37,838 nucleotides of DNA from a bacterium (GTDB lineage Bacteria > Patescibacteriota > Minisyncoccia > Minisyncoccales > JANBVM01), in NCBI GenBank assembly GCA_030588745.1, contig JAUUXB010000006.1, forward strand, positions 1 through 37,838, in the 5' to 3' direction. Positions within the stretch are counted from its first letter, which is position 1. Each line of letters begins with the position of its first letter. The position numbers and the translations under genes are program-made. Of this stretch, positions 1-37,838 are shown piece by piece. The notes under the pieces are model-generated. The model ran no database searches and was not told the DNA's origin. It was given only the letters and a program-made list of their open reading frames with translations.

Positions 1-479
1 AGTTAATGGTTGATGGGATAGCAGGAAGGCCTTTTTCAGCTCATACCATTGAGCCCTATAAATTAACTGAGGATTCACATAAAGAAAAAATCATCAAGCT
101 TACAAGAGAAAGATACGGCATTGAAAGGCGTATTGTTGAAGATAAAATTAAACGATGGATGGGAGGAACAGAGTTTTCTGAAACCTTTCAGTCAGAACAA
201 ACTGTTCTCTATGATGCAATATGTTCTTCCTGCGGAAAAAAAACAAAACTAACCTTTAAGCCGGAAAAAGGAAGGCCTGTTTACTGCAAGCAATGTTTTA
301 AGAATCTGCGAAAGAAAAAAGAAGTTTTCTCTTTAAAAGAAGTAGAAAAACTGGAACCAGTTTCATTTTCTCGTTCCCAAAAAGCTGTTGGAAAAGAAAA
401 ACCAAAAAGAGAGAAAAGAAAAGTTGATGTTAAAGAACTAAAGAAGAGTTTAGAAAAAGCGCTTAAAAAAGGAGAATGA
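1..479 (+). CDS. C-terminal part of a protein (5'-truncated by window edge) with CxxC-x17-CxxC zinc ribbon; possibly the tail of a HerA/TraG-like secretion or DNA-translocation ATPase
   Basis: Frame is open to the window start. Contains CSSC-(17 aa)-CKQC. 'VDGIAGRPFSAHTI..' followed by a helical region resembles C-termini of CPR T4SS-type ATPases; that family call is from memory and weak. Confidence 0.5.
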   Translation, partial: LMVDGIAGRPFSAHTIEPYKLTEDSHKEKIIKLTRERYGIERRIVEDKIKRWMGGTEFSETFQSEQTVLYDAICSSCGKKTKLTFKPEKGRPVYCKQCFKNLRKKKEVFSLKEVEKLEPVSFSRSQKAVGKEKPKREKRKVDVKELKKSLEKALKKGE

Positions 480-1615
480 AGAAATTTAGTGGATTTAATT
501 TTAAAAACAAGACAGTTCTTCTAAGATGTGATTTTAATGTCCCTATTTCAGAAAATGGGGAAGTTTTAGATGATTTTAGAATCAGAAAAACTATTCCCAC
601 CATTAAATATTTGATAGAACAAAATGCAAAAATTGTTTTAATAAGCCATTTAGAAGTTAAAAAAAAGGATTTAAGCTTGAGGTGTATTATTCCAAAACTA
701 AATGAGCTTCTAGATAAAAAAGTGGAACTGTTAACTGATTATCTTGAAGCTGATACAAAAGAAAAAATAAAGGAAATGAACTTTGATAAAATAATATTGC
801 TGGAGAATCTAAGATTTTACAAAGAGGAAAAGGAGAATAATCAAGAGTTTGCCAAAAAGATTTCAGAGCTGGCAGATTTTTTTATTAATGAAGCATTTTC
901 TGTTTCTCATAGGAATCATGCTTCTATTGTTTCTATTCCAAGATATCTGCCCAGCACAATTGGTATTTTATTTGAGAAAGAATTAGAAGTTTTATCAAGA
1001 GTTTCAGAGAATCCTAAGAGTCCATTTGTAGTTATACTTGGTGGTGTGAAAGTACAAACAAAAGTAAAAACTATTCTTAATCTTCTTGAAAAAAGTGATT
1101 ACATGCTTTTAGGAGGTAAGGTTGGAGAAGCAATACTAAGCCAGAAAGGAATATTAACTGACAGAGATTTCAAAAAGGATGAGCTTATAGCCAAGATTGA
1201 CATAACTAATTTAAAAATTCATCTGCCTTTGGATGGGCTTATCAGACCAAAAGATTCAAAAAACCATTTAAGAATAGGAGCAATAAGAACTTTAAAAAAA
1301 GAAGAAGATATCTATGATATTGGTCCAGAAACAATTAAGCTGTTTGTGAAAATAATTAAAAAAGCTAAGACAATCCTATGGAGTGGCCCTTTGGGCATGT
1401 ATGAGGATGAAAGATTTGAAACAGGAACAAAAGAAATCTTAAATGCTGTTGTAAATAATAGATCAGCTTTTAAGATTGCTGGTGGAGGAAATACAATTTC
1501 AGCAATAACTAAGTTTGGCTTAACTGATAGTTTTGATTTTCTTTCAACAGGCGGAGGAGCAATGCTAAAATTCTTAGCAAGTGAAAAGCTTCCTGGACTT
1601 GAAGCTATACGCTGA
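476..1615 (+). CDS. pgk: Phosphoglycerate kinase (divergent)
   Basis: LLRCDFNVPI, LLENLRFYKEE, LPSTIGILFEKELEVL, WSGPLGMYE, STGGGAMLKFL..LPGLEA motifs; 379 aa. Confidence 0.88.
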   Translation: MKKFSGFNFKNKTVLLRCDFNVPISENGEVLDDFRIRKTIPTIKYLIEQNAKIVLISHLEVKKKDLSLRCIIPKLNELLDKKVELLTDYLEADTKEKIKEMNFDKIILLENLRFYKEEKENNQEFAKKISELADFFINEAFSVSHRNHASIVSIPRYLPSTIGILFEKELEVLSRVSENPKSPFVVILGGVKVQTKVKTILNLLEKSDYMLLGGKVGEAILSQKGILTDRDFKKDELIAKIDITNLKIHLPLDGLIRPKDSKNHLRIGAIRTLKKEEDIYDIGPETIKLFVKIIKKAKTILWSGPLGMYEDERFETGTKEILNAVVNNRSAFKIAGGGNTISAITKFGLTDSFDFLSTGGGAMLKFLASEKLPGLEAIR

Positions 1616-1620
1616 CAACT

Positions 1621-2766
1621 ATGATGATAAAGGATTTAAAAAAGGCAGCTGATAGAATATTAAAAGCAGTAAAGAATAAAGAAAACATCATTTTATATGG
1701 TGATAATGATTTAGATGGAACAACCTCAGTTGTTATTTTAAAAGAAACAATTACAACCTTGGGTAGTAAGATTTTAGCAGTTTATTTTCCAGACAGAGAA
1801 CACGAAGGATATGGAATAACAGAAGGAGCCTTAAAGAAATTAAAAGAATTTTCACCTGCACTTTTAGTGGCACTAGATTGTGGGATTGGTAATTTTAAAG
1901 AAATAAAGCTGGCAAAAAAGCTTGGGTTTGATGTAATAGTAATTGACCATCATAAGGTTTTAGACAAATTACCTGAAGCTGATATTGTTGTGGATCCAAA
2001 ACAAGAGGGAGAAGAATATCCCTTCAAAGATTTTGCCACTGTAGGAATTATCTTTAAGCTTGCAGAGCTATTGTTGAAAAATAAAATGAGTAATAATTTG
2101 AGAAAAAGCTTTCTGGAGTTGGTTGCCTTAGCTACTATTGGTGATATGATGCCCCAGGTTGATGAGAATAAAGAATTTATTGATGAGGGATTAAGCAATA
2201 TAGAAGATTCTTGGAGGCCTGGAATCAAAGTTTTTTTTGAAGATAAATTCTTTAAACAATATGATTTTCGCCAGAAGATTTCAAAAATAATTTCAATATT
2301 AAATGTGCGTGATGTTCAGAATGGGCTTCCAGTTTCCTTTAGAATTCTAACAGAACCATCTATAGAAGAGGTTAGAAAAATAATTCCAGAGCTTCAGATA
2401 AAAACCGAAGAAAGAAAATTAAAAATTAAAAGAGTTGTTGCAGTAATAAAGCTAAAAGTTTTAAAAAGCACTTTGCCAATTGTTTTTGAAGGAGGTTCAG
2501 ATTGGGACTACACAATAATTTCACCTGTTGCTTCTCAGCTGTGCAATTATTTTAAAAAGCCAACTTTTATCTTCAAAAAATTAAAACATGAAAGCCAGGG
2601 TACAGTAAGGTCAACTTATGATATTGACAGCGTGGCTCTAATGGAGAACTGTAAAGAGCATGTAATTACTTATGGAGGTCATGCTCAGGCATCTGGCTTC
2701 AGAGTAAAAAATGAGAATCTTGAGAAATTTAAAAATTGTTTAATTAAAAATACTTCAAACCTATGA
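1621..2766 (+). CDS. RecJ-like DHH/DHHA1 phosphoesterase
   Basis: GDNDLDGTTS, LDCGIG, VIDHHKV motifs and C-terminal GGHAQASGF (DHHA1). Confidence 0.85.
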   Translation: MMIKDLKKAADRILKAVKNKENIILYGDNDLDGTTSVVILKETITTLGSKILAVYFPDREHEGYGITEGALKKLKEFSPALLVALDCGIGNFKEIKLAKKLGFDVIVIDHHKVLDKLPEADIVVDPKQEGEEYPFKDFATVGIIFKLAELLLKNKMSNNLRKSFLELVALATIGDMMPQVDENKEFIDEGLSNIEDSWRPGIKVFFEDKFFKQYDFRQKISKIISILNVRDVQNGLPVSFRILTEPSIEEVRKIIPELQIKTEERKLKIKRVVAVIKLKVLKSTLPIVFEGGSDWDYTIISPVASQLCNYFKKPTFIFKKLKHESQGTVRSTYDIDSVALMENCKEHVITYGGHAQASGFRVKNENLEKFKNCLIKNTSNL

Positions 2767-3206
2767 AAAAAATCACAATCTATACTGACGGTGCTTCTCG
2801 TGGCAATCCAGGCCCAGCATCTTTGGGAATTGTTTTTAAAAATGAAAAAGCCCAAGTTTTTAAGGAGTATTCCCAGTTCTTAGGAAACAAACTGACAAAT
2901 AATGAAGCAGAGTACTTGGCAGTGATTTTTGCTCTTAAGAAATTCAAGCTTTTGTTCGGAAAGAAACTGGCAAAAGCAAGTGAAGTTGAGCTTAAATCTG
3001 ATTCAGATTTATTGGTTAAACAATTAAATGGAAAATACAAAATTACAGATAAGAAAATTCAAGAGTTGTTTCTAGAGGTTTGGAATTTAAAATTTGATTT
3101 TAAAAAAGTGAAGTTTGTTCACATTGCAAGAAGCAGGAACAAAAGAGCTGATGCCCTAGCCAATCAATCTTTAGATGAGAGAGCTAAAACACAGAAACTT
3201 CTTTAA
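2763..3206 (+). CDS. rnhA: Ribonuclease HI
   Basis: YTDGASRGNPGPA, NNEAEY, KSDSDLLVKQLNG, RNKRADALAN; catalytic D/E/D/D all present. Confidence 0.88.
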   Translation: MKKITIYTDGASRGNPGPASLGIVFKNEKAQVFKEYSQFLGNKLTNNEAEYLAVIFALKKFKLLFGKKLAKASEVELKSDSDLLVKQLNGKYKITDKKIQELFLEVWNLKFDFKKVKFVHIARSRNKRADALANQSLDERAKTQKLL

Positions 3207-3218
3207 GGTCTCAGTAAA

Positions 3219-3250
3219 GCAAAAACCACGTATAACGACGCGGTTTTTGC
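3219..3250 (-). terminator. Hairpin at the 3' end of rnpB, facing the rnhA 3' end (possible bidirectional terminator)
   Basis: GCAAAAACC...GGTTTTTGC 9-bp arms at 3219-3227 and 3242-3250, immediately downstream of rnpB helix P1. Confidence 0.6.
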
Positions 3251-3251
3251 T

Positions 3252-3614
3252 TATCCTAACAAGCCCATAAGCCGAATTCTGTTTTAAGTAATCATTTGTC
3301 TTGGCCCTGAATTACTTCAGAGCTCATGCGAACTACTTTTTTCCTTTAGCAAGAGCCAAAGGATTTGTTCTTGCACCTGGTAAGGATTTAGCCGTTTCAC
3401 TCCTATATTGCTATAGGACTATCCCGCTTTTAAACGGGCTGCTCAACCTTTCGGTTTCACACGTCTCTGTTCGCACCTCTACTTCAGTTATATTTATCCG
3501 AAGCGACGGCTGTTAGCCGCTACCTTTTTAACCCCCAATAAATGGAGAGTAAGTGTTCGGACTTTCCTCTCTTTATTCTTTAAATAAAGAGCGATTACCC
3601 GACTTGTTAGGATA
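3252..3614 (-). ncRNA. rnpB: RNase P RNA
   Basis: On the minus strand: GAGGAAAGTCCGAACA, GTGAAACGG and ACAGAATTCGGCTTAT hallmarks. P1 closes with TATCCTAACAAG / CTTGTTAGGATA (12 bp). Confidence 0.95.
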
Positions 3615-3619
3615 TCTAT

Positions 3620-3648
3620 ATTCTACTAATTTTAAGAGACTTTGTCAA
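3620..3648 (-). promoter_or_regulatory. Sigma70-type promoter of rnpB
   Basis: Minus strand: TTGACA (3643-3648), 17-nt spacer, TAGAAT (3620-3625); predicted start falls at about 3613, the first base of P1. Confidence 0.85.
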
Positions 3649-3669
3649 ATAAGATAATTTGTGTAAAAT
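3642..3669 (+). promoter_or_regulatory. Candidate murJ promoter
   Basis: TTGTCA (3642-3647), 16 nt, TAAAAT (3664-3669); the -35 overlaps the -35 of the divergent rnpB promoter. Confidence 0.5.
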
Positions 3670-3731
3670 ACCTTTATAAGAAGCATGAAACACTTTGTGT
3701 TTCAGAACATTGATTCTGCGAATTAAAACAT

Positions 3732-5381
3732 ATGAAATTGGATTTTTTAAATCATCAAACAAAAAGAGTTGGTTTTGCTGCAGTGATTTTGGCTTTTTCG
3801 CACTTAATAAGCAGGTTTTTAGGATTAATTAGGGACTGGCTTTTAGCCAGGAGTTTTGGAGCTGGACTGGAGCTGGATGTATATTTTGCTGCTTTTAAGA
3901 TTCCTGACTTTGTATATCAGATATTTATTTTAGGAGGAATTGTTGCTACTTTTTTACCTTTATTTTCAGAATATTTTTCAAAAGATTCTGATGGGGCATG
4001 GGAATTCACATCAAATACTTTAAATATTTTTTTAGTTTTACTGGTCTGTTTATCTTTAATTCTCTTTATTTTTACTCCGTATATTACAAAACTTATTGCG
4101 CCTGGCTTCAATAGCTGGCAAATAGACAAAACAATATTTTTAACAAGATTAATGCTGTTGAGTCCGATTTTCTTTGGACTAAGTTCAATTTTTTCCAGTA
4201 TTCTTCAGTACTTTTATAGATTTTTAATTTATAGCTTTGCTCCAATTGTATATAATTTATCAATCATTTTTGGCATTTTATTTCTTTCTCCACGTTTAGG
4301 AATATTAGGAGTAGTGCTGGGAGTTATTGTTGGAGCATTTTTGCACTTTTTAATTCAAATTCCATCAGTAATAAACTGCGGGTTTAGGTATAAACCTATT
4401 TTAAATTTTAAAGACCCTAAAATTAAAAAGGTGTTTTTACTTATGATTCCCCGGGCTTTTGGGGTTTCCAGTATGCAGATAAATGCAATTGTTATTAATG
4501 CCATTGCTTCAACTTTAGTTGTTGGCTCTATTTCAGTTTTTAATTTTGCTAACAACATCCGTCTTTTTCCAATTGCAATCATTGGTATTTCTTTTGCAAC
4601 AGCAGTTTTTCCAAAGTTATCTCGTGCCTGGGTAGAAAACAAAAAAGAAAAGTTTGTTAATAGTTTTTCTTTGGTTTTCCGCCAGATTATTTATTTAGCT
4701 CTGCCAATAGTTATTTTAATGTTTATTTTAAGAAATCAACTCGTTAATCTTATTCTGAGACACGGTCAGTTCAGTGCTGAAGCAGCTCAACTTGTTAGTG
4801 CTAGTGTGGGCTTGTTTTGTTTTGGGATTTTGTTTGCATCACTTAGACCTTTATTTTTCAGAGCATTCTTTTCCTTAAAAGACACAAAAACACCAACTCT
4901 TCTTGCTGTGATATTTGTGATTGTTAATATTATTTTGAGCTTAGTTCTAACAAGCGCCCTAAAACCAGGCTCCCTAGAAGCAGCAGGATTGAAAGATTTT
5001 TTAATTAAAAACTTTTCTCTTTATCAGGTTAATGATATTTCTATACTTGGTTTTCCCCTGGCTTATTTAATAAGTCTTGCTTTAGAATTTTGTTTATTTA
5101 TTGTTTTTCTTAGAAAAAGATTGGGTGATTTTGGAGCAAAAGAAATTCTTAATTCATTTTCAAAAAGCTTGGTTGCAGGCATTTTAATGGTATTTATTGT
5201 TCAGTTTAGTTTCTTACAGATTGGATTAATAGATTCTGACCTTTATCAATTAATTCTTATTAGTTTCATTGGTTTTTTAACCTACCTTATTATTACTTTT
5301 ATTTTTGGTTCAGTTGAGATTCAAGGTATAAAAGCATTGTTTTTTAACAAGTTTTTTCCTAGAGTTGATGATTATGACTAA
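3732..5381 (+). CDS. murJ: MurJ/MviN lipid II flippase
   Basis: Polytopic membrane protein of 549 aa with MurJ-like N-terminus (SRFLGLIRDWLLARSFGAGLELDVYFAAFKIPDF) and GQFSAEAAQLVSASVGLFCFGILFASLRPLFFRAFFSLKDTKTP. Confidence 0.9.
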   Translation: MKLDFLNHQTKRVGFAAVILAFSHLISRFLGLIRDWLLARSFGAGLELDVYFAAFKIPDFVYQIFILGGIVATFLPLFSEYFSKDSDGAWEFTSNTLNIFLVLLVCLSLILFIFTPYITKLIAPGFNSWQIDKTIFLTRLMLLSPIFFGLSSIFSSILQYFYRFLIYSFAPIVYNLSIIFGILFLSPRLGILGVVLGVIVGAFLHFLIQIPSVINCGFRYKPILNFKDPKIKKVFLLMIPRAFGVSSMQINAIVINAIASTLVVGSISVFNFANNIRLFPIAIIGISFATAVFPKLSRAWVENKKEKFVNSFSLVFRQIIYLALPIVILMFILRNQLVNLILRHGQFSAEAAQLVSASVGLFCFGILFASLRPLFFRAFFSLKDTKTPTLLAVIFVIVNIILSLVLTSALKPGSLEAAGLKDFLIKNFSLYQVNDISILGFPLAYLISLALEFCLFIVFLRKRLGDFGAKEILNSFSKSLVAGILMVFIVQFSFLQIGLIDSDLYQLILISFIGFLTYLIITFIFGSVEIQGIKALFFNKFFPRVDDYD

Positions 5382-7149
5382 TATTAGAAATTTTATTATT
5401 TTCAGCCACATTGACCATGGAAAATCAACTCTAGCTGATAGGTTTTTAGAAATCACAAAAACAATTCCCAAAGACAAAATGCGTTCTCAGTTCTTAGATA
5501 TGATGGATTTGGAAAGAGAAAAGGGAATCACCATCAAAATGCAGCCAGTAAGAATGAACTGGAAAGGTTATATTCTTAACTTAATAGATACACCTGGTCA
5601 TGTTGATTTTAATTATGAGGTTTCCAGAAGCTTGGCAGCGGTTGAAGGAGGAATTTTACTTGTTGATGCAACAAAAGGAATTCAGGCCCAAACTCTGGCT
5701 AACTTAGATTTAGCTCAAAAGCAAAGCTTAATCATCATTTCAGCTGCTAATAAAATTGACCTTGCTCATGCTCAGGTTGAAGAAACTAAAAAGGATATGT
5801 CAAAGATACTTAATATTTCCGAAGATGAGATTCTTGCAATATCAGGGAAAAAAGGTACTAACGTTGAAAAGCTCTTGCAATCTGTTATTGATAAGATTCC
5901 TTCGCCAGAAGGAGATGTTAAAAAACCCTTAAAAGCATTAATCTTTGATTCAAAATACGATTCTTACAAAGGAGTTATTGCTTATGTTAGGTTGTTTGAT
6001 GGAAAAGTAAAAGCAGGGGACAATATTTATTTAATCCAAGATAAAAGCCAGACCCAAGTTAAAGAGGTAGGATATTTTTCTCCAGAATTAAAAACATCTA
6101 AAGAATTAAAAGCAGGTGAAATAGGATATATTGCCACTGGTTTAAAGGAAACAGCGGGTGTTAGAGTGGGTGAAACAATTACTGGTCAAAGAACTAAAGA
6201 ATTAAAACCTTTGGCTGGTTATAAAGAGCCAAAGCCAATGGTTTTTGCTTCAATTTATCCTGAAAATCCAAATGACTTTGAAATGCTTGATGATGCTCTC
6301 AAGAAATTAAAACTTAACGATGCATCACTTACTTTTGAGAAAGAGAGAAAAGAGTTCTTGGGCAGAGGTTTTCGCTGCGGGTTTTTAGGAACCCTTCATG
6401 CTGAAATAATTTGTGAGCGGTTAAAAAGAGAATTTGGTTTGGATTTGATAATTTCTACTCCATCTGTTCTTTACAGGATAATTGATAAAAAAAATAATGA
6501 AAAAATGATTTATTCAGCTGGTGATTGGCCGGAAAGAGTTGAAATTAAAGAGGCCCAGGAGCCCTGGATGAAATTAGAAATAATTACTCCAGTTAATTAT
6601 TTAGGAAATGTTTCTGATCTTTTGAAATATTCAAAGGCAGTTCAGATTGAAAATAAATATTTAAGCAGTGAAAAATTACTTTTAATTTATGAGGCGCCTT
6701 TAAGAAAAATAATTGTTGGATTTTTTGATAAGTTAAAAGGAGTTAGTCAGGGCTTTGCTTCAATGAATTATGAGGTTTTGGGTTATAGGACTGCTGACTT
6801 GGTTAAGCTTGATATTTTAATTGCAGGAAAAAAAGAAGATGTTTTTTCAAAAATTGTTGAGAATGATGAAGCTTATCAAGAAGGAAGAAAGATTGTTTCA
6901 AAATTAAAAGAGATTTTACCAGCCCAGCTTTTTACTGTTCCTGTTCAGGCAGCAATTTCAGGAAGAATAATTGCCAGAGAAACAATAAAAGCAAGAAGAA
7001 GAGATGTAACAGCGCCTCTTTATGGAGGTGATGTTACAAGAAAACGAAAACTGCTTGAAAGGCAGAAAAAAGGAAAGAAAAAACTAAAAGCAAGGGGCCA
7101 AATCAATATCCCTTCAAAGGTGTTTTTAGAGATGTTTAAAGAGGGTTGA
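5365..7149 (+). CDS. lepA: Elongation factor 4 (LepA)
   Basis: FSHIDHGKSTLADRFLE, DTPGHVDF, ANKIDL, LEFEMLD-type region, C-terminal LEP domain with AISGRIIARETIKARRRDVTAPLYGGDVTRKRKLLERQKKGKKK. Confidence 0.93.
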   Translation: MMIMTNIRNFIIFSHIDHGKSTLADRFLEITKTIPKDKMRSQFLDMMDLEREKGITIKMQPVRMNWKGYILNLIDTPGHVDFNYEVSRSLAAVEGGILLVDATKGIQAQTLANLDLAQKQSLIIISAANKIDLAHAQVEETKKDMSKILNISEDEILAISGKKGTNVEKLLQSVIDKIPSPEGDVKKPLKALIFDSKYDSYKGVIAYVRLFDGKVKAGDNIYLIQDKSQTQVKEVGYFSPELKTSKELKAGEIGYIATGLKETAGVRVGETITGQRTKELKPLAGYKEPKPMVFASIYPENPNDFEMLDDALKKLKLNDASLTFEKERKEFLGRGFRCGFLGTLHAEIICERLKREFGLDLIISTPSVLYRIIDKKNNEKMIYSAGDWPERVEIKEAQEPWMKLEIITPVNYLGNVSDLLKYSKAVQIENKYLSSEKLLLIYEAPLRKIIVGFFDKLKGVSQGFASMNYEVLGYRTADLVKLDILIAGKKEDVFSKIVENDEAYQEGRKIVSKLKEILPAQLFTVPVQAAISGRIIARETIKARRRDVTAPLYGGDVTRKRKLLERQKKGKKKLKARGQINIPSKVFLEMFKEG

Positions 7150-7173
7150 TATTAATTTCAAGCTTTATTAGTA

Positions 7174-7278
7174 TTAAAGCAAAGGAGCTAGAAGGAATAA
7201 AACCATGCTTATAACAACCAAGGCTACCAGGAAGATCCAGACTGCTTTCAATAATTTCTGAGATCGTTTTTTATTCAT
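7174..7278 (-). CDS. 34-aa single-TM microprotein (not in ORF track)
   Basis: Manual minus-strand translation: MNKKRSQKLLKAVWIFLVALVVISMVLFLLAPLL*. Basic N-terminus plus a hydrophobic segment; fills most of the lepA-DivIC gap. Confidence 0.5.
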   Translation of the reverse strand: MNKKRSQKLLKAVWIFLVALVVISMVLFLLAPLL

Positions 7279-7294
7279 AGATATATATTAATTT

Positions 7295-7705
7295 ATGATA
7301 GCAAAACTTAAAAAACAAAAAAAGCCCAGTTCAAAAAACGAAGATTTAATTTTTCAGATAATTTTTGTGTTTTTGTTTGTATTTTTTGTTGGATATTTGG
7401 CAGTTTCAAATTACAGAATTGTTAAAAAAAGAGGTCAATTAAATGAAAGAATCAGGAGTTTAACAGAGGAAATCCAGCAGCTTGAAGTTGAAAAGCAAAG
7501 ACTGGAAGCTGGTATTGTAGAAACTCAGAAAGATGTTTACTGGGAAGAAAGAATCAGAGAACAGGGTTATGTTAAAGAGGGAGAAGAGCAAGTTGTTGTT
7601 TTAGGGCCAGGAGAAATTCAAAAAGAAGAAGTTAAAACAGAACAGAATTTTATACAAGAGTTGTTTGAAATAATTAAGAATTTTTTTAAAGAAATAGCTT
7701 CCTAG
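7295..7705 (+). CDS. DivIC/FtsL-like septum formation initiator family protein
   Basis: Short cytoplasmic N-terminus, one TM helix, coiled coil (RIRSLTEEIQQLEVEKQRLEAG), then YWEERIREQGYVKEGEEQVVVL. Confidence 0.75.
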   Translation: MIAKLKKQKKPSSKNEDLIFQIIFVFLFVFFVGYLAVSNYRIVKKRGQLNERIRSLTEEIQQLEVEKQRLEAGIVETQKDVYWEERIREQGYVKEGEEQVVVLGPGEIQKEEVKTEQNFIQELFEIIKNFFKEIAS

Positions 7706-7711
7706 AAGCGT

Positions 7712-7782
7712 GCAGGTGTAACATAATGGCAGTGTGCTTGCTTCCCAAGCAAGTTACGCGGGTTCGATTCCCGTCACCTGCT
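7712..7782 (+). tRNA. tRNA-Gly (anticodon CCC), no encoded CCA
   Basis: Acceptor GCAGGTG/CACCTGC; anticodon stem-loop CTTGC-TTCCCAA-GCAAG; T arm GGTTCGATTCC. Confidence 0.92.
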
Positions 7783-7789
7783 TGAAATT

Positions 7790-7862
7790 GCCAGTGTAGC
7801 TCAGTTGGTAGAGCAAGCACCTCGTAAGTGCTAGGCCGTCAGTTCAATCCTGACCACTGGCT
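7790..7862 (+). tRNA. tRNA-Thr (anticodon CGT), no encoded CCA
   Basis: Acceptor GCCAGTG/CACTGGC; anticodon stem-loop AGCAC-CTCGTAA-GTGCT; T loop TTCAATC. Confidence 0.92.
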
Positions 7863-7909
7863 CAGTAATTTTCTTTTATTTTAAGCAAATTTATGTTATT
7901 GTTTTTAAT

Positions 7910-8978
7910 ATGGAAAACTTAAATGAGAGAATTGAAGATTTAAAAAGTAAACTCCATCAATTGATGGACTGGCTTTGACATTGAAAATAAAAAAAAGAAA
8001 TTAAAAGAATTAAAAAGACAAGTTCAAGACCCAGATCTTTGGAAAAACAAGGAAAAAGCAATAAAGATTTCTCAAGAACTAAGTCAGTTAACAGAGGAAT
8101 TAACTGAATTTGATGCGTTAGAAAAAGAAATTGAAGATTTAAAAAACGAAACAGGAATTCAAGCAATAGAAGATAAATTAAAACAAAAAGAAATCCAAGT
8201 TCTTTTTTTGGAAAAATACGACCAGGGAAACGCAATTCTATCAGTTTATTCTGGGGCTGGGGGATTGGATGCCCAGGACTGGGCAACAATGCTTATTAGA
8301 ATGTATGAAAGGTATTCTGAGAGTAAGGGCTTTAAAACTAAGGTTTTAGATCAGTCCTTTGGCGAAGGAGGAGGACCTGAGGGAAGAATTGGGACAAAAT
8401 CAGCTACAATAGAAATTAAAGGAAAGTTCGCTTACGGGTTTTTGAAAAAAGAAAATGGCGTGCATAGATTAGTAAGAATTTCTCCTTTTTCACAAAAAAA
8501 ATTAAGACATACATCATTTGCTTTAGTTGAAGTAATGCCTGAAATCAAACAATTAGATGAAAAGGAAATTGAAGTTAAACCAGAGAACTTAAAAATTGAA
8601 GTTTTTAGAGCATCAGGTCCAGGAGGTCAGTATGTTAACAAGCGTGAAACTGCTGTTAGAATAAAGCATTTGCCAACAGGAATTATTGCTTCCTGTCAGT
8701 CAGAAAGATCCCAGGCCAATAATAAAAAAAGAGCAATGGAGCTTCTTTATTCCCGTTTATATAAGTTCTACAAAGAAAGTAAAAAAAAGGAGATTTCTAA
8801 AATTAAAGGAGAAAAAAAGTCTGTTAGCTGGGGTAATCAGATAAGAAGCTATGTTCTTCATCCTTACAAACTGGTAAAGGATTTAAGAACTAAAGTAGAG
8901 GTTAGTACTGTTGAAAAAGTTTTAGATGGTGATTTAGATAATTTTATTGAAGCAGAAATTCGTTTAAAAAATGATTAA
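7910..8978 (+). CDS. prfB: Peptide chain release factor 2, programmed +1 frameshift
   Basis: ATG 7910, zero frame ends MDWL-TGA at 7976; the +1 frame from GAC 7977 continues DIENKKKKLKELKRQVQDPDLWKN... into the 8208-8978 ORF. SPF and GGQ motifs present. Confidence 0.93.
7973..7979 (+). promoter_or_regulatory. prfB +1 frameshift site CTTTGAC
   Basis: Canonical CTT TGA C slippery/stop sequence at codon 22-23. Confidence 0.92.
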
Positions 8979-9669
8979 GTTTCAAAACATTACAAAAATC
9001 TATCCTTCCCATGCACCTGGTTTTAAACCCACAATAGCTTTGGCTGATGTATCATTTGAAGTAAAAGCAAAGGATTTTGTTTCAATTGTAGGAAAATCAG
9101 GAGCTGGAAAAACAACACTACTCAAACTTCTTTTGGCTGAAGAAAAACCAACAAAAGGAACAGTGCTTTTTAAAAAACAGGATGTTCACAGCATAGAACC
9201 AGAAGAACTGCCTTATTTAAGAAGAAAAATAGGCGCAGTATTTCAGGATTATAAGTTGTTATCTTCAAAAACCACTTATGAAAATGTTGCCTATATTATG
9301 GAAGTTATTGGTGCTTCAGACAAAGAAATTAAAAAAGCTGTACCAATAATTTTGGAAATAGTTGGTCTAGGGGACAGGGCTAATAATTTTCCTGCCCAGC
9401 TTTCAGGAGGAGAACGCCAGAGAGCAGCTATTGCCAGAGCTTTGACTCACAGACCTGAAGTGATTTTAGCTGATGAGCCAACTGGAAATCTAGACCCATA
9501 TCATACCTTAGATATTATAGAACTGCTGCTTAAGATAAACAGGATGGGAACCACTGTTATTTTATCCACCCATGATAAAGCAACAATCAATAAGCTTGGC
9601 AAAAGAGTGATTACTTTAGAAAATGGTAAAGTAGTAAGAGATGAAAAAAAAGGAAGATTCATACTTTAA
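8971..9669 (+). CDS. ftsE: Cell division ATP-binding protein FtsE
   Basis: Walker A GKSGAGKTT, LSGGERQRAAIARAL, ILADEPTGNLD; upstream of FtsX. Confidence 0.92.
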   Translation: MIKFQNITKIYPSHAPGFKPTIALADVSFEVKAKDFVSIVGKSGAGKTTLLKLLLAEEKPTKGTVLFKKQDVHSIEPEELPYLRRKIGAVFQDYKLLSSKTTYENVAYIMEVIGASDKEIKKAVPIILEIVGLGDRANNFPAQLSGGERQRAAIARALTHRPEVILADEPTGNLDPYHTLDIIELLLKINRMGTTVILSTHDKATINKLGKRVITLENGKVVRDEKKGRFIL

Positions 9670-9683
9670 TAATTATTAGATAT

Positions 9684-10589
9684 ATGCTTATAATTAAAAG
9701 AATATTTCGTTCGGGCTGGCAGATTTTTTCCCGGGATAAAGAGGTTTCTTTAGCCATAGTTTTTATTTTGTTTTTAACAATTTGTTTGGTGAGTTCACTT
9801 TTTCTTTTTATAAATCTAACAAACTTTATTATTACAAGTACCCAGGAAAAGATTGATATCTCAGTTTATTTTAAACAGGAGACAGATGAAGATGACATAT
9901 TAGGCATTGGAAAAGAAATATCCAAGTTTCCTGAAGTAAAAGAAGTTGAGTACGTATCTCCTGACCAGGCACTAGTAGAATTTATTGAAAGACATGAAAA
10001 AGACCCTACTTTAATAGAATCAGTTGAGGAAATTGGAAGAAATCCTTTTTTAGCTTCTTTAAGTATCAGGGCCTGGGAATTAAGCCAGTATGGCGCAGTA
10101 TCTAGTTTTTTGGAAACAGCTGATTTTGGTGACCTTATTGAAAAGATTGATTTTTATGAGCGCAAATCAGTTATTGACAAAATTTCTTCTTTAAGCTCTT
10201 CAGTCACTAAAATAGGAGTTTTTGTTTCTGTGGCTTTAATAATCACTGCGGTTTTAATTGCTTTCAATACTATTAGGTTGTCAATTTATAATTCTAGCCA
10301 GGAAATAAAGATTCAGCGATTGGTTGGTGCTTCTAACTGGTCAATTAAGGGTCCATTCTTGGTTCAGGGAGCCATTTCTGGTGTAGTTGCTACTTCAATT
10401 TGCTTTTTGCTTTTTGCTTTGTTAAGCTGGTCTCTGAATTCTAATCTGGAAAGCTTTTTGTACGGATTTAACTTATTCTCAGTGTTTAGAAATAATTTCT
10501 GGGTTTTACTCTTTTTACAGCTTCTTACTGGAGTAAGCTTAGGAACGCTCTCAAGCAGTATAGCAATCAAACGTTATTTGAAAGTTTAA
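9684..10589 (+). CDS. ftsX: Cell division protein FtsX
   Basis: Four-TM FtsX architecture, SVYFKQETDEDDI, YVSPDQALVEF, EIKIQRLVGASNWSIKGPFLVQGAISG. Confidence 0.9.
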   Translation: MLIIKRIFRSGWQIFSRDKEVSLAIVFILFLTICLVSSLFLFINLTNFIITSTQEKIDISVYFKQETDEDDILGIGKEISKFPEVKEVEYVSPDQALVEFIERHEKDPTLIESVEEIGRNPFLASLSIRAWELSQYGAVSSFLETADFGDLIEKIDFYERKSVIDKISSLSSSVTKIGVFVSVALIITAVLIAFNTIRLSIYNSSQEIKIQRLVGASNWSIKGPFLVQGAISGVVATSICFLLFALLSWSLNSNLESFLYGFNLFSVFRNNFWVLLFLQLLTGVSLGTLSSSIAIKRYLKV

Positions 10590-10592
10590 TAT

Positions 10593-10664
10593 TGGAGAGT
10601 AGTCGAACGGTAAGACGTCACGCTCTGGACGTGAAAATTCCAGGTTCGAATCCTGGCTCTCCAA
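10593..10664 (+). tRNA. tRNA-Gln (anticodon CTG), no encoded CCA
   Basis: Acceptor TGGAGAG/CTCTCCA; anticodon stem-loop TCACG-CTCTGGA-CGTGA; T arm CCAGG-TTCGAAT-CCTGG. Confidence 0.92.
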
Positions 10665-10670
10665 CAAATC

Positions 10671-10694
10671 AAACCGCTCTCTCAGCGGTTTTTT
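10671..10694 (+). terminator. Rho-independent terminator
   Basis: ACCGCT-CTCTC-AGCGGT followed by T6. Confidence 0.8.
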
Positions 10695-10702
10695 GATAGA
10701 AT
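10694..10702 (+). promoter_or_regulatory. Extended -10 promoter abutting the terminator
   Basis: TGATAGAAT (TGn + TAGAAT) begins in the terminator T-tract; no -35 consensus. Confidence 0.45.
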
Positions 10703-10794
10703 GACGCTGAATCATTAGATGAGTTTTTACAGAGGATTCAGAAAGGGGTTGAGGATTTACGGTTGCTTTCTGAGACAAAAAACCTTCTTGTAGT

Positions 10795-10823
10795 TTGACC
10801 ATTTATAATGAAAATCTTATACT
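10795..10823 (+). promoter_or_regulatory. ftsZ promoter, predicted leaderless
   Basis: TTGACC (10795-10800), 17 nt, TATACT (10818-10823); ATG at 10830 lies 7 nt beyond the -10. Confidence 0.75.
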
Positions 10824-10829
10824 AAAACA

Positions 10830-12242
10830 ATGAGAAGAAGAAAAAAAACAAAAATGACTCAGCGTAGAAAAACTATCTCAAGAAGGAAAAGGGGAAGACC
10901 CAAAAAAAGGGGGAGACCTAGAAAAATAGGTATACTTAGAAAAAGAGGAAGACCAAGAAGAAGAGGAAGGCCCAGAAAAACTAAACTGGAGAAAGGCCAA
11001 GAGCAAATCAAAAAAATCAAGATCAGATTGATCGGTATTGGTGGAGGAGGGGGCTCAATAGTTTCTGAAATTGCTCAAAGAATAAAAGGAGCTTCTTTTT
11101 ATGCAGCTAACACAGATGTTAAGGCCTTAGGTGCTTTGTCAAAAAAAGTTAAAAAGTTTCAGTTTGGCGAAGCTTTAACTGGTGGTTTGGGAACTGGTAT
11201 GAATCCTGATATAGGAAAGGAAGCTGCCCGAAATGAAAAAGACAGGATTAAAGAAATATTAAAAGGCCAGGATTTTATTATCTTAGTGTCTTGTTTAGGT
11301 GGGGGTTTGGGTTCTGGTGCAGCTCCGATTTTTGCCCGCCTTTCAAAAAATTTGAATAATCTAACTTATGGTATTTTTACCCTGCCTTTTAATTTTGAAG
11401 GAGAAAAGAAAATGCAGACAGCAAAGAGGTCTTTAGAAAGCTTAAAAGCAGAATTAAATGCTTTTTCTATTATCCCCAATGAAAGAATCTTTCAGATTGT
11501 TGATAGAAGTGCACCACTTAAAAAAGCTCTCTCAGCCATTAACAGAAATCTATCAAACAGTATTCAGGGATTAATTGAAATAATTTACAAGCCAGGAATA
11601 ATTAACATTGATTTTGCTGATTTAAAAACTATTTTTGAGAGTAAAGGAAAGCTAGCTTATTTAAACACAATAGAGCTTTCAAAAAATGATGATAAGGATG
11701 CGCTTGATAAAATAATCAGTTATCCTCTTTATCCCTATAATCTTCAGGGAGCCAAAGGTGTGTTGTTTAATATTTCAGGGCAACGTGATCTTTCTCTGCT
11801 TCAGGTTAATCAGATCTCTGAAACCATTTTTAAACTGGCAAGTAAAGAAGCCAAGATTATTTTTGGTATTTCCAAAAACAGCAAGGGTTCAAAAATAAAA
11901 ATAAATTTACTTGGTACTGGCTGTAATGGAAGGGATATTCTTGAAAGGACAAAGCCCAGTATTATGGCTAAGTCAAAGGTTAAAGAAATGACTAAGCCAA
12001 AGGCAAAGAAAACAAAACAAGTTAAGAAAATTAAGGTTAAGGTTAAAGTTAAAAAAACAAAATCTTTGAACCAACAAACTTCATCCTTAGCAATCCAGCC
12101 AGTTAAACAAAAGAGCATTAAAATACGGAAAAATGCTCTTCAGATAAAAAAAGAAATGGAAAAAGAGGAGGCAGAGATAGTTTCAAAAGAGAAGTTGTGG
12201 GAAACACCAGCTTTTTTAAGGAGAAAAACATCACAAGACTAA
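10830..12242 (+). CDS. ftsZ: FtsZ with N-terminal AT-hook array and C-terminal conserved peptide
   Basis: Four RGRP cores; GIGGGGGS T1 loop, NTDVKAL, TGGLGTGMNPDIG, GGGLGSGAAP, IPNERIF, GIINIDFADLKTIF T7 loop; C-terminal ETPAFLRRK. Confidence 0.88.
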   Translation: MRRRKKTKMTQRRKTISRRKRGRPKKRGRPRKIGILRKRGRPRRRGRPRKTKLEKGQEQIKKIKIRLIGIGGGGGSIVSEIAQRIKGASFYAANTDVKALGALSKKVKKFQFGEALTGGLGTGMNPDIGKEAARNEKDRIKEILKGQDFIILVSCLGGGLGSGAAPIFARLSKNLNNLTYGIFTLPFNFEGEKKMQTAKRSLESLKAELNAFSIIPNERIFQIVDRSAPLKKALSAINRNLSNSIQGLIEIIYKPGIINIDFADLKTIFESKGKLAYLNTIELSKNDDKDALDKIISYPLYPYNLQGAKGVLFNISGQRDLSLLQVNQISETIFKLASKEAKIIFGISKNSKGSKIKINLLGTGCNGRDILERTKPSIMAKSKVKEMTKPKAKKTKQVKKIKVKVKVKKTKSLNQQTSSLAIQPVKQKSIKIRKNALQIKKEMEKEEAEIVSKEKLWETPAFLRRKTSQD

Positions 12243-12255
12243 TAATTTATTAGCT

Positions 12256-13179
12256 ATGTACGATTTAATCATAATTGGCGGAGGTCCAGCTGGCATTACA
12301 GCAGGCATTTACGCAGCAAGGCAGAAAATTAAAACATTGCTTATTACTAAAAATTTTGGAGGGCAGATTATAAAAAAAGCTGTAGCTATTGAGAATTATC
12401 CTGGATTTGAAGAAATCTCAGGGTTTGATTTGATTAAAAAATTTGAAAATCATTTAAGAAAATTCAAAGAGCATATTGAAATTAAAATAGAAGAAATAAT
12501 AAAAGTTGAAAAGCAGGATAATGTTTTTTTAGTTTATACAAAGAATAATATTAAATTCAAATCAAAAACTGTTATTATTGCCACAGGAGCTGGTCCCAGA
12601 GCTTTAGATATTCCGGGCGAAAAAGAATTTATAGGTAAAGGTGTTAGTTTTTGTGCAGTTTGTGATGGTGCAATATTTTCTGGCAAGGATGTAGCTGTTA
12701 TTGGAGGAGGTAATTCTGGTTTTGAAACAGCTCTTTTTTTAAGTAATATTGCCAACAAAATATATATTCTAGAGTATGGTTCTCAGCCAAAAGCTGATAA
12801 AGAAAACCAGGAAATAATTAAAAAAAGTAAAAAAACTGAGATTATTGCTAATGCCCATTTAAAGGAGATTAAAGGCGATAAGTTTGTTCATTCTTTAGTT
12901 TATGAAGACAGAGTCAGTAAAAAAGAAAAAACATTAAAAATTGAAGGAGTATTTGTCGAAATAGGTTTGCTTCCAGCAGGTTCAATTGTTAAAGATTTGG
13001 TTGATTTTAATGATAAGAATGAAATAAAAATCAAATCAGAAAATTGTGAAACAAAAACACCTGGTCTTTTTGCTGCTGGTGATGTTAATGAAGGTAAATA
13101 CAAACAAATTGTTGTCAGTTGCGGTGAAGGAACAAAAGCACTTTTAGCCGCTTTTGATTATTTGAAAAAATATAATTAA
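12256..13179 (+). CDS. trxB: Thioredoxin reductase
   Basis: GGGPAGITAGIYAAR, CAVCDG, GGGNSGFETALFL, GLFAAGDV. Confidence 0.9.
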   Translation: MYDLIIIGGGPAGITAGIYAARQKIKTLLITKNFGGQIIKKAVAIENYPGFEEISGFDLIKKFENHLRKFKEHIEIKIEEIIKVEKQDNVFLVYTKNNIKFKSKTVIIATGAGPRALDIPGEKEFIGKGVSFCAVCDGAIFSGKDVAVIGGGNSGFETALFLSNIANKIYILEYGSQPKADKENQEIIKKSKKTEIIANAHLKEIKGDKFVHSLVYEDRVSKKEKTLKIEGVFVEIGLLPAGSIVKDLVDFNDKNEIKIKSENCETKTPGLFAAGDVNEGKYKQIVVSCGEGTKALLAAFDYLKKYN

Positions 13180-13199
13180 GAAATAACAAACATCAGAGC

Positions 13200-14456
13200 A
13201 TGAGAAGCTCTAAAATCAAAAAAGTTAAAGCCAGAGAAATCTTGGATTCTCGTGGAAATCCTACTGTTGAAGTTAGACTAGAAACCAATGATGGAGTTTT
13301 TGTCTCAAGCACTCCTTCTGGTGCTTCAACTGGAAAATATGAGGCAGTTGAGTTGAGAGATAAAGAAAAAAGGTATTTTGGGAAAGGAGTTTTAAAGGCA
13401 GTAAATAATGTTAATGAAATTATTGCTCCTAAAATCATTGGTAAAGATCCAAGCTCTCAAAAACAAATTGATGCTTTAATGATTAAACTGGATGGAACTG
13501 AAAACAAGTCTAATTTAGGTGCTAATGCAATTTACCCAGTATCTTTGGCGGTTTGCAGGGCAGGAGCAGGCTCTAAAAAAATAGAGCTTTTTAAATATAT
13601 TAATGAAATTGCAAAAAGAGTATATAGGTTAAAACTTAAAAATCCTGAGTTGCCAAACCCTTTATTTAATGTAATTAATGGCGGGGTTCATTCTGGGAGC
13701 CAGTTAGATGTTCAGGAATTTATGCTTGTTATTAATGCTGAATCCTTTTCAAAAAAACTACAGATATGTTCTGAGATTTATCACCAACTTAAAAATGTTC
13801 TTTTGAAAAAATATGGCAAGTTGGCAACTAATATAGGTGATGAAGGGGGCTTTGCACCTCCTTTTGTTGCCCCAGAACAAGCTTTGGAGTTTATTTTTAA
13901 ATCAGCAAGAGATTTAGGTTATGAGAACATAACAAAAGTTATTTTAGACGTTGCTTCATCTCAGTTTTTTGACAATGGAAAGTATAAAATGAAGATAGGT
14001 GTTTTCACCAGAGATGGACTCCTAAGATATTATTCAGATTTATTGAAAAAATATCCAATTTTGGGTTTAGAGGATCCTTTTTCAGAAGATGACTGGGAGG
14101 GATTTGAACAAATTACTAAAAAGTTTGACAAGAAAATCCTCATTATAGGAGATGATTTATTGGTGACAAATCCAGAAAGAATAAAAGAAGCAAAAAAAAG
14201 AAAAGCTGTGAATGGTATGATTTTAAAGATTAATCAAATCGGAACAGTTTCTGAAGCGTTTCAGGCAGCCAAGCTGGCAAAAGATTTTAATTTCAAAATC
14301 ATAGTTTCTCACAGGTCAGGAGAAACAGACGATGATTTTATTGCTGATTTTGCTGTGGGTATTGGGGCTGACTTTATTAAGGCAGGCGCTCCTGTCAGAG
14401 AGGAAAGAGTGGCAAAATACAATAGATTACTAAAAATAGAACAAGGTTTGAAATGA
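13200..14456 (+). CDS. eno: Enolase
   Basis: AREILDSRGNPTVEVRL, GDEGGFAP, LGLEDPFSEDDWEGF, IVSHRSGETDD. Confidence 0.95.
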   Translation: MRSSKIKKVKAREILDSRGNPTVEVRLETNDGVFVSSTPSGASTGKYEAVELRDKEKRYFGKGVLKAVNNVNEIIAPKIIGKDPSSQKQIDALMIKLDGTENKSNLGANAIYPVSLAVCRAGAGSKKIELFKYINEIAKRVYRLKLKNPELPNPLFNVINGGVHSGSQLDVQEFMLVINAESFSKKLQICSEIYHQLKNVLLKKYGKLATNIGDEGGFAPPFVAPEQALEFIFKSARDLGYENITKVILDVASSQFFDNGKYKMKIGVFTRDGLLRYYSDLLKKYPILGLEDPFSEDDWEGFEQITKKFDKKILIIGDDLLVTNPERIKEAKKRKAVNGMILKINQIGTVSEAFQAAKLAKDFNFKIIVSHRSGETDDDFIADFAVGIGADFIKAGAPVREERVAKYNRLLKIEQGLK

Positions 14457-15700
14457 AAATCGCTTTAATTATTATTGACGGTTTAGGAGACAGTCCTATT
14501 GACGAATTAGACAAAAAAACTCCTCTTGAAGCTGCCATTACTCCTAATTTAGACGCTTTAGCTTCAAATGGGGCTTGCGGATTAATTGAGCCTTTTTATT
14601 TTTCCTGGCAAAAATATCCCCGTTCAGACAGTGCTCATTTAGCTTTATTTGGTTACAATCCAGCAGTTTATTATTTGGGCAGAGGTGTTTATGAAGCAGT
14701 TGGTGAAGGTATGAAAATGGAGGAAGGAAACATAGCTTTAAGAGCAAACTTTGGCACTGTTGATAAGAATCTTAAGATTATTGATAGAAGAGCAGGAAGA
14801 ATTGATAATACAAAGTCTTTGGTCAAATCGCTGGCTGGTGTAGAAATTGATAATGTTAAGTTTAAAATAACTGCTTCTTTAGGACACAGGGCAGTTCTGT
14901 TTTTAAAAGGAAAAAATCTTTCTGAAAAAATTGGCGGAGGAGATATTAAAAAAACAGGAATAAGAGTTAAAAAGATTGTTGCTTTGGAAAAATCAAAACA
15001 AGCTGAATTTACAGCAGATGTTTTAAATAAGTTTTTAGAAAAAGCTCACAGAATTCTAGAAAATCATCCTTTAAACAAAAAAAGAAAAAAACAGGGTTTA
15101 TTACCTGCCAATTATTTACTGGTAAGAGGTGCAGGTAAGTTTAAAGAAACCCCTGGCTTTAATAAAAAGCACAATCTTAAAGCAGCTTGCATTGCTGCTG
15201 GTCATGTTTACAGAGGAGTAGCTAAAGTTTTGGGCATGGATTTGATTAATGTTAAAGGGGCTACTGGGAATATTAATACAAACTTAAAAGGGAAAATCCT
15301 TAGTGTTAAAAGAAATTTAAAAAAGTATGATTTTATTTTTTGTCACATAAAAGCAGCAGATATTTTATCAGAAGATGGTGATTATCTGGGTAAAAAAAAG
15401 TTTATTGAAAAAGTTGACAAGAATATGAAGTTCTTGATAGGCCTTAAAAACACCTTAATTGTTGTAACTGCTGACCACTCAACTTGTTGTAAGCTTAAAA
15501 GACACTGCAGGTCATTGGTCCCTGTTTTGATTTATGAATCATGCATTAAGTATAGAGGGAATAAAATAAGTGAGTTTTCGGAAAAAGCTTGCAGGAAGGG
15601 TAGACTTGGTAAATTTAAACAAACCGATTTAATGTCAAGGATTCTGAAACTAAAGAAAAAATATGAACAGGGTAAAAAGATAAGACAGAAAGATATTTGA
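14453..15700 (+). CDS. apgM: 2,3-bisphosphoglycerate-independent phosphoglycerate mutase, archaeal type
   Basis: IIDGLGDSPI, TPNLDALASNGACGLIEP, PRSDSAHLALFGYNP, ADHST; downstream of enolase. Confidence 0.87.
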   Translation: MKIALIIIDGLGDSPIDELDKKTPLEAAITPNLDALASNGACGLIEPFYFSWQKYPRSDSAHLALFGYNPAVYYLGRGVYEAVGEGMKMEEGNIALRANFGTVDKNLKIIDRRAGRIDNTKSLVKSLAGVEIDNVKFKITASLGHRAVLFLKGKNLSEKIGGGDIKKTGIRVKKIVALEKSKQAEFTADVLNKFLEKAHRILENHPLNKKRKKQGLLPANYLLVRGAGKFKETPGFNKKHNLKAACIAAGHVYRGVAKVLGMDLINVKGATGNINTNLKGKILSVKRNLKKYDFIFCHIKAADILSEDGDYLGKKKFIEKVDKNMKFLIGLKNTLIVVTADHSTCCKLKRHCRSLVPVLIYESCIKYRGNKISEFSEKACRKGRLGKFKQTDLMSRILKLKKKYEQGKKIRQKDI

Positions 15701-15810
15701 ATTGGCGTTTATTATTAATCTTTGTTATGATAATGACTATTGAAAACAGTAAACCGACAAAAATTGTTTTTAAAATTAGAAATTATAATTATTAAATAAT
15801 AAATTAATAT

Positions 15811-15993
15811 ATGGTTAAAAAATTTAAAGTTAACAAAGATAAGTGTATTGGTTGTGGGGCTTGTATTTCAGCTTGCCTTAATGGAATGGAGTGGGATGAC
15901 GACGGGAAAGCAAAAGTTAAAAATCTAGAACAAGTGGAAGAATGCGGGGGAGAAACACTTTGTCCTTATAGTGCGATTGAGGAGCAAGAATAA
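15811..15993 (+). CDS. Single-cluster [4Fe-4S] ferredoxin
   Basis: CIGCGACISAC plus distal CP (TLCPYSAI); 60 aa. Confidence 0.85.
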   Translation: MVKKFKVNKDKCIGCGACISACLNGMEWDDDGKAKVKNLEQVEECGGETLCPYSAIEEQE

Positions 15994-15999
15994 CATATA

Positions 16000-16029
16000 T
16001 TGACACATTGTCTTGGATTAATATATACT
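16000..16029 (+). promoter_or_regulatory. rrf2/isc operon promoter
   Basis: TTGACA (16000-16005), 18 nt, TATACT (16024-16029). Confidence 0.75.
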
Positions 16030-16054
16030 AAAACCGACAAATATCGTCGGTTTT
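16030..16054 (+). promoter_or_regulatory. Perfect inverted repeat, candidate Rrf2 operator
   Basis: AAAACCGAC-AAATATC-GTCGGTTTT; 9-nt arms directly after the -10. Confidence 0.55.
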
Positions 16055-16065
16055 GTAGTTTAAGT

Positions 16066-16476
16066 ATGAGAATTTCTAAAAAAACACAATACGGTTTAAG
16101 AGCAATGGTTTATTTAGCAAGCATTTTTGATGAAGGTGAAGTTTGTTGTTTAAGAGAAATCTCTAAAAAAGAAAATATTTCTTTTGATTATTTGGAAAAA
16201 ATAATTTCACGACTTGAAAAAAATAAATTACTTAAATCAAAAAGAGGGGTTAAGGGAGGATATTGCTTGTCTCGTTCACCTAATAAAATCAAAGTAGGGG
16301 AAATTATTAAAGTCCTTGAAGAAACAATGGCGCCTGTAAAATGTGTTTCAGTGGAAAAAAATTATCATTGTCCGCGGAAAAAAGTTTGTAAGACCATAAC
16401 TGTTTGGAAAAAAGTTCAGGATAATTTAATTTCTACTTTAAATTCAATAACATTAGCTGACTTAATTAATAAATAA
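16066..16476 (+). CDS. Rrf2-family (IscR-like) transcriptional regulator; start corrected from 16000
   Basis: MRISKKTQYGLRAMVYLAS is the family N-terminus; three Cys spaced C-x8-C-x5-C. The upstream ORF extension runs through the promoter and inverted repeat. Confidence 0.88.
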   Translation: MRISKKTQYGLRAMVYLASIFDEGEVCCLREISKKENISFDYLEKIISRLEKNKLLKSKRGVKGGYCLSRSPNKIKVGEIIKVLEETMAPVKCVSVEKNYHCPRKKVCKTITVWKKVQDNLISTLNSITLADLINK

Positions 16477-16487
16477 TTTAAACATTT

Positions 16488-17651
16488 ATGGTAAAAAAAA
16501 GAATCTATTTAGATTATGCGGCCACCACTCCAGTTGACAAGAGGGTGATTAAAGCAATGCTTCCTTTTTTTGACAAAAGATTTGGAAACACAATGTCGCT
16601 TCATAGTTTTGGCCAGGAAGCGAAATTGGCTTTAGAAAAATCAAGAGAACAAGTTGCTGATTTAATAAATGCCAAGCCAAATGAAATAATCTTTACAAGC
16701 TCTGCTACTGAGAGCAATAATTTGGCTTTGAAAGGCATTGCTTTTACTAATAGAAAAAAAGGAAACCACATTATTATCTCTTCAATTGAGCATCCTTGTA
16801 TTATAGAAGCCAGTAAATGGCTTGAGAAAAATGGATTTGAGATAAATAAATTAAGTATTGATAAAAATGGAATGGTTGATATTAAAGAAATTGAAAAGCT
16901 TATAAAAAAGGAAACAATTTTAGTTTCAGTAATGCATGCTAATAATGAAATAGGAACAATTCAGCCTGTAAAAGAAATTGGTGCAGTTTGTAAGAAAAAA
17001 GGAGTGTATTTTCATACTGATGCAACTCAGACCTTTGGCAAAATTCCAATTAATGTTAATGAAATGAATATTGATTTGTTAAGTGCCAGTGCTCATAAAT
17101 TATATGGACCTAAAGGTGTTGGTTGTTTGTTTGTAAGGGAAAAAGCCAGAATTGAACCTTTGTTTCATGGGGGAGGACATGAATCAGGATTAAGGAGCGC
17201 AACTGTTAATGTGGCTGGTATTGTTGGTTTTGCTAAAGCTGCTGAGCTTTGTAAAAAGGAAATGAAAAAAGAAGCAAAGAGACTCCAGAAATTAAGGGAT
17301 AAATTAATAAAAGGATTGTTAAAAAGTATAAAGAACAGCAAGCTCAATGGTCATTCTGTTAAAAGACTGCCTAATAATGCTAACCTTTCTTTTTTTTATG
17401 TAGAAGGAGAATCGCTGTTAATTCAGCTTGATTTAATGGGTGTTGCTGTATCAACTGGATCAGCCTGTTCTTCTGATAAATTAGAGCCAAGCCATGTTCT
17501 CTCAGCCATTAAACTTAAACCTTATCAGATTCACGGCTCTTTAAGATTCACTTTAGGAAGATGGACAAAAGAATCTGATATTGATTGTGTTTTAAAAGTT
17601 TTACCTGGCATTGTTAAAAAATTAAGAGAGATTTCACCATATAAGAAATAA
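16488..17651 (+). CDS. iscS: Cysteine desulfurase IscS/NifS family
   Basis: YLDYAATTPVD, HANNEIGTIQP, SASAHKLYGPKGVG, STGSACSS. Confidence 0.93.
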   Translation: MVKKRIYLDYAATTPVDKRVIKAMLPFFDKRFGNTMSLHSFGQEAKLALEKSREQVADLINAKPNEIIFTSSATESNNLALKGIAFTNRKKGNHIIISSIEHPCIIEASKWLEKNGFEINKLSIDKNGMVDIKEIEKLIKKETILVSVMHANNEIGTIQPVKEIGAVCKKKGVYFHTDATQTFGKIPINVNEMNIDLLSASAHKLYGPKGVGCLFVREKARIEPLFHGGGHESGLRSATVNVAGIVGFAKAAELCKKEMKKEAKRLQKLRDKLIKGLLKSIKNSKLNGHSVKRLPNNANLSFFYVEGESLLIQLDLMGVAVSTGSACSSDKLEPSHVLSAIKLKPYQIHGSLRFTLGRWTKESDIDCVLKVLPGIVKKLREISPYKK

Positions 17652-17653
17652 TT

Positions 17654-18139
17654 ATGACAAAAATATATACTAAAAAAGTAATGGAGCACTTCAAGGACCC
17701 ACATAATTTTGGAAAAATCAAAAACCCTGATGGAATAGGCAAGGTGGGTAACTTAGTGTGTGGTGATGTAATGCACATATATATTAAGGTTAAAAAAGAC
17801 AAAAAAGGAAAAGAAATAATCAAAGACATTAAGTTTGAAACTTTTGGTTGTGTGGCAGCTTTGGCTACAAGTAGCGTTGTCACTGACCTGGCAAAAGGAA
17901 AAACTCTTAACAGAGCCCTGAAAATTAACAAAGATAATATTGTTAAATCATTAGGCGGGTTGCCTGTGATTAAAATACATTGCTCTGTTTTAGTAATAGA
18001 TGCACTTTCTGAGGCAATTTATGATTATTTAAAAAAGAATAAAAGAAAGATTCCTGCTGAGTTTGAAAAAAGACACAAGACAATTAAAAAAGAACTAGAG
18101 ATAATTGAGAAAAGATACAAGGAGTTGTCGAAAAAATAA
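17654..18139 (+). CDS. iscU: Fe-S scaffold IscU/NifU-like
   Basis: VCGDVMHIYIKV, FETFGCVAALATSS, IHCSVL; all three ligand Cys conserved. Confidence 0.9.
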   Translation: MTKIYTKKVMEHFKDPHNFGKIKNPDGIGKVGNLVCGDVMHIYIKVKKDKKGKEIIKDIKFETFGCVAALATSSVVTDLAKGKTLNRALKINKDNIVKSLGGLPVIKIHCSVLVIDALSEAIYDYLKKNKRKIPAEFEKRHKTIKKELEIIEKRYKELSKK

Positions 18140-19215
18140 TGATTAAAAAAACAAAACAAAAAAAGAATTTAAAAGTTGTAGTGGCAATGTCGGGCGGGGT
18201 AGATAGCTCGGTGGCAGCAGCTCTTTTAAAAGAAGCTGGTTTTGATGTAATTGGTGTTTTCATGAAATTCTGGGCAGGAGATGATTTAAATAAAGAGTAC
18301 AATAGATGCTGCTCTAAAGAGTCAGAAAAAAGAGCCAGAAAAGTGGCTGATATTTTGAAAATTCCTTTTTATGTGGTTGATTTTAAAAGAAAGTTTAAAC
18401 GGAAAATTGTTGATCCTTTTTTAGTTGCTTACAGAAAAGGAATAACCCCTAATCCTTGTGTTGTTTGCAACAAACAAATTAAGTTTGGCCTGCTTTTGAA
18501 AAAAACAAAGAGTTTGGGAGCTGATTTCATTGCTACTGGTCATTATGCCCGGATTAAAAAAGAAAATGACTCATTCACTTTAGTAAAGGCAAAAGACAAA
18601 GAAAAAGACCAATCCTACTTTTTGTGGAAACTTAATCAAAATCAGTTAAAACGCATTCTGTTTCCAGTTGGAGGATATATGAAGTCTGAGGTTAGAAAAA
18701 TGGCAAAAGATTTTAAGCTGCCTGTTTTTAATGTGGCAGAATCCCAGGAGGTTTGTTTTATTCCCAGAACAACCACTGAATTTTTAAAAAAATACCTTAA
18801 AATAAAACCAGGGGAAATTATTAGTGTTAAAGGAAAGGTGCTGGGCGAACATCAGGGTTTGTGGTTTTATACAATTGGTCAGAGAAAGGGGATTAAACTT
18901 TCCAAAGGACCTTTTTATGTTGTAGCTAAAGATAAAAAGAAAAATCTTTTAATTGTGAGTAAAAACAAGAAAGATTTGTATCAGAAACAAGCAATCCTAA
19001 AAGAAGTTAACTGGATATCAAAACAAGCCCCAAAGTTTTTAAAAATTAAAGCTAAAATCCGCTATCGTCAGAAATTGGCTAAAGCTAGGATAGTGAATAT
19101 CAAGAATAAATATGTTTTAATATTTGATAAGCCCCAGAAAGCTATTACTCCAGGCCAATCAGCAGTTTTTTACGAGAAAAACAGGCTGTTAGGCGGAGGA
19201 ATTATTGTATTGTAA
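18139..19215 (+). CDS. mnmA: tRNA-specific 2-thiouridylase MnmA
   Basis: MSGGVDSSVAAALL, NPCVVCNKQIKFG, ATGHYARI, ESQEVCFI, FYTIGQRKG. Confidence 0.93.
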   Translation: MIKKTKQKKNLKVVVAMSGGVDSSVAAALLKEAGFDVIGVFMKFWAGDDLNKEYNRCCSKESEKRARKVADILKIPFYVVDFKRKFKRKIVDPFLVAYRKGITPNPCVVCNKQIKFGLLLKKTKSLGADFIATGHYARIKKENDSFTLVKAKDKEKDQSYFLWKLNQNQLKRILFPVGGYMKSEVRKMAKDFKLPVFNVAESQEVCFIPRTTTEFLKKYLKIKPGEIISVKGKVLGEHQGLWFYTIGQRKGIKLSKGPFYVVAKDKKKNLLIVSKNKKDLYQKQAILKEVNWISKQAPKFLKIKAKIRYRQKLAKARIVNIKNKYVLIFDKPQKAITPGQSAVFYEKNRLLGGGIIVL

Positions 19216-19220
19216 AAACC

Positions 19221-20384
19221 ATGAATTACATTGTTTGTCATTATCACGAAATAGCATTAAAAGGAAAAAACAGGAAGTTTTTTGAAGAAAAGCTTGTTTT
19301 TAACATTAAAAGGGCTTTGCCAAAAGCTAATTTTGAATTTGTTAAAAGAATTTCAGGAAGAATAATTGTAAAGTTAACTGATAAAGGACTAAAAAAGCAA
19401 GCTAAAATTAAAAATATTCTTAAAGATGTTTTTGGAATAGTAAACTTCTCTTTTGTTGATAGTTGCAAACCGGAAATTAAAGTCATTAAAAACAAAGCTC
19501 TTGAAATCTTGAAATCAAAAAGATTTAAAACTTTTAGGATTCAAACTCAAAGGTCTGATAAAGATTTTCCTTTAACTTCTCAAAAAATTAATGAAAAGGT
19601 CGGGGCTTTTATTGTTGATAATTTGAATAAAAAAGTTAAGTTGGAAAAACCTGGGGCAACTTGTTTTATTGAGATAACTAAAAATCAGGCATTTTTATAC
19701 ACAAAAAAAATAAAAGGGCCTGGCGGGCTTCCTGTTTCAACAGGGGGCAGGGCAGCAGTTCTTTTATCAGGAGGTATTGATTCGCCTGTTGCTGGTTTTT
19801 TGACAATGAAAAGAGGAGCAAAAGTTGTTTTTGTTCATTTTCATGCTCATCCTTACACTGATAAAGCTTCAATTGATAAAGTAAAAAGAATTGTAAAAAT
19901 TTTAAACAAGTTTCAGTTTAATTCAAAACTTTATTTAGTTCCTTTTGCTGATATTCAAAAACAGATTGTTTTAAAAATGCCAGCTAAACTGCGTGTTGTT
20001 TTTTACCGCAGGTTTATGTTAAGAATTACTGAAGCTGTTGCAAAAAAAGAAAAAGCTTTAGCGCTTGTTACTGGTGACAGTATTGGACAGGTTGCTTCTC
20101 AAACCTTGGAAAATATATTTGCGATTTCAGAAGTAGCAAGTATGCCAGTTTTAAGGCCTTTAATTGGTTTTGATAAAGAAGAAATAATTGATCTGGCAAA
20201 AAAAATTGATACTTTTGATGTTTCAATTTTACCTCATCAGGATTGTTGCGCTAGGTTTCTGCCAGCTCGGGTTGAAACAAAAGCTGATTTAAAACAAGTA
20301 AAGTTAGAAGAAAAAAAACTTGATATTAAAGAATTGATTAAAAAAGCGCTTAAAGCAACAAAGCTTTTAACAATTTCAAAATAA
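19221..20384 (+). CDS. thiI: tRNA 4-thiouridine synthase ThiI (no rhodanese domain)
   Basis: THUMP-like N-terminus, LLSGGIDSPVAGFLTMKRG, GDSIGQVASQTLENI, PHQDCCARFLP. Confidence 0.9.
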   Translation: MNYIVCHYHEIALKGKNRKFFEEKLVFNIKRALPKANFEFVKRISGRIIVKLTDKGLKKQAKIKNILKDVFGIVNFSFVDSCKPEIKVIKNKALEILKSKRFKTFRIQTQRSDKDFPLTSQKINEKVGAFIVDNLNKKVKLEKPGATCFIEITKNQAFLYTKKIKGPGGLPVSTGGRAAVLLSGGIDSPVAGFLTMKRGAKVVFVHFHAHPYTDKASIDKVKRIVKILNKFQFNSKLYLVPFADIQKQIVLKMPAKLRVVFYRRFMLRITEAVAKKEKALALVTGDSIGQVASQTLENIFAISEVASMPVLRPLIGFDKEEIIDLAKKIDTFDVSILPHQDCCARFLPARVETKADLKQVKLEEKKLDIKELIKKALKATKLLTISK

Positions 20385-20440
20385 GCTATAATTAAGACGT
20401 AATAATTAAAGGTTGGTTTAGTAATTTAAGTTATATAAAT

Positions 20441-21199
20441 ATGCAGCTAAAAGATAAAATAGCAATCGTTACAGGCGCAAGAAGGGGAATGGGAAGAACC
20501 CATGCTTTGGTTTTGGCTAAAGAAGGAGCCAAAGTTGTTGTTTCTGATATATCATTAGAAGATTGTGAAAAAGTGGTTGATGAAATTAAAAGTTCAGGTG
20601 GACAAGCAATAGCAGTAAAGTGTGATGTTACAAAAAAACAAGAAATTGAAAAAATGGTAAAAGAGGCCTTAGATAAGTTTGAGAAAATAGACATTTTGGT
20701 TAACAACGCTGGAATTGCTGAATTCAAAGCATTTTTAGAAATGACTGAAGAAGAATGGGATAGAACTTTGGATATTAATTTAAAAGGATATTTTCTCTGC
20801 GCTCAGGCCTGTGCCAAGGAAATGGCAAAACAAAAATCAGGAGTAATTATTAATATTGCTTCTGTGGCTATGGGTCAGGTAGGGATCGGTTTTCCCAATA
20901 TCGCTCATTATTGTGCCTCAAAAGGAGGAATTGTTGGGATGACAGAAGCTTTAGCAGTGGAGTTAGCTCCTTATAATATTCGTGTTAATGCTATCGCTCC
21001 TGGAATGATTGAAACTCCAATGATTGATACAATAAAAGAAGATCCAAAAAGCATGGAAGCAATGTTGGCCAGAGTGCCGATGCACCGGGTAGGTAAACCA
21101 GAAGAAGTTTCTGAACTGGTTTTATTTTTAGCCTCTGATAAATCTTCTTACATGACTGGTTCTGTGGTGGTGATTGATGGAGGGTGGTTGGCAACATAA
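20441..21199 (+). CDS. Short-chain dehydrogenase/reductase (FabG-like)
   Basis: TGARRGMGRTHAL, NNAGIAEF, YCASKGGIVGMTEA, SSYMTGSVVVIDGGW. Confidence 0.9.
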   Translation: MQLKDKIAIVTGARRGMGRTHALVLAKEGAKVVVSDISLEDCEKVVDEIKSSGGQAIAVKCDVTKKQEIEKMVKEALDKFEKIDILVNNAGIAEFKAFLEMTEEEWDRTLDINLKGYFLCAQACAKEMAKQKSGVIINIASVAMGQVGIGFPNIAHYCASKGGIVGMTEALAVELAPYNIRVNAIAPGMIETPMIDTIKEDPKSMEAMLARVPMHRVGKPEEVSELVLFLASDKSSYMTGSVVVIDGGWLAT

Positions 21200-21406
21200 A
21201 TGAAAAATAAAATAACAAAAAATACAAGATTAGCTGAAATTTTGAAAAAACCAGAAAACAAAGAAATTCTGGCAAAATATAACTTGCCTTGTTTGACATG
21301 TCCGTTTGCAGGTGCTGAAATGGAGGATTTAAAAATCGGCAAGATTTGTGAAATGTATGGAATTGACATTAACAATCTTTTAAAGGATTTAAATAAAGAA
21401 AAATAG
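21200..21406 (+). CDS. DUF1858-like redox-disulfide protein
   Basis: Short protein with CLTCPFAGAEMEDLKIGKICEMYGID. Confidence 0.7.
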   Translation: MKNKITKNTRLAEILKKPENKEILAKYNLPCLTCPFAGAEMEDLKIGKICEMYGIDINNLLKDLNKEK

Positions 21407-21498
21407 ATTTAAAAACTGAAAAGATAAAATTTCACAAAATATTTTACAAAAAATAAAAGGTGTGATAATTTAAGCTATTATTAGTAAAAATAAAACAC

Positions 21499-22461
21499 AT
21501 GGATAAAAATATTAAGGATAGGTTAATTTTTTTGCTTCCAATTGGATTAGTTCTAATTGCAGGTTTGTTTTATTTTGGTCAGAATTCATTTTTTAAAAAC
21601 AATTTATCAGCTGATGAAGCGGCTGAGAAAGCCATAAATTATCTTAATAACAATATTTTGCCAGCAGGAACTACTGCTTCTTTGATTGACATTAGTGAAG
21701 AAGGTGAGGTTTATAAAATCCGCGTTGAAGTTAAAGGAACTGAATACCAGTCCTATGTGAGCAAGGATGGAAAGTATTTATTCCCTGATGCTTTTGATTT
21801 GGATGCTGAAAATGAAGGTAAAGGGCAGCCTCAAGAGTTTTCTAAAAGAGAAATCCCTGATGTAAAGCTTTTTGTGATGAGCTATTGTCCATTTGGCCTT
21901 CAAACACAAAAGATGTATTTACCAGTATATGATTTACTAGCTGATAAAACAGACATGGGTGTTTATTTTGTTAATTATATAATGCATGAGAAAATAGAGA
22001 TTGATGAAAACTTAACCCAATACTGCATACAAAAAGAACAGATAGGGAAATATGATGAGTATTTGTCATGCTTTGTTAAAGATGGTGATTCAGAGAATTG
22101 TCTTTTAAGCGCAGAAATAGACCAAACCCAGCTTAATAGCTGTATTAAGAATACTGATGAACAGTTCAGTATTTACTCTCAATATCAGGACAAAAACACC
22201 TGGTTAAATGGAACTTTTCCTAAGTTTGATGTCCATGATGGGTTAAATAAGGCATATGAAATTGCTGGCTCTCCAACAATTGTTATTAATGACGAAATTA
22301 TAAACATTGAATCTCGTTCACCAGAAGCATTCAAGCAGGCAGTGTGCAGGGCCTTTGTTTCTGCTCCTGAAGAATGCTTACAGGTTCTTTCTGACACAGC
22401 TTTTTCTTCTGGGTTTGGATTAGAAAGCGGATCCTCTAATAATCAAGGTTGTGGTCAATAA
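21499..22461 (+). CDS. Membrane-anchored DsbA/GILT-like thioredoxin-fold protein with PepSY-like N-terminal region
   Basis: N-terminal TM; DVKLFVMSYCPFGLQTQKMYLPV; IAGSPTIVINDE; many Cys. Confidence 0.65.
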   Translation: MDKNIKDRLIFLLPIGLVLIAGLFYFGQNSFFKNNLSADEAAEKAINYLNNNILPAGTTASLIDISEEGEVYKIRVEVKGTEYQSYVSKDGKYLFPDAFDLDAENEGKGQPQEFSKREIPDVKLFVMSYCPFGLQTQKMYLPVYDLLADKTDMGVYFVNYIMHEKIEIDENLTQYCIQKEQIGKYDEYLSCFVKDGDSENCLLSAEIDQTQLNSCIKNTDEQFSIYSQYQDKNTWLNGTFPKFDVHDGLNKAYEIAGSPTIVINDEIINIESRSPEAFKQAVCRAFVSAPEECLQVLSDTAFSSGFGLESGSSNNQGCGQ

Positions 22462-22490
22462 ATAACTAATAACCAATATTCTTTAGTAAA

Positions 22491-22730
22491 ATGGCAAAAG
22501 TAAGAGTATTTTCTACAAAAGCTTGCCCTCATTGTATTGTCTTAAAACAGTTTTTCAATGACAATAAAATTGAGTTTGAAGACTTAGATGTTTCTGAGAA
22601 CGAAGAAGCAAGAAAAGAAATGGTTGAAAAAACAGGTCAAATGGGTGTGCCAGTCATACAAATTGATAATGAAATTATAGTTGGTTTTGACAAACCTAAA
22701 CTTTCACAACTTTTAGGAATTAAAGAGTAA
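22491..22730 (+). CDS. Glutaredoxin family protein
   Basis: CPHC active site, GVPVIQIDNEIIVGFD. Confidence 0.9.
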   Translation: MAKVRVFSTKACPHCIVLKQFFNDNKIEFEDLDVSENEEARKEMVEKTGQMGVPVIQIDNEIIVGFDKPKLSQLLGIKE

Positions 22731-22746
22731 TTTTTTAAACATATTT

Positions 22747-23769
22747 ATGATTAAAATTGCAATAAATGGCTTTGGCCGTATTGGAAGAGCTGCCTTGAAA
22801 AACATTTTAGACAACCACTCTGATTTAGAAGTGGTTGCTATCAATGATTTAACAGATGCTAAAACCTTAGCCCATCTTTTAAGATATGACAGTGTTTATG
22901 GGATTTATAAGAAAACAGTAAAAGCAATAGATCATTCTATCTTAATAGACGGCACTTCAGATGGTATAACTATTAAGATTTTAGGTGAAAAAGACCCTGA
23001 AAAATTGCCTTGGAAAGAATTAGGAATTGATATAGTTCTAGAGTGCACAGGTGCTTTCAGGGATTATAAGAGTGCTAAAAAGCATTTATTAGCCGGCGCT
23101 AAGAAAGTAATTATTTCAGCTCCTTCTAAAGATCCTGAGAAAATCCCTTGTTTTATTCTAGGAATTAATGAGAATAAGTTTGATTCTAAAAAACATGATA
23201 TTGTTGACATGGCATCATGCACAACTAATTGTTTGGCTCCTATTGCCAAAGTATTAAATGATAATTTTAAGATTGTAAAGGGCTTTATGACAACCATTCA
23301 TTCTTATACTACCAACCAGAAGATTTTAGATTCACCTCATAAGGACTTAAGAAGAGCAAGAGCAGCAGCAATAAATATTGTGCCAACCACAACAGGAGCA
23401 ACCAAAGCCATAGAGAACGTAATACCTGAATTAAAAGGAAAGCTTGATGGTTTGTCTTTCAGAATTCCAACCCCAGCTGTTTCTTTACTTGATTTTGTGT
23501 GTGAGATTGGTGAGAAAACAACTGCTCAGGATTTAAATTATGTTTTTAAAAAAGCTTCTCAAACCAAGGAATTAAAGGGAATTCTAGGAGTTGAAGATGC
23601 GCCTTTAGTTTCAACTGATTATATTAAAAACTCTTTTTCAGCAATTATTGACTCACCTCTGACAAAAGCAAAGGATAACTTGGTTAAAATTACTGCCTGG
23701 TATGATAATGAGTATGGTTATGCAGCAAGATTAGCTGAGTTTACTGAGTTTGTTGGTAAGAATATTTAA
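22747..23769 (+). CDS. gap: Glyceraldehyde-3-phosphate dehydrogenase
   Basis: INGFGRIGRAALK, ASCTTNCLAPIAKVL, WYDNEYGYAARL. Confidence 0.95.
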   Translation: MIKIAINGFGRIGRAALKNILDNHSDLEVVAINDLTDAKTLAHLLRYDSVYGIYKKTVKAIDHSILIDGTSDGITIKILGEKDPEKLPWKELGIDIVLECTGAFRDYKSAKKHLLAGAKKVIISAPSKDPEKIPCFILGINENKFDSKKHDIVDMASCTTNCLAPIAKVLNDNFKIVKGFMTTIHSYTTNQKILDSPHKDLRRARAAAINIVPTTTGATKAIENVIPELKGKLDGLSFRIPTPAVSLLDFVCEIGEKTTAQDLNYVFKKASQTKELKGILGVEDAPLVSTDYIKNSFSAIIDSPLTKAKDNLVKITAWYDNEYGYAARLAEFTEFVGKNI

Positions 23770-23791
23770 TTATTAATTAAGGATTAAGGAA

Positions 23792-23814
23792 AATCGCTCT
23801 TTGAGCGGTGTTTT
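23792..23814 (+). terminator. Short terminator hairpin after gap
   Basis: TCGCTC-TTT-GAGCGG followed by TGTTTT. Confidence 0.6.
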
Positions 23815-23822
23815 GGTAGAAT
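23814..23822 (+). promoter_or_regulatory. Extended -10 promoter abutting the terminator, upstream of acs
   Basis: TGGTAGAAT (TGn + TAGAAT); in-frame ATGs at 23825 and 23831 lie within about 9 nt. Confidence 0.45.
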
Positions 23823-23824
23823 AA

Positions 23825-25744
23825 ATGTATATGATTAGAAAAGGCAAACTATATTACCCAGACAAAGCCTTTAAAGACAAATCCTGGATTAATGACAAGT
23901 CAATTTATAAAAAAGCTGACAAAGACCCAGTAAAATTCTGGGAAGATTTAGCCAAAGAGATTGACTGGTTTAAAGAGCCAAAAAAAACATTTTCTCATTA
24001 TGCTCCATATTTTAAGTGGTTTGAAGGTGGGAAACTTAACATTACATATAATGCTTTAGATAAAAACCTTGAAACTAGAAAAAATAAGGTTGCTTTAATT
24101 TGGGAGCCAGAGCCATTAAATGAAGAACCAAGAATTCTAACTTATTATGAGCTGTATCTGGAAGTTAATAAGTTTGCCAATGCTTTAAAAAAATTAGGAG
24201 TTAAAAAAGGAGATAGAGTTGGAATTTACTTACCAATGATTCCTGAAGTTGTAATTGCAATGCTGGCATGCTCAAGAATTGGAGCAGTTCATATAGTTGT
24301 TTTTTCTGCTTTTTCTTCAACTGCTTTAAATATTAGATTATTAGATACTGAGACCAAGGTTTTGATTACTGCTGACGGGTATTTTAGAAGAGGAAAAGTT
24401 ATTGATTTGAAAAAAAACGCTGATAAAGCTTTAAAAAACACAAAAGTAAAAAAAGTGATAGTGGTTAAGCGCGCTAATAATAAGGTTGCTTTTAAGAAAG
24501 ACAGAGATTTGTGGTGGTATGAATTAGTTGAGAATGAAAAAGATGAGTGCAGTCCAGAGAAGATGAACAGTGAAGACACCCAGTTTATACTTTACACTTC
24601 AGGTTCAACTGGTCGTCCCAAAGGGTGCCTTCATGTTTGTGGCGGTTATACTGTTCAAGCTTATTTCACAGGTAAATGGATTTTTGATTTGCATGATGAA
24701 GATATTTTTTGGTCAACTGCGGATGTGGGCTGGATTACAGGACATACTTATACAGTTTATTCACCTTTATTAAATGGAGCTACTTTTTTAATGTTTGAAG
24801 GAGCTCCTAACTGGCCAAAGCCTGATAGATGGGCAGATATTATTGACAAGCATGGGGTAAATATTTTTTATACTGCCCCCACAGCCATAAGAATGTTTAA
24901 AAAACAATGCGGTAAGCTTTCCAGAACAAAATTCAAAACTTTAAGATTATTAGGTACAGTGGGAGAGCCAATTGATGAGCATTCTTGGAATTGGTTCTTT
25001 AGAAATGTTGGAAGAGAAAAGTGTCCTTTAGTTGATACTTGGTGGCAAACAGAAACAGGAGGGATCTTAATTAGTTCTTTGCCAGGCATTGGTCCATTTA
25101 AACCAGCTTACACAGGTCTTGCTTTTCCAGGATTTAAATTTGATATTTTAGACGATAAAGGTAAATCAGTAAAAACGAATGAAAAAGGAAATTTAGTTTT
25201 ACTTTCTCCTTTTGCTCCAGCATTACTTAGAATGGTGTATAAAAATCCTAAAAAATACAAAAAAACATACTGGAGTGATTATGGGGATAAAATTTATTTT
25301 ACTTCAGATGCTGCATATAAAGATAAAAATGGTTTAATCAGAATTGTTGGAAGGGTTGATGATGTAATTAAAGTGGCAGGCCATAGAGTTACAACAGGAG
25401 AGCTGGAAAATGTTTTATCCAAGCATGAACATGTTACAGAATGCGCTATTGTTGGTATTCCTGACAAAATAAAAGGAGAAGTGCCAATTGCCTTTATTGT
25501 TTCCAAAGGAAAAGTAACTGAGTCCAAGCTGGAAAAAGAATTAATTTTAGAAATCAGGGAAAAGATTGGTCCCGTTGCCCTTCCAAAAAGAATTTATTTG
25601 GTGAGTGATTTGCCAAAGACAAGAAGTGGAAAAATCATGAGAAGAATTTTCAAAAGATTATTTACAAAAGAACCATTGGGCGACCTTTCAACCTTAGCTA
25701 ATCCAGAAAGCGTAAAAGAGATTAAAAAAATAATTAAAAAATAA
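23825..25744 (+). CDS. acs: Acetyl-CoA synthetase (AMP-forming); start may be 23831
   Basis: YTSGSTGRPKGCLH, DTWWQTETGG, VGRVDDVIKVAGHRVTTGELE, PKTRSGKIMRR. Confidence 0.93.
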   Translation: MYMIRKGKLYYPDKAFKDKSWINDKSIYKKADKDPVKFWEDLAKEIDWFKEPKKTFSHYAPYFKWFEGGKLNITYNALDKNLETRKNKVALIWEPEPLNEEPRILTYYELYLEVNKFANALKKLGVKKGDRVGIYLPMIPEVVIAMLACSRIGAVHIVVFSAFSSTALNIRLLDTETKVLITADGYFRRGKVIDLKKNADKALKNTKVKKVIVVKRANNKVAFKKDRDLWWYELVENEKDECSPEKMNSEDTQFILYTSGSTGRPKGCLHVCGGYTVQAYFTGKWIFDLHDEDIFWSTADVGWITGHTYTVYSPLLNGATFLMFEGAPNWPKPDRWADIIDKHGVNIFYTAPTAIRMFKKQCGKLSRTKFKTLRLLGTVGEPIDEHSWNWFFRNVGREKCPLVDTWWQTETGGILISSLPGIGPFKPAYTGLAFPGFKFDILDDKGKSVKTNEKGNLVLLSPFAPALLRMVYKNPKKYKKTYWSDYGDKIYFTSDAAYKDKNGLIRIVGRVDDVIKVAGHRVTTGELENVLSKHEHVTECAIVGIPDKIKGEVPIAFIVSKGKVTESKLEKELILEIREKIGPVALPKRIYLVSDLPKTRSGKIMRRIFKRLFTKEPLGDLSTLANPESVKEIKKIIKK

Positions 25745-25746
25745 CT

Positions 25747-28113
25747 ATGCCAAAATCAAAAAAACTAGCTCTCTGGCTTAAAGATATTTCAAACAAAGAC
25801 ACAAAACTGGTTGGTGGAAAAAATGCTTCTTTGGGTGAAATGTTTTCTAAACTTAGCAAAAAAGGAATAAACATTCCTGATGGATTTGCCTTAACTTCAA
25901 GCGCTTACTGGTATTTTTTAAAAGAAAATGGAATTGATAAAAAATTAAAAGAAATTTTTAAAAACTTTAATCCTAAAAGTTTAACAAGCTTGAAAAAAAC
26001 AGGAAAACAAGCTAGAACTGCAATTCTAAGAGGCAAGCTTCCAGAAAAATTAAAAGAAGAGGCAATTAAAAACTATGCGCTTTTGTCAAAAAAATACTCT
26101 GAAAAACAAAGTGATGTAGCAGTACGCTCATCAGCAACTGCAGAAGATTTGAAAACAGCAAGTTTTGCAGGGCAAATGGAAACTTATTTAAATATTAAAG
26201 GGGGAAAAGAACTGTTAGAAGCCATTAAAAAATGTATGGCTTCTTTGTTTACTGACCGTTCAATTTCCTACAGGGAAGAAAAAGGTTTTAATCATTTGAA
26301 AATTGCCCTGTCTGTTGGAATTCAAAAGATGATTAGGTCTGATTTAGCTTGTTCAGGAGTAATGTTTACAATTGATACAGAGTCTGGGTTTAAAGATGTG
26401 GTTTTGATTAATTCAATTTTTGGAATAGGTGAATTAATTGTTAAGGGAAAAATAACTCCTGATGAGTTTTATGTTTTTAAACCTACCTTTAAAAAGGGTT
26501 ATAAATCTATAATTGTTAGGAATCTAGGAAGAAAAACAAGAAAATATATTTACAACAAAGATAATGGTTTGAAAGAAGTTAAAGTTTCTTTAAAAGACCA
26601 GCAAAAATTTTCCTTAACCGACAAAGAGATTTTAACTTTAACTGATTGGGCCTGTAAAATTGAAGAGCACTATAATTTCCCACAAGATATTGAATGGGCG
26701 AAAGACGGCAAATCAAATAAGTTATTCATTGTTCAATCCAGACCAGAAACTGTTCACAGCGTTAAAAGTAAAAATGTTTACGAGGAATATAAAATTAAAA
26801 CTGACAAAAAACCAGTTCTAACTGGCATTGCTATTGGTAATAAAATAGGTCAGGGCAAAACAAAAGTTATTACTAATGTATCAAAAATAAATCAGTTTAA
26901 AAAAGGAGAAGTATTAATAACTAGAATGACTGATCCTGATTGGGTTCCTATTATGAGATTAGCTTCAGCAATTATTACTGATGAAGGTGGTAGAACTTGT
27001 CACTCAGCAATAATCAGCAGGGAGTTGGGCATTCCTTGTATTGTTGGAACAAAAAAAGCGACAAAGATTTTGAAAACAGGCCAGAATATAACTGTTGACT
27101 GTACAAAGGGCAGGGTATTTGAGGGAATAATTCCATTTAAAGTTAAAAAATATAATTTGAAAAAGATTCCAAAACTACCTGTCAGCATTAGTTTGAATTT
27201 AGGAGCACCTGAAATTGCTTTCAAAAGTTCATTTCTGCCAGTCGATGGAGTTGGTTTAGCAAGGGAAGAATTCATAATTGCTGAGAAAATTAGAATTCAT
27301 CCTTTAGCACTTTATCACTTTAATAAATTAAAAGATAAAAAAGTTAAAGCAAAAATTGAGAAATTAACTTTTGGTTACAAAGACAAAAAACAATACTTTA
27401 TTGATAAATTAGCTGAAGGAATATCCCAAATTGCAGCTGCATTTTATCCAAAAGATGTAATTGTTAGATTATCTGATTTTAAGACAAATGAATATGCAAG
27501 TTTAATAGGTGGAGCATTGTTTGAGCCAGAAGAGTCAAATCCAATGCTGGGTTGGAGGGGCGCTTCAAGGTATTATGATAAGGAATTTGAGCCAGCTTTT
27601 AAAATGGAGTGTCTGGCAATTAAAAAAGCCAGAGAAGTTTTTGGGCTAAAAAACATTTGGGCAATGGTTCCATTTTGCAGGACTCCAGAGGAAGGAAAGA
27701 AGGTACTAGAGTTAATGGCTAAAAGCAATCTTAAAAAAGGTAATGACGGGCTAAAGGTTATTGTAATGTGTGAGATTCCTTCAAATGTTATTTCAGCTGA
27801 TGAATTTTTAAAAATATTTGATGGTATGAGTATTGGCTCAAATGATTTAACTCAATTAGTTTTAGGAATGGACAGGGATAATGCTAAAATAGCATATATT
27901 GCTGATGAAAGAGATGAGTCAGTTAAAAAAATGATATCAGACGTGATAGGTAAGTGTAAAAAAAGAAAAAAATATGTTGGAATTTGCGGTGAGGGGCCAA
28001 GTTATTTTGTAGATTTTGCAAGGTTTTTGATAAAAGAAAAGATTGATGCAATTTCTTTAAATCCAGGCAGCGTAATAAAAACTATAATTAACCTTTCTAA
28101 AAAAGAAAAATAA
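25747..28113 (+). CDS. ppsA: Phosphoenolpyruvate synthase
   Basis: VGGKNASLGEM, VAVRSSATAEDLKTASFAGQ, DEGGRTCHSAIISRELGIPCIVG, GICGEGPS. Confidence 0.93.
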   Translation: MPKSKKLALWLKDISNKDTKLVGGKNASLGEMFSKLSKKGINIPDGFALTSSAYWYFLKENGIDKKLKEIFKNFNPKSLTSLKKTGKQARTAILRGKLPEKLKEEAIKNYALLSKKYSEKQSDVAVRSSATAEDLKTASFAGQMETYLNIKGGKELLEAIKKCMASLFTDRSISYREEKGFNHLKIALSVGIQKMIRSDLACSGVMFTIDTESGFKDVVLINSIFGIGELIVKGKITPDEFYVFKPTFKKGYKSIIVRNLGRKTRKYIYNKDNGLKEVKVSLKDQQKFSLTDKEILTLTDWACKIEEHYNFPQDIEWAKDGKSNKLFIVQSRPETVHSVKSKNVYEEYKIKTDKKPVLTGIAIGNKIGQGKTKVITNVSKINQFKKGEVLITRMTDPDWVPIMRLASAIITDEGGRTCHSAIISRELGIPCIVGTKKATKILKTGQNITVDCTKGRVFEGIIPFKVKKYNLKKIPKLPVSISLNLGAPEIAFKSSFLPVDGVGLAREEFIIAEKIRIHPLALYHFNKLKDKKVKAKIEKLTFGYKDKKQYFIDKLAEGISQIAAAFYPKDVIVRLSDFKTNEYASLIGGALFEPEESNPMLGWRGASRYYDKEFEPAFKMECLAIKKAREVFGLKNIWAMVPFCRTPEEGKKVLELMAKSNLKKGNDGLKVIVMCEIPSNVISADEFLKIFDGMSIGSNDLTQLVLGMDRDNAKIAYIADERDESVKKMISDVIGKCKKRKKYVGICGEGPSYFVDFARFLIKEKIDAISLNPGSVIKTIINLSKKEK

Positions 28114-28115
28114 TT

Positions 28116-29075
28116 ATGTTTGATGTTATAACTTTTGGTTCAGCTACACTAGATGTTTTTGTTAGTTATGAGAAAATAGGTGTTTCTTTAAAAAATAAAA
28201 GAAAGGGGATATTTTTACCTTTGGGTGAAAAGCTTGAAGGAGAAAAAATATTCTTTTATTCTGGAGGTGGAGGCACTAACTCAGCTGCTACTTTTGGCAA
28301 CCAGGGGCTAAAAACCGCTTTTTGTGGAATGATAGGCAATGATTTTGCCGGAAAAATTGTTTTAGAAGATTTAAAGAAATTTAATATTGACAAGAGATTT
28401 GTTTTTCAAACAGACAAAGAGTTAACAGGAATGTCTGTTATTTTCAGCGGTAAAAAAGGAAAAGTAATTCTGCCCTATAGGGGAGCATCAAGACTGTTAA
28501 CTGTTAAAGATATTCCCTTTAAAGATTTAAAAGCAAAATGGTTTTATTTAGCTTCTTTATCAGGAAAGTTAGTTAAAGATTTTTTAAAAATCATTGATTT
28601 TGCTAAAAAGAATAGAATTAAGACTGCTTTTAATCCAAGCAAATATCAACTGAAATCAGTTGATATTAAAAAAGCATTGAAAAAAGTGAATATTCTGATT
28701 CTTAATCAAGAAGAAGCAGGTTTTCTTACCAAAACCTCTTTCCAAAAAGAAAAAGCTGTTTTTAGAAAACTTGATAGATTAGTAGATGGCATTTGTATTA
28801 TGACAAAAGGAAAACAAGGAGTAGCAGTTTCTGACGGAAAATTTCTATACACTGCTCCTAGCTTTAGAGTAAAACTTGTTGACGAAACTGGAGCAGGAGA
28901 CTCATTTGGTTCTGGTTTTGTTGTTCAGTATATTAAAAATAACAACATAGTTTCAGCAATTCAATTTGCTATAGCTAATTCAACTGCTAACGTGAAAGAG
29001 TGGGGAGCAAAAGATGGAATTTTAAAAAAAGGACAGAAATGGAAAAAGGTTAAAGTAAAAAAACAAAAACTATGA
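28116..29075 (+). CDS. PfkB-family sugar kinase
   Basis: GGGGTNSAATFGNQGL and DETGAGDSFGSGFV. Confidence 0.88.
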   Translation: MFDVITFGSATLDVFVSYEKIGVSLKNKRKGIFLPLGEKLEGEKIFFYSGGGGTNSAATFGNQGLKTAFCGMIGNDFAGKIVLEDLKKFNIDKRFVFQTDKELTGMSVIFSGKKGKVILPYRGASRLLTVKDIPFKDLKAKWFYLASLSGKLVKDFLKIIDFAKKNRIKTAFNPSKYQLKSVDIKKALKKVNILILNQEEAGFLTKTSFQKEKAVFRKLDRLVDGICIMTKGKQGVAVSDGKFLYTAPSFRVKLVDETGAGDSFGSGFVVQYIKNNNIVSAIQFAIANSTANVKEWGAKDGILKKGQKWKKVKVKKQKL

Positions 29076-29932
29076 AAATTAAAGACTATCTTCAAAAAGC
29101 TAAAAAAGGGAATTGGGCTGTTGGCCAGTTTAATTTTTCAACACTAGAACAGCTTAAAGCCATAATCCAGGCTGTTGAAAAACTTAATTCACCTGTAATT
29201 TTAGGCACCTCTGAAGGAGAAAGCAGGTTTGTTGGTTTAAAACAAGCTGTGACTTTAGTTGATTCATATCGTCAAGATAAGAATCTTGCTCTTTTTTTAA
29301 ACCTTGACCACGGCAAATCATTTGATTATATTGAAAAAGCAATAGATGCTGGTTATGATGGAGTGCATTTTGATGGTTCAGGCTTTGATTTTGAAGAGAA
29401 TATTAGAACTTCAAAAAAGATTGTAGAGTATGCACATAAAAAAGGAGTTTTAGTTGAAGGTGAAATTAATCCTATATTGGGAACTTCCAGGGTTCTTGAA
29501 AAAATACCAGAAGCCAGTCAAAAAGATTTAACTGACCCCAAGCAAGCCTTTAGATTTATTAGAGAAACTAAGGTTGATAGCTTGGCAGTAAATATTGGAA
29601 GTTTTCATGGAATTGAAACCACTGGCAAAAGTCCTGTTATTGATTTTAATAGGTTAAAAGAAATAAAGGGGCAGACTTCTGATAAATTTCTTGTTCTTCA
29701 CGGTGGCTCAGGTATAGCTGACAAAGATATCAAAGAAGTTATTGCTCAAGGAATTGTGAAAATAAATGTTAATACTGAGCTAAGAATAGCTTATACCAAT
29801 GCCTTAAAGCAGGTACTGAAGAATAAGCCCTTGGAAACCACGCCATACAAGTTAATGCCAGAAGTTGTTAGTATAGTTTCTAAAATTGTTGAAGCAAAGA
29901 TTAAACTTTTTGGCTCTGACAACAAAACATGA
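29072..29932 (+). CDS. fba: Class II fructose-bisphosphate aldolase family
   Basis: VGQFNFSTLEQLKAI, LNLDHGKS, VHFDGSGFDFEENI, VEGEINPI, VLHGGSGI. Confidence 0.88.
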   Translation: MKIKDYLQKAKKGNWAVGQFNFSTLEQLKAIIQAVEKLNSPVILGTSEGESRFVGLKQAVTLVDSYRQDKNLALFLNLDHGKSFDYIEKAIDAGYDGVHFDGSGFDFEENIRTSKKIVEYAHKKGVLVEGEINPILGTSRVLEKIPEASQKDLTDPKQAFRFIRETKVDSLAVNIGSFHGIETTGKSPVIDFNRLKEIKGQTSDKFLVLHGGSGIADKDIKEVIAQGIVKINVNTELRIAYTNALKQVLKNKPLETTPYKLMPEVVSIVSKIVEAKIKLFGSDNKT

Positions 29933-30612
29933 TTAGTTTAAAAGCAAAACAAAGAAAAGAAAAGGATTCAATGAAATTAAGGGCACAAGGTAAAGCGCCC
30001 GCTGTTTTATATGGGCCCAAAACAAAGAACCTGAATTTAGAGGTTGACTTAAAAGAGTTTGATAAAGTATATAATGAAGCAGGGGAGAGCTCTTTAATTT
30101 CTCTTGATGTTGGTGGCCAAAAAGAAAAGTTTTTAGTTTTAATTCATGATATTCAGTTTGATGCTTTAACTGAAAAACCAATCCATATTGATTTTTATCA
30201 GCCCAACCTAAAAAAAGAAGTTGAATCAACTGTTCTATTGGTTATTGAAGGTGAGGCGCCAGTAATAAAAGAGTTTGGTGGCACTTTGGTTAAAAAGATT
30301 TCTGATATTAGGGTGAAAGCACTTCCTCAGGACCTTCCAAGAGAAATTAAGGTTGATATTTCAAACTTAAAAACCTTTGAAGATAATATTGTGGTTAAAG
30401 ACTTACCTGTTTCTTCCAAAGTTAAGATTTTAAAGGATCCTGAAGAAATAATAATTACTGTTTCTGCTCCTCAGAAAGTTGAAGAAGAACTAGAAAAGCC
30501 AATTGAAGAAAAAGAACCAGAAGTAGTAAAGAAAGAAAAAGAAGAGAAGGTAGAAGAAAAAGAAGAAGCTCCTGTGTCTGAAGAGCAGGGAAAAGAGAAA
30601 AAAGAAAAATAA
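29929..30612 (+). CDS. rplY: Ribosomal protein L25/CTC form with charged C-terminal tail
   Basis: KGKAPAVLYGP, IHDIQFDALTEKPIHIDFYQ; Glu/Lys-rich tail. Confidence 0.88.
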   Translation: MISLKAKQRKEKDSMKLRAQGKAPAVLYGPKTKNLNLEVDLKEFDKVYNEAGESSLISLDVGGQKEKFLVLIHDIQFDALTEKPIHIDFYQPNLKKEVESTVLLVIEGEAPVIKEFGGTLVKKISDIRVKALPQDLPREIKVDISNLKTFEDNIVVKDLPVSSKVKILKDPEEIIITVSAPQKVEEELEKPIEEKEPEVVKKEKEEKVEEKEEAPVSEEQGKEKKEK

Positions 30613-30620
30613 TTACAAAA

Positions 30621-31976
30621 ATGTTGAGCAAGAAGTTTTTAAAAACACTATTATGTTTTGCTTTATTAGCAGGATTTGTTTTGCCTGTTTTTAATTACAT
30701 CAGCTATCAGGCTTCAGCTCAAAGCCCTCAAGAAGAAAGACAGGTCCTTGAACAGGAGTTAAGAGAACTAGAAGAGCAACTTTTACTTATTGAAAATGAT
30801 ATTGAAAAAACTGAAAAAGAGAGGAAAACTCTTCAAAATGATATTTATCTTTTAAGACGAAAAATTCAGAGCTTAAATGTTCAGATTCAGCAAAGCAATA
30901 CAATGATTCAGGATCTTACGCTCCAGATAGATGACACAGAAGGTTCAATTGAACAAACCTCGCTTAAAGTGGAGGAATCAAAAGACCGACTTTCTGCAAT
31001 TCTAAGGAAAATCAATCAGGAAGATGAAAAATCTATAATTGAGATTTTCCTTACAGAAGAGAATCTATCTGATTTTTTCGAAGACTTAATAGCTTTAGAA
31101 ACTTTAAATAATAATAGCCGTGAACTTTTAACAAGCATTAAGTCATTAAAATCCAGCCTTGAAGAGCAAAAGGAGTCTTTAGATGAAGAGAAGATGGACC
31201 TAGAAACAATAGTTAAGGTAAGGATGTTGCAAAGACAAGAAAGCAGTCAATTAAAAACTGAGCAGGAAAGTTATCTAAAATTAACTGAGGAGCAATATCA
31301 GGAACAATTAAAAGAAAAAGAAGAGACAGAGAAAAAAGCCAGTGAAATCAGGGCAAGGATATTTGAATTAATTGGTGTTCCTAAAGCGCCTACTTTTGGC
31401 GAGGCCTATGAAATTGCAAAATATGTGTCAGGTGTTACTGGTGTTAGACCTGCTTTAATTCTTGCTGTTTTAACTCAAGAATCAAATATTGGGAAAAATG
31501 TTGGCCAGTGTTATTTAACAGATACTACAACCGGAAGAGGTGTGAGAATAACTAGTGGAAAGAAAGAAATTAAAACAATGAATCCTACCAGAGATTTGCC
31601 ATATTTTCTTGAGATATGTCGAAAGCTTGGCCGCGATCCTTTGAACACTCCAGTGTCCTGCCCAATGAGTATTGGCTGGGGTGGAGCAATGGGACCAGCT
31701 CAGTTTATACCTGACACCTGGGGAAATCCTAAATATGGATATGGTCAAAAAGTAAAAGAAGTTACTGGCAAAGAAGCTGATCCATGGGATATTAGAGATG
31801 CATTTTTAGCATCTGGTCTTTATCTGAGAGATTTAGGAGCAAAAACTAATGAGTTTAGGGCTGTGATGAGGTATTTTTCAGGTTATCGTTGGTCAAAATG
31901 GGAAGAGTTCTACGGCAGGTCAGTTTTAGCTATTGCTGCTAATTATGAGAAAGATATTAAGGAGCTTGAGAACTAA
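30621..31976 (+). CDS. Secreted coiled-coil protein with C-terminal lytic transglycosylase-like domain
   Basis: Signal peptide, long coiled coil, then LAVLTQESNIGKN...GAMGPAQFIPDTW...ASGLYLRDLG. Confidence 0.82.
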   Translation: MLSKKFLKTLLCFALLAGFVLPVFNYISYQASAQSPQEERQVLEQELRELEEQLLLIENDIEKTEKERKTLQNDIYLLRRKIQSLNVQIQQSNTMIQDLTLQIDDTEGSIEQTSLKVEESKDRLSAILRKINQEDEKSIIEIFLTEENLSDFFEDLIALETLNNNSRELLTSIKSLKSSLEEQKESLDEEKMDLETIVKVRMLQRQESSQLKTEQESYLKLTEEQYQEQLKEKEETEKKASEIRARIFELIGVPKAPTFGEAYEIAKYVSGVTGVRPALILAVLTQESNIGKNVGQCYLTDTTTGRGVRITSGKKEIKTMNPTRDLPYFLEICRKLGRDPLNTPVSCPMSIGWGGAMGPAQFIPDTWGNPKYGYGQKVKEVTGKEADPWDIRDAFLASGLYLRDLGAKTNEFRAVMRYFSGYRWSKWEEFYGRSVLAIAANYEKDIKELEN

Positions 31977-32703
31977 TTTTAGATTCAAGTTTTTTTAAAG
32001 TTTTAAATACCCGGTCTAGTTTCCCTTCCATAATGTTAGCTAAATCGTGCCAGCTTTTTTTTATTCTATGATCAGTGATTCTGTTTTGAGGGAAATTATA
32101 TGTTCTTATCTTATCAGCTCTTCTTGCCCATTTTATCTGAGCTCTTCTTTCTTTTGATAACTTTTCAATGTTTTTTGATTCTTCTTCTTCTAAGACTTTA
32201 GCTTGAAGAATTGCAAGAGCATTTTCTTTGTTTTGAAGCTGGTTTCTTTCAGATTGGGAGGTAACAACAATACCTGTTGGCTGGTGAGTGATTCTGACAG
32301 CAGTTTCACGTTTATTAACATACTGGCCTCCTGGTCCTGATGCTCTGTAGTAATCAATCTTTAGTTCATCTGCTCTTACAGTTATTTCAGTTTTTTTTGG
32401 TTTTGGAAATACAGCAACAGAAACGGTTGAAGTGTGAATTCTTCCTGCTTTTTCTGTTTTAGGTATTCTTTGGACTCTGTGAACTCCGGCTTCATATTTC
32501 ATTTTATCAAAAACATCACCATTTTTTAATTCAAAAACAACCTGCTTGTATCCACCCAGTTCTGTGGGGTGTGAATCAAGAGTTTTCTGCTTCCAGTTTT
32601 TATTTTGAGCATAACGAGAATACATTTTTAATAAATCAGCAGCAAAAAGTGCTGCTTCTTTACCTCCTGCTCCTGCTCTGATTTCAACGATTACTGATGG
32701 CAT
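31957..32703 (-). CDS. prfA: Peptide chain release factor 1, apparently lacking N-terminal domain 1
   Basis: MPSVIVEIRAGAGGKEAALFAADL..., HRVQRIPKTEKAGRIHTS, GPGGQYVNKRETAVRITHQPTG. ATG at 32703 is 1 nt after the rpmE stop; the 32856 start in the track overlaps rpmE in another frame. Confidence 0.85.
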   Translation of the reverse strand: MPSVIVEIRAGAGGKEAALFAADLLKMYSRYAQNKNWKQKTLDSHPTELGGYKQVVFELKNGDVFDKMKYEAGVHRVQRIPKTEKAGRIHTSTVSVAVFPKPKKTEITVRADELKIDYYRASGPGGQYVNKRETAVRITHQPTGIVVTSQSERNQLQNKENALAILQAKVLEEEESKNIEKLSKERRAQIKWARRADKIRTYNFPQNRITDHRIKKSWHDLANIMEGKLDRVFKTLKKLESKISSQAP

Positions 32704-32704
32704 T

Positions 32705-32929
32705 TCACTTTTTTTTCTTAAACTTTTCTTTTTTTGCCAGTTTTTCCTTGAATTTCTGAACCTGGCCCATTGTGTCCAGTAGTTTTTCTTTTCCAGTATA
32801 AAAAGGATGACATTTTGAACAAATCTCAGTTTCAATGAATTCTTTTGTTGAACCAACGTTAAAAGTATTGCCGCAAGCGCATTTAACCTGAGCGTGCGGA
32901 TAATATTTTGGGTGAGTATCTTTTTTCAT
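32705..32929 (-). CDS. rpmE: Ribosomal protein L31
   Basis: [50 protein letters not shown]. Confidence 0.93.
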
Positions 32930-33053
32930 ATCTTATTATTGATTTTACAAATCAAATATTAACACATATTGATTAAAAATCAAGAAAATCTTCATTAAAG
33001 TGTTGATAAAGGGCTTGCAAAAATATATTAAAATGATATATTTATATGATTAT

Positions 33054-33839
33054 ATGGTAAAAAATGATTTTAAACTTGACATAAAAGAAATGGCCAAAGC
33101 AGGTTTGCATTTTGGCCACAGATCTTCAAAAACTCATCCAAAGATGAAGCCCTTTATTCATGGAACCAGAAACACTGTTAACTTAATTGATTTAGATAAA
33201 ACAAAAGAAAGCTTTGAAAAAGCCCTGGAGGCTGTTAAAAAAATAGTGGCTGAAAACAAGAACTTGCTTATTGTTGGAACAAAGGTTCAGGCAAAAAAGC
33301 TGGTTGAGGACTTTGCCAAAGAGCATGAGCTTCCTTTTGTCAATGAAAGATGGCTGGGAGGCACTATCAGCAATTTTAAAGTCATTAAAAAAAGAATTGA
33401 TTATTTTAATGATTTAGAAGAGAAAAAGAAAACGGGTGAACTGGCCAAATATACAAAGAAAGAAAGAGGTCAAATTGATTTGGAGCTGGAAAGATTGAAG
33501 AAAAAATTTGAAGGTATCAGGACCCTGGAAAAACTGCCAGAGGCAATCTTTGTTTTAGATGTCACAAAAGATAGCCTGGCAGTAAAAGAAGCAAGAGAAA
33601 ACAACATAATTACTATTGGTGTTTGTGATGCTAATTCTGACCCAAGTTCAATTGATTGGGTGATTCCAGCCAATGATGATTCCATCAGTGCAATAAAGTA
33701 TGTTTTAAGTAAGCTGTCTCTTGCAGTTGAGAAGGGAAAAGAACTGGAGAAAGAGCTGAAAGAAGCAAAAGAAAAAGAACTTAAAGAAGAATCAGAAAAA
33801 GAAGAATCAGAAAAAAAAGAATCAGAAAAAGAAGAATAA
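33054..33839 (+). CDS. rpsB: Ribosomal protein S2; start corrected from 33000
   Basis: AGLHFGHRSSKTHPKMKPFIHG, NERWLGGTISNFKVI, LPEAIFVLDVTKDSLAVKEA; upstream ORF extension overlaps a likely promoter. Confidence 0.92.
   Translation: MVKNDFKLDIKEMAKAGLHFGHRSSKTHPKMKPFIHGTRNTVNLIDLDKTKESFEKALEAVKKIVAENKNLLIVGTKVQAKKLVEDFAKEHELPFVNERWLGGTISNFKVIKKRIDYFNDLEEKKKTGELAKYTKKERGQIDLELERLKKKFEGIRTLEKLPEAIFVLDVTKDSLAVKEARENNIITIGVCDANSDPSSIDWVIPANDDSISAIKYVLSKLSLAVEKGKELEKELKEAKEKELKEESEKEESEKKESEKEE
33786..33839 (+). repeat. 15-nt tandem repeat in the rpsB 3' end
   Basis: GAAGAATCAGAAAAA x2, AAAGAATCAGAAAAA, GAAGAATAA; encodes EESEK EESEK KESEK EE. Confidence 0.9.
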
Positions 33840-33841
33840 AT

Positions 33842-34285
33842 ATGGCATCTATTGAACAAATAAAAAAACTTCGTAATATTACAGGAGTTTCCATAACTGA
33901 ATGCAAAAAAGCTTTAGAAAAAGCAAATGGTGATATTGAAAAAGCTAGAAAAGTTTTAAAAGATTCAGGAAAGGATTTTGCCCGCAAAAGATTAAACAGA
34001 GAAACAAAAGCAGGGATAATTGACAGTTACATTCATTCTGATAAAAAGGTTGGGGTACTGCTTAAGCTTCAGTGCGAGTCAGATTTTGTTGCCCGTTCAG
34101 ATGATTTTTCTAAGTTAGCGCATGAACTTTGCCTTCAGATTGCTGCATCAGTTGAAGATAAGTCTCTTCTTAAGCAAGCTTGGATTAAAGACCAGAAAAG
34201 AACAGTTAAGGATTTAATTGATGAATATATTGCAAAATTTGGGGAAAATATAATCGTAGAAAAGTTTATTCGATATGAAATTTGA
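33842..34285 (+). CDS. tsf: Elongation factor Ts, short form
   Basis: IKKLRNITGVSITECKKALEKANGDIEKA, QCESDFVARSDDF; 147 aa. Confidence 0.9.
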   Translation: MASIEQIKKLRNITGVSITECKKALEKANGDIEKARKVLKDSGKDFARKRLNRETKAGIIDSYIHSDKKVGVLLKLQCESDFVARSDDFSKLAHELCLQIAASVEDKSLLKQAWIKDQKRTVKDLIDEYIAKFGENIIVEKFIRYEI

Positions 34286-34649
34286 ATCAATCCTGCAAAT
34301 TATTCTTTTTGGCAGCTCCATTGGATTAGGGGGCATTATATTTAAAAAAATCTCTGTTTTAAGAAACTTACCTGATGATTATTCTCAAACTTCTGAAAAA
34401 AAACAAGAGTTTGTTTTACGATTAAAAGCAGGAATTAAAAAGCGCAATCCCTTAAAAGGCTTGTCTTATGAGATGGTTCTGGAGAAAATTCTAACAGGTC
34501 TTAGAATACTTTCTTTAAAGCTTGAAGGCAAGACATCTAATTCTTTGCAGGAATTAAGACAGAATATTAAGGAAAGAAAGATAAGAGAAAACGATAATTA
34601 TTGGGAGAAAATCAAAAAGTCAACAAAACGCAACTCAAAAACTAAATGA
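34275..34649 (+). CDS. Hypothetical protein with N-terminal TM segment
   Basis: Overlaps the tsf 3' end; hydrophobic N-terminus ILQIILFGSSIGLGGIIF; no family recognised. Confidence 0.6.
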   Translation: MKFESILQIILFGSSIGLGGIIFKKISVLRNLPDDYSQTSEKKQEFVLRLKAGIKKRNPLKGLSYEMVLEKILTGLRILSLKLEGKTSNSLQELRQNIKERKIRENDNYWEKIKKSTKRNSKTK

Positions 34650-34656
34650 TTAAAAG

Positions 34657-34728
34657 CCACCTTAGCTCAGACGGCAGAGCAATGGTTTTGTAAACCATAG
34701 GTCCGCGGTTCGATCCCGCGAGGTGGCT
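34657..34728 (+). tRNA. tRNA-Thr (anticodon TGT), no encoded CCA
   Basis: Acceptor GCCACCT/AGGTGGC; anticodon stem-loop ATGGT-TTTGTAA-ACCAT; T arm CGCGG-TTCGATC-CCGCG. Confidence 0.93.
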
Positions 34729-34754
34729 CATTAATTAGTTATTTTTTATTTAAA

Positions 34755-35291
34755 GTGGAGAAACTCGTTTTAGTAAATGAAAAAGATGAAGCAATTGGCC
34801 TTGAGGAAAAGGTAAAATGCCATAAGGGTAAAGGAATTTTGCATAGGGCTTTTACTATTCTTTTATTTGACAATAAAAAAAGAGTTTTGCTTCAAAAAAG
34901 AGCTGAATCCAAAATGCTCTGGCCGTTTTATTGGGAAACAACTTGCTCCAGCCATCCAAAAGAAAATGAAACTTATGAGGGGTCAGGCAAAAGAAGATTA
35001 AAAGAAGAATTAAGAATTAATACGCCTCTTAAACTAGCTGATAAGTTTGTATACCATTCTTATTACAAAGATATTGGTGCAGAATATGAGTTTTGTGCTA
35101 TTTTAGTGGGTAAATATGATAAAGAAAACATAGATTTTAACACTGAGGAAGTTAAGGATGTTAAATGGATTACAATCAATGAGCTTAAACAGGAATTGAA
35201 TAGAAATCCTCAAAACTATGCTCCTTGGTTGGGAATTGCATTAGAAAGACTTTTTAATCAATATGGAAGCAACCTTAAGAATTTACTTTAA
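34755..35291 (+). CDS. idi: Type 1 isopentenyl-diphosphate isomerase (Nudix fold), GTG start
   Basis: LVNEKDEAIG, LHRAFTILLFD, WETTCSSHP, GSGKRRLKEEL. Confidence 0.88.
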   Translation: MEKLVLVNEKDEAIGLEEKVKCHKGKGILHRAFTILLFDNKKRVLLQKRAESKMLWPFYWETTCSSHPKENETYEGSGKRRLKEELRINTPLKLADKFVYHSYYKDIGAEYEFCAILVGKYDKENIDFNTEEVKDVKWITINELKQELNRNPQNYAPWLGIALERLFNQYGSNLKNLL

Positions 35292-36108
35292 ACTTTTAAG
35301 AATTCCTGACTGGGGTGGATATTTTTTAATGGGGCTTTTGGGTTTTGTTCTTTCTTATGGCTTTTTATCTCCTCTAAGTGACATTCTTCTTTTTTTTTCT
35401 ATGCTTGTTTTATATTTAGGCCTTGGTTTTTCAGTAAATGAATGTTTTGATTTGGAAGAGGATAAGTACAATGAATCAAAAACAAACATATTGCTTAAAA
35501 AACAAATAAGTTTTAGAAACGGATTGATTTTTTCAATTTTTCTTGGAGTTTTGGGATTGATTCTGTCAATGAAGTTTGGACTGAATGTTTTTTTATTCTG
35601 TTTGGCAGGTTTATTAATAGGGTTTTTTTATTCTGCTGAACCAGTTCGGTTTAAATCACGTCCTTTTCTTGATTTGATTTCACACGGGCTTTTTGCTGGT
35701 GTGTTTTTATTCTTGCTTCCCTTTTTAGTTTTTAATTCTACAATAACATTGATTCACTGGTTTATTGCTTTTTCTGTTTTTTATCTTTCTTTAAGCCTAG
35801 AATTAAGAAATCATCTTGAGGATTATGAGTTTGATAAAAAAGCAGGAGTTAATACTTCAGTGTGCTTTTTGGGCTATAATAAATCAGAAAAGTTTTTAAG
35901 GTATTTAGCTTTTCTTTACCCTTTAGCTCTTATACCCATGTTTTTATTAGTGCCCAAAGTTTATCTTTTTTTGTTTTTATCTTTTAGTTTTATTTTTCTT
36001 TTCTTTTTTCTCTTAAGGAAAAATTATAAAATAGTTAAAAATTACAAGATAATGGATATTTACAGCATTTTATCTTTTGTATTAATTTCAATCTCATTAA
36101 TTATTTAG
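35263..36108 (+). CDS. UbiA-superfamily prenyltransferase
   Basis: Polytopic; NECFDLEEDKYN (NxxxDxxxD) and LEDYEFDKKAG second Asp motif. Confidence 0.82.
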   Translation: MEATLRIYFKLLRIPDWGGYFLMGLLGFVLSYGFLSPLSDILLFFSMLVLYLGLGFSVNECFDLEEDKYNESKTNILLKKQISFRNGLIFSIFLGVLGLILSMKFGLNVFLFCLAGLLIGFFYSAEPVRFKSRPFLDLISHGLFAGVFLFLLPFLVFNSTITLIHWFIAFSVFYLSLSLELRNHLEDYEFDKKAGVNTSVCFLGYNKSEKFLRYLAFLYPLALIPMFLLVPKVYLFLFLSFSFIFLFFFLLRKNYKIVKNYKIMDIYSILSFVLISISLII

Positions 36109-36111
36109 TCC

Positions 36112-37188
36112 ATGCCCAATAAAATAACTGAGTATTTAAAAGGATTAAAACAAGAAATTGACAAAGTTATTGAAAAGTATGTTCCTAAAAAAGTAAGCCA
36201 GGAGTGGCTTGAATTTGTTTTTGGCAGTTCTCATTATCAGTACACTCCCAAAGCAGTTCAAGAAGTTTTACTAAATCCAATCTGGGATTTTTTAGAGAGA
36301 GGAGGTAAAAGATGGAGGCCAGTTTTGTTTTTGCTGATTGCAGAAGCTGTTGGTGGTGATGTTGAAAAACTTAAAGATTTTGCAATTGTTCCAGAATTAG
36401 TTCACAACGGCAGTTTAATTATTGATGATATAGAGGATGAGGGTGAGCTAAGAAGAGGGAAGCCATGTCTTCATAAAATTTTTGGTGTTGATGTTGCTGT
36501 TAATGTTGGAAATTTTATGTATTTCTTGCCTTTGATAGTCTTTAAAAACAATAAGAATAAGTTTGAACCAGATATCTTATTAAGTGCTTATGATATTTAT
36601 GCCCAGGAAATGAGAAATATTCATTTAGGGCAGGGCACAGATATTTTTTGGCACAAAGGCAAGACAGAAGAAATTAGTGAAAAGGAATATTTTCAAATGT
36701 GTATTTTTAAAACAGGGTGCTTGTCAAGAATGGCAGCTAAGCTTGCTGTTGTTCTTTCAGGAAAAGATAAAGAGCTAACTGAAAAAGTGGGCAGAGTGGC
36801 TGAGACAATAGGTGTTGCTTTCCAAATTCAGGATGATATTTTAGATATTTCTTTAACTGGCCAGGAGCGTGAGAAGTTCGGTAAGTTATTTGGTAATGAT
36901 ATTAAAGAAGGAAAAAGAAGTTTAATGGTAATTTACACACTTAAAAAAGCAACTGATAAAGATAAAAAAAGATTGCTTGAAATATTAAACAAGCACACTG
37001 AAGATGTCAGTGAGATCAAAGAAGTGATCAGGATAATGGAAAAATACAAAAGCATAGAATATGCCAAAACCACTACTAAAAACATTATTACAGATACCTG
37101 GCAGAGCGCAGATAAAGTTTTAAAAGAATCAAAGGCCAAATCAAAGTTAAAAGACTTTATTAATTACTTGGTTGAAAGAGATGAATAA
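36112..37188 (+). CDS. Polyprenyl (geranylgeranyl-type) diphosphate synthase
   Basis: GGKRWRP, SLIIDDIEDEGELRRGKP, GQGTDIFW, QIQDDILD. Confidence 0.9.
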   Translation: MPNKITEYLKGLKQEIDKVIEKYVPKKVSQEWLEFVFGSSHYQYTPKAVQEVLLNPIWDFLERGGKRWRPVLFLLIAEAVGGDVEKLKDFAIVPELVHNGSLIIDDIEDEGELRRGKPCLHKIFGVDVAVNVGNFMYFLPLIVFKNNKNKFEPDILLSAYDIYAQEMRNIHLGQGTDIFWHKGKTEEISEKEYFQMCIFKTGCLSRMAAKLAVVLSGKDKELTEKVGRVAETIGVAFQIQDDILDISLTGQEREKFGKLFGNDIKEGKRSLMVIYTLKKATDKDKKRLLEILNKHTEDVSEIKEVIRIMEKYKSIEYAKTTTKNIITDTWQSADKVLKESKAKSKLKDFINYLVERDE

Positions 37189-37306
37189 GGATATTGACAG
37201 GGTTTTTTTAAAAATATACAATGTAATTGAAGAGACTAAACTAAAAAATAAATGGCTAAGAAGAAAAAAAAGAAAAGCAGATGTAAATAATTTGATTATT
37301 GGATAG
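37181..37306 (+). CDS. Possible 41-aa basic protein overlapping the GGPPS stop (not in ORF track)
   Basis: ATGAATAA overlap; MNKDIDRVFLKIYNVIEETKLKNKWLRRKKRKADVNNLIIG*; terminator follows. Confidence 0.4.
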   Translation: MNKDIDRVFLKIYNVIEETKLKNKWLRRKKRKADVNNLIIG

Positions 37307-37321
37307 AAATTCAGAAAATAG

Positions 37322-37345
37322 TCAGGAGTTCTCTTCCTGATTTTT
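37322..37345 (+). terminator. Rho-independent terminator before rRNA
   Basis: TCAGGA-GTTCTCT-TCCTGA followed by T5. Confidence 0.75.
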
Positions 37346-37460
37346 AGTTTTAAGGGAAAGAACATTAAAACTTAATATCATAATAAGGACCTAGTAATTA
37401 GTTTTTTAGAGTTGTCCCGACTTAACGGGATTTAACTCGATTTATCGGGTGAGACTCGTA

Positions 37461-37838
<378 letters not shown>

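Follow-up and report, generated by a model that had tools for sequence, protein, structure and literature searches.

The window, a 37,838-nucleotide stretch of DNA from a 626-kb genome of the order Minisyncoccales, carries on its plus strand the gene ftsZ2 (10830-12242), which starts with ATG and encodes a 470-amino-acid (aa) FtsZ paralog with an N-terminal AT-hook array. Upstream of it lie murJ, a DivIC/FtsB-like gene, prfB, and the neighboring division genes ftsE (8971-9669, plus strand) and ftsX (9684-10589, plus strand). Among 80 related loci, ftsZ2 is linked to trxB in 48 and to eno in 55, and ftsE is nearby in 11. Two release factor genes of the window were also inspected. The prfB gene (RF2; 7909-8978) reads through CTT-TGA-C into the +1 frame, the classic and ordinary RF2 autoregulatory frameshift, while the RF1 gene prfA (31957-32850, minus strand) overlaps the end of the gene for ribosomal protein L31 and has its apparent start at MPSVIVEIRAGAGGKEA, which gives a short N-terminal domain.

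FtsZ2 opens with a basic disordered extension (residues 1 to 60, 10830-11009; delimited by pLDDT and charge), followed by the FtsZ GTPase with its C-terminal subdomain (residues 62 to 370, 11013-11939) and a Lys-rich disordered linker (residues 371 to 430, 11940-12119). A predicted helix (residues 436 to 458, 12135-12203) precedes the C-terminal peptide ETPAFLRRK (12201-12227), a predicted FtsA-binding peptide, and the protein ends in WETPAFLRRKTSQD. The helix lies within a RKNALQ..KKE stretch (12129-12203) that is conserved ahead of the peptide in FtsZ2 sequences. A full GTPase, a Lys-rich linker, and this peptide had been proposed in an earlier, sequence-only reading of the locus, and the sequence and Pfam bear them out: the Tubulin/FtsZ GTPase model (PF00091) matches residues 64 to 225 (E value, 3e-32) and FtsZ_C (PF12327) residues 286 to 364 (E value, 4e-12), both over their cut-offs. 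The ftsZ equivalog model of NCBIfam (TIGR00065) is not reached (274.2 bits versus a cut-off of 295.2), which identifies FtsZ2 as a divergent FtsZ paralog and not the orthologous ftsZ.

The best solved-structure matches are FtsZs (top match, 2vam; E value, 2.7e-69), and the PDB search returned no solved homologue of the N-terminal tail. An AlphaFold2 model, built on a 40-sequence alignment, shows a confident FtsZ fold for residues 62 to 370 (pLDDT of about 95) and disorder without any predicted helix for residues 1 to 60 (pLDDT, 46 to 56); it also leaves the linker disordered over residues 374 to 430 and places the helix at residues 436 to 458. Residues 1 to 59 carry a net charge of +30. The linker (+20 over residues 367 to 455) and the core (+18) are also basic, so that charge might by itself account for other contacts. 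The T7 catalytic loop (NxDxxD) is intact, as NIDFADL at residues 259 to 265. In the T4 loop, or tubulin signature, the window's family has GGGLGSG versus the usual GGGTG[ST]G, with Leu for Thr. Most other FtsZ2 sequences matched by motif search have Thr at this position, a count that covers only FtsZ2 sequences fitting a narrow pattern, with many missed, and that is to be read alongside the family alignment. The Leu occupies what we take to be the position of T108 in E. coli FtsZ. The T108A replacement in E. coli lowers GTPase activity (PMC5979038), and the loss of the Thr may thus alter the GTPase rate of FtsZ2 and make it a slower, more stable subunit.

A sigma-70-type promoter, TTGACC-N17-TATACT (10795-10823, plus strand), ends 6 nucleotides (nt) before the ATG, in keeping with the earlier placement of a promoter at the hook-containing start, and the ftsZ2 mRNA is predicted to be leaderless, beginning at the ATG itself. 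Hexamers and spacing are identical in all four aligned family members. Across the order, 36 of 98 ftsZ2 genes are preceded by -35 and -10 boxes in precisely this placement, compared to at most 8 for any other distance tested, and ftsZ2 genes throughout the order appear to be leaderless. In 45 of the 98 genes, exactly 6 nt separate the end of the -10 box from the ATG. Ahead of the GTPase, the only in-frame ATGs are those of residues 1 and 9. Both precede the hooks, so that the claim of no ATG between hooks and GTPase stands. The only later start, a TTG at residue 67, falls within the first beta-strand (residues 65 to 70), and therefore no start yields an intact GTPase without the hooks. Because the leaderless promoter abuts the ATG and both ATGs precede the hooks, the hooks belong to the FtsZ2 protein; the conserved promoter, and the fact that no later start is usable, rule out a wrongly assigned start codon.

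Conservation and distribution of the AT-hook array

Four [KR]RGRP[KR] cores occupy residues 21 to 48 of FtsZ2 (nt 10890-10973), arranged in two tandem pairs just as the sequence-only reading had described. The first pair, KRGRPKKRGRPRK (10890-10919, plus strand), has its cores at residues 21 to 24 and 27 to 30, and the second, KRGRPRRRGRPRK (10944-10973, plus strand), at residues 39 to 42 and 45 to 48. In 200,000 shuffles of the 59-aa extension, neither the window's sequence nor that of its congener ever gave four RGRPs, and a set of three came up only 3 times. At the DNA level, a tandem RGRP-x2-RGRP pattern has two matches in the 626-kb genome, both in ftsZ2, while the reversed control has none; the same pattern search detected no other tandem-RGRP protein in the genome. 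The Pfam AT_hook model matches four stretches in the tails of the window and the congener, at scores under its cut-off (13.0 and 9.9 versus 17.4 bits), and at an E value of ≤10 it matches none of six other Lys/Arg-rich FtsZ2 tails.

The sole congener available for comparison, G001, encodes an FtsZ2 that is 72% identical to that of the window and has the array KGRGRPRKRGRPKKTGGSKGRGRPRKRGRPKK. The two species agree at each of the 16 core residues in the hooks, with 11 of the 16 codons changed. Among identical residues, changed codons make up 15 of 21 in the hook region versus 109 of 244 in the GTPase. Most changes flanking the cores exchange K and R, the spacers are not the same (IGIL versus TGGS), and linker identity is 28%. 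The identity of the core residues despite synonymous codon changes indicates that R-G-R-P is under purifying selection, and an origin of the hooks by chance from K/R composition is ruled out by the shuffles together with the codon comparison. Both hook pairs of G001 use the same codons in their cores, so the doubling there may be a recent duplication or may have been homogenized.

Among the sequences searched, the motif is not found beyond this genus. Our RGRP search covered 247 genomes of the order, 380 across the phylum, and 80 loci from GTDB genomes, and of 100 unique complete FtsZ2 sequences only those of the window and its congener contain RGRP hooks, with GRP of any kind absent from the other 98. 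The array is thus conserved in a second species and limited to one genus: RGRP is not common among relatives in the order, and a hook function cannot be order-wide in RGRP form. What is widespread is a basic N terminus. Relatives carry other Lys/Arg-rich tails without RGRP, some similar in charge to the hook tail, and across the 100 FtsZ2 sequences the extension has a median length of 32 residues and a median net charge of +8, reaching at least +5 in 81. Homologs that start at the GTPase domain without a basic extension do occur, mainly outside the order, and most homologs within it are extended. In a genome of another order of the same class (locus L150, genome G418), a single FtsZ has a Lys-rich N-terminal tail of 62 aa with a net charge of +28, perhaps an independent gain.

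Two FtsZ proteins and undetected positioning proteins

The genome encodes a second FtsZ, FtsZ1 (positions 1066-2010 of locus L001, minus strand), a 314-aa protein that ends with its FtsZ_C domain and has a core net charge of +15. Its gene directly follows ftsA, so that FtsA is encoded beside FtsZ1. In an HMM census of the order, FtsZ1 (n = 39) is a bare GTPase of about 310 aa with essentially no extension and no linker, and by peptide pattern the C-terminal peptide is present in 0 of 39 FtsZ1 versus 97 of 100 FtsZ2 sequences. Outgroup FtsZs from the phylum (n = 22) have a median N terminus of 8 aa and a normal C-terminal peptide. Judged from these sequences, the components of an ordinary FtsZ are divided between FtsZ1 and FtsZ2. 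An ftsA-linked FtsZ that lacks both peptide and linker (L001 and L173-L212) is an unusual state for the main FtsZ of a bacterium.

The FtsZ2 sequences form a single clade with 100/100 support, separated from FtsZ1 and the outgroup FtsZs. In a class-wide sample, two FtsZs were found in each of the 6 genomes from the order and a single one in 100 of the 106 genomes from elsewhere. This single clade and the presence of two FtsZs across the order make FtsZ2 an order-level paralog. A binning artifact is ruled out, as this genome groups with one and the same congener, at 100% bootstrap, in both the FtsZ1 and the FtsZ2 branch. The proposal of an AT-hook FtsZ of the ordinary kind is accordingly revised: the hooks are indeed fused to a peptide-bearing FtsZ, but the cell has two FtsZs and this is the second, divergent one. 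A plain statement that the FtsZ of the cell binds DNA would oversimplify; FtsZ1, encoded beside ftsA, lacks both hooks and peptide.

SepF, HU, MinC, and ParB were not detected in the window's own genome, and HU and ParB were not detected in the congener, which is listed as 100% complete. Among 30 relatives, ParB is found in 8 and HU in 9, which points to an absence that is common in the lineage and not an assembly gap. Most relatives without HU or ParB are also hook-less, so the loss of these proteins is not tied to the hooks.

Possible roles of FtsZ2

We propose, at roughly even odds, that FtsZ2 is the attachment subunit of a two-FtsZ system and bridges the nucleoid and the membrane-bound Z-ring. 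After an ancient duplication, the ftsA-linked FtsZ1 would have been reduced to a bare polymerizing GTPase, and FtsZ2 would have retained linker and C-terminal peptide and acquired a basic tail at its N terminus. FtsZ2 would most likely enter a mixed filament with FtsZ1 as its attachment subunit, and such co-assembly of the two is quite probable. Its C-terminal peptide would bind FtsA at the membrane, with the tail on the opposite side of the filament, facing the cytoplasm. In E. coli, moving the membrane anchor of FtsZ from the C to the N terminus inverts membrane deformation and chirality, and the authors draw N- and C-terminal anchors on opposite filament faces (PMC5979038); we hold the opposite-face geometry of tail and peptide in FtsZ2 to be a good bet by this analogy. 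In the window's genus the tail would hold AT-rich DNA, and judging by its motifs the hook tail is likely to bind DNA. One protein would then link nucleoid and Z-ring without an adaptor, a role played elsewhere by MatP-ZapAB, SlmA, and Noc. Such a contact might position the ring, keep a chromosome region near it, or block it over bulk DNA; whether FtsZ2 serves nucleoid coupling or positioning in any of these ways is, from sequence, about a coin toss.

Other functions can be imagined for a tail of this kind. It might be a generic basic tail that lies on acidic phospholipids, as a second membrane contact or a curvature sensor, with RGRP as one solution of many. The mycobacterial FtsK extension, which resembles the FtsZ2 tail in being a lineage-specific, disordered, positively charged addition to a conserved division protein, did not bind DNA in electrophoretic mobility shift assays (EMSA); its ligands were cardiolipin and phosphatidic acid (PMC13277299). 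Most FtsZ2 proteins of the order likewise have RGRP-less Lys/Arg-rich tails, some with a charge similar to that of the hook tail, and with such tails as the FtsZ2 norm, the ancestral role may be a lipid or protein contact and DNA binding a one-genus elaboration. However, charge alone needs neither Gly nor Pro, and both are kept within the genus under strong synonymous divergence. In addition, hydrophobic residues in the hook tail are few (12% and 9%) and no helix is predicted, hence it offers no amphipathic anchor. Low hydrophobic content, lack of a helix, and conserved Gly and Pro together favor DNA as the partner of the hook tail, and we consider a lipid-binding tail unlikely. A tail acting inside the filament, where it would cause bundling through contacts with adjacent protofilaments or with the acidic helix ahead of the peptide, appears less plausible still: the Glu-rich helix is a possible acidic partner, but the net positive cores of both FtsZ1 and FtsZ2 disfavor electrostatic bundling, and RGRP is left unexplained.

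An RNA- or ribosome-binding or autoregulatory element in place of a nucleoid anchor is improbable. For canonical AT-hooks RNA binding is an exception, which counts against this reading of the tail, and the neighborhood (ftsE and ftsX; conserved trxB-eno linkage) gives no hint of it, even though AT-hooks can bind structured RNA (PMC11354804). Finally, the K/R-rich start might be a by-product of leaderless translation, with A-rich codons after the ATG and no protein function. The mRNA is predicted to be leaderless and the first codons are A-rich, but the hooks are 60 to 144 nt farther on, their Gly and Pro codons are GC-rich, and they combine synonymous changes with conservation. The first 60 residues of FtsZ2 contain 32 K+R, compared to 16 in the next-highest sampled protein of the window. 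For the hook part, its position, codons, and conservation largely refute this explanation, to which we attach hardly any weight.

An FtsZ2 that attaches a mixed Z-ring to both membrane and DNA would address how the division ring is placed in bacteria without Min, Noc/SlmA, or ParB, especially the uncultured CPR, and FtsZ2 is a simple candidate since FtsZ itself would make the contact with DNA. In its broadest form, which we advance tentatively and with more doubt than conviction, Z-rings in an order of ultra-small bacteria would mix a bare FtsZ1 with FtsZ2 as the adaptor that bears all attachment sites, and in one genus the hooks would bind the nucleoid directly, replacing the missing positioning based on ParB/Noc, Min, and HU. 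In the collection of open-access papers searched, 8 mention both FtsZ and AT-hook, and judged by title and abstract none of these has a fusion of the two as its topic.

Comparison with known systems

FtsZ2 shares with canonical bacterial FtsZ the GTPase fold, the T7 loop (NxDFAD), the linker, and the C-terminal peptide. It differs in its 60-aa basic extension with four AT-hooks, in its GGGLGSG loop, and in being a second paralog outside the ftsA locus that scores below the equivalog cut-off. A divergent second FtsZ has been reported by phylogeny in some CPR genomes (PMC9871819), and FtsZ2 very probably belongs to the same paralog group; the passages of that study on the divergent copy treat its phylogeny and do not describe a peptide-less partner, a basic tail, or AT-hooks.

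The order-wide split between a bare polymer subunit and a peptide-bearing, basic-tailed one parallels chloroplasts, where only one of two FtsZs (FtsZ1/FtsZ2) keeps the ring-tethering C-terminal peptide and the FtsZ without it is presumed to reach the ring via co-assembly with the peptide-bearing partner (PMC8142252). Unlike in chloroplasts, the duplication described here is independent and bacterial, and the peptide-bearing FtsZ2 also has a basic tail or AT-hooks, which offers a bacterial model for mixed Z-rings.

As in CarD and HMGA proteins, the hooks of FtsZ2 comprise four RGRP cores in a disordered basic segment. A bacterial precedent for DNA binding by four RGRP hooks is Myxococcus CarD, which contacts AT-rich DNA in the minor groove through them (PMC4374960). 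CarD is, however, a transcription regulator with hooks in a C-terminal domain of ~140 residues, whereas those of FtsZ2 are N-terminal, form two tight pairs, and sit on a cytoskeletal GTPase. Noc and SlmA link chromosome, membrane, and FtsZ position (PMC7858058, PMC7468209), yet each is a protein of its own with a sequence-specific DNA domain, unlike FtsZ2, in which the candidate DNA-binding motif lies within the FtsZ itself and would be specific for AT-rich tracts only.
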